Origin: Nitrospirota bacterium
GTDB taxonomy: Bacteria; Nitrospirota; JACRHJ01
Length of the DNA: 50,107 nucleotides
Assembly: GCA_021784575.1 (NCBI GenBank)
Contig: JAJYHX010000010.1
Span: forward strand, 1 to 50,107
Direction of reading: 5' to 3'
Shown: positions 1 to 50,107 of the stretch, piece by piece
Position numbering within the stretch: the first letter of the stretch is position 1
Layout of the letters: each line of letters opens with the position of its first letter
Notes under the pieces: generated by a model
What the model was told of the DNA's origin: nothing
The model's input: the letters and a program-made list of their open reading frames with translations, nothing else
Databases searched by the model: none
Position numbers and translations under genes: made by a program

Positions 1-113
1 GCGTCATCCGGGAAACCCTCTTCGACCGGAAGGCGCTGATCGATATCCTGACACTGAAGCCTGAACGGATTCTCGCCGTCCAGGAAGAACCCCTACAAGG
101 GGCGCTATTTTAA
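1..113 (+). CDS. C-terminal end of an unidentified protein (5' truncated by window)
   Basis: An open frame enters at the window edge and stops at TAA 111-113. It gives about 36 residues, including TLFDRKALIDILTLKPERIL, and ends in GALF. The amphipathic, non-repetitive composition looks like a real protein tail, but there is too little to name a family. The gene lies on the plus strand and is separated from the next gene by about 390 bases, so it is probably a separate transcription unit. Confidence 0.45.
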   Translation, partial: VIRETLFDRKALIDILTLKPERILAVQEEPLQGALF

Positions 114-504
114 CCGGACAGCAATGACACCACTAATTTAATTATAGACCCCCGCAAACCACTAATGCAAGCGTCCGGATTTCAGGATGGCATAAACCGG
201 GATGGGTTATATTTCCACTAACTATTTGATATTAACTTGAGCTTATTCGCTTTGTCAACGGTATTCATGAACATGTGCGCGCGCAAGAAGGCCCTGCGCC
301 AGTCTTTTCCAGGACATCTATCTCCAAGGCCATACCGAGTACGGCAATTGCCCTTGACTAAGCTTTTCAAATAGTTTAATGTAAATCATTACTAAGAAAG
401 CTTAAAATGACATATCTCAGCCGTAGAAAATACCATGTCTCCGTCCATGTAAGCAGCCGGGTTTCTGGACAGCAGCGGGGTCAAAATGGCCCGAAGCGGA
501 AAGA
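114..504. other. Intergenic region upstream of the inhibitor-protease pair
   Basis: This stretch is more AT-rich than the flanking genes. I see no convincing gene: the only short frame (ATG near 408) has no family signal and stops at TGA 507-509 across the next gene's start. The 3' half probably carries the promoter for the downstream pair, described separately. Confidence 0.5.
354..382 (+). promoter_or_regulatory. Candidate sigma-70 promoter for the inhibitor-protease pair
   Basis: TTGACT at 354-359 is followed after 17 bases by TAATGT at 377-382 (or TTTAAT at 375-380 with 15 bases). The -35 is good and the -10 mediocre. It lies about 120 bases before the inhibitor start codon, leaving a moderately long leader. 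Confidence 0.35.
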
Positions 505-951
505 ATGATGAAACCGAACTATGTTAAATTAATATTATTGGCCGCGCTGTTTGTTCTGCTGACAGGAGAGGAAAGGGCGCAGTTCCACGGATATTCGGCG
601 CCCGAAGCGAAGGGGCCGAAGATGGCAAAGGTTCTGACTATGGACAATAACGGCGGCGAGGCCAGTCTTGTCCACGGCGAAATGCTACAGGTCGAGCTTG
701 AGATTACGGGCGGGACGGGATACGACTGGCATGTCGAAGGACTCGACGAAACACATCTTAAGTTTATCGGGAAAAAGACAAGAGCGGTTACTCCCGGGAA
801 TATCGCCGGCGGGCCGGTGCTGGGCGTATGGTCTTTCAAGGCCGCAGCTCCGGGCGATACGGTATTGAAGATGCTTTATTACAGGATATGGGAAGGCAGC
901 AAGCATCCGGCGGGCAGGTTTGAAGTGAAGCTGCACATAATGAGCAGGTAG
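505..951 (+). CDS. Chagasin-like cysteine protease inhibitor (family I42), exported
   Basis: A 148-residue protein with an N-terminal hydrophobic signal (about residues 8-20) and no lipobox cysteine, so it is probably secreted or periplasmic. The body has the three loop signatures of chagasin inhibitors in order: TGGTGYDW at 68-75 (family NPTTGYxW), a GG-rich loop followed by GVWSFKA around 102-113, and RIWEG at 127-131 (family RPW). In this family the loops block the active-site cleft of papain-type proteases. It lies 10 bases upstream of a papain-type protease and is almost certainly co-transcribed with it, so it probably holds that enzyme in check before or after export. ATG codons at 505 and 508 are equally possible starts. 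The assignment is by motif pattern, not by alignment. Confidence 0.75.
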   Translation: MMKPNYVKLILLAALFVLLTGEERAQFHGYSAPEAKGPKMAKVLTMDNNGGEASLVHGEMLQVELEITGGTGYDWHVEGLDETHLKFIGKKTRAVTPGNIAGGPVLGVWSFKAAAPGDTVLKMLYYRIWEGSKHPAGRFEVKLHIMSR

Positions 952-961
952 AAGAAAAAAC

Positions 962-3559
962 ATGTGGAAGTTGTTGAGAAACAGGACATTGATGCTTGCG
1001 GCAGCCATTGTCCTTGCGATACCCGCAGTTTCGCCGGCAGCTGAGCCCGTCCGTCCGGATCCTCAAACCCAAGAAAACGATTTCAGAAGACCCGCCAGCA
1101 CCGAAATACAGAAAGAAGTCGCCGGAATAAATACTGCCATAAAGGCCAGGGGGGCAAAGTGGATTGCGGGCGAGACATCAATGACAAGACTTTCTCCGGC
1201 GGAGCGGAAGATGCGCCTGGGCATATTGGCTGCTCCTCCGCCGGGGGAGATAAAGGTCTACTCTCCAACCGCCCCGAGCCTGAGCGCGTCCGGCGCCGCT
1301 ACCGCGACAGCCTCGGCCGCCCCCGGGACGCTGGACTGGCGGAGCTACAACGGCGGGGACTTCGTTACACCCGTCCGGGACCAGGGCAATTGCGGCGATT
1401 GCTGGGCCTTCGGCTCGGTCGCGGGGCTGGAGTCCAAGACGCTCATCACGCAGAACACCCCGGGCGTTAACCTCGACTTAAGCGAGCAGGTGGTAAACTC
1501 CTGCGATAGCGCCGACAATTACGGAAACGGCTGCAACGGCGGAAACCTGGTGACCAGTTTTTTTGTCAACACGGGTGTTCCCCTTGAATCCTGCTACCCA
1601 TATACCGCCACGGACGGCAACTGCTCGAACGCCTGCGCCAACTGGCGGCAGAACACCTACAAGACTACGAGCTACTCGTGGATAGTCCCTTACGGCTCGC
1701 AGCAGACCGTAGACGCGCTCAAGGCCGGTCTTTATGTTTACGGCCCGCTGGTGGTTACGTTCTCCGTTTATAACGATTTCTATTCTTACACGTCCGGGAT
1801 ATACACGCATACTTCGGGAAGTTTTCAGGGTTATCATGCCGTACTGCTGGTAGGATACGACGATACAAACAACTGTTTCATCGTAAAAAACAGCTGGGGC
1901 ACAGGCTGGGGGGAGAGCGGCTTCTTCGAGATAGCCTACAGCGAAGTGAACGGCGACTGCCAGTTCGGCTACGAGGCGCTCGCGTATGGCGACCAGACGT
2001 CTCACAACATAATTTCCTGTATAACGAACCCTGTCAACGGCGGGGCCATAAGCGGAACAAGCTGCACAATCACCGGCCAGGCCTGGGCGGCTACGGGCTT
2101 TAGCCTGACAAAGGTTGAGGTATCGACCGACGGCGGCGCTACCTGGCATACCGCATCCGGCACGGGCAGCTGGTCTTATACATGGTCTCCGCTCCCCGCC
2201 GACGGTGTTTATACCATCAAATCAAGGGCTACGGACAACGGAGGCAATATCGAGACTCCGGGGAGCGGGGTTACAACCACAATAGACACGCCGCCGTCTT
2301 CCGTCATATCCGCTCCCGCGAATAATGCAACACTTACCGGCACAACGTATACCATAAAAGGAACAGCCACAAGTAATGGCTCCGGCGTGCAGTCTGTGTA
2401 TATTTCGACCGACGGCGGAAATACGTGGCACTTGGCGACCGGCACAACGAACTGGAGCTACCTCTGGACAATGCCGCCTTACGGCGGAAAGAGGACGATT
2501 AAATCCCGCGCCACGGACAATGTCGGCAACGTGGAGACGCCGGGCGCGGGCGTGACGGTTACGGTTACTCCTTACGGGAAACCTGAGCTTCCGCACTACA
2601 ACTGGAACCCGGCAATGATACCCAACGGAACCGACTGCGCTTTCTGCCACACAACGCCGGGCACGTTCCTCGCCCAGGATTTCCTGCAAAGCCCGGTCTT
2701 CTGCTACTCGTGCCACAACGCCGCCGGCAACGCGCACGCGCTCGATATTTTCAGCACCATCGGCCAGCATCCGATGTTCGTCAACGCCACGGCGCTTGGC
2801 AGGAAGAGGCCGACCTACGGGAACATCACGCTGGGCGAATATAACGACATCCCCGGCAGCAGACTCGAAAACGGCTATCTGGTAACGTGCATGACCTGCC
2901 ACAACTCTATGCGAAAATCCGACGACCCGGGCCGGGTCTGGGAGTATACATCAACGAGCGACCAATATAAATATTATCTCCAAAACGGCGGCTGGTCGGG
3001 ATACGGGAACCTTACTCCGAAGGTCTACAGAGACACGAGCCTTTGGAGCGGGCCGACATACTCCCAGACCAAGAAGGGTTATCTGGTGAACCCGTCAGAG
3101 TATACATACAACGAAACGTCGGGCTTCATCAGGTTCAAGACGCAGCAGTCTTCATTCTCATACATCTACGTTACACTCTACTATCCTTACTTGCGCGCGC
3201 CGATGCAGGACAACAGCCTGTGCTCCGATTGCCATACCGAGGCTACGCACGAGGGCGCGAATTGCTACAACTGCCATGCCGCGCACAACACGAGTAACAT
3301 CGAAGGCATCAGACAGAACGTGCGAACGCTGGACTACACCACTATGCCCGTGAAGTTCCTGCGATACACAGGTTCCAACTCTTTTGCCAACGGCACGGGC
3401 GTGCATACGGGCATCTGCGTGGTCTGCCACACAACGACGAAGTATTACAGGCGGGACGGAACGGGTTTTGTGAACCACTCCGGCGGATACAATTACAACG
3501 GCAAGGACTGCACAATCTGCCATACCCACGCGAGCGGATTCGCAAAATACAGCCAATAA
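962..3559 (+). CDS. Secreted papain-like (C1) protease fused to Ig-like modules and a seven-haem c-type cytochrome region
   Basis: An 865-residue protein. Residues 1-27 are a signal peptide. Residues about 45-90 resemble the short bacterial C1 propeptide (KWIAGETS, LSPAERKMRLG). The peptidase spans about 123-345 with all catalytic elements: oxyanion Gln141, nucleophile Cys147 in QGNCGDCWAF, His292 in GYHAVLLVGYD and Asn310 in IVKNSWGTGWGESG. Two tandem Ig-like modules follow (about 351-443 and 446-536), each with VEVSTDGG/VYISTDGG and TIKSRATDN. Residues 559-865 hold seven CXXCH haem-binding motifs: CAFCH, CYSCH, CMTCH, CSDCH, CYNCH, CVVCH and CTICH. The protein therefore looks like an active extracytoplasmic protease joined to an electron-transfer domain; the substrate is unknown. 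The frame is uninterrupted, and the gene ends six bases from the convergent tyrS. Confidence 0.88.
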   Translation: MWKLLRNRTLMLAAAIVLAIPAVSPAAEPVRPDPQTQENDFRRPASTEIQKEVAGINTAIKARGAKWIAGETSMTRLSPAERKMRLGILAAPPPGEIKVYSPTAPSLSASGAATATASAAPGTLDWRSYNGGDFVTPVRDQGNCGDCWAFGSVAGLESKTLITQNTPGVNLDLSEQVVNSCDSADNYGNGCNGGNLVTSFFVNTGVPLESCYPYTATDGNCSNACANWRQNTYKTTSYSWIVPYGSQQTVDALKAGLYVYGPLVVTFSVYNDFYSYTSGIYTHTSGSFQGYHAVLLVGYDDTNNCFIVKNSWGTGWGESGFFEIAYSEVNGDCQFGYEALAYGDQTSHNIISCITNPVNGGAISGTSCTITGQAWAATGFSLTKVEVSTDGGATWHTASGTGSWSYTWSPLPADGVYTIKSRATDNGGNIETPGSGVTTTIDTPPSSVISAPANNATLTGTTYTIKGTATSNGSGVQSVYISTDGGNTWHLATGTTNWSYLWTMPPYGGKRTIKSRATDNVGNVETPGAGVTVTVTPYGKPELPHYNWNPAMIPNGTDCAFCHTTPGTFLAQDFLQSPVFCYSCHNAAGNAHALDIFSTIGQHPMFVNATALGRKRPTYGNITLGEYNDIPGSRLENGYLVTCMTCHNSMRKSDDPGRVWEYTSTSDQYKYYLQNGGWSGYGNLTPKVYRDTSLWSGPTYSQTKKGYLVNPSEYTYNETSGFIRFKTQQSSFSYIYVTLYYPYLRAPMQDNSLCSDCHTEATHEGANCYNCHAAHNTSNIEGIRQNVRTLDYTTMPVKFLRYTGSNSFANGTGVHTGICVVCHTTTKYYRRDGTGFVNHSGGYNYNGKDCTICHTHASGFAKYSQ

Positions 3560-3565
3560 ACGCGA

Positions 3566-4798
3566 TTACTTTTGATTTGGGCGGACTTTTACGTATCTGC
3601 GCTTGCCGACTTTCAGGAGGTAATTTCCCGGCCCGACACGCACTTCGGGGTCGCTCTGGCGGACGCCGTCAAGCTCCACACCGCCTTGTTTTATAAGACG
3701 CTTCCCTTCGCCGACGCTTGCCGCCACCCCGGAGAGGTGCATGACCTTCGCAAGAGGCATGGAAGCCGCCGCCTGCCCGGCCTCAGACTCCCAGCCTACC
3801 GTAACTTCCGGTATTTCTTCGGGAATCTCGCCTTTGCTAAACTGCCTCTCGAATTCCTCTCTGGCCTTTTTCCCCGCCCCCTTGCCGTGGAAACGGTCCG
3901 CCAGCTCCTCCGCCAGCGCCTTTTTCGCCTCCATCGGGTGGACCTGGTTCGTCTTTATTTTCCTTATTTCATCGCTGGTTGCGTCCGAGAGTAGCTCGTA
4001 GTATCGCACCATCATCCCGTCCGAGATGGACATGACCTTGCCGAAAATCTCACCCGGCTCTTCGGTTATACCGATGTAATTGTTCAATGATTTCGACATC
4101 TTATTGACGCCATCGGTGCCTTCGAGGAGCGGCATCATAACAAGCGCCTGCGGCTCCTGCCCGTATTCCTTCTGAAGCTCCCTGCCGACGAGGAGATTGA
4201 ACTTCTGGTCTGTCCCGCCGAGCTCGACATCGGCAGAAAGCGCAACAGAATCATAGCCTTGTATGAGCGGATAGAGGAACTCGTGGACGGAGATGGGCCT
4301 CTGCTCTCGGAAACGTTTCTGAAAATCGTCCCGCTCCAGCATCCTCGCCACGGTATACTTGCCCGCGAGCTGGATTATGTCGGAGGATGACATCCTCGAC
4401 ATCCACCGTGAGTTAAACTCCACGATAGTCTTTGAAATATCAAGGATTTTACTCACCTGCTCCATGTATGTCCGGGCGTTTGCCTGAACCTGCTCAGGCG
4501 TGAGAGGCGGCCTGGTCTGCATCTTCCCCGTCGGGTCGCCAATCATACCCGTGAAATCCCCTACGAGGAATATCACCTGGTGGCCCAACTCTTGGAATTG
4601 CTTCATTTTTTGGAGCAAAACCGTGTGGCCTATGTGCAGGTCCGGGGCGGTAGGATCGAACCCGGCCTTCACCCGCAGGGGCTTATTCTCCGCAATTGAG
4701 CGCCGGAGCTTGTTTTTAAGCTCTTCACTGGATATTGCCTCCGCCGCGCCGCGCAGGATGATTTCGAGCTGCAAGTCTATGTCTTTAAATTTTTTCAT
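3566..4798 (-). CDS. tyrS: Tyrosine--tRNA ligase
   Basis: Class I aminoacyl-tRNA synthetase of 410 residues that charges tRNA-Tyr. The ATP-binding signature HIGH is at residues 55-58 (APDLHIGHT) and the KMSKS loop is present as [10 protein letters not shown]. The C-terminal 65 or so residues form an S4-type RNA-binding domain ([19 protein letters not shown], then QGGVELDG). The length and features fit the TyrZ-like bacterial type. The ATG start at 4798 gives a normal N-terminus. It is convergent with the protease gene and lies downstream of cbiX on the same strand, separated by a palindromic repeat. Confidence 0.96.
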
Positions 4799-4826
4799 CG
4801 GTAATTACGGTAAACTTTGTTCGTCC

Positions 4827-4897
4827 CCCCCCCCGTGAAAACGGGGGCCCAGTGACTTTAAAGACTCCGGGTTCCCGCTTGCGCGGGAATGACAGAA
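4827..4897. repeat. Palindromic intergenic repeat (family A)
   Basis: Contains CCCCCGTGAAAACGGGGG (hairpin), the phrase CCAGTGACTTTAAAGACTCC and ATTCCCGCTTGCGCGGGAAT followed by GACAG. The same building blocks recur at 16115-16193, 17880-17925 and 21120-21232. It fills the tyrS-cbiX gap and reads as a REP/BIME-type element rather than a gene. Confidence 0.6.
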
Positions 4898-4900
4898 ATC

Positions 4901-5260
4901 TTACTTTCCCTGTGCCTCTTTTATTCTCTGAAGGACAACCTCCGCAAGCTTCGGATGCACCCCAAGGTGTCCCGCGAGTTCAATCTTTACGCCCGGATGC
5001 CTGCCCCGGAGGTCATCGACCTCCGCCGGTATATCCTGAATCATGTGGTTCCCGAGATGCAGGAAATATGGTATTATAATGACCCTTTTTGCGCCGTTTT
5101 TCGCGGCTTCGTCTACCGCGGAAGGCAGGTCGTGGCGACAAAACTGAAGGCAGGCGTACCGGACGGGTATGGAACCCATTTCCGACACCATTTCAGCCAC
5201 TTCCGGCATGTCGCATCCGGCGCGGGAGCCGTGTCCGAGCAGTATTATAGTGTTTTCCAT
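4901..5260 (-). CDS. cbiX: Small CbiX-type sirohydrochlorin chelatase
   Basis: A 119-residue class II chelatase of the short CbiX type, half the size of CbiX(L) or CbiK. The metal-binding His10 sits in LLGHGSR and the second ligand region is PYFLHLGNHMIQDIP; GHLGVHPKLAEVV matches the C-terminal family motif. The family inserts Co2+ (or in some cases Fe2+ or Ni2+) into sirohydrochlorin or similar tetrapyrroles, the first committed step of anaerobic corrinoid synthesis. A cobalt role fits the adjacent cobalamin operon, but siroheme chelation cannot be excluded. ATG at 5260. Confidence 0.85.
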   Translation of the reverse strand: MENTIILLGHGSRAGCDMPEVAEMVSEMGSIPVRYACLQFCRHDLPSAVDEAAKNGAKRVIIIPYFLHLGNHMIQDIPAEVDDLRGRHPGVKIELAGHLGVHPKLAEVVLQRIKEAQGK

Positions 5261-5361
5261 CCGCCTCTTATATTACAAATCCGGCCCCGTGTCAATTGAA
5301 ACTGTAACCAAAACTATCAGCAATGAGTCTTAATTATTATAACAATAGAGCGAGGTGCCGC

Positions 5362-5655
5362 ATGAAAAAATATCTGGTTTCAATTCTCTTTATGGGCGTC
5401 ATGTTTCTGACGGGCAGCCCGGCGGCGCAGGCGCATGTCAATTTCTCTTTCGGCTTCGGGATAGCGCCGCCGGTCATAATCGCCCCTGCTCCGGCCTATC
5501 CGTACCCCTACGCCTACCCACGGTATTATTACCCCGCTTATCCGCCTTACCACCACTATTACCCCAGGTTTTATTACCGGAGACACTACCCGATGCGACG
5601 CTGGGGATACTGGCGGCGCGACTGGGACGGCCACGGCCGCTTCTTCAGGCGGTAA
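5362..5655 (+). CDS. Small exported Tyr/Pro-rich protein of unknown function
   Basis: A 97-residue protein starting at ATG 5362, chosen over an upstream in-frame ATG because GAGGTG lies just ahead of it (5352-5357) and MKKYLVSILFMG begins a proper signal peptide, cleaved after about AAQA. The mature chain has a short hydrophobic segment (FSFGFGIAPPVIIAPAPA), then a Tyr/Pro-rich tract (PYAYPRYYYPAYPPYHHYY) and an Arg/Trp/Gly tail ending in RFFRR. Similar low-complexity secreted proteins are common in environmental bacteria and have no known activity. It is the only plus-strand gene between the two minus-strand blocks. Confidence 0.65.
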   Translation: MKKYLVSILFMGVMFLTGSPAAQAHVNFSFGFGIAPPVIIAPAPAYPYPYAYPRYYYPAYPPYHHYYPRFYYRRHYPMRRWGYWRRDWDGHGRFFRR

Positions 5656-5702
5656 GGGCCGGTTTCCCCATTTTCACGGCGGGGGGAAGGGTGTCCATTT
5701 GA

Positions 5703-7043
5703 TTAGTCCTTCCCCGCAGCCGGTTGGCCAGCCCCGCCTGTTTTTTTCTCGCCGCGTTCTATGTCTTCCTCGAAGTATTTCGTGACAATCTTCGTGGCGC
5801 AGAACTCTCCGCACATCGTGCAGGAGCCTTCGTCGGAAGGCATACGCGACGCGCGGATTTCACCCGGCCTTTCTCCTGTGATGGCAAGCTCGAACTGCTT
5901 CTTCCAGTCCAGTCCCCGCCTGGCGAGGCTCATCTGGCGGTCCCTTTCGCGGTTCTTGTATTTTATCATGTCCCCGATATGCGCGGCGATCTTCGCCGCC
6001 ATCACGCCTTCTCTAACGTCCTGCGCATCGGGCAGGGCCAGGTGCTCGGAGGGCGTAACGTAGCAGATGAAATCCGCGCCGTATGCGGACGAAAGCGACG
6101 CGCCAATCGCCGCGGTGATGTGGTCGTAACCGGGGGCGACGTCCGTCGTTATCGGCCCCAGGACATAGAACGGCGCCTCGTTAGACATGCGTTTCTGCAT
6201 GATAATGTTCGCCTCTATCTCGTCGATTGGTATATGGCCCGGCCCTTCGACCATCATCTGGCACCCGGCCCTGCGCCCAAGCTCCGCAAGCTCGCAGTTT
6301 ATGACAAGCTCCTGTATCTGGCATCGGTCGGAGGAGTCGTGTATCGCCCCGGCGCGGAAACCGTTCCCAAGCGAGAGCACGCAGTCGTATTTCTTCAGGA
6401 TATCCGCCACGCGGTCGAACTTCTCGAACAGCGGATTCTCTTTGTTGTTGTGCATCATCCAGGCCACCATGTATGCCCCGCCCTTGCTGACAAGCCCGCC
6501 GTAGCGGTATCCCTGCCTGCGGAGCCTCTCGATGGTCAAGCGGTTTATGCCGCAGTGTATGGCCATAAACGATATGCCGTCCGCGCACTGCTCCTCTATG
6601 ACGTCGAAGAGCATCTCCTCGGGCATATCAACCGGGTTCCCGTATTTCTCTATCGACTGCGCGAACGCCTGATAAAGCGGGACGGTGCCGACGGGCAGGC
6701 TTATCGCCTGAAGCACTTCGCGCCGGATCTTTTTTATGTCCCCGCCGACGGACAAGTCCATCAGCGTATCAGCGCCGCTCGCCTCGGCGACTCTTGCTTT
6801 TTCAACCTCAAGGCCCATGTCCGCAATGTCCGTGGATGTTCCGATGCTCGCATTTATTTTCGTCCGCAAGCCCTTGCCGATACCGACGACTCTGCATTTC
6901 CTTATGGTGTTGTTCGGTATAACAACCTTGCCCTGGGCCGTCATATCCCGGACATAATCTTCCGACACGCCTTCGTCTTTCGCAACCGCCTTCATCTGGG
7001 CGGTCGTAATGTTTTGTATTGCCTGCTCTACCTGAGACGCCAT
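5703..7043 (-). CDS. ThiC-family radical enzyme: 5-hydroxybenzimidazole synthase (BzaF) or HMP-P synthase (ThiC)
   Basis: A 446-residue protein of the short ThiC type, without the long N-terminal domain of enterobacterial ThiC. Family segments are clear: GKGLRTKINASIGTS, ADTLMDLSVGGDI, GTVPLYQAF, HCGINRLTIERL, MVEGPGHIPIDEIEANI, and ITTDVAPGYDHI. The [4Fe-4S] cluster site is near the C-terminus, CTMCGEFC. Both ThiC and its paralogue BzaF act on aminoimidazole ribotide; ThiC makes the thiamin pyrimidine and BzaF makes 5-hydroxybenzimidazole, a cobalamin lower-ligand precursor. The gene is the last of a riboswitch-controlled cobalamin operon, 15 bases after cobB, with no thiamin gene nearby, which favours BzaF. 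Motifs I can see do not separate the two. ATG 7043 has a strong AAAGGAGGGG site upstream. Confidence 0.85.
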   Translation of the reverse strand: MASQVEQAIQNITTAQMKAVAKDEGVSEDYVRDMTAQGKVVIPNNTIRKCRVVGIGKGLRTKINASIGTSTDIADMGLEVEKARVAEASGADTLMDLSVGGDIKKIRREVLQAISLPVGTVPLYQAFAQSIEKYGNPVDMPEEMLFDVIEEQCADGISFMAIHCGINRLTIERLRRQGYRYGGLVSKGGAYMVAWMMHNNKENPLFEKFDRVADILKKYDCVLSLGNGFRAGAIHDSSDRCQIQELVINCELAELGRRAGCQMMVEGPGHIPIDEIEANIIMQKRMSNEAPFYVLGPITTDVAPGYDHITAAIGASLSSAYGADFICYVTPSEHLALPDAQDVREGVMAAKIAAHIGDMIKYKNRERDRQMSLARRGLDWKKQFELAITGERPGEIRASRMPSDEGSCTMCGEFCATKIVTKYFEEDIERGEKKTGGAGQPAAGKD

Positions 7044-7058
7044 TAAATTTCCCCTCCT

Positions 7059-8441
7059 TTAAGCCCGCCTGAACGGTGTCTTTATCTGTTTGATTTTATC
7101 TGCAAAGCTCTGCGCGAATCTCCTGTTCGACAGGAAGTGCAGGTGCACGTAGCTGGCAAGAATATTGCCCGCGGCGTACCCCTCGAAAGCCTCTTCTCCG
7201 AAGGCGTTATTCAGTTTATATACGCATCTCGCGCCCCGGCCCATCGGCCCTGGCTCCGAGTAATGAAACTCGTGCCCGCGCGCGGTTGCGCCTTTCGGGA
7301 AGAGCGTATTTCCCGTTATCGTGACTTCCCTGTATCCCAGGGCCTTTCGCCTGTGCAGCATCTTTGTCCTCGCGGGGATGAGTCCGGCCATGGGGTGGAA
7401 CACGCCTTCCATATCGGTTATGCCCTCGGAGAGATACATAAGTCCGCCGCACTCGGCATATATAGGCAGGGCGGCGCGCGCCGCCTCGCGCACGTCCCTC
7501 ATCACGAAATCGTTCAGGGCAAGCCCCCTCGCATACATCTCCGGGTAGCCTCCGCCGAAATATATCCCGGAAATATTCTCAGGCAGTCCGCCGTCCTTCA
7601 GGGGCGAAAACGGGACAATCTCGATGCCCAGGGACTCAAGCTCGTCGAGGTTGTCCTGGTAATAGAAGCAGAACGCCTCGTCCATTGCCACGGCAAGCGC
7701 CGAGGCTTTTGGTCCGGCCGTTTTTATCCCGCGCGGCGTATCCGCCTCTTTTGCCGTGGACGCTATTTTTACAAGCGCGCCAATATCCACATGCTTATTT
7801 ACCGTATCCCTTAACCTGCGTATAAATTCCGGCGTAAGTATTCCGTCGATGTCAGTCGTTAGGCCCAGGTGCCTTGACGGCATTTCAAGACCTTCTTCGC
7901 GCGGGACGGCGCCAATCACCCTGGCCCCGCAATACCTTTTCACCGCGGCCTTCAGCATCGCCGCATGGCGTTCGGAACCGACGCGGTTGAATATCACGCC
8001 GGCGATATTCACATCCGGGTCGATGCCTTCAAAACCCTTTAGCACAGCCGCCGCGCTGCCCGCCATGCCCCTTGCGTCGATAACGAGGACAACCGGAATG
8101 CCGAGGAGCTTTGCTATCTCCGCCGTGCTGCCCCGGATGCCGCCCTTGCCTATGCCGTCCATGAGGCCCATCGCGCCTTCCACGACGCATATGTCCGCGC
8201 CGGCGCATCCCCTGGCATAAGTCTTATGCACCCCGTCCGGCTTCATCATCCAGCCGTCGAGGTTGCGGGAGATGCGGCCAGTAATCTTTCTGTGGTATTG
8301 CGGGTCGATAAAATCCGGCCCGGTCTTGAACGGCTGCACGGATAGCCCGGCCTCGCATAGGGCGGCCATTATTCCCATGCCGACTGTCGTCTTGCCGGAG
8401 CCGCTCCACGGCGCCGAGATTATCACGGAACCTTTGCGCAT
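7059..8441 (-). CDS. cobB: Cobyrinic acid a,c-diamide synthase
   Basis: A 460-residue glutamine-dependent amidase (CobB/CbiA family) that amidates the a and c side chains of cobyrinic acid. The N-terminal half is a P-loop synthetase domain (SAPWSGSGKTT, DFIDPQYH, VVEGAMGLMDG). The C-terminal half is a class I glutaminase domain with YFGGGYPEMYA and the nucleophile cysteine in YAECGGLMYL, ending with GHEFHYSE and SYVHLHF. In the anaerobic route it works on cob(II)yrinate. It lies between the carbonic anhydrase and the ThiC/BzaF gene with short gaps. No strong ribosome site precedes the ATG at 8441, so translational coupling is possible. Confidence 0.95.
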   Translation of the reverse strand: MRKGSVIISAPWSGSGKTTVGMGIMAALCEAGLSVQPFKTGPDFIDPQYHRKITGRISRNLDGWMMKPDGVHKTYARGCAGADICVVEGAMGLMDGIGKGGIRGSTAEIAKLLGIPVVLVIDARGMAGSAAAVLKGFEGIDPDVNIAGVIFNRVGSERHAAMLKAAVKRYCGARVIGAVPREEGLEMPSRHLGLTTDIDGILTPEFIRRLRDTVNKHVDIGALVKIASTAKEADTPRGIKTAGPKASALAVAMDEAFCFYYQDNLDELESLGIEIVPFSPLKDGGLPENISGIYFGGGYPEMYARGLALNDFVMRDVREAARAALPIYAECGGLMYLSEGITDMEGVFHPMAGLIPARTKMLHRRKALGYREVTITGNTLFPKGATARGHEFHYSEPGPMGRGARCVYKLNNAFGEEAFEGYAAGNILASYVHLHFLSNRRFAQSFADKIKQIKTPFRRA

Positions 8442-8446
8442 AAATT

Positions 8447-9118
8447 TTATTTTTTAGGCGGCACGCGGGGGCCCGATACGACAGGCTCTACCTTGCCCGT
8501 ATCCGTGTAATATTCGGCGGCGACAATCCCGAATTTGCCCTCAGCCACCAGTTTCCGGATTATACCGCTCCTCCTGACAATCTCCGAGCATGTATTCTTC
8601 ACGTTATCCTGCACCGCCTCGTTTAAAATATCCTTCTTGCGCGATTTCCGCGCCTCAACGACAGCCGGAAGTATCTTGTCGGTTATGCTGCCGACGTTGC
8701 CAGCCGGGCGCCTGCGCGCCTCAAGCGTCGTCTTTACCGCGCCGCACCCGGAATGCCCGAGCACCACGAGGAGCGGCACGTGCAGGTGTTCCACGGCGTA
8801 TTCTATGCTCCCTATTACCACCGGGTCCGCCACGTTTCCGGCGTCGCGTATAACGAACAGGCCGCCTATGCCCTGGTCGAAAATCATCTCCGGCGGGACG
8901 CGGCAGTCCGAACACGCAAGCACGATGGCGAATGGACGCCGCCCTTTCGCAAGCTCCATGCGCCTCTTCCCGCCGGTTCCCCTCCCGGCCAGGGTGCCGG
9001 CGACAAATCTCCTGTTGCCGGCAAGGAGCCTTTCCAGAGGGCTTACAGCCGCGAAGACTGGCGATGCAGCCGCAATGGAGACGAGCAGCATCGCATAAAC
9101 AATCACGGATTTTTTCAT
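8447..9118 (-). CDS. Exported beta-class carbonic anhydrase
   Basis: A 223-residue protein that interconverts CO2 and bicarbonate. Zinc ligands of the beta class are present: Cys69 and the Asp71-Arg73 dyad in CSDCR, then His122 and Cys125 in GHSGCG. Residues 1-23 are a signal peptide ending in PVFA, so the mature enzyme is periplasmic. AAGGTG precedes the ATG at 9118. It is inserted between cobC and cobB in the cobalamin operon, 5 bases from cobB, and so should be transcribed under the cobalamin riboswitch. No cobalamin role is known for it. Confidence 0.92.
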   Translation of the reverse strand: MKKSVIVYAMLLVSIAAASPVFAAVSPLERLLAGNRRFVAGTLAGRGTGGKRRMELAKGRRPFAIVLACSDCRVPPEMIFDQGIGGLFVIRDAGNVADPVVIGSIEYAVEHLHVPLLVVLGHSGCGAVKTTLEARRRPAGNVGSITDKILPAVVEARKSRKKDILNEAVQDNVKNTCSEIVRRSGIIRKLVAEGKFGIVAAEYYTDTGKVEPVVSGPRVPPKK

Positions 9119-9135
9119 GGCGACACCTTTTTGTT

Positions 9136-9753
9136 TTATCCGTTCAGCAGCTTCACCACCGGCATTCCGTCCTCGTAGAAATCTATTATGTTCAGCGCGC
9201 CGTAATGCTGCTCTATGCGGAAGATGTTCTTAATCTCAAGCCCCAGGGCATGAGAAAGTATTATCCTGTTCACCCCGCCGTGGCCTATCAGAACCACCTC
9301 CTTGCCCTTGTGCGCAGCCAGCGTTTCGTTCAGCGCGGGGATTACCCTTGCAGAAAGCCCAAGGAGTGATTCTCCGCCCGGAGGGACAAAGTGCACTATG
9401 TCGCTTAACCACGCCTTCCAGTCTTCGGGGTATGCCGCTTCTATCTCGTCAAAGCTCTTGCCCTCCCAAAGCCCTACGCCGCGCTCCCGAAACTCCGCCC
9501 TGGAAATGGCCTTTGCTCCATGCGGCCCTCCGATAATTTCGGCGCCCTTTATCGTCCGGATGAGGTCGGAGCAGTAAACGGCGTCCACGGGCTTGTCGAG
9601 CAGCATATCCCGCAGGCGCTCCATCTGCCGCACTCCCTCGTCAGTGATGTCCACGTCCCGGTGGCCGTTGTATCGCCTATTGGCCGGTCGAACGGCGCCG
9701 TCAGCGCCGCAGACCTCGCCGTGGCGGCAGAGATATAATCGAGTATGCGACAT
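9136..9753 (-). CDS. cobC: Alpha-ribazole phosphatase (histidine phosphatase family)
   Basis: A 205-residue histidine phosphatase with the catalytic RHGE motif near the N-terminus (LYLCRHGEV) and the second histidine in VLIGHGGVNR. In cobalamin assembly this family removes the 5' phosphate from alpha-ribazole phosphate or adenosylcobalamin phosphate. The context between cobS and cobB supports that role over phosphoglycerate mutase. I choose ATG 9753 because GGGAGGGG lies just ahead; an upstream in-frame GTG at 9777 would add eight residues. Confidence 0.85.
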   Translation of the reverse strand: MSHTRLYLCRHGEVCGADGAVRPANRRYNGHRDVDITDEGVRQMERLRDMLLDKPVDAVYCSDLIRTIKGAEIIGGPHGAKAISRAEFRERGVGLWEGKSFDEIEAAYPEDWKAWLSDIVHFVPPGGESLLGLSARVIPALNETLAAHKGKEVVLIGHGGVNRIILSHALGLEIKNIFRIEQHYGALNIIDFYEDGMPVVKLLNG

Positions 9754-9801
9754 CCATCCCCTCCCGGCCCCTCTCACATTGTAGGGCGAGTGGTGAGCAA
9801 T

Positions 9802-10542
9802 TCATATAATTGCAGAGAATACTATAAAAACGAGCGCCTCGCCAATCTCGGACGACGCGCCTATGGTGTCGCCGGTCTCGCCGCCTATGGAACGGTTAAA
9901 GAATACCCTCAGCAGAAGACAGACTATAGCCACCGCCGCGAGCGCGGCAAGGCCCGTAATGCCGCCGAACAAGGCCGCGAATGCCGCGGCCATGATGGAT
10001 GCGGCTATCAGGTGCGCCGGTTCTATATATGTGATAAACGAACCGGCAAGACTGTTCTCGCTCCGTGCGGGGCGCGAGCCGTATGATACGAGAACCTGTC
10101 CCCATCGGGACAGCGACGGCGCAAGAAGCAGCGCGCCGGGCCTCAAACCGGAAGGTATCGAATCGAGCGCCATGAACTTTACAAGCAGGAGAAGACATAT
10201 TGCGACGACACCCATCGCGCCCGTCCGGCTGTCCTTCATTATCGCAAGCGCCTTCCCCCTGTCGCCTTTCCCGCCGATTAATCCGTCCGCCGTATCGGCG
10301 AGGCCGTCCAGATGAAGCCCCCCGGTAATGACGGCGAGGAAGACTATGATAAGCGCGTCGGTTACCTGCCGTGGAAGCAGGCCCTTCGCCAGGTAATCGA
10401 AGAGCGCAAGTATAGATCCCAGGAGCAGCCCGACCAACGGGAAGAAGCTCATCATGTCGGCCATTCTGTCAGACGGAACCTTCTCCTGGCCGACGGGGAT
10501 AACAGTCAGAAAACCGAGCGCGGCCAAGAAGTTAGACAGCAT
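9802..10542 (-). CDS. cobS: Adenosylcobinamide-GDP ribazoletransferase (cobalamin synthase)
   Basis: An integral membrane enzyme of about 246 residues that joins adenosylcobinamide-GDP to alpha-ribazole, the last step of nucleotide loop assembly. Family motifs are visible: FLTVIPVG near the N-terminus, GGLHLDGLADTADGLIGG with its acidic metal-binding residues, and MKDSRTGAMGV. Several hydrophobic spans follow. The ATG at 10542 shares one base with the cobT stop (TGATG), the same arrangement as cobO-cobU, so I prefer it to the in-frame TTG two codons earlier. Confidence 0.94.
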   Translation of the reverse strand: MLSNFLAALGFLTVIPVGQEKVPSDRMADMMSFFPLVGLLLGSILALFDYLAKGLLPRQVTDALIIVFLAVITGGLHLDGLADTADGLIGGKGDRGKALAIMKDSRTGAMGVVAICLLLLVKFMALDSIPSGLRPGALLLAPSLSRWGQVLVSYGSRPARSENSLAGSFITYIEPAHLIAASIMAAAFAALFGGITGLAALAAVAIVCLLLRVFFNRSIGGETGDTIGASSEIGEALVFIVFSAII

Positions 10543-11603
10543 CAGCAAATCTTCTCACCGTCAACCCCGGCCTCGCCGAAGGTAGCCATTTCGTTCAGCG
10601 CCTTTACCCCTGCCTCGACAATAATCATACCGAGCGCGGCGCCCGTGCCTTCGCCCAACCTCATGCCGAGGTCAAGAAGCGGCCTTTGCCCCAGAAGCTC
10701 AAGCATGGCGGCATGTCCGCGCTCAACGGACTTGTGCGCGGCAATGACATATCCTTTCGCCTCAGGCTTTATTCTGCACGCCGCAACCGCCCCGGCTGTG
10801 GATATGAACCCGTCCACCACAACCGGCAGCCTCCGCGCGGCGGCCCCGAGCACCACCCCGGCGATGCCCGCAATCTCGTAGCCGCCAAGGCTTGCGAGTG
10901 TTCCAAGCGGGTCATCCGCATCCGGCGGGTTCGCCGCAAGCGCTTTTTTTATAACCTCAACCTTTGCCGCAAAACGCTCCTCGCCTATACCGGTCCCGTA
11001 TCCCGTCACATCCGCCGCGGAGAGGCCGGTATATGCCGCCGCGAGCGCCGAGGAAGGCGTCGTGTTTGCGATGCCCATGTCGCCTGTTCCGAATATGCCG
11101 TAGCCCCTGTCGGCGAACTCGTTTGCCAGCCCTATGCCCACCTCCACCGCCCTGATACAGTCCGTCCGGCTCATGGCAGGCCCTTTTACGATATTATTCG
11201 TCCCCCGGCCAACCTTGGCGTTCCTAAGGCCCTCGACCAGCCCGAACTCGTGGTCAACCCCGATGTCCGTTACGATAATATCCGCTCCCGCGTGCCTGCC
11301 TAGGACGTTCACTCCCGCGCCGCCGTTTATAAAATTCAGCACCATCTGGGCCGTGACGGCCTTCGGGTATGCGCTTACAAGCTCATCCGCCACACCGTGG
11401 TCTCCGGCGAAGACGAATATCACCTTCCTCGACACATCCGGGCGCTCGTTTCCGGTAATCAGGCAGACGCGTTTCGCAAGCTCCTCCAGCCGCCCAAGAC
11501 TGCCCGGCGGCTTCGTCTTGTTATCGAGCCGCCTCTGCACATCCGCCGCCCGCGATTCGTCCACGGGCATTATATCTCTTAAAGTTTGCTCGAACAAAAC
11601 CAT
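10542..11603 (-). CDS. cobT: Nicotinate-nucleotide--dimethylbenzimidazole phosphoribosyltransferase
   Basis: A 353-residue enzyme that activates the lower-ligand base by transferring phosphoribose from nicotinate mononucleotide, giving alpha-ribazole phosphate or an analogue. Clear family segments include DNKTKPPGSLGRLEELA, FAGDHGVADE, NGGAGVNVLGRHAGA, GTGDMGIANTTPSSA, and the C-terminal LDLGMRLGEGTGAALGM with the catalytic glutamate region. AAGGAG precedes the ATG at 11603. The base it activates here may be 5-hydroxybenzimidazole or a derivative if the ThiC-family gene in the operon is BzaF. Confidence 0.96.
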   Translation of the reverse strand: MVLFEQTLRDIMPVDESRAADVQRRLDNKTKPPGSLGRLEELAKRVCLITGNERPDVSRKVIFVFAGDHGVADELVSAYPKAVTAQMVLNFINGGAGVNVLGRHAGADIIVTDIGVDHEFGLVEGLRNAKVGRGTNNIVKGPAMSRTDCIRAVEVGIGLANEFADRGYGIFGTGDMGIANTTPSSALAAAYTGLSAADVTGYGTGIGEERFAAKVEVIKKALAANPPDADDPLGTLASLGGYEIAGIAGVVLGAAARRLPVVVDGFISTAGAVAACRIKPEAKGYVIAAHKSVERGHAAMLELLGQRPLLDLGMRLGEGTGAALGMIIVEAGVKALNEMATFGEAGVDGEKIC

Positions 11604-11617
11604 AATACTCCTTCATA

Positions 11618-11657
11618 ACGCCCCCTCTGTCCCCCTCTTATCTTAAGATGGGGATGA
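11618..11657. repeat. Palindromic repeat (family B)
   Basis: CGCCCCCTCTGTCCCCCTCTTATCTTAAGATGGGGATGA-like sequence between cobU and cobT. A near-identical copy is at 44851-44888. The TCTTATCTTAAGA core with flanking CCCC/GGGG can fold into a hairpin. It sits inside the operon, so it is transcribed. Confidence 0.6.
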
Positions 11658-11663
11658 AGGAAG

Positions 11664-12185
11664 TTATTTCAACCGCACCGGCAGGCCAGAAACGACGAGA
11701 TAGGCTTCGTCGGCGGCCTGGGCGATTATCTGGTTGACCCTCCCGGCGGCGTCCCGGAACGCGCGGGCCGGGGCGTCAGCCGGCACAATCCCGGAGCCGA
11801 GTTCGTTCGACACGACTATTACAACACCCCTGAAATTCTTCAACGCGCCCGCAAGCACGTCCGCCCTTGCAGACGCCATATCTTCAAAACCGGCGCTTCC
11901 ATTTTTTTCCATGAGGTTGGAGAGCCAGAGGGTCAGGCAGTCTATTATCACCGTTCCGCCTCCTGTGCCGTGCAGGGCTTCGGCAATATTTTCCGGCTCC
12001 TCCACACTCTCCCAGTCCGCCCCGCGCGCCTCCCTGTGTCTTCTTATGCGCTCCGCCATCTCGCCGTCTCTCGCCTGGGCCGTGGCTATGTATATGAGCC
12101 GCCCGCCCTGTTTTTCGGCCAGGCGCAGGCCGAAACCGCTTTTCCCGGAGCGCGCGCCGCCGGTTATGAATATGACTCTCCCCAT
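11664..12185 (-). CDS. cobU: Bifunctional adenosylcobinamide kinase / adenosylcobinamide-phosphate guanylyltransferase
   Basis: A 173-residue P-loop enzyme that phosphorylates adenosylcobinamide and then transfers GMP to it, supplying the substrate of CobS. The Walker A sequence GGARSGKS is at residues 8-15, followed by the family motifs YIATAQARD, RIRRHREARG, VIIDCLTLWLSN and VVSNELGSGIVP. The true start is ATG 12185, which shares one base with the cobO stop codon; a longer frame upstream only reads through the end of cobO in another frame. Confidence 0.95.
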   Translation of the reverse strand: MGRVIFITGGARSGKSGFGLRLAEKQGGRLIYIATAQARDGEMAERIRRHREARGADWESVEEPENIAEALHGTGGGTVIIDCLTLWLSNLMEKNGSAGFEDMASARADVLAGALKNFRGVVIVVSNELGSGIVPADAPARAFRDAAGRVNQIIAQAADEAYLVVSGLPVRLK

Positions 12186-12721
12186 CAGAACTCGATTCCC
12201 CTGCGCGCCTTCAGCCCGTTTTCCGCAGGATGTTTTATCACGGTCATCTCCGTGACATAATCCGCAAGCTCTATAATTTCTTCCGGGCATCCCCTGCCCG
12301 TAAGCACAAGCTCCAGGCCTTCCGGCTTTTCTTTAATGAACGAGGCCAGGTCTTCCGCTTCCAGCCACCCTTCCTTGACGCAGTTGTTTATCTCGTCCAG
12401 GACGGCCATGTCGTATTCGCCGGAGGAGAGCTTCTCCCTGACGAGCGAGAATCCCCGTCGGATTGATTTCTTCAGTTCGCCGATATTGCAGCCTTCCTTG
12501 CAGAAGAGCGGGTGCCGCTGGTCGGCGAACCTTATTATCTCGGCGCCGGGAATCTTCGACAGCATCTTTATTTCGCCTGAAACGCTGCCGCCCCCTTTAA
12601 GGAACTGGACTACAAGAACGCTCAGGCCCTGCCCGAGGGCGCGCAAGGCAAGGCCAATAGCGGCGGTGGTCTTGCCCTTTGAAAAGCCCGTATAGACGTG
12701 TACCAAGCCTTTTCCCGGCAT
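12185..12721 (-). CDS. cobO: Cob(I)alamin adenosyltransferase (CobA/BtuR type)
   Basis: A 178-residue enzyme that attaches the 5'-deoxyadenosyl group of ATP to reduced corrinoids. The P-loop is GFSKGKTTAA near residue 13, and VLVVQFLKGG, VLDEINNCVKEGWL and LVLTGRGCPEEIIELADYV match the BtuR/CobO family. It is the first gene of the operon, behind the riboswitch and terminator. GAGGCG lies upstream of the ATG at 12721. Confidence 0.95.
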   Translation of the reverse strand: MPGKGLVHVYTGFSKGKTTAAIGLALRALGQGLSVLVVQFLKGGGSVSGEIKMLSKIPGAEIIRFADQRHPLFCKEGCNIGELKKSIRRGFSLVREKLSSGEYDMAVLDEINNCVKEGWLEAEDLASFIKEKPEGLELVLTGRGCPEEIIELADYVTEMTVIKHPAENGLKARRGIEF

Positions 12722-12745
12722 GACGCGGCGCCTCAGAATAGCCCT

Positions 12746-12780
12746 AAAACAAAAAACCCCGGCCTTGAAATGGCGGGGGT
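12746..12780 (-). terminator. Intrinsic terminator of the riboswitch expression platform
   Basis: On the minus strand CCCCGCC-ATTTCAA-GGCCGGGG (one bulged C) is followed by TTTTTTG and TTTT. It lies between the cobalamin aptamer and cobO, so it can cut transcription when the aptamer is occupied. Confidence 0.7.
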
Positions 12781-12824
12781 GTAAAAAACGGACTCTTACC
12801 TCCCCCTCGGAAGTAACAGGTTAT

Positions 12825-12990
12825 ATCGACCAGGTATCCTGACTCGCGGGTCGTCGCCTCTACCCGCCTTCCCATCCATACAGGACAGTGGCATACGGGC
12901 AGGCTTGCCGCTTACAGTTGCGGGGCAGTGACGGCTTTTACCGTCTTCCCTGGAATTTTATGGAACCGGGGGCAGACTTCGCCTGCCCCC
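12825..12990 (-). promoter_or_regulatory. Cobalamin riboswitch
   Basis: Read on the minus strand, the conserved core is present in order: GTCACTGCCCCGCAACTGTA, AGCGG, GCCACTG near 12885, GGGAAGGCGGG near 12870, and GAGTCAGGATACCTG near 12840, the last being the typical receptor end of the fold. A GC hairpin (GGGGGCAG/CTGCCCCC, 12968-12990) opens the region. Between the core and cobO lie a TTACTTCC/GGAGGTAA hairpin with TTTTTT after it and the main terminator. Control is therefore probably transcriptional and negative by adenosylcobalamin or a related corrinoid. Confidence 0.92.
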
Positions 12991-13000
12991 TTCCCGACTC

Positions 13001-13029
13001 AAAATACATAGAATTTAACCGGTTGTCAA
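13001..13029 (-). promoter_or_regulatory. Promoter of the cobalamin operon
   Basis: On the minus strand TTGACA (13029-13024), 17 bases, then TATTTT (13006-13001), directly before the riboswitch. The -35 is perfect and the spacing ideal. Two palindromes AACCGGTT (13017-13024 and 13034-13041) flank and touch the -35. Confidence 0.7.
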
Positions 13030-13039
13030 GCAAAACCGG

Positions 13040-13156
13040 TTAATCTGTCTTCTTCATGGGCTTACCGCAGCACACCAGCACGCCGCCGCCAGCCTTTGTC
13101 ACCTTCACCTCGTTCCCGCACACGTCGCAAACATACGTCTTGCCAAGCTCCGCCAT
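13040..13156 (-). CDS. Desulforedoxin-type iron protein
   Basis: A 38-residue protein, MAELGKTYVC DVCGNEV..., with the desulforedoxin metal site: CDVC (Cys10, Cys13) and the adjacent pair Cys29-Cys30 in VLVCCGKPM. The spacing and the GGGVLVCCG phrase match the desulforedoxin domain that also begins desulfoferrodoxins. It binds one Fe(SCys)4 centre per chain and is a likely electron carrier. GGAGGGAG precedes the ATG at 13156. It is the last gene of the rubredoxin/flavodiiron group, and its stop codon lies within the second AACCGGTT palindrome of the next promoter. Confidence 0.85.
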   Translation of the reverse strand: MAELGKTYVCDVCGNEVKVTKAGGGVLVCCGKPMKKTD

Positions 13157-13195
13157 GATACTCCCTCCTCCTCGTGATACGCGTTGTTGATATTG

Positions 13196-13330
13196 CTACG
13201 CTTTTTCCTCGAAAGCATCCTTGCCCGCAAAACATACCGGGCACTGCCAGTCGGCCGGCAGCTGCTCAAACGATGTGCCTTCCACCCTCTCGTCATACTC
13301 ATAGCCGCATACGCTGCATTTCCAGATCAT
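13196..13330 (-). CDS. Rubredoxin
   Basis: A 44-residue rubredoxin with the two iron-binding pairs CSVCG (Cys5, Cys8) and CPVC (Cys30, Cys33), the YEYDE segment and the FEQLPADW loop. The usual glycine after the second pair is replaced by phenylalanine ([11 protein letters not shown]). Rubredoxins pass single electrons to flavodiiron proteins, and the flavodiiron gene ends 14 bases upstream, so it is the obvious partner. It ends about 40 bases before the desulforedoxin gene. GGAGGCGA precedes the ATG at 13330. Confidence 0.92.
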
Positions 13331-13344
13331 TATCGTCGCCTCCG

Positions 13345-14559
13345 TCAGAACTTTTGGTGCAGTTCCTTAACCTTTTTCGCAAACTCCCTGCCGAAATCGT
13401 AGCAAGCTTTCTCGTCGTCGGCCGACGGCTTGTAAAGCACCTGAAGCCCCGGCCCGAAAGTCTCAAGCCCCATTCTGTCGAACTCCGCGTAAGCCTCCTT
13501 CACGGCGCCTCCGCCCCAGCCGTAGCTGCCGAACGCGCCCATAATCCTGTCTTTTGGCCTCAAGCCGCGCAGGTGCGCCAGGAACTCGGCCACCGTCGGA
13601 AAGAGTATATTGTTCATCGTCGGCGAACCTACAAGACAGCCTCTCGACTTCCAGAACTCCGTGACGGCGGCGCTCATGTGCGTAGTCCTGAGCTTCATCA
13701 GCCTGCACCCGACGCCTTCGTCCTTTATCCCCTGGAGGATGGGCGCGGCCATTCTTTCCGTGCTGTGCCACATGGTGTCGTATATTACCACCACGCTCAG
13801 GTCGGCCTTTCCGCCAGCCATGTCGAGATACGCCTGCAATACCCTGCCGGGGTCTTTCCGCCATATAATGCCGTGGTCCGGGGCTATCATATCGATTTCC
13901 AGGCCGAGACGCTGCATCTCCGCAATCTTGCTTTTGATAATCTGGCCGAACGGCATCAATATGTTCGCGTAGTAGTCCCAGACCGTGTCGTCCAGTTCGT
14001 TCACGGACTGGCGGGCTGTGTATTCGTCGTCGAACCTAAAGGAGGACGCGATGTGCTGGCCAAAACCGTCCTGGCTGAAAAGGAGTTTCTCCTCTCTGAC
14101 GTATGTCATCATGGAGTCCGGCCAGTGCAGCATCGGGGTCTCGATAAATAAAAGCGTCCTCTTGCCGACAGAGAGGGTATCGCCGGTTTTAACGACATTC
14201 ATCTTCCATTTCGAGATGTCGAAGAACCTGGCGAGGCCCTTTTTGCCCTTCTCCGTTATGTATATCGTCGCTCCGGGCGAAAGCTCCATTATCCTGTCGA
14301 GGCTTGTGACGTGGTCGTTCTCTATGTGGTTGATTACTATGTTTTTGATTCTCGACGGCTCCACAACGCCGCTTATGCTCTTTATCGTCTCCTCGGAGAA
14401 ATCGTATTTGACGGTATCGACGAGGGTTATGTCGTCGTCCATAAGGAGATAATTGTTGTATGTGGTGCCGCGAGGGGTTTCATAGCCGTGGAAATCCCGC
14501 ACGTTCCAGTCCACGGCACCTACCCAGTATATGCCACCTTTTATTTCAACGGCTTTCAT
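13345..14559 (-). CDS. fprA: Flavodiiron protein (rubredoxin:oxygen/nitric oxide oxidoreductase)
   Basis: A 404-residue class A flavodiiron protein that reduces O2 to water and/or NO to N2O. The metallo-beta-lactamase domain has all di-iron ligands: His78, Glu80, Asp82 and His83 in HIENDH, His145 in MLHWPDSM, Asp164 in [10 protein letters not shown], and the last histidine in APDHGIIWR. The flavodoxin domain begins near residue 255 ([15 protein letters not shown]) and contains GSPTMNN and [11 protein letters not shown] for FMN binding. GGAGG precedes ATG 14559. It heads a three-gene unit with rubredoxin and desulforedoxin, an anaerobe-style oxygen or NO defence set. Confidence 0.95.
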
Positions 14560-14659
14560 CTGTCCTCCGTATGCCGCAAATTAATCTATGCGGACGCATA
14601 GAAACTGCCAAAGGCGGGTGAAAAGACCTTGTGCGGCCAGGAATCGCCGCAGGGGAAAA

Positions 14660-14735
14660 TGGAGCGGGCGACGGGTCTCGAACCCGCGACACCAAGCTTG
14701 GGAAGCTTGTACTCTACCAACTGAGCTACGCCCGC
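14660..14735 (-). tRNA. tRNA-Gly (anticodon CCC)
   Basis: A 76-base cloverleaf on the minus strand: acceptor GCGGGCG/CGCCCGC, D arm GCTCAGTTGGTAGAGT, anticodon stem CAAGC/GCTTG around loop TTCCCAA, T arm GCGGGTTCGAGACCCGT, encoded CCA. Confidence 0.95.
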
Positions 14736-14770
14736 GTCAATCCGTGCTAATCGACGTCAATCCGTGGTTA
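14736..14770. repeat. Short tandem repeat between tRNA-Gly and dedA
   Basis: GTCAATCCGTGCTAATC and GTCAATCCGTGGTTAAT occur back to back. A related phrase, CGTGTTCGTGTTTCGTGTTTT, is found at 36074-36098. No function is evident. Confidence 0.4.
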
Positions 14771-14811
14771 ATAATACCATCACGCCTTTGCATTTTCAAT
14801 ATGATTTTGGA

Positions 14812-15438
14812 TCAGCCGGCGGCCTTCGCTTTCCTCGGCCAGTGCCGCCAGACAAACCATGTGATACCCGCAATGATTACAACGCCGATTGCCGCGTCCA
14901 TCCGGTGAAAATATTTCCCCAGGGTATTCCAGTTCTCGCCCATCTTCTCGCCTATCCAGGCAAGCCCCAGGCACCACGGGAAAGAACCAAGGAACGTGTA
15001 TAACACGAATTTAGGAAAATTCATCCCGGCAATCCCGGCCGGCAGGGATATGAACGTCCTGATGACCGGCAGAAGGCGGGAAACAAAGATTGCGCTTTCT
15101 CCGAACCTTGCGAACCACCTGTCTGCCCAGTCGAGCTCTCTCGGCGTGATGAGTATATATTTCCCGTATTTCAGCAGGAAAGGCCGCCCGCCGTATACGC
15201 CCGCCCAGTAAGCGATGACGGAACCCATGACGCACCCGGCAGTCCCCGCCAGGGCGACATAAAAAAGCCGGAAATGCCCCGCGTATACGAGGTATCCGGA
15301 GAAAGGCATTATAATCTCGGACGGGAGCGGTATGCAGGCGGACTCAATCGCCATCATCAGGGCTATCCCGCCGTAGCCGATTTTGGATATGCCGACTATG
15401 ACAAACGCCGCGACGGATTTGATAATCACTTCGGACAT
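14812..15438 (-). CDS. DedA family inner-membrane protein
   Basis: A 208-residue multi-span membrane protein with DedA/SNARE-associated features: ESACIPLPSEIIMPFSGYL near residues 30-48, GSVIAYWAGVYGGRPF, and the characteristic RLLPVIRTFISLPAGIAGM segment. DedA proteins support membrane homeostasis and some are lipid scramblases or flippases for undecaprenyl phosphate or phosphatidylethanolamine; which applies here cannot be read from the sequence. The ATG at 15438 follows GGGGAGG and lies two bases after the pcm stop, so the two genes are coupled. Confidence 0.9.
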   Translation of the reverse strand: MSEVIIKSVAAFVIVGISKIGYGGIALMMAIESACIPLPSEIIMPFSGYLVYAGHFRLFYVALAGTAGCVMGSVIAYWAGVYGGRPFLLKYGKYILITPRELDWADRWFARFGESAIFVSRLLPVIRTFISLPAGIAGMNFPKFVLYTFLGSFPWCLGLAWIGEKMGENWNTLGKYFHRMDAAIGVVIIAGITWFVWRHWPRKAKAAG

Positions 15439-15439
15439 T

Positions 15440-16099
15440 CTACCTCCCCTCGGCCTTAAAGCCGTATGCGCCTATCAGGGGCACGAAAACACATTTTATG
15501 GATTCCTTCAGGTCAACCGCGCCGCCCGGTTTTTTATCCGCGACCACGAGAGTCTGGAGGTATTTATCGCCGATAGGGATAACCATGCGCCCGCCATCCT
15601 TCAGCTGTTCCAGGAGCGGTTTCGGGACATCGGGCGAAGCCGCGGTAACGATTATTCTGTCGAATGGGGCTTCATCGCGCCAGCCGTACGTGCCGTCGAA
15701 TGTGCGGACGGCTATATTGGAATAACCGAGAAAATCGAGCACCTTCCTTGCGCGCATCCCAAGCGCGCCGATGCGCTCCACCGTGCAGACCTTCGATGCC
15801 GTTTCGGCGAGCACCGCCGCCTGATAACCGGAGCCGGTGCCGATTTCCAGAACCTTGCCGTCCTTCTCCGGGGCAAGCAGTTCTGTCATTATGGCCACCA
15901 TGTACGGCTGGGATATGGTCTGCCCCTCGCCGATAGGCAGGGCGTAATCCCCATAGGAGCGATTCCAGAGCGCCTCCTCGACAAACAGATGCCGAGGGAC
16001 CTTCAGCATTGCCTGGAGCACGCGCTGGTCCTTGATACCCCGCGCTACAAGCTGGGTTTCGACCATCTTTTTCCGGAGCGCATCGAAATTCTGAATCAT
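15440..16099 (-). CDS. pcm: Protein-L-isoaspartate O-methyltransferase
   Basis: A 219-residue AdoMet-dependent repair enzyme that methylates isoaspartyl residues in damaged proteins. The AdoMet loop is LEIGTGSGYQAAVLAE. Other family segments are PLPIGEGQTISQPYMVA-like (here LPIGEGQTISQPYMVAIM), VCTVERI, and PFDRIIVTAASPDVP. It lies upstream of dedA and downstream of surE with a palindromic repeat in the gap. The surE-pcm pairing is widespread in Gram-negative bacteria. Confidence 0.95.
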   Translation of the reverse strand: MIQNFDALRKKMVETQLVARGIKDQRVLQAMLKVPRHLFVEEALWNRSYGDYALPIGEGQTISQPYMVAIMTELLAPEKDGKVLEIGTGSGYQAAVLAETASKVCTVERIGALGMRARKVLDFLGYSNIAVRTFDGTYGWRDEAPFDRIIVTAASPDVPKPLLEQLKDGGRMVIPIGDKYLQTLVVADKKPGGAVDLKESIKCVFVPLIGAYGFKAEGR

Positions 16100-16114
16100 A
16101 AGCCCTTTGAATTT

Positions 16115-16193
16115 TTTTTCATACCCGCGAAAGCGGGTATCCGGGAATCTTAGCCAAACTCCGGATTCCCGATTAAGGCATTCGGGAATGACA
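16115..16193. repeat. Palindromic intergenic repeat (family A)
   Basis: Contains ACCCGCGAAAGCGGGT (hairpin), then ACTCCGGATTCCCGATTAAG and ATTCGGGAATGACAG. It shares the ATTCCCG...CGGGAATGAC core with copies at 4827-4897 and 17880-17925, and fills the surE-pcm gap. Confidence 0.6.
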
Positions 16194-16209
16194 GCCCAAG
16201 ACGTGCGTC

Positions 16210-16983
16210 TCAGAATGACAGACCGCTTTTGTCCGGGGTCAATGTCTCTTCCCAGCTTTTTATCTTATCAAGGTATCCGTGGTCCGTCAGGTCGAGCGTG
16301 AGGGGCGTGACGGATATGTATCCGGCCCTGACGGCCTCGTGGTCGGCAAGCGGGTCGTCAATCCACCTGTCCGTATCCCCGCCTATCCAGAAGTATTTCT
16401 TCCCCCTGGGGTCTATGCGCGAAAGCACCGAGCCGCCGTACACGCGCCTGCCCTGGCGTGTGATACGCACTCCTTTTATCTCGTCTATGCCGGTGTTCGG
16501 CACATTTACGTTCAGGAGCGTATCCTTCTTCAGCCCGTCGCTTATCACCTGTCCCGCGAGCCTCGCCGCATAGTCCGCGCCCGTCCGGAAAAGGAAGTCC
16601 TCGCGCGCGACCATCGACACGGCAATTGCCGGTATGCCCATGATGGCGGCCTCAAGCGCGGCGGAGACCGTCCCGGAATATGTCACATCGTCGCCCATGT
16701 TCCCGCCCTTGTTGATGCCCGACACCACGAGGCCGGGCCTCTCCGGGAGAATCCCGTGGACGCCGACGTTTACGCAATCCGTCGGCGTACCGTTGACGGA
16801 ATATACGCGCTCCATCACTTCTTCGACAAGGAGCGGGCGATGCAACGTAAGCGAGTGCGACACCGCGCTTCGCTCCCTGTCCGGCGCGACAATCCACACG
16901 TCGCCAAGGTGTTTAAGGGCGTTGGCGAGAATCTTCAGCCCCGGCGAATATACGCCGTCGTCGTTGGTGGTTAATATAATCAT
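16210..16983 (-). CDS. surE: 5'/3'-nucleotidase SurE
   Basis: A 257-residue metal-dependent nucleotidase that removes phosphate from nucleoside monophosphates and, in some species, short polyphosphate. The metal site NDD is at residues 7-9 (LTTNDDGVYSPGL). The segments VVAPDRERS-type (here IVAPDRERSAVSHSLTL), VNGTPTDCV and LVVSGINKGGNMGDDVTYSGT are diagnostic. The start is ATG 16983, which shares one base with the upstream gene's TAA (TAATG); a longer frame extends upstream but only overlaps that gene. Confidence 0.96.
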   Translation of the reverse strand: MIILTTNDDGVYSPGLKILANALKHLGDVWIVAPDRERSAVSHSLTLHRPLLVEEVMERVYSVNGTPTDCVNVGVHGILPERPGLVVSGINKGGNMGDDVTYSGTVSAALEAAIMGIPAIAVSMVAREDFLFRTGADYAARLAGQVISDGLKKDTLLNVNVPNTGIDEIKGVRITRQGRRVYGGSVLSRIDPRGKKYFWIGGDTDRWIDDPLADHEAVRAGYISVTPLTLDLTDHGYLDKIKSWEETLTPDKSGLSF

Positions 16984-17690
16984 TACTCCCGTTTCCCGGC
17001 AAGGTCTTCCATCAGCTGCGTCTGGATCTCCTGAATTTCCAGGAGCCTCTGCCATTGGTTCATCAGGAGATGGTCTATCTTTTCGTGCAGGCTCCGGATC
17101 TCCAGTTCCGCCTTAAGGTTCACTTTATAATCGTGTTCCGCCCTGAGGCGGTCCTTGGCTTCCTGCCTGTTCTGGCTCATCATGATTACCGGCGCCTGTA
17201 TTGCCGCAAGGCAGGATAACACGAGGTTCAGAAAAATGTATGGATACGGGTCGAACGGCTTTGCGAAAAGAAAGGTGGTGTTTACAGCCACCCATAAGAC
17301 TATGACTGCCGCGAAAATGCCGATGAACCGCCAGCTTCCGCCGAAATCGGCAATACTGTCCGCAAGCCTTTCTCCACGGGTGGACTGCTGGTCATATTCG
17401 TCGTTGATGTTCTTTGTAAGAAGCTCCTGGTCCATGAAACTTTTAACGACCTGATCCTCCAGTTCGGTAAGCTCGCCTTTGTCCTGTTTTATGATTTCGG
17501 AGACGTATTGTTCCCTGAACGCGTTAAGGTCGGCGATGCATATATAACCGTCCGGCGACCAATCCGTATGCGAGGCTTTAATCAACCCGGCGAGAGAATC
17601 CCGGATCAGTCCCGCGGGCACCGCCTCGCCCGCTCTTTTCTCCTGTTTGCATATCTGGCATATTACTTTTCTGTTTAATCTCGCCGCCAT
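16983..17690 (-). CDS. DUF1003 membrane protein with N-terminal CXXC element
   Basis: A 235-residue protein. An N-terminal VICQICKQEKRAGEAVPAGL segment with CXXC resembles the small zinc-binding-like start seen in DUF1003 proteins. Two transmembrane spans follow (FIGIFAAVIVLWVAVNT and IFLNLVLSCLAAIQAPVIM), with the family signature FDPYPYIFLNL and ALQAPVIMMSQNRQ-like motif (here AIQAPVIMMSQNRQ). The C-terminal 65 residues are charged and probably coiled coil. The function is unknown. It is coupled to surE by a one-base overlap. Confidence 0.88.
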   Translation of the reverse strand: MAARLNRKVICQICKQEKRAGEAVPAGLIRDSLAGLIKASHTDWSPDGYICIADLNAFREQYVSEIIKQDKGELTELEDQVVKSFMDQELLTKNINDEYDQQSTRGERLADSIADFGGSWRFIGIFAAVIVLWVAVNTTFLFAKPFDPYPYIFLNLVLSCLAAIQAPVIMMSQNRQEAKDRLRAEHDYKVNLKAELEIRSLHEKIDHLLMNQWQRLLEIQEIQTQLMEDLAGKRE

Positions 17691-17784
17691 TTTATTCCCG
17701 TCCCTTTTTGATGGATTTAATGGCCGTAAAAAAACAGCCGCCTATTAACCGGCGGCCATTCCTTTGGGAGTTTTGTATGTAAAA

Positions 17785-17861
17785 TGGTCGGGGCGATGCG
17801 ATTCGAACGCACGACCCCTAGCCCCCCATGCTAGTGCGCTACCAGGCTGCGCCACGCCCCG
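17785..17861 (-). tRNA. tRNA-Pro (anticodon GGG)
   Basis: A 77-base cloverleaf: acceptor CGGGGCG/CGCCCCG, D arm GCGCAGCCTGGTAGCGC, anticodon stem CTAGC/GCTAG around ATGGGGG, T arm GTGCGTTCGAATCGCAT, encoded CCA. The C1-G72 acceptor pair is typical of tRNA-Pro. Confidence 0.95.
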
Positions 17862-17879
17862 ACTTAAACCATTATGAAT

Positions 17880-17925
17880 CCAAAAACCAGGATTCCCGAT
17901 TAACTCATTCGGGAATGACGGACAG
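17880..17925. repeat. Palindromic intergenic repeat (family A)
   Basis: CAAAAACCAGGATTCCCGATTAACTCATTCGGGAATGACGG, an inverted ATTCCCGA/TCGGGAAT pair matching the 16115-16193 copy. It lies between tRNA-Pro and merR. Confidence 0.6.
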
Positions 17926-17988
17926 AATCAGATTCTTCCCGGAGCCTGCCCTGGGCAAAGCCGAACGGGATCAGAATTACAGCCAACA

Positions 17989-18480
17989 TTACCTTACCAG
18001 CTCGATTATCTCTTTTATCTCCGCCTTGACCTTCGCCAGGGCGACGTGAATATCAGAACCTACGCCGGCCGGGAAAAACGGCAGGGACATCTGCGGAGAG
18101 TTGATTATTCCCGGAGAAAAATCCGGGGAGGGTTCGGCCACGGTTTCGGCAGCCGCAAACACTTCCGTTGTCTCCGCGCCGCCGGTGTCCGCCATCCCTT
18201 CTTTAATCCCGGCACCGATGGCCGCCCCGCCCCTCCAGCCCGATTTCGATATTAGTTTTCTGGCCCCGGCTATCGTGTAGCCTTCCTCGTAAAGCATTTT
18301 TTTTATCGAGAGGACTAGGTCCAAATCCTTCTGCCGGTAGACCCTTTGACCGCCCCTGGATTTTTTCGGGGAAAGCGCGGGGAATTCGTTTTCCCAGTAC
18401 CTGAGGATGTAGGGCTCGACCTGGGCAAGCCGGCTGACTTCGCCGATTTTATAGAAGAGCTTCCCTGGCTGACCGGCCAA
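17989..18480 (-). CDS. MerR-family transcriptional regulator
   Basis: A 163-residue protein with a MerR winged helix-turn-helix at residues about 8-75 (FYKIGEVSRLAQVEPYILRY, WENEF, GGQRVYRQKDLDLVLSIKKM, EGYTIAGARKLI). The C-terminal half is low in recognisable motifs, has no obvious metal-binding cysteines, and ends in a short predicted helix (VALAKVKAEIKEIIELV) that may be the dimer helix. This kind follows ihfA in many proteobacteria; its targets are unknown. The start is TTG at 18480, backed by GGAGG eight bases upstream and coupled to ihfA. Confidence 0.85.
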   Translation of the reverse strand: MAGQPGKLFYKIGEVSRLAQVEPYILRYWENEFPALSPKKSRGGQRVYRQKDLDLVLSIKKMLYEEGYTIAGARKLISKSGWRGGAAIGAGIKEGMADTGGAETTEVFAAAETVAEPSPDFSPGIINSPQMSLPFFPAGVGSDIHVALAKVKAEIKEIIELVR

Positions 18481-18506
18481 CTCAAGGCCTCCGAATCCAG
18501 CGCGCT

Positions 18507-18800
18507 TTAAGCCTTTTCTTCCTTGCCCTTATCGACAAAATCCTTGAAAATCATACTCGGCTTGAAGGTGACGACCTTGCGCGGCGTAATCTCGATGTTC
18601 TCGCCGGTCTTGGGGTTGCGCCCCTTTCGGGAACCTTTCCCACGGATGACAAAATTGCCGAAACCGGCAATCTTTACCGTCTCGCCACCCTTCAAGGTAT
18701 CCTTTATGGTGTCCAGGACCGTCTCAACTATGTCAGTTGCTTCCTTCTTGGAAAGGCCAACTTTTTCATAAACTTCCGAGACTATGTCCGCCTTGGTCAT
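18507..18800 (-). CDS. ihfA: Integration host factor alpha subunit
   Basis: A 97-residue HU/IHF-family DNA-bending protein. The family core is complete: ADIVSEVYEKVGLSKKEAT, VKIAGFGNF, and the beta-arm segment RKGRNPKTGENIEITPRKVV, which inserts a proline (NP) into the minor groove. The C-terminus VTFKPSMIFKDFVD is typical of IHF-alpha rather than HU. It often assists sigma-54 promoters, and rpoN is in this window. AGGAGG precedes the ATG at 18800. It is first in a unit with the MerR gene and has its own promoter. Confidence 0.9.
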   Translation of the reverse strand: MTKADIVSEVYEKVGLSKKEATDIVETVLDTIKDTLKGGETVKIAGFGNFVIRGKGSRKGRNPKTGENIEITPRKVVTFKPSMIFKDFVDKGKEEKA

Positions 18801-18835
18801 CTTAAGCCTCCTGAGTTGATTTGCTCCCGCTCCGC

Positions 18836-18944
18836 CAATAAAGCTTGCCTTGAGCCAGCCCGCCTCGACACTCGAAATTGAAGAAGACAGGCTTAGGTAT
18901 ATCGACTGTCAATAAAGCTTGCCTTGAACCCGCCCCCCTCGACA
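18836..18944. repeat. Two 35-bp direct repeats in the ihfA leader
   Basis: CAATAAAGCTTGCCTTGAG... at 18836-18870 and CAATAAAGCTTGCCTTGAA... at 18910-18944 are 35-base direct repeats with three mismatches, ending in CCTCGACA, separated by 39 bases (74-base period). They lie between the ihfA promoter and its start codon, so they are in the 5' untranslated region. Confidence 0.75.
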
Positions 18945-18949
18945 GGCAG

Positions 18950-18979
18950 AATATACATTAAGGAACCGGGCTATGTCAA
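18950..18979 (-). promoter_or_regulatory. Promoter of ihfA-merR
   Basis: On the minus strand TTGACA (18979-18974), 18 bases, then TATATT (18955-18950). It is just downstream of the EF-G-like gene and about 150 bases ahead of ihfA. Confidence 0.65.
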
Positions 18980-18998
18980 GGATTTTTATGGAAAAATA

Positions 18999-21092
18999 CT
19001 ACTCTCCCCTCGCCTCTCCCGCCTTTTTGCTCTCATCTATGACCTTCTGCGCCAGGTGTGAGGGCACCTCCTCGTAATGAGAAAACGACATCGCGTACAT
19101 CCCGCGCCCGGATGTGATGGAATTCAATGCCGGCGCGTAGTTAAGCATATCCGCCATCGGCACCTGCGCGGTTACTTTCTGGTTGGAGCCGGAAGACGCC
19201 ATGCCCTGCACCTTGCCCCTGCGAGAGTTAAGGTCGCCTATGACGTTTCCCATCGTGTCTTCCGGCACGACGACAGTTACGTCCATTATGGGTTCGAGGA
19301 GCGCCGGACGACACTCCAGGACGCCTTTTTTGAAACCCATCGAGCCTGCGATTTTGAAAGCCATTTCAGAGGAATCCACCTCGTGGTATGAGCCGTCGTA
19401 GAGCGTAACCCTAATGTCTACAACGGGATAGCCCGCAATTACCCCTTCGTGCATGGCCTCGACGATGCCCTTCTCCACGGCCGGAATATACTGTCTTGGT
19501 ATTGCCCCGCCCACGATTTTATCGACAAATTCAAACCCTCCGCCCCTGCCCAGAGGCTCGATTTCAATCCACGTATCGCCATATTGGCCGCGGCCTCCGG
19601 ACTGCTTCTTGTACTTGCCCTGGATTTTCGTCCTGCTCCTGATTGTCTCCTTGTAGGGTATCTTCGGGGTCTTCATGACAACTTCGGTGCCGAACTTGCG
19701 CTTCAACCTTTCGAGCGTAATTTCCAGGTGAAGCTGGCCCATCCCGGAGAGTATCATCTCCTTCGTCTGCTCGTCCCTCTGGAACCGAAGCGTCGGGTCT
19801 TCCTCAAGAAGCCTGTGCAGGCCGTTCGATATTTTGTCCTCTTCGCCCTTGTTCTTCGCTTCGATTGCGAAGGCCATCACAGGCTCCTGGTATTTTATCG
19901 GCTCGGCGGTGCAGGGATGCGCCTTCTCGCACAGGGTATCGCCGGTTACGGTATCCTTCAGCTTCGCCACGGCGGCAATCTCGCCCGCCTTTATGACCTG
20001 CGCCGGGACCTGTTTCTTGCCCATGAGGTAGAAGACCTGGCCGATTCGCTCTTCTTTCTCCCTGTTGGCGTTGAAGATGGTGGAGTCGGATTTCAACTGT
20101 CCGGATATTACCCTGAAGAGGCTGAGCTTCCCGGCGAACGGGTCGGCTATGGTCTTGAAGACCACCGCCGCAAGCGGGCCGTTTTTGTCCGTCTTCAGGA
20201 CAGCTTCCGCGCCCCTGGCGTCTTTAACCTTTATGGGCGCGGTACCGGCTTTCTCGACAGGGTTCGGCAGGGCCAACGTAACCATATCGAGGAGCTGGGG
20301 CACGCCGATTCCCTTAGGCGGCGCTCCGCAGAGCACGGGCGTTACCTTCCCCGAGATGCATCCTTTCCTGAGACCCGAGACAACCTCGTCCTGCGAAAGC
20401 TCGCCCGTTTCAAGGTATTTCTCGATAAGCGCGTCGTCGCTCTCGGCTATTTTTTCTATCATCTTCCCCCGGAACTCATCGGCCTTGTCCTTCATGTCCG
20501 CGGGGATTTCGGTCTCTTGGGTCTTGCCGCCCTCATCGGTTACGTAAGCCTTCATCTTCAGAAGATCGATTATTCCCTTAAAGCTGCCCTCGGAGCCTAT
20601 GGGTATCTGGACAGGCGTCGCCTCCCTGCAGAATCCCTTCTCGCATTCCTTGAGGACGGTCCCGATGTCCGCTCTATCCTTGTCCATCTTGGCGACGAAG
20701 ATAATGCGCGGAAGACCGAACTCGTTCAAATACTCCCATACCTTTTCCGTCTCGGCCTTTATGCCGGAGATGGGCGACATTATGATTACGGCGCCGTCTG
20801 CGGCGCGGACGCAGGCCTTCGCGTCTTCGAGGAAATTTATGTATCCGGGGGTATCTATTAATGTTATTTTGTTGCCGCCCCATTCGCAGAAGGCGGCGGC
20901 GGAGCTTATGGAGGACTTCCTGCTTATCTCTTCAGGCTCGAAGTCGGTAACGGTGTTGCCTTCCTCGACCCTGCCCATGCGGTCCGTGGCCCCGGCGGCA
21001 AACAGCATGGCCTCTGTAAGAGTCGTCTTGCCTGCGCCGCCGTGTGATACGATTACGACATTTCTCGTGTTCTCTATTGCGTAATCTTTCAT
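18999..21092 (-). CDS. Elongation factor G-like translational GTPase
   Basis: A 697-residue protein with the full five-domain EF-G layout: GTPase domain with P-loop SHGGAGKTTL, DTPGYINF and SRKSSI switch region, a domain II around residues 290-390, then domains III-V with PKIPYKETI, GGRGQYG and EEVPSHLAQKVI. It belongs to the EF-G-like branch (P-loop HGGAGK in place of HIDAGK of the main factor) rather than the str-operon EF-G. Notably the guanine-specificity motif NKXD reads AKMD (FVAKMDKDRAD). Roles suggested for such paralogues include ribosome recycling or translation under stress; none can be assigned here. GGGAGG precedes ATG 21092. Confidence 0.9.
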   Translation of the reverse strand: MKDYAIENTRNVVIVSHGGAGKTTLTEAMLFAAGATDRMGRVEEGNTVTDFEPEEISRKSSISSAAAFCEWGGNKITLIDTPGYINFLEDAKACVRAADGAVIIMSPISGIKAETEKVWEYLNEFGLPRIIFVAKMDKDRADIGTVLKECEKGFCREATPVQIPIGSEGSFKGIIDLLKMKAYVTDEGGKTQETEIPADMKDKADEFRGKMIEKIAESDDALIEKYLETGELSQDEVVSGLRKGCISGKVTPVLCGAPPKGIGVPQLLDMVTLALPNPVEKAGTAPIKVKDARGAEAVLKTDKNGPLAAVVFKTIADPFAGKLSLFRVISGQLKSDSTIFNANREKEERIGQVFYLMGKKQVPAQVIKAGEIAAVAKLKDTVTGDTLCEKAHPCTAEPIKYQEPVMAFAIEAKNKGEEDKISNGLHRLLEEDPTLRFQRDEQTKEMILSGMGQLHLEITLERLKRKFGTEVVMKTPKIPYKETIRSRTKIQGKYKKQSGGRGQYGDTWIEIEPLGRGGGFEFVDKIVGGAIPRQYIPAVEKGIVEAMHEGVIAGYPVVDIRVTLYDGSYHEVDSSEMAFKIAGSMGFKKGVLECRPALLEPIMDVTVVVPEDTMGNVIGDLNSRRGKVQGMASSGSNQKVTAQVPMADMLNYAPALNSITSGRGMYAMSFSHYEEVPSHLAQKVIDESKKAGEARGE

Positions 21093-21119
21093 GTGGCCTC
21101 CCGGGTAAACGATTTTATG

Positions 21120-21232
21120 TCATTCCCGCCCCGGCTTTAAACATACCGGGGTAAACTCCAACAGGAACCCAGTGACTTCTATGTTTAAACGAAAATTCGC
21201 TGGGCCCCCGTTTTCACGGGGGTGACAGTCTT
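21120..21232. repeat. Palindromic intergenic repeat (family A)
   Basis: CATTCCCGCCCCGGC..., an internal GTTTAAAC-containing stretch with CCCAGTGACTTCTATGTTTAAAC, then GGGCCCCCGTTTTCACGGGGGTGACAG. It shares CCAGTGACTT and the CCCCCGTTTTCACGGGGG hairpin with 4827-4897, in inverted layout. Confidence 0.6.
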
Positions 21233-21238
21233 TTTCCG

Positions 21239-21670
21239 TCATCCCTCCATTATTTTTACAATTACAGGTTTTATCGTCGTGGCGCGTTTTACTTTTTTGT
21301 CGTAGAGCCTCACCAGCACAGCCGAGAAGACGAGAAACACCACGCCGCCAATCGCCTGCCAGTAGTCAAGCGAGATCGCTCCGGTAATCCCCGGCCCGTA
21401 TTTCCCGCCGAGATACGCCCCAAGGAAGAGAAATATCACGGGGAGCATGTAGGTTAGAAATGTAGCCTTAAGGAACATCCCGGACTCTATTTCCACAAGG
21501 ACATGCTGCCCAGGCTTCGCCCCTGCGGAGTTTTCCGCCTCCATTATCCTGTCTCCGGATGCGATCTTGCACGTCCCAGCCGCGCCGCAGGACTCGCACC
21601 CGCCCGAACGGGACATCATCACCTTCGCGGTATCGCCGGAGGTTTCCATTACTACGCCGGGTTCTTGCAT
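21239..21670 (-). CDS. rseC: RseC/SoxR-reducing-system family protein
   Basis: A 143-residue inner-membrane protein. The N-terminal soluble part holds the family cysteines in GGCESCGAAGTC (Cys25, Cys28, Cys34). Two transmembrane spans follow (ATFLTYMLPVIFLFLGAYLG and YWQAIGGVVFLVFSAVLV), and the C-terminus is basic. RseC proteins modulate RseB/sigma-E signalling or, next to Rnf, help reduce SoxR. There are no rnf or rse genes nearby, so the role here is open. It lies four bases after the toxin gene and upstream of the EF-G-like gene. Confidence 0.82.
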   Translation of the reverse strand: MQEPGVVMETSGDTAKVMMSRSGGCESCGAAGTCKIASGDRIMEAENSAGAKPGQHVLVEIESGMFLKATFLTYMLPVIFLFLGAYLGGKYGPGITGAISLDYWQAIGGVVFLVFSAVLVRLYDKKVKRATTIKPVIVKIMEG

Positions 21671-21673
21671 CGA

Positions 21674-21973
21674 TTAGCTTTTTCTTCTTTTAGCCGATTT
21701 ATAAATATTTTCTCTACTGCCGATAATTGTTATGACAATTGTATTGCCGTCTATATAACAAACTATCCTGTATTCCGGTCTCCGCCCGAAAGAGTAGCTC
21801 CGTTCTCCCTTCAGGCATCCCACGAGAGGCTTTGCACGACCAAAAGGGTCTTCCTTTATAAGCGGAAGGTGCTCAAATAATATCTCTCTGGCAACGGCTT
21901 TGGGCAGATTTTTGAGATCCCGTTGCGCGGCGGACGAAACTTCAAGTGTATATCTGCCGCTAACTTTTCCCAT
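21674..21973 (-). CDS. RelE/ParE-family toxin
   Basis: A 99-residue protein with the RelE/ParE fold pattern: YTLEVSSAAQRDLKNLPKAV at the N-terminus, DPFGRAKPLVG, and the conserved core YSFGRRPEYRIVCYIDGNTI followed by VITIIGSRENIYK. Members cleave ribosome-bound mRNA or inhibit gyrase; the RR-YRI arrangement and C-terminal basic tail fit the RelE side slightly better. It overlaps the antitoxin gene by 14 bases, as usual for such pairs. Confidence 0.82.
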   Translation of the reverse strand: MGKVSGRYTLEVSSAAQRDLKNLPKAVAREILFEHLPLIKEDPFGRAKPLVGCLKGERSYSFGRRPEYRIVCYIDGNTIVITIIGSRENIYKSAKRRKS

Positions 21974-22190
21974 AGCTTTTTTGAAGTTCTTCCAACGTTG
22001 GGAATTTTACGCCTCTCGTTTTTTCCCTGACAGCCTGGGCTGTGCGTTTATTGGCGTAGTCGATAAACCACCCCTCTTCTCTGAGCTTGAGAAACTCGGC
22101 ATATTCCAGCAATTCCCGCGCGTCCTTGGCCGAAAGACGAGCTACGTTGCTTATCAGTCTTTCTTCTATTTTCTTCTTTGCCATCGGCAT
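21960..22190 (-). CDS. Antitoxin partner of the RelE/ParE toxin
   Basis: A 76-residue, helical, charged protein (SAKDARELLEYAEFLKLREEG, then DYANKRTAQAVREKTRG) ending in PTLEELQKSYGKS. The length, charge and position directly before a RelE/ParE gene make it the likely antitoxin. No ribbon-helix-helix or Phd/YefM motif is obvious, so the DNA-binding type is unassigned. GGAGG lies eight bases ahead of ATG 22190; a second ATG two codons later is possible. It starts 24 bases after cimA. Confidence 0.7.
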   Translation of the reverse strand: MPMAKKKIEERLISNVARLSAKDARELLEYAEFLKLREEGWFIDYANKRTAQAVREKTRGVKFPTLEELQKSYGKS

Positions 22191-22213
22191 TGTCTATACC
22201 TCCAAATCTAAAT

Positions 22214-23779
22214 CTACGCCTCTTCTTTAAGCAGCCGATACTCCACGCTGTCCACCAGGGCCTCCCAGGAGGCCTCGATGACATTTTCGGAGACGCCGAC
22301 GGTGCCCCATTTGCCGGTCTCGTCGCCGGACTCGATAAGGACGCGCACCTTCGCCGTCGTACCCTCGCCCGCGCTTAAAACGCGGACTTTATAGTCCAGT
22401 AACCGGACGCCGGAAAGCTCCGGGAAATGCTTCAGAACCGCCTTCCGGAGGGCGTTGTCGAGCGCGTTCACCGGGCCGTTCCCCATCGCGGCGGTATATT
22501 CGAACTTGTCCTCGTCCACCCACACGCGGATGGTCGCTTCGGACACCGTCTCGCGCTTGGCCTCATACCACTCCACAATCACCCTGTAGCCCTCGAGCTC
22601 GAAGAATTTCTTGTGCCGCCCCGTGGCCTTTTTGATAAGCAGCTCGAAAGACGCCTCCGCTCCCTCGTACTGGTAGCCCTGGCTCTCCATGTCCTTTAGC
22701 GTGCGGAGGATGTCCTTGACCTCCGGCGTGTTGTGCGTGAGGTCTATGCCATATTCGGACGCCTTCCGGATGATGTTGCTCTTGCCTGCAAGGTCGGAGA
22801 CGAGTATCCTCTGGACGTTGCCCACCGCCTCCGGCCTTGTGTGCTCGTAGGTCTCGCGCGCCTTCAGGACGGCGTTCACGTGCATCCCGGCCTTGTGCGC
22901 GAAGGCGGAATCCCCGACATACGGCTGGTGCTTATACGGCCTGAGATTGGCTATCTCCGCGACAAAACGGGAAATTTCCCTGAGCTTGCCGAGCCTGTCC
23001 CGGGGTATCCCTTCCAGGCTCATCTTCAGCTGAATTGCGGGGATAATCGAGCATAAATTGGCGTTCCCGCACCGCTCCCCGTAGCCGTTTATCGTCCCCT
23101 GCACCTGCTCCACGCCAAGATTCAAGGCCGCAAGCGAATTGGCCACGGCAAGCTCGGAGTCGTTGTGGCAGTGTATGCCGAGCGGGGCGGAAACCTGCGC
23201 CTTGACCTCGTTTATTATTCTCTCTATCTCCCATGTCAGCGTGCCGCCGTTTGTATCGCAAAGGACCAGGCAGTCGGCCCCGGCGTCATGTGCGGCCTTA
23301 AGGGTCTTTACGGCATATGCCGGGTTGGATTTATAGCCGTCGAAGAAATGCTCCGCATCATAAAAAACCTCGGCGACGTTGGCCTTAAGGAACGATACCG
23401 AGTCGTGGATCATCTCTAAGTTTTCGTCCAGAGAGACCTTGAGCGCCTCCCGGACATGCAGGTTCCAGCTTTTCCCGAATATCGTAACCACGGGCGTGCC
23501 GGCCTTAACGAGCAAGAGGAGGTTTTTGTCTTCATCCGCCCGGATCCCGGCGCGCCGGGTGCTCCCAAACGCGGCGGTTTTGGCCACGGCGAGCCCATAT
23601 CCTTTTATTTTATCAAAATATGCCGAGTCCCTTGGATTGGAACCGGGCCAGCCGCCCTCGATATAATGGACGCCAAGTTCGTCGAGCCTGAGGGTCACGC
23701 CGACCATATCTTCAATAGAGAAGGCCACGTCTTCCGACTGCGCCCCGTCTCTCAGGGTAGTATCGTATATCTTTACCAT
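22214..23779 (-). CDS. cimA: (R)-citramalate synthase
   Basis: A 521-residue enzyme that condenses pyruvate and acetyl-CoA to citramalate, the threonine-independent entry to isoleucine. The catalytic barrel starts with [12 protein letters not shown] and contains [22 protein letters not shown] and [16 protein letters not shown] with the metal-binding histidines, plus [12 protein letters not shown]. The C-terminal third is the LeuA-type regulatory dimer domain. The [10 protein letters not shown] and CDTNGGT forms fit the CimA branch rather than LeuA or homocitrate synthase. The start is ATG 23779 with GAGG seven bases ahead; an upstream in-frame start at 23824 would fall between the promoter and this site. 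Confidence 0.92.
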
Positions 23780-23814
23780 ACAAAGACCTCGAAAATTAGG
23801 ATAACAGGTTAGTA

Positions 23815-23843
23815 AATATAACATTAACCCATTAGAAATTCAA
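23815..23843 (-). promoter_or_regulatory. Promoter of cimA
   Basis: On the minus strand TTGAAT (23843-23838), 17 bases, then TATATT (23820-23815), about 36 bases upstream of the cimA start codon. It lies downstream of the structured RNA, so cimA does not need that RNA's promoter. Confidence 0.55.
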
Positions 23844-23884
23844 TTTTTTTTTGGGATTTCGTGGATTGGATGCTCTTATTGAGG

Positions 23885-24020
23885 AAATCCGTTCTCGCAG
23901 CCTCCGGGCCTGCTTCGGCCATGCCGGGGGAAGGCAAAACTGAGGCCGCAGGGGAGGGGAATCACCTGCTTTAAGTGGCCCGGAAGCTGCGTCTCCCGAA
24001 ATTCGGGAGCCAACGGATTT
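23885..24020 (-). ncRNA. Structured RNA of unrecognised class (or leader element of cimA)
   Basis: On the minus strand a perfect 9-bp outer helix AAATCCGTT (24020-24012) with AACGGATTT (23893-23885) closes a 136-base unit. Inside are a 7-bp hairpin CTCCCGA-ATT-TCGGGAG and a 15-bp helix CGCAGCTTCCGGGCC with GGCCCGGAGGCTGCG (one G-U), whose interior contains two further short stems (GCAGG/CCTGC and GGCC/GGCC). No open frame explains it. A promoter ends about 12 bases before the outer helix. I compared it by eye with 6S, SRP, tmRNA, T-box and common riboswitch cores and found no match. No T-rich terminator follows directly, so it may instead be a cimA leader. Confidence 0.55.
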
Positions 24021-24032
24021 ATTATACTCCCA

Positions 24033-24060
24033 ATAATACAATAAATTTTATTTTTGTCAA
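24033..24060 (-). promoter_or_regulatory. Promoter of the structured RNA
   Basis: On the minus strand TTGACA (24060-24055), 16 bases, then TATTAT (24038-24033). The spacer is AT-only (AAAATAAAATTTATTG). Transcription would start about 24026, just ahead of the outer helix at 24020. Confidence 0.6.
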
Positions 24061-24124
24061 GAGGAAAATAGTAGAGCCCGAAATCAGCCGCCGGATTGTT
24101 TAAGCGATGCGCCTGGACAGAGGC

Positions 24125-24213
24125 TGGTGCCGAAGGCCGGAATCGAACCGGCACGGCCCTTACGGGCCAGCGGATTTTAAGTCCGCTGCGTCTACCTATT
24201 CCGCCACTCCGGC
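24125..24213 (-). tRNA. tRNA-Leu (anticodon TAA)
   Basis: An 89-base class II tRNA: acceptor GCCGGAG/CTTCGGC, anticodon stem GCGGA/TCCGC around CTTAAAA, long variable arm TGGCCCGTAAGGGCCGT, T arm GCCGGTTCGATTCCGGC, encoded CCA. Confidence 0.95.
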
Positions 24214-24231
24214 AAGGAGGATAAAAGATTT

Positions 24232-24295
24232 ATTTGTAGCTGCCCGGCTTATCGGGCAATTTTAAAAAGCGCCCCATAAGTGGGACAGCTACAAG
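24232..24295. repeat. Palindromic element between tRNA-Leu and tRNA-Cys
   Basis: TTGTAGCTG near the left end and CAGCTACAAG at the right end are inverted copies. Between them GCCCGGCTTATCGGGC and GCGCCCCATAAGTGGGAC form smaller dyads around AATTTTAAAA. It may be a small mobile palindrome; one arm could act as a terminator. Confidence 0.45.
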
Positions 24296-24343
24296 AGCAA
24301 AAAACCGAGGAAAAGGCCAGCCTGAATATGACCGGCCCGGGAA

Positions 24344-24418
<75 letters not shown>

Positions 24419-24488
24419 GAAAAAAAGAGCCGGCAGGCAGACGGTTGCACCCGTTCCGTCCTAATGTGCCTGGCCCGGCTTTTGTTTT

Positions 24489-24563
24489 TGGAGCGGGTGG
24501 CGAGATTCGAACTCGTGACTTTCACCTTGGCAAGGTGACACTCTACCACTGAGTTACACCCGC
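24489..24563 (-). tRNA. tRNA-Gly (anticodon GCC)
   Basis: A 75-base cloverleaf: acceptor GCGGGTG/CACCCGC, D arm ACTCAGTGGTAGAGT, anticodon stem TCACC/GGTGA around TTGCCAA, T arm ACGAGTTCGAATCTCGC, encoded CCA. It is one of three tRNA genes in a row, all on the minus strand. Confidence 0.95.
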
Positions 24564-24629
24564 GAAAACCTGCATTCGACAGCGCATAACTATAATTCCA
24601 ACCGTTTTTTTTGTCAAGATTTTTTTGTG

Positions 24630-25352
24630 TCAACGGCGCCGGTTTTTGAGTTGTTCCAGCCGGCCTTTCAGCTCTTCCCTTGTTATTATACCCTTTTCAA
24701 GTAAAATATGAACGAGCGCGTCTATCAGTTTAATCTCCTCGGGCGTGGGCAATACGGCTGATTCCCCTCTCTCCGGCTCGATTATCAGCCCGTCCTCATA
24801 CCCGTACGGGGCATCGATGGCACCCGTCGGCGAATGACGCGAGTCTCTGTCGAAGTGCACTATCTCCATCTTGTCTTCAGGCGCGGACTGTTTTATATCG
24901 ACCTTGTATTCCCTGCCGCCGGTTCCTCCGTAATATTTCTTGATGGATTTCTTTATTACCGATTCCACGGCAAGCAATCCCCGGACTTTTTTCCCGAGCT
25001 TGAAACCAATCTCGTCGGTAATGGAGAGGTCGAACGGGTTGCTGAGAACAATCAGGACTTCGTTGCCGCGCACCCTGAGCGGCAATGCGATATATTTCGC
25101 CGCGTCCTGCGCGCTCATCAGGGCCAGGGCCTCAGGCTCCGGGACCATCTGTGCCTCGGTAAGGCATGTCTGCCTCAGTTGTTCTTCCAGCGCGCTCTCG
25201 ACTTCCTCGGTCGAGACAAACCCGAGATCCACCAGCGCGGAGCCTATTTTCCCGCCCCAGTTCTTCTGGTGGCTCATCGCGGAACGGAGCTGCATGTTGT
25301 CAATCAGCCCCTTCCCCAAAAGCAGTTCGCCGATCTTCTTTCGCTCTGTCAT
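24630..25352 (-). CDS. Stand-alone MshEN/GspE N-terminal domain protein
   Basis: A 240-residue protein. Two tandem MshEN half-motifs occupy residues about 6-60: KIGELLLGKGLIDNMQLRSA, ending in HQ, and KIGSALVDLGFVSTEEVESA, ending in EEQ. The GspE-N-like fold continues to about residue 135 (AAKYIALPLRVRGNEVLIVLS, DLSITDEIGFKLGKKV). In type II secretion and pilus ATPases this region precedes the ATPase, and the MshEN motif can bind cyclic di-GMP. Here there is no ATPase domain; a linker leads to a C-terminal helix (EEIKLIDALVHILLEKGIIT). It is probably a signal-responsive adaptor, but the partner is unknown. ATG 25352. Confidence 0.78.
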   Translation of the reverse strand: MTERKKIGELLLGKGLIDNMQLRSAMSHQKNWGGKIGSALVDLGFVSTEEVESALEEQLRQTCLTEAQMVPEPEALALMSAQDAAKYIALPLRVRGNEVLIVLSNPFDLSITDEIGFKLGKKVRGLLAVESVIKKSIKKYYGGTGGREYKVDIKQSAPEDKMEIVHFDRDSRHSPTGAIDAPYGYEDGLIIEPERGESAVLPTPEEIKLIDALVHILLEKGIITREELKGRLEQLKNRRR

Positions 25353-25449
25353 AATGCGCCTTTACAGGAAAAATGATAAAAATCTAATGTTACGATACCA
25401 ATTATAATAATTCCTGTCAATAAAAAAGGATTCCATTCCCCCTTTGCCC

Positions 25450-25477
25450 TTGCAAACGGCTTTTATGGTGATATAAT
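25450..25477 (+). promoter_or_regulatory. Promoter of the mazG-ABC transporter operon
   Basis: TTGCAA at 25450-25455, 16 bases, then a perfect TATAAT at 25472-25477. The expected start point (about 25484) is only about 12 bases before the mazG ATG, so the leader is very short and no Shine-Dalgarno site is evident before that ATG. Confidence 0.6.
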
Positions 25478-25495
25478 TCCAAATTTGCAAAAAGT

Positions 25496-26290
25496 ATGGG
25501 GGCGGGTTTGAAAAAAGACTACTTCAAAGATATAGTAGATATAATGTCACGGCTCCGCGGGCCGGGCGGATGCCCCTGGGACAGGGAGCAGACCCACGAA
25601 TCCCTGAAACCGTTCCTTGTCGAAGAGACATACGAGGTGCTGGAGGCGATAGACGAGGGAAATCCTTCCAAGGTTAAGGAGGAACTTGGCGATTTGCTGT
25701 TCCAGGTAATATTTCATGCGCAGCTCGCCTCGGAGAAGGGCGAGTTTACAATCGACGACGTCCTGATGCGCATCGGCGAAAAGATGCGGCTTCGGCATCC
25801 GCACGTCTTCGGGGAGAAAAAGCTTAACACCTCAGCCGAAGTCCTCGCGGACTGGGAGAAAATAAAGAAGGCGGAAAAAGGCTATTCCGAAAGAAAATCC
25901 ATACTTGAAGGAGTCCCAAGGGAGCTCCCGGCGCTCATCCGCGCGCACAGGCTACAGGAGCGTGCGGCGCGCGTAGGGTTCGAGTGGGACAGGATACAGG
26001 ACGTTGCGGCCAAGCTGGACGAGGAAATCGGCGAATTCAGGAAGACGCTCCGGGAGAGCGACCCGGCCAGGATGGAGGACGAGCTTGGCGATGTATTCTT
26101 CGTCCTCGTGAACATCGCGCGGTTTATCGGAGTAAACCCGGAGGACGCGCTCAGGAAGACCATATCCAAGTTCATCTCGCGTTTTCAGTATATCGAGGAA
26201 AAAGCCGCCGGGCTTGGCGTGGAACTGTCGGATATGACACTTGCGGAAATGGACAGGCTCTGGGACGAGGCGAAAGAGACAGGCAGATGA
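25496..26290 (+). CDS. mazG: Nucleoside triphosphate pyrophosphohydrolase MazG
   Basis: A 264-residue house-cleaning enzyme that hydrolyses NTPs and aberrant nucleotides to monophosphates. Two MazG domains are visible: the first with CPWDREQTHESLKPFLVEE and ELGDLLFQVIFHAQLA, the second with KLDEEIGEF and EDELGDVFFVLVNIARF, each carrying the EExxE/D-type metal site. The ATG at 25496 is close to the predicted transcription start; a TTG four codons later is an alternative. Its stop overlaps the start of the ABC ATPase gene (ATGA). Confidence 0.95.
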   Translation: MGAGLKKDYFKDIVDIMSRLRGPGGCPWDREQTHESLKPFLVEETYEVLEAIDEGNPSKVKEELGDLLFQVIFHAQLASEKGEFTIDDVLMRIGEKMRLRHPHVFGEKKLNTSAEVLADWEKIKKAEKGYSERKSILEGVPRELPALIRAHRLQERAARVGFEWDRIQDVAAKLDEEIGEFRKTLRESDPARMEDELGDVFFVLVNIARFIGVNPEDALRKTISKFISRFQYIEEKAAGLGVELSDMTLAEMDRLWDEAKETGR

Positions 26291-27234
26291 CAGACGGCCC
26301 GATCCTGAGAACAGAGAGGCTTTCAAAGAGATACGGGAAGCGGTGGGCCGTTTCCGGGCTTGACCTGGAAGTCCCGCGCGGAGAGATTTACGGCTTCCTC
26401 GGCCCGAACGGCGCCGGGAAGACCACAAGCATACGGATGATGCTTGGGCTTATTCAGCCCACATCTGGCAAGGCGGAGATAAGCGGCATCGGAGTCCAGT
26501 CCGACCCCGTAAACGCGCTGTCGCATGTCGGGGCGATGGTCGAGACACCGGCTTTTTACGGCTACCTTACGGGCCGCGAAAACCTCCGGATACTCGGGAA
26601 AATATCCGGAAGCGCCGCCGGTCGACCTGCGGCGGACGACAGGCGCGTGGACGAAGTCCTGGATATGGTGGGGCTTCTTGAACGCGGAAACGACAAGGTG
26701 AAAGGTTATTCACAGGGTATGCGCCAGAGGCTCGGCCTCGCCCAGGCCCTGCTCGCAAGGCCCGCAGTGATAATCCTCGACGAGCCGACGAACGGGCTCG
26801 ACCCCTCCGGTATGCTTGAGGTCCGGCGGCTTATCAAGGACCTTTCGGCAAAGGAAGGGATAACCGTCTTCATATCCAGTCATCTGCTGCACGAGGTGCA
26901 GGCCATCTGCGGCAGGGTGGCCATAATAAACGAAGGGAAGCTGGTCGCGGAGGGACTGGTGGAGCAGCTTCTCAGAAGCGAGCTCATAAAACTCGACATC
27001 AAGGTATCGGACAAAAAACGCGCCATGGACATCCTGCGGGAATACGGCCCCATGCCTTCGGGCGGAAACGGCGACATTGCCCTCAACATAGAAAGCGGCC
27101 GCGTGCCGGAGGTCAACAGGCTCCTCGTGGAATCGGGCGTGGACGTGTTCGCGCTTATCCCGCGCGAGGAATCGCTTGAAAAATTCTTCCTTGAGCTTAC
27201 CGGGTATGCAAGCGGCGACAGGGGGGCCTCCTGA
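26287..27234 (+). CDS. ABC transporter ATP-binding protein (ABC-2 exporter type)
   Basis: A 315-residue ATPase with Walker [11 protein letters not shown], signature YSQGMRQRLGLAQALL, Walker B VIILDEPTNGLDP and the switch histidine in SSHLLHE. The C-terminal 90 residues resemble the extension of multidrug or bacitracin-type (BcrA/CcmA-like) exporter ATPases. It starts at ATG 26287, overlapping the mazG stop by four bases, and its own stop overlaps the permease start. It drives the adjacent membrane protein; the substrate is unknown. Confidence 0.92.
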   Translation: MTDGPILRTERLSKRYGKRWAVSGLDLEVPRGEIYGFLGPNGAGKTTSIRMMLGLIQPTSGKAEISGIGVQSDPVNALSHVGAMVETPAFYGYLTGRENLRILGKISGSAAGRPAADDRRVDEVLDMVGLLERGNDKVKGYSQGMRQRLGLAQALLARPAVIILDEPTNGLDPSGMLEVRRLIKDLSAKEGITVFISSHLLHEVQAICGRVAIINEGKLVAEGLVEQLLRSELIKLDIKVSDKKRAMDILREYGPMPSGGNGDIALNIESGRVPEVNRLLVESGVDVFALIPREESLEKFFLELTGYASGDRGAS

Positions 27235-28070
27235 TGCCGTCAAGGGTCTTCATGCTGGCCAAAATAGAGCTTTACAAGATATTCAGGCTTAAGTACGCCT
27301 ATTTCCTTGTCGTGTTCGTTGTGATAAACGCATTCCTCGTGGGCCTTGGGTCGCGCATATTCCCGGAGCTCCTGGCCGCGCTTCGGGGCAGTGCGGGCGG
27401 CGGATCTTTCGACGGCTACACGTTCGCCTCAATAATCGCCTCCGGAACATTCAGCTCCGCCGGCGCCGGGACAATAGCCATGCTCGCCTTCTCCGGTTCG
27501 CTCATATCCTCCGAGACGGACAGCGGCACGATAAAGAACATCCTCGTGCGCCCGGTGAAGAGGTCGGATTTCATAATCTCCAAGGCGGCGGCGCTCTTTG
27601 TCTATTGTCTCCTGATTGTAATAATCACCGCAATATTGAGCGTGGCGTCCGGGGCGCTCCTGTACGGGATGAAAGACATCACGATAGCCGAGACCGGCGA
27701 GGTATTCCGGACAAGGGCCGAGATGCTCGGCAACCTCGGCATAAGCTACCTGATGGACCTTTTGTCGATCTACACCGTCGGCTGCATGGGGCTTTTCCTA
27801 TCCGTCCTCATAAACAACGCCGGATGGGCGGTAATCACGGCCCTCGTGGTCTACTTCCCCGTGATGTTCCTGAAGAATTTCGGGCTGTTCTCCTCATGGA
27901 TTTTTACGGCGTATATGGATCTGGGGCAGAACATCCTGAGGGAGATGGCGGTCGTAAAATCAAGAACCTGGACTCCGGAGATATACTACTTCCTTGCCGT
28001 GAACTTCTGCACAATAATTGTCTTCCTCGGCCTCTCGCTTGTCGTTTTCAGGCGGAAGGAAATCAACTGA
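27234..28070 (+). CDS. ABC-2 type transporter permease
   Basis: A 278-residue membrane protein with about six spans: an N-terminal span after KIELYKIFRLKYAYFLVVFV, a group around FSGSLISSETDSGTIKNILV, AALFVYCLLIVIITAILSVA, YTVGCMGLFLSVLI, AVITALVVYFPVMFL, and a C-terminal FLAVNFCTIIVFLGLSLVVF. The phrase SETDSGTIKNILVRPVKRSD is the family hallmark. It pairs with the preceding ATPase (one-base overlap, TGATG) to form an exporter. Confidence 0.88.
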   Translation: MPSRVFMLAKIELYKIFRLKYAYFLVVFVVINAFLVGLGSRIFPELLAALRGSAGGGSFDGYTFASIIASGTFSSAGAGTIAMLAFSGSLISSETDSGTIKNILVRPVKRSDFIISKAAALFVYCLLIVIITAILSVASGALLYGMKDITIAETGEVFRTRAEMLGNLGISYLMDLLSIYTVGCMGLFLSVLINNAGWAVITALVVYFPVMFLKNFGLFSSWIFTAYMDLGQNILREMAVVKSRTWTPEIYYFLAVNFCTIIVFLGLSLVVFRRKEIN

Positions 28071-28071
28071 C

Positions 28072-29544
28072 ATGAAAAAGATTTTTCTGTTGATAGCGCT
28101 GTCGTGTCTGCTCGCGCCTCGCGTCTCTTTTGCGGCAAAGCCGCCGGAATACACAAAGCAGTCCCTGAACCTTCCCGGACAGATAATTAATTTTGCCGTA
28201 GAGGACCTGAACGGGGACGGCCTGAAGGACATCGTAGCCGTCTGCCTTTACAAGCCGAAGGGAAAGGCCCCGGAGCGGTGCTTCTCCGTCTTCTACCAGA
28301 AAAAGGGGGCCGGGTTCAAATCCAGTCCCGACGAGTCCTGGGTGCTCGACCCCGAGGCAGTCGTGTACGACATAGGCGGCATCCGGGGAAGCGGCGGCAA
28401 GGCAATCGTCTATCTTCGGCCCGACGGGCTTTACGCCTACCTGCCGCACAACGGCAGATACAACTTCCGCCCCGTCCTGCTGGTCAGGGCGCAGGGCGCA
28501 ATATTCAATCATCCGGACCCGCGCGACCTGCCCCGCTGGCCGCTTGTCCTGGACGGCAACGGGAAGAACGAAGGCTTCCTGCTTGTCCCGGGCATCACAA
28601 GACTTTTAATATACCAGGCCGCTCCCGGCTACAGGCCGGCGGGATCCGTCCCTCTCACAATCCGCACCACGTTCTCCGAGGACGTCATGGACCCCGGAAG
28701 GATTACGGTATCCAACAAGGTGCCGAATATATCCGCCGTGCCGTTTACGTCCCGCTCCGCCCAGGACCTGTTCGTCACCTGGGAGGACAGCGCGGACGTC
28801 TATTTCAGGAGAAAGCCCGGTTTCTCAGGCGTTCCGAACGTGCGGTTCAGGCCAGGCCTTATGAAGGTGAAGAAGGAGATGATCTACAACGCCGTGGTCA
28901 GGCCGATAGATTTAAAGGGCGACGGGACATACGATTTTGTCGTAACGAAGATGACCGGCGGCATATCCCAGGCAAGGAGCCTTGTGTTCGTCTACGAGAG
29001 GAACCGGGGCGGGAATTTCCCGGCCAAGCCCACCCAGACAATAGTAACCGAAGGGGTAATCGGGCCAAAGTTCCTCGACATGAACGGCGACGGGCGGAAA
29101 GACATGATACTGCCGACGGTCAAGATGGGGTTAGGCAACCTGATTAACATGGTCACGTCGAAAGAAATAAAGATGACGCTTGGGATATACATCCAGGGCA
29201 GGGACGGAAGGTTCCCGGACAGGCCGACAAAGGAAAAACTCGTGAGCTTCCAGCTCGACCTTGCCCACATAGGGAAAAACCCGAAGCCGGTCATGGCCTT
29301 CGGGAAGTTCACGAAGGGGCCCGGATACGGCCTGGCCGTCGCCGCGAAAAACGACCGCGTATCCCTTTACATGCCCGACCCTTACAGCTTCCTGACGGAC
29401 TTCCCGTCCCTGGACATTGACGTGCCCGCGCCGACGGAAATGAAGGCTGTGGACTTAAACGGCGACGGCATAGACGACCTCGTGATGTCGTATAAAATGA
29501 AGAAGGCGGAGGGTAAAACAATAAACGTGTTTTTATCGAAATAA
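28072..29544 (+). CDS. Exported FG-GAP/VCBS-repeat protein
   Basis: A 490-residue protein with signal peptide MKKIFLLIALSCLLAPRVSFA. Four Ca2+-binding-like FG-GAP repeats are recognisable by their aspartate loops: DLNGDGLKDI, DLKGDGTYDF, DMNGDGRKDM and DLNGDGIDDL. It is likely a beta-propeller in the periplasm or at the cell surface. The start at ATG 28072 lies two bases after the permease stop and gives a clean signal peptide; a longer frame upstream only overlaps the permease. It may be an accessory of the exporter, but no specific function is evident. Confidence 0.82.
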   Translation: MKKIFLLIALSCLLAPRVSFAAKPPEYTKQSLNLPGQIINFAVEDLNGDGLKDIVAVCLYKPKGKAPERCFSVFYQKKGAGFKSSPDESWVLDPEAVVYDIGGIRGSGGKAIVYLRPDGLYAYLPHNGRYNFRPVLLVRAQGAIFNHPDPRDLPRWPLVLDGNGKNEGFLLVPGITRLLIYQAAPGYRPAGSVPLTIRTTFSEDVMDPGRITVSNKVPNISAVPFTSRSAQDLFVTWEDSADVYFRRKPGFSGVPNVRFRPGLMKVKKEMIYNAVVRPIDLKGDGTYDFVVTKMTGGISQARSLVFVYERNRGGNFPAKPTQTIVTEGVIGPKFLDMNGDGRKDMILPTVKMGLGNLINMVTSKEIKMTLGIYIQGRDGRFPDRPTKEKLVSFQLDLAHIGKNPKPVMAFGKFTKGPGYGLAVAAKNDRVSLYMPDPYSFLTDFPSLDIDVPAPTEMKAVDLNGDGIDDLVMSYKMKKAEGKTINVFLSK

Positions 29545-29625
29545 TTTAAAGCGGATTCTTCGCGGAGCCAGCCATGAGCGAAGCCGAAGGGGCAGCCGAA
29601 CTGGCACAGGATGACAGGCGGCGAG
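29545..29625. repeat. Short palindromic repeat between convergent genes
   Basis: GCGGATTCTTCGCGGAGCC, GAGCGAAGCCGAAGGGG and GGATGACAGG are phrases of the same type as at 44811-44840 and 45775-45860. It separates the FG-GAP gene from the convergent sensor kinase gene. Confidence 0.4.
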
Positions 29626-30633
29626 CTAAATAAACATCACCGTGACCTTCGTGCCCTCGCCCTCCCTGCTATCGATGGTTATTTCGCCATTGTGCGTGTT
29701 TACTATCCACTTGCAGATGCACAGCCCAAGGCCCGTGCCGCCGGATTCGCGGGCCCTCGCCTTGTCCACCCTGTAGAACCGCTCGAAAATCTTTGGAAGC
29801 TCCGCCTCCGGTATTCCTATGCCGGTGTCCGTAACCGTCACCTCGCTCACCCCGGCGATATTCCTAAGCGCAATCTCCACACTCCCGCCTTCGGGCGTAT
29901 AGCGAAGGGCGTTCACGACAAGGTTCGTGAACAACTGCCGGAGCCTGTCGAAATCGCCTTCTATCAAGCTCCCTTCCGGGTGGTTTATGGTCATCTTCAG
30001 TTTTATGCCCTTTTCCCGCGACATCGGGATAAGGCCCGCATAAACCTCGCGTATCACGTCGTCGAGCAGGACGGGGGCGAGATCCACCAGGAGCTCGTTG
30101 GCGTCCGTGCGGGCCAGGAACATGAGGTCCTTAAGCAGGTATTCCATCCTGTCTATGTCTTCGAGGCTGCTCCTCAGAACCTGCCTGTATTCCTCCGGCC
30201 CCCGCTCGCGCCGAAGAGCGATTTCTATGTTGCCTTTCATTATCGTGATGGGCGAGCGCATCTCGTGAGAGGCGTCGGCCAGGAAACGCCTTTGGGACGT
30301 TATGGCCTCGTCCATACCGTCCTTCAGCGTCCTAAGCGCTTCACGCACCCCTTCCACCTCTTCCGGCACGTCGGCTTCTTTCGGCAGGTCGATCCATGTG
30401 CCCGACTCCCCGCCTCTGTCCGTCAGCGTCCGGAAAGACCAAAGCTCTATCGCGGCGAGGATATATGCGGCAAGGAAAGACGCGCCCGCGAAAAAGGCGC
30501 AGGCGACGACAAAGGCTGTCATGGGACTTCCGGGACGGATAAGCTGATAGAGACCGATGGAGAGGACGAACAGAACCAGGCCGAACAGCGAATACCTCGC
30601 GGCCAGCCTCTTTTTTATTGTAACATTTCTCAT
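29626..30633 (-). CDS. Sensor histidine kinase
   Basis: A 335-residue kinase with two N-terminal membrane spans (about 13-31 and 39-63) and almost no periplasmic loop between them, so it probably senses within the membrane. The phosphorylated His123 is in DASHEMRSPI. The N box (NLVVNALRYTPEGG), G1 (DTGIGIP), F box (IFERFYRVD) and G2 (GGTGLGLCICKWIV) are intact. Its start overlaps the response regulator stop by four bases, so the two form a pair. Confidence 0.93.
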   Translation of the reverse strand: MRNVTIKKRLAARYSLFGLVLFVLSIGLYQLIRPGSPMTAFVVACAFFAGASFLAAYILAAIELWSFRTLTDRGGESGTWIDLPKEADVPEEVEGVREALRTLKDGMDEAITSQRRFLADASHEMRSPITIMKGNIEIALRRERGPEEYRQVLRSSLEDIDRMEYLLKDLMFLARTDANELLVDLAPVLLDDVIREVYAGLIPMSREKGIKLKMTINHPEGSLIEGDFDRLRQLFTNLVVNALRYTPEGGSVEIALRNIAGVSEVTVTDTGIGIPEAELPKIFERFYRVDKARARESGGTGLGLCICKWIVNTHNGEITIDSREGEGTKVTVMFI

Positions 30634-31295
30634 TCCTTGAGGGTATACCCCACGCCCCGGACCGTTTGGATAAGCTTCTTGTCGAAGCCCTTGTCCACCT
30701 TGTTCCTGAGGAAGTTGATGTAAACGTCCACGACGTTTGTCATCCTGTCGAAGTTAATGTCCCAGACATGCTCGGAAAGGGTCGTCCTGGAAAGCGGCTT
30801 CCCGATGTTGCGCATCATATACTCGAGGAGCGAGAACTCCTTGGCCGTAAGGGAAAGCTCCACTTCACCCCTTTTTACCTTCCTTGTGGCCGGGTCGAGA
30901 GTGAGGTCGGCAATCTTCAGCATGGCGACCTCGGCCTTCCCGCGCCTGAGCAGTGACCGGAGCCGCGCAAGCAGTTCCTGGAAGGCGAATGGCTTCGTCA
31001 GGTAATCGTCCGCGCCGGAGTCAAGCCCCATCACCTTGTCGGCCAGGGTATCCCGCGCGGTAAGCATCAGGACGGGCACGTTCATCTTTTTCGCCCGCAC
31101 CTCGCGCATGACCTCTATCCCGTTTTTCTTCGGGAGCATGAGGTCCAGCAGCATCGCGTCGTAGACGTTCATCCCGAGCATGGACAATCCCTCGATACCG
31201 TCGGATGCCACGTCCACCGCGTAGCCTTCTTCCTGAAGGCCCTTCTTTATAAAGCTTGCGACCTTCTGTTCGTCTTCTACTACAAGTATTCTCAT
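30630..31295 (-). CDS. OmpR-family response regulator
   Basis: A 221-residue regulator. The receiver domain has the acidic pocket VVEDE and phospho-acceptor Asp51 in MLLDLMLPKKNG, with the conserved Thr (LMLTARD) and Lys (DDYLTKPFAF). The C-terminal winged helix contains LTAKEFSLLEYMMRNIGKPL, DVYINFLRNKVD and the end TVRGVGYTL. It resembles the CusR/CopR group, often linked to metal or envelope stress, but the cognate kinase lacks a periplasmic sensor. It lies 19 bases after ptsI. Confidence 0.94.
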   Translation of the reverse strand: MRILVVEDEQKVASFIKKGLQEEGYAVDVASDGIEGLSMLGMNVYDAMLLDLMLPKKNGIEVMREVRAKKMNVPVLMLTARDTLADKVMGLDSGADDYLTKPFAFQELLARLRSLLRRGKAEVAMLKIADLTLDPATRKVKRGEVELSLTAKEFSLLEYMMRNIGKPLSRTTLSEHVWDINFDRMTNVVDVYINFLRNKVDKGFDKKLIQTVRGVGYTLKE

Positions 31296-31314
31296 GGGGC
31301 ACCTGCCTTTGCCT

Positions 31315-33078
31315 CTAATACATCAGTTTGCCTTCCCGCGTTATGTCTTCCGGAAAACGGTTCGCCATGAAACTGATGACATAATCCCTCGACTCCTCCG
31401 CGGTGGAGAAGTTCATCGCGCTTTCGGCAAGCTCCATCGCCTCCTTGAGCTCGGACTGCCTTATTACCTTTTTCATCCGCGGGATAGAAAACGGGCTCAT
31501 GGAAAGCTCGTCGAAACCGAGCCCTATGAGCACAAGCGAGTATTTGGCCTCGCTGGCCATCTCGCCGCACATCGCGACCGGTATGCCCTGCCGGTGCGCG
31601 GCCTCCACAATAATCTTGAGCAGGCGGATGACCGCCGGGTGAAGCGGCTCGTAGAGATATGCCACATGCTCGTTCGTCCTGTCTATCGCCAGGGAATACT
31701 GTATCAGGTCGTTCGTCCCCACGCTGAAGAAATCGCACTCGCGGGCCAGGACGTCCGCGGTAATCGCGGCGGACGGTATTTCTACCATTATACCAATTTC
31801 CATGTTTTCGTTAAAGGGGAGTTTCTCCCGCCTCAGCTCTTCCATCGCCTCCCGGACGACGGCGTTCGCGGCCCTTACCTCGGCCACCCCGGAGATCATC
31901 GGATACATGAGCTTCAAGTTCCCGTATGCGCTCGCCCGCAGTATGCCGCGCACCTGCGTCTTGAATATCTCTCTCCTCGTCAGGGAAAACCTTATCGCCC
32001 GGAGCCCCAGGGCCGGGTTCGCCTCGTCTTTTATAGGCATCGGAACGGGTATCTTGTCGCCTCCGAGGTCGAAGGTGCGCACCACCACGTGATAAGGGTC
32101 CATCTTCTCCGCGATGCGCTTGCAGGCCATGAAATGCTCCTCCTCCGTGGGGAGCTCGTTTCGGTTCAGGAACAGGAACTCCGTCCGGAAAAGCCCGACT
32201 CCCTTCGCGCCGTGCCCGATTACGCTGTCCATTTCCTCGGGTATTTCGATATTCGCGGCCAGACGCACCTCGTGGCCGTCGAGCGTTACCGCCGGGAGGC
32301 GGCTTATCTTTATAAGCTCCTTCTCGAAATATTTATATTTCCTCTGCCGTTCGAGGTATTCCAGGAACGTGTCCTGGCCGGGGTTCACGACGACCACGCC
32401 GAGGTTGCCGTCGACGATTATCGGGTCGCCGTTCTTTACGCCGAGGCTTATGTCCTCGAGGCCGACGACCGCCGGAAGCTCGAGCGAACGCGCCATTATC
32501 GCGGTATGGGACGTGCTGCTCCCTATGTCCGTAACGAACGCGAGCACGCGGTCCTTGCGCATCTGGAACGTATCCGACGGCGCGAGGTCGTGCGCCACGA
32601 CGATGGATTCCTCCGGGATGTTGGAAAGAGAATCCATGCCCTTCCCGGAGAGGTTCCTCTGTATCCTCTCGCCCACGTGCTCGATGTCGGACTTACGCTC
32701 GCGGAGATAGCTGTCGCCCATGCCGTTGAAGATGTTCATAAAGCGGTTGACGACTTCCTTCAGCGCGTATTCGGCGTTTACCATCTGTCCCCTGATAATC
32801 TCGATGGTGCCGTTTATCAGCATCTTGTCGTCGAGTATCATCAGGTGCGAGTCGAGTATGTAGCCGTGCTCCTCGCCGATGTCGAACGACAGCTTCTTCC
32901 TTATGTCCTCGAGCTGGTCCTTGGACGTCGCAACGGCCCTCTTGAAACGGGCGATCTCCTGCGCCGTCTCGCCCTCGGTTATGGTGTGCCTGGATACGGA
33001 GACACGGTTTCTGTCCACGATGAAGACCTTCCCGATTGCGACACCAAGCGAGGCGCCTATACCCTGGTAAAGCTTCAC
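31315..33078 (-). CDS. ptsI: Phosphoenolpyruvate--protein phosphotransferase (enzyme I)
   Basis: A 587-residue enzyme I that takes phosphate from PEP and passes it to HPr. The catalytic His191 is in [12 protein letters not shown]. The PEP-binding barrel carries [24 protein letters not shown]-type sequence, [32 protein letters not shown] and the cysteine motif VAMCGEMAS. There is no GAF domain, so it is the sugar-type rather than the nitrogen-type (PtsP) enzyme. The start is GTG 33078, seven bases after the HPr stop. Confidence 0.96.
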
Positions 33079-33085
33079 TTGCGTC

Positions 33086-33355
33086 TCAGACCTCCTCGTG
33101 GAACTTCGCGTCGATCAGGTTTTTTATAGCCTCGACCGCCTGCCCCTCGTCCGGCCCTTGGGCCCTTATAAGGACGTCGGAGCCCTTCGCGGCGGCAAGC
33201 ATCATAATGCCCATGATGCTCTTTCCGTTCACCTCAATGCCGTCCTTCTCGAGCGTGACCTCCGAGTTGAAGAGGTTGGCCGTGCGGACAAAAAGCGCCG
33301 CCGCCCTCGCGTGAAGGCCAAGCCTGTTCTGTATCTTTGCCGCGGATTCGACCAA
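33086..33355 (-). CDS. ptsH: Phosphocarrier protein HPr
   Basis: An 89-residue HPr. The enzyme I target His15 is in [10 protein letters not shown] and the regulatory Ser46 is in [13 protein letters not shown], the target of HPr kinase, whose gene is close by. It can therefore be phosphorylated at both sites. The start is a TTG at 33355, three bases after the TAA of the EIIA gene, with AGAAGGTG about nine bases upstream. No closer ATG exists. Confidence 0.95.
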
Positions 33356-33766
33356 TTACTTTTTCACCTTCTGCTTCAGGACGCCGGACGCTATTATTAT
33401 GCTCTTCGCCCCGCCGTCCTGCACGAGCAAGGACAGTTCCTTCAGGCCCTTGTCCTTCCTGTGGTTGGCATATTTTATTATCATCGGCAGGTTCACGCCC
33501 GTCACAACCTCGACGTTATCCTCGTCCAGGAACGAAAGCGAGAGGTTCGCGGGAGTCCCGCCGAACATGTCCGTAAGCACCAGGACGCCTTCCTTCCCGC
33601 GCGCCCTTTCTATGGCGGCGCCTATCTCTTTCCTGGCCGTATCGACATCGACGACAGAGCCTATGGAAACGGCCTCTGCGCCCTCTATGGCGCCGACGAT
33701 TATCTCGGCCACCTTCATAAGCTCGCTCCCGAGCGCGCCGTGGCTGACTATTACAAGACCGACCAT
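33356..33766 (-). CDS. PTS EIIA component, mannose family
   Basis: A 136-residue EIIA(Man)-type domain with the active His9 in VIVSHG and the FGGTPANLS phrase. No EIIB, EIIC or EIID component accompanies it, as in other Gram-negative regulatory PTS clusters. It probably accepts phosphate from HPr and passes a signal to a protein partner rather than to a sugar. AAGGAGGGG precedes the ATG at 33766. Confidence 0.92.
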   Translation of the reverse strand: MVGLVIVSHGALGSELMKVAEIIVGAIEGAEAVSIGSVVDVDTARKEIGAAIERARGKEGVLVLTDMFGGTPANLSLSFLDEDNVEVVTGVNLPMIIKYANHRKDKGLKELSLLVQDGGAKSIIIASGVLKQKVKK

Positions 33767-33780
33767 CGCCCCTCCTTTCC

Positions 33781-34638
33781 CTACCTGTCAATATCCCTGT
33801 GGCGGACGGTAATTTCCATTTCCTTGTCCTTCATCCTCTCCTTAAGGAACTCCGCTATCGCAACCGACCTGTGCCTGCCGCCGGTGCAGCCTATGGCGAT
33901 GGTCAGGTAATTCTTGCCTTCGCTCGTGTAAAGCGGCAGGAGAAAGTCCAGGAGGCCGGATACCTTCCTGAGGAATGTGGAACTCAACCCCTTTTTCTTC
34001 ACGAACTCCTGCACCGGCTTCTGCCTGCCCGTCATGTCCTTGAGGAGCGGCACGAAATTCGGGTTCGGCAGGAAGCGCACGTCGAACACGAGGTCCGCGT
34101 CGTACGGGACGCCGTATTTAAACCCGAAGGAGGTAATCGTAAGCGTAAGCTTCTGCGGGCCGTTATCCCGGTATTTTCTGGAAAGCTCATCCCTCAGCTG
34201 ATGGATTGTCAGGGCCGAGGTGTCTATTATCCTGTCGGCCCTACGGCGAACCTCTTCCATCATCTGCCGCTCAAGGCGTATGGACTCCGGGAGCGGCTTC
34301 CCTTTGGCGACGGGATGCGGGCGTCTGCTCTCGGAGAAGCGGCGGGCCAGGACTTCGTCCGACGCCTCGAGAAACAGCACCTCAAGGTCGTTTGCCGATT
34401 TAAGCTCGTCTATCAGCTTCCCGAAGGAACCCAGGAAGTCTTTCTCGCGGACGTCTATCCCGAGCGCGATGCGCGCAACGCCCTTCTCGGACTGCGAGCA
34501 AAGCTCTATGAACTTCGGCACCAGCGCGGACGGGAGGTTGTCCACACAGAAGAACCCCATGTCCTCAAGCGATTTTATCGCGTAGCTCTTGCCGGAGCCG
34601 GAAAGGCCCGTTATTATGATTATCTTAAGTTTCGCCAA
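33781..34638 (-). CDS. rapZ: RNase adapter RapZ (YvcJ/YhbJ family P-loop protein)
   Basis: A 285-residue nucleotide-binding protein with Walker A GLSGSGKS (residues 11-18), the FFCVDNLPSAL motif, ARRFSESRRPHP and the C-terminal motifs KYGVPYDADLVFDVRFLPNP and IGCTGGRHRSVAI. In E. coli RapZ guides RNase E to the GlmZ sRNA according to amino-sugar level; outside enterobacteria its target is less clear. The start is TTG 34638 a few bases after the hprK stop, with AGAGGT at a distance of about 11 bases. It is coupled with the PTS genes. Confidence 0.94.
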   Translation of the reverse strand: MAKLKIIIITGLSGSGKSYAIKSLEDMGFFCVDNLPSALVPKFIELCSQSEKGVARIALGIDVREKDFLGSFGKLIDELKSANDLEVLFLEASDEVLARRFSESRRPHPVAKGKPLPESIRLERQMMEEVRRRADRIIDTSALTIHQLRDELSRKYRDNGPQKLTLTITSFGFKYGVPYDADLVFDVRFLPNPNFVPLLKDMTGRQKPVQEFVKKKGLSSTFLRKVSGLLDFLLPLYTSEGKNYLTIAIGCTGGRHRSVAIAEFLKERMKDKEMEITVRHRDIDR

Positions 34639-34644
34639 ATGCCG

Positions 34645-35592
34645 CTATACCTCTTCCGCCGCCTCCGACTTGAGCCTCCTGGAAAGCCGCTCGTCGAGTA
34701 GCGCCGCCGCGCTTATGCCCTGGGTTTTCAGGGCATGGTTCCTGGCCGCGACCTCGACTATTACCGCGATATTCCTGCCGGGCGTTACCGGCATCCTCAT
34801 GTACGGCAGGTCCACTCCGCCTATTTCTATGGTCCGGTCGTCAAGTCCGAGCCTCTCGTAGCTCTCTTCCTTGTCCCAGTGGACGAGCTCGACCACCATA
34901 TCCACGGCCTTCCTCGCCTTTATGGCCGAGATGCCGAAGAGGTCCCGCACGTTCACGACACCCAGGCCCCGGATTTCCATCAGGTAGCGTATCATTTCAG
35001 CGCCCGACCCCATTAGCTTGCCGCCCGAGAGCTTCTTTATCACCACCACGTCGTCCGCGACAAGCCTGTGGCCACGGACGACAAGCTCCAGAGCGCACTC
35101 GCTCTTGCCTATGCCCGACGGCCCCATGATGAGCGCGCCCACGCCCATGATGTCAACAAGCACGCCGTGTATGTGCGTCTCGCTTGCGCCAAGCTCCTCG
35201 ATCACCTTTATTATCCCCCTGATACAGCGGTTCGTCTCATACGACGACACCAGGAGCGGAACGCCCTGCCTGTCAGCCTCCTCTATCATCTCCCTGAAAG
35301 GCTTTATGCCCGCGGTGATGAGATAGGCCGCGGCCTTTTTCCCGAACAGTTTCTCGACAAGGCTGCGTCTTTTCCTCCCGCCGAGCTTGCCCAGGTATGT
35401 CATCTCCGTCTTGCCGAACACCTGTATCCGCTTCGGGTCGAGGTTGTCGAAATGGCCCGTCAGCGCAAGGCCCACCTTCTGCACCTCGGGCTTGAGCGGT
35501 ATCGTCGAAACTCCCTTCCCGCCCGCCGCCAGGGCAAGCGCCATCCCGGGGGGGCAGCCGTCGAGGAGGTCTTTTATGTAAATGCGTTTCAT
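34645..35592 (-). CDS. hprK: HPr kinase/phosphorylase
   Basis: A 315-residue bifunctional enzyme that phosphorylates and dephosphorylates HPr at Ser46. The N-terminal domain ends with the conserved histidine region THIHGVLVDI (about 139-148). The Walker A is GPSGIGKSE (157-165), followed by VADDVVVIKK and EIRGLGVVNV, with the K3 region PVTPGRNIAVIVEVAARNH. It acts on the HPr encoded two genes away. Confidence 0.95.
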   Translation of the reverse strand: MKRIYIKDLLDGCPPGMALALAAGGKGVSTIPLKPEVQKVGLALTGHFDNLDPKRIQVFGKTEMTYLGKLGGRKRRSLVEKLFGKKAAAYLITAGIKPFREMIEEADRQGVPLLVSSYETNRCIRGIIKVIEELGASETHIHGVLVDIMGVGALIMGPSGIGKSECALELVVRGHRLVADDVVVIKKLSGGKLMGSGAEMIRYLMEIRGLGVVNVRDLFGISAIKARKAVDMVVELVHWDKEESYERLGLDDRTIEIGGVDLPYMRMPVTPGRNIAVIVEVAARNHALKTQGISAAALLDERLSRRLKSEAAEEV

Positions 35593-35597
35593 GGCCC

Positions 35598-36053
35598 CTA
35601 TCCCTCTTCCTTTGCGATAAGCGCCTTTATCTCTTTCGCGTCCTTTGCCTTTGAAAGCGCGTCCTTCAGCTTCCCGTTCTTCATCAGCCGGGAAACCCTG
35701 GCCAGCGCCTTGAGGTGCTCTCCGGGGGCGTCATCCGGCGCGACCAGCAGGAAGAAGAGCCTTGCCGGCTGACCGTCGAGGGAGTCGAAATCGATACCCT
35801 GGCCGGAGCGCCCGAACGCGATTATCATCTGCGAAAGCCCACGCATCTTCCCGTGGGGAATGGCGATGCCTCCGCCTATGCCTGTGCTGCCGAGGGCTTC
35901 GCGGGCCGAGAGTATATCGGCGAGGGCGCGGGACTTTTGTATCCTGCCCCTGTCCTCGAGAAACACGGAGAACTCCTCAAGCACCGCTTCCTTCGTGCGG
36001 GCCTTCATCTCCGGTATGATCATCTCCTCGGTCAGGAATTCCGAGACTTTCAA
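35598..36053 (-). CDS. ptsN: PTS EIIA component, nitrogen-regulatory type (PtsN)
   Basis: A 151-residue EIIA(Ntr) with active His67 in IAIPHGKM and the family phrases GSTGIGGGIAIPHG and FFLLVAPDDAPGEHLKALA. In other bacteria it controls K+ transport and sigma-54-linked processes; the rpoN gene lies two genes upstream. The start is TTG 36053 with GAGGGC about five bases ahead. Confidence 0.94.
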   Translation of the reverse strand: MKVSEFLTEEMIIPEMKARTKEAVLEEFSVFLEDRGRIQKSRALADILSAREALGSTGIGGGIAIPHGKMRGLSQMIIAFGRSGQGIDFDSLDGQPARLFFLLVAPDDAPGEHLKALARVSRLMKNGKLKDALSKAKDAKEIKALIAKEEG

Positions 36054-36059
36054 GTAAGC

Positions 36060-36103
36060 CCTCGTTAAACCCGTGGTTCGTGTTCGTGTTTCGTGTTTTG
36101 CTC
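36060..36103. repeat. Short degenerate tandem repeat before ptsN
   Basis: CGTGGTTCGTGTTCGTGTTTCGTGTTTTGC, a TTCGTG-based simple repeat in the ptsN-hpf gap. No clear role; it may form a weak hairpin in the operon mRNA. Confidence 0.4.
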
Positions 36104-36628
36104 TTATTTCCCCTTCGGCTCGATAAGGCCGATATTCCCGTCCCTTCGCCTGTAGATTACGTTTATGGCCCCGGTAGAGAAATTGGAGAAGACGAAGAAG
36201 TCCTTGTCCAGAAGTTCCATCTGCATGACGGCCTCTTCCGCGTTCATGGGCTTCATGTCGAAACGCTTCGTCTTTATTATCTCCGGTATCCTCTCCGGCT
36301 CTTCCTCTCCGGCGCGGACCTCCCGGCCCTCGCCCTTGCCCTTGTGGCCCTTGAGCTTCTCCTTGTATTTTTTCACCTGGCGCCCTATCTTGTCGGTGAC
36401 GTTGTCTATGGAATTATACATCTCCTCCGTCTCCTCGGACGCCTGTATTATCAGTCCGTTCACCTTTATCTGCACCTCGGCCCTGTGCCGGAATTTCTCC
36501 ACGGCAAGGGTGATGTTCGCATCCGCGGATTCCGGAAGATACTTTTCAAGCTTCTTGACCTTTTCGACCGCGTACGCCTTCAGGGCGTCGGTCGTATCCA
36601 TATGCCTTGCGTTGAATATGATGTTCAT
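36104..36628 (-). CDS. hpf: Ribosome hibernation promoting factor, long form
   Basis: A 174-residue protein. The N-terminal domain (about 1-95) is S30AE, with NIIFNARHMDTTDALKAYAV and KLEKYLPESADANITLAVEK. A charged linker follows, then a C-terminal domain (about 120-170; FDMKPMNAEEAVMQMELL, DFFVFSNF) typical of long HPF, which dimerises 70S ribosomes into 100S particles. The position between rpoN and ptsN is the common arrangement. Confidence 0.94.
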   Translation of the reverse strand: MNIIFNARHMDTTDALKAYAVEKVKKLEKYLPESADANITLAVEKFRHRAEVQIKVNGLIIQASEETEEMYNSIDNVTDKIGRQVKKYKEKLKGHKGKGEGREVRAGEEEPERIPEIIKTKRFDMKPMNAEEAVMQMELLDKDFFVFSNFSTGAINVIYRRRDGNIGLIEPKGK

Positions 36629-36654
36629 GGAAACACCTCCGTTCTGCTGTTTTG

Positions 36655-38097
36655 TCAGTATGGCTTCTTCCTCACGCTTGCCGGAGGAATTTTCAGCTCG
36701 CCCCGGTATTTTGCGACCGTTCTCCTTGCGATGTCGATGTTCCTGGATTTCAGGATGTTCACTATGTGCCTGTCGTTAAGCGGGTTTTGGGGGTCCTCCT
36801 CGGATATGGCTTTCTGGATGAAGTTCCTTACGGTAATGGACGAAAGTTCGTCGCCGCGCGTGCTGGCTATGCTCCCTGAGAAGAAATATTTAAGCTCGTA
36901 TATCCCCTGCGGGGTATGGACGTACTTGTTGGTCGTCACCCTGCTTATCGTGGACTCGTGCATGCCGATATCCTCCGCCACGTCCCTGAGTATCATCGGC
37001 TTCAAGTAGTCTATGCCCCTGTCCAGGAACTCCCTCTGGCGGAGCGCTATGCTCTCCGTCGTGCGGTATATCGTCTTGTTCCGCTGCTCGATGCTCTTGA
37101 TAAGCCACTGTGCGGAGCGCAGCTTGGATTCGATATAGTCCTTCGTCCCCTCGTCCGAGCCGCGCCTAATAAGGTTTTTGTAGAACGGGTTGATCCTGAG
37201 CCTCGGCATCCCGTCGTCGTTCAGGAGTATAACGTATTCCCCGTCCTTCTTTACGACAAATACGTCCGGGACGATATACTGCACCTCCGATACGGCAAAA
37301 GGCCGTCCCGGCTTCGGCTCCAGCGCCTCGATGGCCTTTGCGGCGAGCTGGACGTCCTTGACCGACACCTTGAGCGTCTTTGCCATCCCCGCATATTTCT
37401 TTTTTTCGAGGTCCTCCATGTGGCCGCGGATTATCTCCTCGACAATCGTCCCGCCAAGCCCGAGCTGGCGCGCCTGTATGAGCAGGCATTCGCGGAGGTC
37501 GCGCGCCGCGACGCCCGGCGGGTCGAGGTCCTGAACAATCCTGAGCGCCGCCTCCGCCTGCTTAACGCTCGTCCCGGCCACGGCGGCGATTTCCTCGACG
37601 GTTGTGTCCCTCAGATAGCCGTCGTCGTCGATATTGCCGATGATTATATGGCCGAGCTTTTTCTCGATGTCCGTGCCGGAGGCGAGCATCAGCTGCCATT
37701 CGAGATGCTCCGAGAGGCCCAGCGCGGAAGAGAGCGTCTGCTCGTAGGAGGGCTTTTCGTCCCCGTCCGGGAAATACACAACGTCTTCGGAGTAGTCTTC
37801 GCCGTTGTCTAAGTAATTGTCCCACTTCAGGTCGAAGAGGTCTATCGCCCGCTCTTCCTCGCCCTCCGCGCGTTCCTCATCCGCGCGCTCGTTCTCGTTT
37901 TTCAGTCCTGCGTCGTTCTCATCCTGCTCGGCCTCGATGGCCGCGTCCTCAAGGACGGGGTTTTCCATCATCTCCTGGCAGACTATCTGCGACATCTCCA
38001 GCCTTGAGAGCTGCAGGAGCTTGATGGCCTGCTGAAGCTGGGGGGTCATCACCAGCTTCTGGGCAAGCTTTAAATCCAGGCGCATCTCAATCGCCAT
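36655..38097 (-). CDS. rpoN: RNA polymerase sigma-54 factor
   Basis: A 480-residue sigma-54. Region I starts with MAIEMRLDLKLAQKLVMTPQ, followed by QAIKLLQLSRLE. Region II is acidic (EAEQDENDAGLKNENERADE). The core-binding domain includes DLDPPGVAARDLRECLLIQA. The RpoN box, which reads the -24 element, is ARRTVAKYRGEL near the C-terminus, preceded by the helix-turn-helix (DIGMHESTISRVTTNKYVHT). It is placed between lptB and hpf as in many Gram-negative genomes. Confidence 0.97.
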   Translation of the reverse strand: MAIEMRLDLKLAQKLVMTPQLQQAIKLLQLSRLEMSQIVCQEMMENPVLEDAAIEAEQDENDAGLKNENERADEERAEGEEERAIDLFDLKWDNYLDNGEDYSEDVVYFPDGDEKPSYEQTLSSALGLSEHLEWQLMLASGTDIEKKLGHIIIGNIDDDGYLRDTTVEEIAAVAGTSVKQAEAALRIVQDLDPPGVAARDLRECLLIQARQLGLGGTIVEEIIRGHMEDLEKKKYAGMAKTLKVSVKDVQLAAKAIEALEPKPGRPFAVSEVQYIVPDVFVVKKDGEYVILLNDDGMPRLRINPFYKNLIRRGSDEGTKDYIESKLRSAQWLIKSIEQRNKTIYRTTESIALRQREFLDRGIDYLKPMILRDVAEDIGMHESTISRVTTNKYVHTPQGIYELKYFFSGSIASTRGDELSSITVRNFIQKAISEEDPQNPLNDRHIVNILKSRNIDIARRTVAKYRGELKIPPASVRKKPY

Positions 38098-38114
38098 GAC
38101 CGCGGACCTTCCTC

Positions 38115-38837
38115 TTACAGCCTGAAGTTTTCCCCAAGGTAAATCTGCCTCGCCTTTTCGCTCCGGGATATTTCATCCGGATTGCCCGTCTCAAGTATGG
38201 CGCCCTCGTTTATTATATAGGCCCTGTCCGTGATTTCAAGGGTCTCCCTGACGTTGTGGTCCGTTATGAGCACGCCTATGCCGCGCGCCTTAAGCCTCGA
38301 AATAATCTTCTGTATGTCCATTACGGCTATTGGGTCTATGCCGGCGAAGGGTTCGTCGAGGAGTATGAACGAGGGAGACATGACAAGCGCCCTCGTTATC
38401 TCCACCCTGCGTCTCTCGCCGCCGGAGAGGGTGTAGGCCTTGGACTTTCCAAGCCCCGCAAGGTTCAGTTCCTCCAGGAGTTCCGCCAGCCTCTCCTCGC
38501 GTTCGGAGCGCGAGAGGTTGAGCGTCTCAAGCACCGCCATTATGTTCTCCTCCACCGTGAGCTTCCTGAAAATCGACGGCTCCTGCGGAAGGTATCCCAT
38601 GCCGAGCAGCGCCCTTTTGTATATCGGGTGCCCGGTAATCTCGATGTGGTCCATGAATACCCTGCCCTTGTCCGGACGGACAAGGCCGACCACCATGTAG
38701 AATATCGTCGTCTTCCCGGCGCCGTTCGGGCCGAGAAGCCCCACGACCTCGCCCGTCCTGACCGTGATGCTGACCCTCTTGACCACGCTCCTGCCTCCGT
38801 AGGACTTCCGCAGGCCCTTGGTATACAGGGTCTTCAT
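38115..38837 (-). CDS. lptB: Lipopolysaccharide export ATPase LptB
   Basis: A 240-residue ABC ATPase with Walker [10 protein letters not shown], the signature [11 protein letters not shown], Walker [15 protein letters not shown] and the [20 protein letters not shown] switch. The closeness of [11 protein letters not shown] and DHNVRETL to LptB is strong. It powers the LptBFG complex that pulls LPS from the inner membrane; lptF and lptG are not in the window. The ATG at 38837 overlaps the lptA stop. Confidence 0.96.
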
Positions 38838-39511
38838 GGGATATTTATCCCCTTCGAGCTCTTCGGCAGGCCGGGCTTCAGGGCCGCGGGAATCATCGGT
38901 TTTTTCCGGGCGGTCTTCGCGCTCCCCGCAGATTGCCCCGGAAGCCCCGGCGCTCCCGCCTGAGCGCCCTGCTCGTAGAGCACGGTCTTCGCATTTTCAA
39001 CCTGGAACGTGTCGTCCTTTATGTTATACGATATCCTGTCGCCCGTCAGGACGTTGTCGCCCTGCCATACCCTGGGCCTGCCGGTCAACACGAAGCTGTC
39101 CGTCGCGCTGTAATACGTCGCCTTGTCCGATGTCGCCGTCTTGTCCTGCTGGACAATCTTCACGTCGCCTTCAGCCGTGATGGTGTCTATCTTGCCGGAA
39201 CCATGGAAGACATCGCCGGCCTGCGCGCCAGCCGCCTTGCTTTTCGCGGGCGCATTGTCATTTTTAAGCTGTATGACAACCTTGTCGGCGGTAAGCGTTA
39301 TGTCCCCTTTTTTCACTACCACGTCTTTTTTATACGTCACGACCTTAGTCCTGTTGTTCGCCAGGAGCGTCCTCGCCGTGACGATTACGGGGATGTCCCC
39401 GGATGCGATGGTCCTGTTTTTCGCCGGCGGTTTCATGCCTGAGGCAAAGGCGCAAGCGGCGAACAAAAGAATAATAAGAACAAGGACACTAACGGATAAT
39501 CCAACAGCCAA
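38834..39511 (-). CDS. lptA: Lipopolysaccharide transport periplasmic protein LptA
   Basis: A 225-residue OstA-fold protein that bridges LPS across the periplasm. After a signal or anchor segment ([22 protein letters not shown]) comes the LptA-type beta-jellyroll with [40 protein letters not shown] and [19 protein letters not shown], and a Pro/Ala-rich tail. The frame is open for 54 more residues upstream, but that part is encoded by a palindromic repeat and has no signal peptide of its own. I therefore choose TTG 39511, which has AGAGGGTGA about seven bases ahead. Confidence 0.85.
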
Positions 39512-39521
39512 AGAAAATTCA

Positions 39522-39628
39522 CCCTCTCCCACATCCCCTCTCCCATAAAAGGGCGAGGGGGAAAATTCCAAACCCTCGCCCCGCCGTGGGAGAGGGTGGC
39601 GCGTAGCGCCGGGAGAGGGTTCTGCCAA
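39522..39628. repeat. GC-rich palindromic repeat (family C) across the lptC-lptA junction
   Basis: CCCTCTCCCACATCCCCTCTCCC, AAGGGCGAGGGGG, CCCTCGCCCCGCCGTGGGAGAGGG and GGCGCGTAGCGCCGGGAGAGGG form nested hairpins. The element separates lptC and lptA and supplies the purine-rich stretch just ahead of the lptA start codon. Confidence 0.7.
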
Positions 39629-39638
39629 TCGTCCCGCC

Positions 39639-40220
39639 TCAGCGGGACTGTGTGAATATGGTTTTGACGCCATTCGTTATCCTGACCTCCTGAAGGTCCG
39701 ACCGGGCCACCATTCCCTTGCCCTCGATTTTAATGTTCCTGCCGGAAAGCACCACCTTGTCCTTTGTCGTAAGCTCCCTCTGGACGCCGTCCCAAGCAAG
39801 GGAGGGCGACGTCATCCGGTAGCCGTTGTTCGACGTTACCACGACATCCTTGCCGTTCCCCTCGGCCTTCATGCGCTTCGTCTTTGAGTCGTAAGTCCCC
39901 TTGTCGGCGGTGAGCGTCAGGACGGTTCCGTTATTCGCGTTATACACGGCCTCGAGGTCCGTAAGCCTGGCCTTCCCGGTAGACTTTTTCATCGTGGCCT
40001 CCCTCGCCGTAAGCTTCCAGTTCGCTCCCGTCCCGTCGTTCCTGGCGAACTTGAAGCCGTCGATTACCACCTCGGCCTTGTCCAGGTTGACGTTCGGCTT
40101 TATTTTTTTCGGGGCGGCGCTTACAAGGCCGGGATTTCTTATGAGGAAGGCGGCGCTTACTGACAGCAGGGTTATTACGGTTGATGCGAGGAGGATTTTT
40201 GCCCTGGCTGCATATTTCAT
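39639..40220 (-). CDS. lptC: LPS export system protein LptC
   Basis: A 193-residue protein with an N-terminal membrane anchor (ILLASTVITLLSVSAAFLI) and an LptC jellyroll: DKAEVVIDGFKFARNDG, WKLTAREATMKKSTGKARL, LTADKGTYDSKTKRMKAEGN, GYRMTSPSLAWDG. LptC docks on LptFG and hands LPS to LptA. It is first in the lptC-lptA-lptB-rpoN operon. Confidence 0.9.
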   Translation of the reverse strand: MKYAARAKILLASTVITLLSVSAAFLIRNPGLVSAAPKKIKPNVNLDKAEVVIDGFKFARNDGTGANWKLTAREATMKKSTGKARLTDLEAVYNANNGTVLTLTADKGTYDSKTKRMKAEGNGKDVVVTSNNGYRMTSPSLAWDGVQRELTTKDKVVLSGRNIKIEGKGMVARSDLQEVRITNGVKTIFTQSR

Positions 40221-40250
40221 AATAATTTCTGCCGTATTTCTTTATTTGGT

Positions 40251-40256
40251 ATTATA
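40251..40256 (-). promoter_or_regulatory. Possible -10 element of the lptC operon
   Basis: On the minus strand TATAAT lies 31 bases before the lptC ATG in a strongly AT-rich stretch. A convincing -35 box at normal spacing is not evident, so this is a weak call. Confidence 0.35.
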
Positions 40257-40332
40257 ATTGCAATATCTCAAGCAAAGGATAACATACCATAATATCAAAG
40301 TAAAGCCCAAAAAACCCGACGCTCCGTTCTTT

Positions 40333-41274
40333 TCAGAAAGTCTTTTTATTGTAATAATCCAATAAGTTACCTTCCCTCAGGCCCCAGTCGCACACCGTAA
40401 TTTTATCCGCCCCGAAGGCATCCATTATAACGCCTGCGAGCAGCGTCCCGGAGACTATTATGTCCTCCCTCCCGGACTCGATGCCGGCAATAAGCCTGCG
40501 GCTTTCCCTGGGGAGTCCGGCAAGCCTCGCCTCAAACGCCGATATGCGTTCCCTGCCGAGCACGTGCCCGGTAATCTTTGCCGGGTCGTATGCCTCCTGC
40601 GCCAGGTCTACCGCCGCAAGGGTGGTTATGGTTCCCGCCGTCCCGACGAGCGCGGGTTTATCCCCGCCCGTGAAACCCTTAAGCCTCGGCAGGACGGTTT
40701 CGTTGCAGAAGGTTATAAGTCCCGACATTTCGAGCGGTGTCGGCGGGTCGTTTATCAGGAACCTTTCGAAGAGGCTCACGGCCCCTATAGGAATACTGAC
40801 TGAAATATGCCTCGACCAGTCCTCCGTGAGTATAATCTCCGTGCTCCCGCCGCCTATGTCCATGACCAGCTTCCGTCCGGCGGGGAAGGACTCGCCGATG
40901 GCGGATTTCACGCCCAGGAGCGTAAGCCGCGCCTCTTCCTCGGCGGGGATTATTTTCAGTATTATCCCGGCCTCGTCCCTCGCCTCGCGCACGAAATCCC
41001 CCGCGTCCGAGGCCCTCCGGAGCGCCTCCGTCCCGACCGCGCTTACACCCTCGACCCCGGCCTCCAGCATACGCTTCGAGAACTCCGCAAGCGTCCTGAT
41101 TGTCCTTTCCCTGGCCTCGGCCTTGAGCCTGCCGCCGCCGGTCTTAAGGCCCTCGCCCAGCCTGGTGGTCTCGCGCAGGTTCAGCGCCTCGCGGATTATT
41201 TTCCCGCCGCGCACCTCCGCAGCGAGCAGCCGCAGCGTATTTGTGCCGACGTCTATCGAGGCTATAAGCGGCAT
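40333..41274 (-). CDS. ppx: Exopolyphosphatase/guanosine pentaphosphatase family protein
   Basis: A 313-residue member of the Ppx/GppA family with actin-like ATPase fold. Phosphate 1 loop is SIDVGTNTLRLLAAEV, phosphate 2 DIGGGSTEIIL, and GTAGTITTLAAVDL matches the adenosine/phosphate region. The length is that of short Ppx proteins without the C-terminal HD domain. It hydrolyses polyphosphate and/or pppGpp. It directly follows queE (stop and start adjoin). Confidence 0.93.
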   Translation of the reverse strand: MPLIASIDVGTNTLRLLAAEVRGGKIIREALNLRETTRLGEGLKTGGGRLKAEARERTIRTLAEFSKRMLEAGVEGVSAVGTEALRRASDAGDFVREARDEAGIILKIIPAEEEARLTLLGVKSAIGESFPAGRKLVMDIGGGSTEIILTEDWSRHISVSIPIGAVSLFERFLINDPPTPLEMSGLITFCNETVLPRLKGFTGGDKPALVGTAGTITTLAAVDLAQEAYDPAKITGHVLGRERISAFEARLAGLPRESRRLIAGIESGREDIIVSGTLLAGVIMDAFGADKITVCDWGLREGNLLDYYNKKTF

Positions 41275-42108
41275 TTACCTTACCCCCATTATTTTATGAA
41301 CCTGCGGGATTACGCGCACGTTTCTTAGTATCCGTTTTGCGAGGAAGTAAAAGTCGAGCAAATAATCACCCTCGCCCCCTACAATACTCTCTACCATATT
41401 ACCCTCCCCCGCCAATGGGGGAGGGGGAACCGGCTCCTGCCGGTGGGTGCGGGCTGTGAGAGAGCCGGGTGGGAGCGATAACGGCTGTATCACGAAAAGC
41501 GCGTCCGGGGCCGTTTCCGCCAGGATGTTCGCGGCCGTCTCCACTTCCCCCGGCGGAGTTTGCCGGGAGACCACGGCCTTCGCCACGAGTTCCCTGCCCT
41601 TCGCGGCCAGGGCAAATTCCCGGTGGGCGTCCCAGAGCTCCCCTTTCCCCGTAACGGACGGGAGCTTGAAGTCCATGCTGATTATATCAGCAAGATCCTT
41701 TACGCGCACGAGGGCGTCCGGGAGGATCCCGTTCGTTTCGATAAGCGTCTTAAACCTGCCGTCAAGCCCCTCCAGCAGGGCGCGGAGGAATTCGGGCTGT
41801 TCGAGCGGCTCTCCGCCGGTAACGGCCAGCTTGGAATTAAGGCCCGGGAAAACCTCCTGCGATATTACCGCATCCATAACAGTCCGGACGGAAAGCGGGT
41901 TTTCAAGGCATTTAACGCCTCCGCCCGCTTCGTCCATGCGCGCAGGCCCGGCTTCCGTCGCGGCGTACGGGGTGTCGCAGTATCCGCATCCGAGGCTGCA
42001 CCCCAGGAAGCGGACAAAGATATGCCTCTCGCCGAGAAAAGGCCCTTCCCCCTGGAAAGACGAGAATATCTCGCTTATGTAACCGGAACGGACACGCGTG
42101 TTCGACAT
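41275..42108 (-). CDS. queE: 7-carboxy-7-deazaguanine synthase (radical SAM), carrying an in-frame repeat insertion
   Basis: A 277-residue radical SAM enzyme that rearranges 6-carboxytetrahydropterin to CDG for queuosine/7-deazapurine synthesis. Cluster cysteines are Cys37, Cys41 and Cys44 in CSLGCGYC, next to the QueE hallmarks FSSFQGEGPFLG and YCDTPYA, and the family TGGEPLEQPEF, LIETNGI and SMDFKLPS are present. Residues about 217-248 (PVPPPPLAGEGN region) are encoded by a GC-rich palindromic repeat. The conserved C-terminus (NVRVIPQVHKIMGVR) resumes after it, so the frame is kept. The enzyme is otherwise intact; folding with the insert is unproven. Confidence 0.9.
   Translation of the reverse strand: MSNTRVRSGYISEIFSSFQGEGPFLGERHIFVRFLGCSLGCGYCDTPYAATEAGPARMDEAGGGVKCLENPLSVRTVMDAVISQEVFPGLNSKLAVTGGEPLEQPEFLRALLEGLDGRFKTLIETNGILPDALVRVKDLADIISMDFKLPSVTGKGELWDAHREFALAAKGRELVAKAVVSRQTPPGEVETAANILAETAPDALFVIQPLSLPPGSLTARTHRQEPVPPPPLAGEGNMVESIVGGEGDYLLDFYFLAKRILRNVRVIPQVHKIMGVR
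41365..41460. repeat. GC-rich palindromic repeat (family C) inside queE
   Basis: ACCCTCCCCCGCCAATGGGGGAGGGGGAACCGGCTCCTGCCGGTGGG holds two hairpins, CCTCCCCC/GGGGGAGG and ACCGGC/GCCGGT, and is flanked by CCCTCGCCCCC. It resembles 39522-39628. It is in frame with queE. Confidence 0.75.
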
Positions 42109-42282
42109 CTACGTAATTTATCCTTTTAAATCCGCGCTGTCAATGGCCTAACTGCTTCATTTTTCTGCGTATTAAATATTTTTAAGGCATTTTGTCTTGA
42201 CTTATCCCATCCCGTATCTTATATTGTTGCCGTGCCAATATTTTTCATTTAAAGGAAGCCAAAGCGAGAAAGGAGGGGGCAC
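42109..42282. promoter_or_regulatory. Divergent intergenic region with promoter of the transglycosylase gene
   Basis: On the plus strand TTGACT (42197-42202), 17 bases, then TATATT (42220-42225) lies 57 bases before the GTG start, with AAAGGAGGG at about 42269-42276 as ribosome site. A queE promoter on the minus strand is not obvious. Confidence 0.6.
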
Positions 42283-44739
42283 GTGTCCATCAGGGCGAAA
42301 CTTCTGGCTTTGCTTCTCCCGGCCATTATTTTCTTCCCGGCAAAGACTTTCGCACAGGCCGCGCCGCCTCTGCCCGCCCCCGTGCCTTCGGGCTCTGCGG
42401 GCGCAATAAATTCCGCCCCCGTCAGCGAGTTGACAGCCGATGCGAGGCTCATAACCGTTGTGCCCGGCAAGTCCGTTGCCGCGGAACCTTTACAGCCGGC
42501 AGAGCAGGAACAGCCCCCGGTCGTAAAGCGGCTTGCCAAGGCGAACCCGCAGGATAACAAGGATAACAAAGACAATTCCGGCGGCCGGCAGGCAACAGCG
42601 GCCCAGCCTGCCCCGTCGCCAGTCAAGGCTTCGGCTTCTGCCCCTGCTATTGCGAAACCGGCGGCTTCCACTGCGGCATCCACGGCTGCGAAACCGGCGG
42701 ATTCCTTGTCCGGCGCCGCCCCCGCGTCATCGGCCGGGGCCGCCGAAGGCCGGCAGGTTGCTCCGGATACATCATCCGCGTCCGGAGAACCTCCGAGCGT
42801 GGATAATGCGGGCGCGGCGGTCTCTTCCAGCTTCATAAACGACAATACCGCGACAGTCGTATCGCCCGGCGGGCCGGATTCCGCCGCGGGCCGGACGGGC
42901 GCGCCGATGGCGGATATGCCCGCCGCGGGCCAGCCGGACATTCCCGGCGTCGGCCTGGGTTCCGCGGCCGGGGCGGGGATTCCGTCTTCGGGTCTCCTGG
43001 CGCCGATAGCGAGGAACGTAAAATATTTTTCCGTAACGGTCAGGAAACACTTCCAGCAGTGGCTCGCGCGCTCCGGCAGGTATATGGGGCTTATGAAGAG
43101 CATCCTCCGGGAGAACTACATGCCGGAGGACCTTGTCTTCCTGGCGCTCATAGAAAGCGGGTTTAATCCCAGGGCTTACTCCTGGGCCAAGGCCTGCGGT
43201 CCCTGGCAGTTCATAAAGGGCACCGCGGTCAGGTACGGGCTCCGTGTTAACAGCTGGGTTGACGAGCGGCGCGACCCCATAAAGTCCACACAGGCGGCCG
43301 CGGCATACCTGAAAGACCTTTACGGGACGTTCGGCTCCTGGCCGCTGGCGATGGCGTCCTACAACGCCGGAGCGGGCATGGTCGAGCGCGCGATAAACAG
43401 GACGGGCGGCGTACAGGACTTCTGGAAGCTTCGCAAGACCCGCTACATGCCTTCCGAGACGAAAGACTACGTCCCCAAGTTCATCGCGGCAAGGATGATT
43501 GCCGAGAACCCGGACAGCTTCGGCTTCAAGGACTTGAACTACGACAAGCCGTTCGTATTCGACGAAGTCCAGCTCGACCACTGCACGGACCTGCGCACGG
43601 TCGCGCTCTGCTGCGGCGTCCCGGTTGACAAAATAAAGGAGCTTAATCCGGAACTGATAAGGGGCTGCACTCCTCCGGGCCAGGTCTATACCCTTCGGGT
43701 GCCCAAGGGCAAGAAGGCCGAGTTCCTCGCGGCATTCAACTCCCTGCCGAGGAACGAGCGCTATGCCGCCCCGAGGAAGGTCATCGTAAAGAGCCGCTAC
43801 ATCGTCCGGCGCCTAACGACCATCCGGGTTATCGCAAGGAGGCTCGGCGTCTCCGCGTACAGCCTCGCGCGGGCGAACCGCCTGCGGATATATTCGCGCG
43901 TCGGGCGGGGCAGGAGGCTTATCGTCCCTCGTGAGAAGACGGTCATCGCGGCCAGGATACCGTCTCACATAGAAATCGCCGACAATGCTGCGCCGGCGGA
44001 CGGTCCGTCTCCCGGAAAATCCGCCTCCGGAGCGGAAGGTAAAAGCGGCGGCGCCCAGCCCCAGGCTGCGGATACGCCCGGAGCCGGTCCCACGGTCACG
44101 GTCGCGGCGGACAAGTCAGCCGCCGATCCGGGAGCCGTTCCCTCGGCCAATCAGCCCGTATGCCCCGCAAAACCCGCGCTCAGGCTCGGCTCACTGCTCC
44201 CGTCGCCCACCGACGCCAACGCGGACGAGGCCGCTTCGCCCTCCGCTCAGCCGACAGAAAAACCCCATCACTACACGCCTCGCAGGACGGCAAGACGCTC
44301 ACGCCGCACCGTCTCAAGGCTGGTAGTCTACCGCGTGAGAAGGGGCGACACCCTGGCGTCCATCGCCAGGAGACACCATACCACCGTCGCAAAACTCGCG
44401 CGGCTTAACCGCCTCGGCAGGCGCAGGCTGATAAGAGCGGGCCAGAGGCTCAGGCTCGCGGCCGGCCGCATAAGAACAACGAAGGCCGTGTCGAGGCGCT
44501 CCAGGCATGATAGACGCGCGCGCATCCGGCGCTCAAGGCGCGAAAGACTCGCATCCCGCAGGCGTCCGGGGCACAGAAAGTCTGCGCGCGTCAGGCGTTA
44601 CCGGGTCAGGAACGGGGACACCCTCTGGAGCATCGCCCGGAAGTTCGGCGTGAGCCGCAAAAAGCTCACCCGCGCCAATTCCATGCATGGCCGCCACGTC
44701 ATCAGAAAAGGCCAGATCCTCGTCATCCCCGCGGCATAG
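42283..44739 (+). CDS. mltD: MltD-like membrane-bound lytic transglycosylase with LysM domains
   Basis: An 818-residue secreted murein hydrolase that cleaves glycan strands. Residues 1-25 are a signal peptide (cleavage after TFAQA); there is no lipobox. Residues about 26-235 are Ala/Pro/Ser-rich linker. The SLT domain covers about 255-400, with catalytic Glu291 in ALIESGFNP and motifs AKACGPWQFI and ASYNAG. Then come LysM-like segments: one around 435-480, a poor one at about 506-550, and two clear C-terminal ones (YRVRRGDTLASIAR and YRVRNGDTLWSIARKFGVS). The linker before them is Arg-rich. The start is GTG 42283 with a strong ribosome site. Confidence 0.92.
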   Translation: MSIRAKLLALLLPAIIFFPAKTFAQAAPPLPAPVPSGSAGAINSAPVSELTADARLITVVPGKSVAAEPLQPAEQEQPPVVKRLAKANPQDNKDNKDNSGGRQATAAQPAPSPVKASASAPAIAKPAASTAASTAAKPADSLSGAAPASSAGAAEGRQVAPDTSSASGEPPSVDNAGAAVSSSFINDNTATVVSPGGPDSAAGRTGAPMADMPAAGQPDIPGVGLGSAAGAGIPSSGLLAPIARNVKYFSVTVRKHFQQWLARSGRYMGLMKSILRENYMPEDLVFLALIESGFNPRAYSWAKACGPWQFIKGTAVRYGLRVNSWVDERRDPIKSTQAAAAYLKDLYGTFGSWPLAMASYNAGAGMVERAINRTGGVQDFWKLRKTRYMPSETKDYVPKFIAARMIAENPDSFGFKDLNYDKPFVFDEVQLDHCTDLRTVALCCGVPVDKIKELNPELIRGCTPPGQVYTLRVPKGKKAEFLAAFNSLPRNERYAAPRKVIVKSRYIVRRLTTIRVIARRLGVSAYSLARANRLRIYSRVGRGRRLIVPREKTVIAARIPSHIEIADNAAPADGPSPGKSASGAEGKSGGAQPQAADTPGAGPTVTVAADKSAADPGAVPSANQPVCPAKPALRLGSLLPSPTDANADEAASPSAQPTEKPHHYTPRRTARRSRRTVSRLVVYRVRRGDTLASIARRHHTTVAKLARLNRLGRRRLIRAGQRLRLAAGRIRTTKAVSRRSRHDRRARIRRSRRERLASRRRPGHRKSARVRRYRVRNGDTLWSIARKFGVSRKKLTRANSMHGRHVIRKGQILVIPAA

Positions 44740-45240
44740 TAAATCCCGCCGCATCATCCCCCGCGCTCCCGCCGCCGCCCTCTGCGCCTGCTATTCCCGC
44801 CTTTACACCTGTCATTCTGAGCGAAGCGAAGAATCCACAGTTGTCATAACGCCCCCTCGTTCCCCCTCTTATCTTAAGAGGGGGATGAATGATGATGCTA
44901 TTTACTAATACTTCGGTCCGAACGTCTGTGAGCAATCCTCATCGTTAGGCAAAGTTCGTTGTCAGTGGCTATTACGGATTAGCCATACAACATATCGATT
45001 ATTAAAGTAATAAATAGAAAAAATTGCATTTTCCGGGCGGTATCGGAAGCGGCCCGAAAACGGGCCGTTTTCGGGCAATTTCAGGCCAAAAAGGGGGTGC
45101 GGAGACATGGGCGCAGCCGCCCGACTCATCGGGAGATTTTATCTTTATTTACAAAGAGTTACACCGCAGAAACAAAATCTCCGGCAAGGCGGGAAATTAG
45201 CCGCCTTCAACATAACCTACTGAAACATAAGGGGAATTCA
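44740..45240. other. Long intergenic region between mltD and rnpB
   Basis: It holds a family B/A repeat cluster at 44805-44890 (CTGTCATTCTGAGCGAAGCG, then CGCCCCCTCGTTCCCCCTCTTATCTTAAGAGGGGGATGA), a hairpin plus T4 at 45050-45071, an inverted pair GGAGATTTT (45132-45140) / AAAATCTCC (45174-45182), and GGCGGGAAATTAGCCGCC at 45188-45205, which may end rnpB on the minus strand. The part 44905-45045 is AT-rich without clear signals. I see no gene. Confidence 0.55.
45050..45071 (+). terminator. Intrinsic terminator-like hairpin downstream of mltD
   Basis: CGGCCCG-AAAA-CGGGCCG followed by TTTT. A 7-bp perfect stem with a short T run; it is about 310 bases past the mltD stop. Confidence 0.5.
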
Positions 45241-45715
45241 GCCCAAAGCCGTCCTGTAAGCCGAATTCTGTATCCGCGCCCCCGCCTTCAACAAGGCCGG
45301 AGTTCACGGACGGCGGCCATTCCTCTGGGACCTGGATTACTCCAGGCCTCAAGCGGCCTAACCCGGGGACATCGGACGGGCAGCCCTGTCCCCCTATTTG
45401 GCCTTGCTCCGGGTGGGGTTTGCCGTGCCCTGGACGTCGCCGCCCAGGCGGTGAGCTCTTACCTCGCCGTTTCACCCTTGCCTGCGCCTCATCCCCCTGA
45501 CCCTCTCCCGCAACTGGCGAAAAAATAAGGGGAAAAAGGATATTGCAGGCGGTCTTTTCTCTGCGGCGCTTTCCGTGGAGTCGCCTCCCCTGGACGTTAT
45601 CCAGCACCCTGCCCTGTGGAGTTCGGACTTTCCTCTATTCCCCCTATCCCTGGCCCTGTCCCGCGAGGGGCGAGGGCAAGGGCGGAGAACAGCAGCCGCC
45701 CGGACGGCTTTGGGC
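45241..45715 (-). ncRNA. rnpB: RNase P RNA (bacterial type A), enlarged
   Basis: Conserved blocks are present on the minus strand in order: GAGGAAAGTCCGAACTCCAC and AGGGCAGGGTGCTGGATAAC near the 5' end, GGCGACTCCACGGAAAG, GACCGCC, AGGCAAGGGTGAAACGG, GAGGTAAGAGCTCACCG, CACGGCAAACCCCAC, and the 3' end ACAGAATTCGGCTTACAGG. The ends pair as helix P1 (GCCCAAAGCCGTCC with GGACGGCTTTGGGC). The RNA is the catalytic part of RNase P, which matures tRNA 5' ends. It spans about 475 bases against the usual 350-400; the extra sequence lies mainly between GACCGCC and AGGCAAGGG. A TATAAT lies at 45727-45722, just ahead of the 5' end. Confidence 0.95.
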
Positions 45716-45769
45716 AAGCCAATTATATAATATGTCGTTGATTTTGGAAAGGAATAGTTGGAAGCTTAT

Positions 45770-45862
45770 TCGGGCGAAGCGGGAATGACGGGTGGCGGCG
45801 GCGCGGCGGATGACAGGCCCAATGATTGTCATCGGCCCCTTCGGCTTCGCTCGGGACGACAG
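45770..45862. repeat. Palindromic intergenic repeat between rnhA and rnpB
   Basis: CGAAGCGGGAATGACGGG, GATGACAGGCCCAATGATTGTCATCGGCC and CTTCGGCTTCGCTCGGGACGACAGG, similar phrases to those at 29560-29620 and 44811-44840. The GATGACAG/TTGTCATC part forms an inverted pair. Confidence 0.5.
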
Positions 45863-45864
45863 GT

Positions 45865-46563
45865 TTATTTTCCCGTAATCTTTTTGTCTATCGCCTCGTT
45901 GGCCAGGGCGTCGGCATGGGCGTTCTTTTCGCGCGGGACGTGGGTGATACTGAATTTCCTGAGGCCGGAGATAAGTTCCTTCGCCTCCGCATATAGCGGC
46001 TGAAGCTGGGGATGCTTTACCTTGTATTCGCCTTTTACCTGCTTCACCAGAAGCTCGGAATCGGCGAAAACCGTTACGCTCCCGGCGTTTATCTCCCGTG
46101 CGGCGCGGAGGGCGGTTATGAGGGCGGCATACTCGGCCTGGTTGTTCGTGGCAGTGCCTATGTAGCGGCGTATCTCCCTGATTATCCTGCCGGATTCGTC
46201 CTCGATGAGCACGCCTATGCCGGCCTCGCCGGGGTTCCCGCGCGACGCCCCGTCTGTATGTACCTTAAGCGAAGCCGGTGGACCGGCCTCAACCGGCAGA
46301 CCGGCCCCGGACGGCTCGAAGACAAACCCGGCCTGCCCTGCCGCCGGTTTACTTTTCGAGGCCAGGCGATTGGCCGGTAGACCGGCTTCGGACTTGAATC
46401 TTCCCGACGCCCGTTTCTCTGTCTCCGATTCCTCTCCCACCGCGCGGGCCGCCTCAAGGAGCAACGCCCGGAGCGCCTCCTTGTCCAATTCCGGATGTTC
46501 CTTCATCACCGCCCGGATTGAGAGCGTCCCGGCGAGGAGCCTCAGGGCCTCGGATTTTTTCAC
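45865..46563 (-). CDS. rnhA: Ribonuclease HI family protein with N-terminal extension
   Basis: A 232-residue protein. The RNase H domain (about 105-230) has the four catalytic acidic residues: Asp in VHTDGASRGNPG, Glu in NNQAEYAAL, Asp in VFADSELLVKQ and Asp in HADALANEA. It removes RNA from RNA-DNA hybrids. Residues 1-60 form a helical region (VKKSEALRLLAGTL, LDKEALRALLLEAA), and 60-105 a low-complexity linker with AGLPVEAGPPAS built from a short DNA repeat. The start is GTG 46563, sharing GTGA with the upstream stop; a longer frame only overlaps that gene. Confidence 0.9.
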   Translation of the reverse strand: MKKSEALRLLAGTLSIRAVMKEHPELDKEALRALLLEAARAVGEESETEKRASGRFKSEAGLPANRLASKSKPAAGQAGFVFEPSGAGLPVEAGPPASLKVHTDGASRGNPGEAGIGVLIEDESGRIIREIRRYIGTATNNQAEYAALITALRAAREINAGSVTVFADSELLVKQVKGEYKVKHPQLQPLYAEAKELISGLRKFSITHVPREKNAHADALANEAIDKKITGK

Positions 46564-47285
46564 CTGGAAGGCTCCGCCGCCGGTTCCCTGTAATAAAGTA
46601 TGCGGCGGCAGTTGTTGCATTTTATGATGCTCTCGCCCTTTCGGACGTTATTGAACATCTGGGGCGGAATCATCATACTGCACCCCGTGCAGGAGGTGTT
46701 CGCCGCCTCGACGACCGCGGATTCCGGATACCTCGCGAGGATGCTGGAATAATACTGGGAGTGGGTCTCCGTAATCTTCGGGAATATCTCGACCCGCTTC
46801 CTTGCAAGCTCCTCCATTTCCTTGTCGCCCGACACGAACCGGCTTTCTATCTCGCTTTTGCGTTCGGCGAACGTCTTCTCTTCCTCGCCGGCCAGGGCCT
46901 TCTTCTCAGAGACGGCGGCCTCGGCCTTTTCCACCTTCTCCATAAGCTCGAGCTCGGACTCTTCCGTCTTCGCTATTTTCTTCTGGCATTCCTCTATCTC
47001 TTTTAAGTGCGCAAAATATTCCTTGTTAGTCTTTATCTCGCTCGTGCGGAGCTTGAGTTTATTTAAGTGCTCGTTCTCCGCCTGAAGCTCGGCGTCCGCC
47101 GCGCGCTTCTCTTTGCCCGCCTGGTCCAGCTCCGCCCGGGCCGCCTCAAGCTCCGCCTTTATCTGCTGGAGGGCCTCTCCGGCGTAGGATATGAGTTTCG
47201 GAAGCCTTTCCTTGTCCTTCCTGAGTTCAAAGAGCCGCGTGTCTATCCCCTGGAGTTCAACCAAAAGTCTTAGATCTTCCAACAC
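46560..47285 (-). CDS. Coiled-coil protein with C-terminal C4 zinc ribbon (DUF164 type)
   Basis: A 241-residue protein. Residues about 5-175 are a long antiparallel coiled coil rich in Glu and Lys. The C-terminus has a zinc ribbon with CTGC (in NTSCTGCSMMIPPQ) and CNNC (in SIIKCNNCRRILYY). The family is widespread and near rnhA, nif3, dnaG or rpoD in many genomes; its function is not established, though nucleic-acid or protein-assembly roles have been suggested. The start is GTG 47285 with GGAGGTAGCG just ahead. Confidence 0.9.
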   Translation of the reverse strand: MLEDLRLLVELQGIDTRLFELRKDKERLPKLISYAGEALQQIKAELEAARAELDQAGKEKRAADAELQAENEHLNKLKLRTSEIKTNKEYFAHLKEIEECQKKIAKTEESELELMEKVEKAEAAVSEKKALAGEEEKTFAERKSEIESRFVSGDKEMEELARKRVEIFPKITETHSQYYSSILARYPESAVVEAANTSCTGCSMMIPPQMFNNVRKGESIIKCNNCRRILYYREPAAEPSR

Positions 47286-47334
47286 CGCTACCTCCGTTAT
47301 TAATTGTAACGCCTCTCCCCCCTAAGAATCATAA

Positions 47335-47359
47335 ACGCCGGATGGTTTCCCCTCCGGCG
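47335..47359. terminator. Hairpin between nif3-family gene and zinc-ribbon gene
   Basis: CGCCGGA and TCCGGCG are perfect 7-bp inverted arms around TGGTTTCCCC. On the minus strand it follows the Nif3-family stop, but only TTT follows, so it is a weak terminator or a processing site. Confidence 0.4.
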
Positions 47360-48166
47360 TCAAATGTCTTTCCATGGCGATACCCTCGTCAGGCAGTTCT
47401 CCACGGATATTTTACGCCCCTTCTCCCTGAATTTCTCTCTAAGCCTCGCGGCCAGATGCTCCATCGCCGGAAGCTCCGTCCCCTGGTGCCCGGCGTCGAC
47501 AAGGCAGATGCCGAGCGACAAGGCCGCAAGCGCCTGGTGGTATTTCACGTCTCCGGTTATGAACGCATCCGCACCCGATTCCGCCGCAATCTCCAGCATG
47601 TCCGCGCCGCTGCCGCCGCAGACCGCGACGGTCTTTATCTTCCCGCCCGGCCCGCCCGTCAGGCGGACGCTTTCCGCCGAGAGCGCCTTTTTTACCCTCC
47701 CTAAAAGCGCGGACGCGGTTATCGGCGCCTTTAAATTCCCTATCCTGCCGAAGCCGACCGGCTCGCTGCGATTGTCATAAACACGCTCAAGCGGCCTGGC
47801 GTTCATAATCCCCAGCCTTCCGGCCAGGAAGTCGTTCAGGCCGCCGGACGCCCTGTCGAAGCTCGTATGCGCGGCGTAGAGGGCGATTCCGTTTTTTATG
47901 CAGAGGGCGGCGGCAAGACCTTCGCCGCGTGAAATGTCAAGGGATTTTACGGGATTGAAGAAAAGGGGATGATGCGTGACAAGGAGATTTATTTTCTTTT
48001 CCGCCGCCTCCCGGATAATCTCCGGGAGAGGGTCCAGCGCAACCATCACCTTGTCTGCCTCCCAATCCGGGGCGCCAAGCTGAAGTCCCGTATTGTCCCA
48101 CCGGGCGGCGAGCGCGGGGTCGAAGACCTCTTCTATATAACTGACGACTTCCCTAAGCTTCGGCAT
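47360..48166 (-). CDS. Nif3-like dinuclear metal-binding protein (DUF34)
   Basis: A 268-residue protein with the family metal sites: VTHHPLFF (His pair), AAHTSFD, and the C-terminal DAGHQGTE. RWDNTGLQLG at the N-terminus is diagnostic. It is the short form without the PII-like insertion. Members are labelled GTP cyclohydrolase 1 type 2 by similarity, but the physiological role is unsettled. The start is ATG 48166; a frame extending to 48214 reads into the tRNA-Met gene (SQVRILAGPPF) and is an artefact. Confidence 0.92.
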   Translation of the reverse strand: MPKLREVVSYIEEVFDPALAARWDNTGLQLGAPDWEADKVMVALDPLPEIIREAAEKKINLLVTHHPLFFNPVKSLDISRGEGLAAALCIKNGIALYAAHTSFDRASGGLNDFLAGRLGIMNARPLERVYDNRSEPVGFGRIGNLKAPITASALLGRVKKALSAESVRLTGGPGGKIKTVAVCGGSGADMLEIAAESGADAFITGDVKYHQALAALSLGICLVDAGHQGTELPAMEHLAARLREKFREKGRKISVENCLTRVSPWKDI

Positions 48167-48181
48167 TGCATGTGAGAGGAA

Positions 48182-48257
48182 TGGTGGGCCCGCCAGGATT
48201 CGAACCTGGGACAATCCGGTTATGAGCCGGGGGCTCTACCAACTGAGCTACGGGCCC
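48182..48257 (-). tRNA. tRNA-Met (anticodon CAT, elongator type likely)
   Basis: A 76-base cloverleaf: acceptor GGGCCCG/CGGGCCC, D arm GCTCAGTTGGTAGAGC, anticodon stem CCGG/CCGG around CTCATAA, T arm CCAGGTTCGAATCCTGG, encoded CCA. The G1-C72 pair excludes initiator tRNA. A CAT anticodon can also mark tRNA-Ile2 modified by TilS, which I cannot exclude. Confidence 0.93.
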
Positions 48258-48318
48258 GAACTCAAATGAACTGTTATTTTGCATGACGCGGGGCTTGTTG
48301 TCAAGCCGAAAAAATGTT

Positions 48319-48347
48319 TTGTCCAAGCGTTCGTTTTATATTATACT
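48319..48347 (+). promoter_or_regulatory. Promoter of the restriction-modification operon
   Basis: TTGTCC (48319-48324), 17 bases, TATACT (48342-48347). The start point falls about 33 bases ahead of the endonuclease ATG. No controller-protein gene or C-box pair is visible. Confidence 0.55.
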
Positions 48348-48387
48348 GGGTTTTTAATTTTCAGAAATCCCATTGAAAGGCGCACGG

Positions 48388-49110
48388 ATGATTGATAAGG
48401 CAGAAATCGACAAACTTCTTTCAGAAGCAATACGGCATTTTTGGACAACCCGATTAGCGCAAGGTGCTAAACAGAAAAAGGGTGGACGAACTGACCAAGG
48501 CGCCAGATGTGAAGTAACCGGAGGCGCACAGATGGATGGTTTTGTAAAAATAATTAAAGAAGTAATTTGCTCAAATGGCTTCGATAGAAACAACATTTTT
48601 GAAAAAACCTGTATCCAGCTTCCAGGTTATTTCCGTCCTGAAAAACAATGGGATTTAGCCATCGTCAAAGATGGAAGTTTAGTTGCCGCCATAGAAGTTA
48701 AATCTCAAGTCGGCCCTTCCTTTGGGAACAATTTTAATAACCGTACAGAGGAAGCTTTAGGCAGTTCTGAAGATTTATGGACTGCCTACAGAGAAGGCGC
48801 GTTCAAGGCTTCTCCTCAGCCTTGGATCGGTTACCTAATTGTGCTGGAAGATTGCGAGGCATCACAGAGACCCGTTAAAGTTGTTGAGCCTCACTTTGAA
48901 GTGTTCCCTGAATTTAAAAAAGCATCTTACGCCAAGAGATATGAATTGTTTTGTAGAAAATTAATCTTAGAAAGAAAATATACATCGGCAGCTTTTATAA
49001 TATCCGAAAGAGCAGATGGAAAATCAGGACAATTCGCGGAACCGGCAGAAGATTTAACTTTCTATAATTTTCTTAAATCGCTTCAGGCGCATGTGGGAGC
49101 TTTTATCTAA
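48388..49110 (+). CDS. Type II restriction endonuclease, XhoI/PaeR7I family
   Basis: A 240-residue endonuclease. Residues about 43-52 (VTGGAQMDGF), KQWDL (87-90) and IEVKSQVGPSFGNNFNNRTE (102-121) closely resemble the XhoI/PaeR7I family as I recall it; the PD-(D/E)XK core would be Asp89, Glu103 and Lys105. LWTAYREGAF and the C-terminal KASYAKRYELFCRKL also fit. The family cuts CTCGAG, the expected site here. I choose ATG 48388 with GAAAGG seven bases ahead, over an upstream TTG at 48373. Base composition is markedly more AT-rich than the flanks, which suggests transfer. Confidence 0.85.
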   Translation: MIDKAEIDKLLSEAIRHFWTTRLAQGAKQKKGGRTDQGARCEVTGGAQMDGFVKIIKEVICSNGFDRNNIFEKTCIQLPGYFRPEKQWDLAIVKDGSLVAAIEVKSQVGPSFGNNFNNRTEEALGSSEDLWTAYREGAFKASPQPWIGYLIVLEDCEASQRPVKVVEPHFEVFPEFKKASYAKRYELFCRKLILERKYTSAAFIISERADGKSGQFAEPAEDLTFYNFLKSLQAHVGAFI

Positions 49111-49980
49111 ATGTTCTTAACGCAGCATAAAATATACTGTCATGACGCAAGAGACCTGTCCTTTATAGAAGACGAGTCTATACATTTGGTTGTTACCTCG
49201 CCGCCTTACTGGAACTTAAAAAAGTATGAAGAAAACCCCAACCAATTAGGCCATATTGATGAATACGAAAATTTTCTCCATGAATTGACCAAAGTATGGA
49301 AGGAAATTTTCCGGGTTTTGGTTCCTGGAGGGAGATTGGTATGTGTGGTTGGAGATGTATGCCTTTCAAGAAGAAAAAACAATGGCAGGCATGTAGTAAT
49401 GCCCTTACACGCCGACATAGTCGTGTCGTGCAGGAGGATCGGCTTCGATAATTTAAATCCAATCATATGGAATAAAATATCCAACGCTTCATATGAAGTT
49501 CAAGGCAATTCAAAATTCTTAGGCAAACCATACGAACCGAATGCAATCATAAAAAATGACATCGAATTTATTTTAATGCAAAGAAAACCCGGCGGATACC
49601 GAAACCCCACATTAAGACAAAGAGAATTGAGTAAAATAAACAAGCAAAATTTTCAGAAATGGTTTCGGCAACACTGGACGCTAAGCGGGGCGCCGACTAA
49701 AAATCATCCAGCCCCGTTCCCTCTGGAGCTTGCGGATCGTTTAGTCCAGATGTTTTCATTCGTAGGAGATACTGTTTTAGATCCATTTTTAGGAACTGGA
49801 ACAACCACCTTAGCCGCTATTAAAAATAATCGCAATAGCCTCGGTGTCGAGATTCAGCCAAGATATATAGAAATGGCACGGAGGAAAATCGAAACGGAAA
49901 TTAAGAATTATCCGGCGACTTATGAAATATTTTGTAATGAAATAGTAAATAAAGAAGCGTTCTTAGCGTTCTCATTTTAA
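49111..49980 (+). CDS. DNA methyltransferase of the beta class (SPPY motif), partner of the endonuclease
   Basis: A 289-residue AdoMet-dependent amino-methyltransferase. The catalytic motif IV TSPPYWNL comes first (29-36), and the AdoMet site DPFLGTGTT is near the C-terminus (224-232), preceded by HPAPFPLELADRLV. This order is the beta class, and SPPY often goes with N4-cytosine methylation, though N6-adenine is possible. The ATG follows the endonuclease stop without a gap. It should protect the same site as the endonuclease. Like the endonuclease it is AT-rich. Confidence 0.88.
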   Translation: MFLTQHKIYCHDARDLSFIEDESIHLVVTSPPYWNLKKYEENPNQLGHIDEYENFLHELTKVWKEIFRVLVPGGRLVCVVGDVCLSRRKNNGRHVVMPLHADIVVSCRRIGFDNLNPIIWNKISNASYEVQGNSKFLGKPYEPNAIIKNDIEFILMQRKPGGYRNPTLRQRELSKINKQNFQKWFRQHWTLSGAPTKNHPAPFPLELADRLVQMFSFVGDTVLDPFLGTGTTTLAAIKNNRNSLGVEIQPRYIEMARRKIETEIKNYPATYEIFCNEIVNKEAFLAFSF

Positions 49981-50088
49981 TTGGAAAAGTTAAGCTCTTC
50001 CCCTACAGAAAGTTATTAAAAACTGGCAGTCATGCCGCTCTTTGGTTAAGATGGTTTCACCACAAAACCCTTAGCCGAGGAGGAAGAC
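49981..50088. other. Short spacer after the restriction-modification pair
   Basis: It is AT-rich at first, with GGAAAAGTTAAGCTCTTCCCC forming a weak inverted pair. The end carries GAGGAGGAAG, a strong ribosome site for the next gene. Confidence 0.4.
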
Positions 50089-50107
50089 ATGACTGCCGAG
50101 AAAAAGA
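50089..50107 (+). CDS. Start of an unidentified gene (truncated by window)
   Basis: ATG 50089 follows GAGGAGG by five bases and opens a frame reading MTAEKK to the window edge. The ribosome site is strong, but six residues do not identify the product. Confidence 0.5.

Follow-up and report, generated by a model that had tools for sequence, protein, structure and literature searches.

What would seven haem-binding motifs do at the end of a papain-type protease? The question is raised by a gene near the end of contig JAJYHX010000010.1 (assembly GCA_021784575.1) of an uncultured Nitrospirota bacterium, from which a stretch of 50,107 nucleotides, referred to here as the window, was analysed. An earlier note on this DNA had described one frame holding both parts and knew of no described enzyme of the kind; likewise, our literature searches, which covered open-licence papers, found no description of a papain-type protease/multihaem fusion. 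We show here that the feature reaches upstream of the fusion gene (962-3559) and takes in a probable inhibitor gene (505-951), the two genes making up one unit, and that the fusion carries a portable seven-haem C-terminal module which is more interesting than the protease fusion itself. The earlier note had mentioned neither the upstream gene nor the reuse of the module on other proteins.

A peptidase and seven haem motifs in one open frame

The fusion gene (962-3559, forward strand) is a single open reading frame that runs from an ATG start to its stop with zero internal stops and encodes 865 amino acids, all of its parts given below being on the same strand. The product begins with a predicted Sec-type signal peptide (residues ~1-26, positions 962-1039; MWKLLRNRTLMLAAAIVLAIPAVSPA), with a putative cleavage site placed by eye and a predicted helix at residues 2-18, followed by a short pro-region (residues 27-119, 1040-1318) with the motif gAkWxAgeTsxxxL..ekkxrLG, which is common to haem-less relatives in our alignment. 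A Peptidase_C1 domain comes next (residues 121-338, 1322-1975; Pfam PF00112, E 3e-50), and it is complete, as had been claimed: Q141, C147 (codon 1400-1402), H292 and N310 align with the active site of dipeptidyl peptidase 1 (PDB 3pdf, E 1.7e-36), so that the predicted protein has the catalytic Cys-His-Asn and the oxyanion Gln of the C1A papain family. The two Ig-like modules that had been proposed were also found (residues 349-535, 2006-2566; Pfam Big_7, Big_13 and Mo-co_dimer), Big_7 and Mo-co_dimer each matching two stretches at E ~1e-13, and AlphaFold2 modelled two confident beta-sandwiches at ~350-540 (block pLDDT mostly 65-93). Lastly, the seven-haem module occupies the C-terminus (residues 537-865, 2570-3556), where a beta-rich insert separates the third haem from the fourth and forms the sole confident blocks of the module's model; pLDDT was 40 for the module and 49 for the full-length protein and the peptidase itself was poorly folded, so that the distance from the haems to C147 is unreadable.

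The motif scan located the CXXCH motifs, seven as previously counted, at residues 559 (CAFCH, 2636-2650), 581 (CYSCH, 2702-2716), 643 (CMTCH, 2888-2902), 754 (CSDCH, 3221-3235), 768 (CYNCH, 3263-3277), 819 (CVVCH, 3416-3430) and 850 (CTICH, 3509-3523), compared with a mean of 0.02 and a maximum of 2 in 100,000 shuffles of the module. Besides the histidines of these motifs, five others are invariant among 11 modules (H545, H603, H763, H775 and H856) and H839 is kept in nine of them, which gives six candidate distal ligands in all for seven haems. The conservation of these additional histidines argues for haem-type motifs rather than chance cysteines and fits, as expected, bis-His haem coordination; with several CXXCH motifs and candidate distal ligands, the C-terminus of the fusion is predicted to be a multihaem c-type cytochrome region. 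In addition, the window's genome has three PF01578 genes of cytochrome c maturation over the cut-off, as well as 28 paired-CXXCH matches. A conserved cluster (L105, at G000:C6:452000-470000 in this genome; also L110-L112) encodes cytochromes with 10 and 14 haems together with a PPIase, an NHL protein and what is probably a barrel protein, and resembles a porin-cytochrome conduit; the barrel protein had no Pfam match and is read as a barrel by its appearance. Elsewhere in the window, a ThiC-like gene adjoins cobalamin genes (cobB, cobS, cobT, cobU-like and cbiX; 5703-7043 and 7059-12290), and its NCBIfam score is above the ThiC cut-offs and below that of BzaB, a benzimidazole role being only possible.

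Recurrence of the fusion in sister genomes

The relatives named here by G numbers are metagenome-assembled genomes (MAGs) of uncultured bacteria, G000 being the window's genome and G001 and G003 sister genomes of the same genus with independent assemblies. The earlier note had proposed to check whether the fused architecture recurs, and the same fusion was found in both sisters, each time in one frame, with 81% identity in G001 (36-kb contig, also JAJYJM010000020.1) and 54% identity in G003 (30-kb contig, also JAKAHE010000003.1). The two parts are thus not encoded by separate genes in all close relatives, the outcome that the note had named as one refutation; the three complete C1-haem copies are all fused. 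The G001 copy is longer (1414 aa), with a seven-repeat RCC1 propeller and extra Ig domains inserted, and the G003 copy has a BACON-type spacer and a neighbourhood that differs from that of the window. The propeller lies between the Ig domains of the G001 copy (L032 8251-12492), and RCC1-like repeats were also recognised by eye in a haem-less C1 protein (G133a, L043). Furthermore, a fragment at a contig end in G003, with 84% identity to the window's haem region, suggests a further copy of the fusion. Comparison of G000 with G001 gave dN/dS values of 0.13 for the C1 domain and 0.14 for the haem module, and both parts are under purifying selection. dS in the same comparison was lower for the C1 domain (1319-1996; 0.19) than for the haem module (0.52) and tyrS (0.61).

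A strong C1 match was present in 45 of the 396 Nitrospirota genomes surveyed. Among the long C1 frames inspected outside the window's genus none contained CXXCH, the uninspected frames being mostly too short for both parts. Within the genus, two of the five sampled genomes, both incomplete (75% and 87% complete), yielded no strong C1 gene, so that the gene may not be essential; nor did the single sampled genome of the sister genus yield one. A plasmid search returned no record covering 80% of the query, and the matches listed were to C1 peptidase or Ig-like regions. The combination of a C1 peptidase with seven haem motifs is real, recurrent and apparently undescribed.

A gene for a probable chagasin-family inhibitor upstream of the fusion

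Ten base pairs before the fusion gene ends another gene (505-951, forward strand) that codes for a 148 aa product, predicted to be an exported cysteine-peptidase inhibitor of the chagasin family (I42; PF09394, E 4.4e-15, 56.2 bits against a cut-off of 27.2). Among solved proteins the product is nearest to the chagasins and to the inhibitor of cysteine peptidase from Pseudomonas (2wgn_B; phmmer, E 1.4e-7), and its gene is the sole I42 gene in the window's genome. An I42 gene lies directly upstream of the fusion in the three complete copies (G000, G001 and G003), and four Nitrospirota relatives whose C1 gene lacks the haem part also have one adjoining it. Three of these C1 peptidases (G137, G165 and G179) share the pro-region and the catalytic domain with the fusion (~50% identity), and the fourth (G239) is more distant; unlike the window's fusion, none of the four has CXXCH in frame. 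The three fused proteins form one cluster in the C1 tree, beside haem-less relatives, and support for this is moderate (91/72). Because the I42 gene adjoins the C1 gene in fused and haem-less relatives alike, and given this placement in the tree, the inhibitor/protease pair is probably older than the haem tail, which would have been added later.

The seven-haem module is shared by four types of protein

The module is ~330 aa long, and its CXXCH spacing (22-62-111-14-51-31) is nearly fixed across the proteins that carry it, the last two gaps being shorter in two anchored carriers. It forms the C-terminus of four carrier types: the C1 peptidase; an S8 subtilisin-type protease with TIG and fn3 spacers (G005:C29, L036 5856-9566; PF00082, E 7.6e-45); right-handed beta-helix proteins (G000:C2, G001:C35, G004:C135 and G005:C20); and proteins in which a single hydrophobic segment at the N-terminus is accompanied by a Pro-rich stretch (G000:C10, G001:C9, G003:C25, G004:C79 and G005:C57). 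The last group looks TonB-like by eye only, and Pfam returned no domain backing this name. Two of these anchored carriers (L040 7373-9070 and L037 7627-9384) have upstream neighbours that are alike in both genomes. The window's genome holds three copies of the module on three carrier types. In the module tree every carrier type with several rows forms one group, and each carrier architecture therefore appears, from the tree, to have arisen once and to have been inherited afterwards.

The distribution of the module is narrow. When genomes of 84,980 species were scanned for its pattern, it turned up in four Nitrospirota MAGs only, and a profile scan of the 396 Nitrospirota genomes found a near-complete module in the window's family only, just the last part matching elsewhere. 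The neighbours of the other module carriers are housekeeping genes, none of them hinting at function. A profile search of the PDB gave four weak matches up to E 1, with photosynthetic cytochromes and a cytochrome c-554 as the hits and a best E of 0.03. A diverged copy of the module was also seen within a protein of ~1880 residues with 41 CXXCH motifs (G005:C3, L101 3310-8955), and the next frame there has 22 CXXCH.

A working model of the two-gene unit

The complete active site, the purifying selection, the recurrence, the I42 pairing, the four carrier types and the cytochrome-rich genome lead us to favour, as a tentative best explanation in which our confidence is limited, an exported papain-family peptidase that is checked by its inhibitor and is placed or wired by its haem module into an electron-transfer network, its active site not being switched by the haems. 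The first gene (505-951) would yield the exported chagasin-type inhibitor and the second (962-3559) an exported papain-family endopeptidase, predicted to be haem-loaded. Inhibitor and pro-region may restrain the peptidase within the cell envelope, and the haem module would connect the protein, by docking or wiring, to the multihaem electron-transfer network at the envelope or cell surface, or to minerals that this network reduces, with proteolysis then taking place there. The haems would set the location of the enzyme and may carry electrons, and would not switch its active site. Among the mechanisms suggested earlier for the haem-bearing protease, tethering to electron-transfer structures fits best, since the module is reused on several carriers, and haems would have no plausible role in the active site of a serine protease or in a beta helix. 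The apparent N-terminal anchoring of one carrier type is as compatible with a periplasmic redox role as with tethering at the surface, and the housekeeping neighbours of the other carriers and the low confidence of the structural models count against this explanation.

A broader form of the same idea, which we consider possible but doubtful, is that the seven-haem unit would be a haem-based address or wiring tag that puts diverse exported cargo (two protease classes, beta-helix proteins and an anchored Pro-rich protein) onto the electron-transfer network of the cell, the papain/chagasin pair being one such cargo that would remodel cytochrome or matrix protein at this site. Multihaem cytochromes are usually regarded as wires or reductases; that one multihaem unit ends a cysteine protease, a serine protease and proteins that are not enzymes suggests a possible further role of such modules in localisation or docking. 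In addition, the fusion is a defined protein on which possible links of proteolysis to extracellular electron transfer can be tested.

Alternative explanations

The two parts of the fusion could be independent, with a protease that scavenges or recycles extracellular or envelope protein joined to what is just another cytochrome of a cytochrome-rich organism, and the fusion fixed without functional coupling. The reuse of the module on many carriers and the existence of the C1/I42 pair without haem in relatives would agree with this, as would the two genomes of the genus, both incomplete, in which no C1 gene was found. However, the fusion has been kept in copies as divergent as 54% identity and despite the insertion of a propeller between its Ig domains, with purifying selection on both the C1 and the haem parts, and one type of tail on four carriers suggests a shared job; we consider independence rather unlikely.

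Cytochrome processing, which had been among the mechanisms first suggested, is a serious rival to docking, even if we judge it unlikely. Here the protease would act in cis or in trans, cutting its own junction or neighbouring cytochromes and freeing mature haem modules, in a manner comparable to OzpA and OmcZ. Two unrelated protease classes, C1 and S8, bear the same haem module, and the order protease-Ig-haem leaves a linker that could be cleaved; furthermore, OzpA cuts a multihaem protein between its haem part and its Ig domains (PMC9473688). On the other hand, no protease accompanies the module in the beta-helix and anchored carriers, and apart from the haem-ligand stretch PELPHYNW the module alignment shows no cleavage motif conserved at the junction. 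The module profile did not pick up OmcZ in the PDB at E values up to 1, and the Ig domains of OmcZ follow the haems instead of preceding them as in the window's fusion.

A redox switch, in which the haems would oxidise or reduce C147 or sense the redox state around it and keep the protease on only under reducing conditions, had been proposed as well. C1 peptidases do require a reduced cysteine, and the haem module is on the same chain as the peptidase. However, the three copies have linkers of 212, 216 and 766 residues from the C1 domain to the first haem, and the module is found on a serine protease and on non-enzymes too; since its linker varies so widely and its module is not confined to cysteine peptidases, the switch is disfavoured and we regard it as highly improbable.

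Lastly, an artefact was considered, in which a chimeric contig or a joined frame had brought a protease gene and a cytochrome gene together, as in the sequencing or assembly join between residues 540 and 560 envisaged in the earlier note. It would be in keeping with a locus near a contig end of a fragmented assembly (14 contigs) but was rejected, its probability being practically negligible, because two independent sister assemblies (G001 and G003) cross the junction in one frame, G001 also shares the convergent tyrS neighbour with G000, and the parts of each copy have similar in-frame GC3.

Comparison with known systems

The docked, inhibitor-checked peptidase that we favour can be set beside several characterised families. 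With the C1A peptidases (dipeptidyl peptidase 1, cathepsins; PF00112) it has in common the full domain and all four active-site residues, dipeptidyl peptidase 1 being the nearest solved sequence; it differs from them by its short bacterial pro-region, its Ig-like spacers and its seven-haem tail, and its best matches among solved proteins do not extend beyond the peptidase part.

In Geobacter, the subtilisin-like protease OzpA trims OmcZ (PMC9473688), and the likeness to the fusion lies in a protease linked with an Ig-bearing multihaem protein. That system has separate genes, an S8 protease and an octahaem cytochrome with its haems before the Ig domains, whereas the fusion is one gene with a C1 peptidase and seven haem motifs rather than eight, and OmcZ is absent from the four weak PDB matches that the module profile gave. 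The window enzyme, being C1 and not S8, is not of the OzpA type; the S8 carrier is the G005 protein. The outer-membrane decahaem cytochromes of the MtrC/MtrF type (PF22113) show a weak profile match through their pentahaem domains, and a beta-rich part lies between haem groups in both. The window protein reached 19.5 bits, below the cut-off of 30 (the S8 carrier reached 36.0), and it has seven haem motifs, not ten in two pentahaem domains, and is fused to other domains; assignment to this family was rejected.

The inhibitor resembles chagasin and the inhibitor of cysteine peptidase (MEROPS I42, PF09394) in its fold family as judged by profile, its export signal and its pairing with a C1 gene. 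Chagasin is characterised by the loop motifs NPTTG, GxGG and RPW (PMC5014320), at whose places the putative inhibitor of the window has the partial matches GGTG, AGGP and RIW. The role of bacterial chagasins had not been elucidated as of 2016 (PMC5014320), and the I42/C1 pair gives them a likely endogenous target in Nitrospirota.
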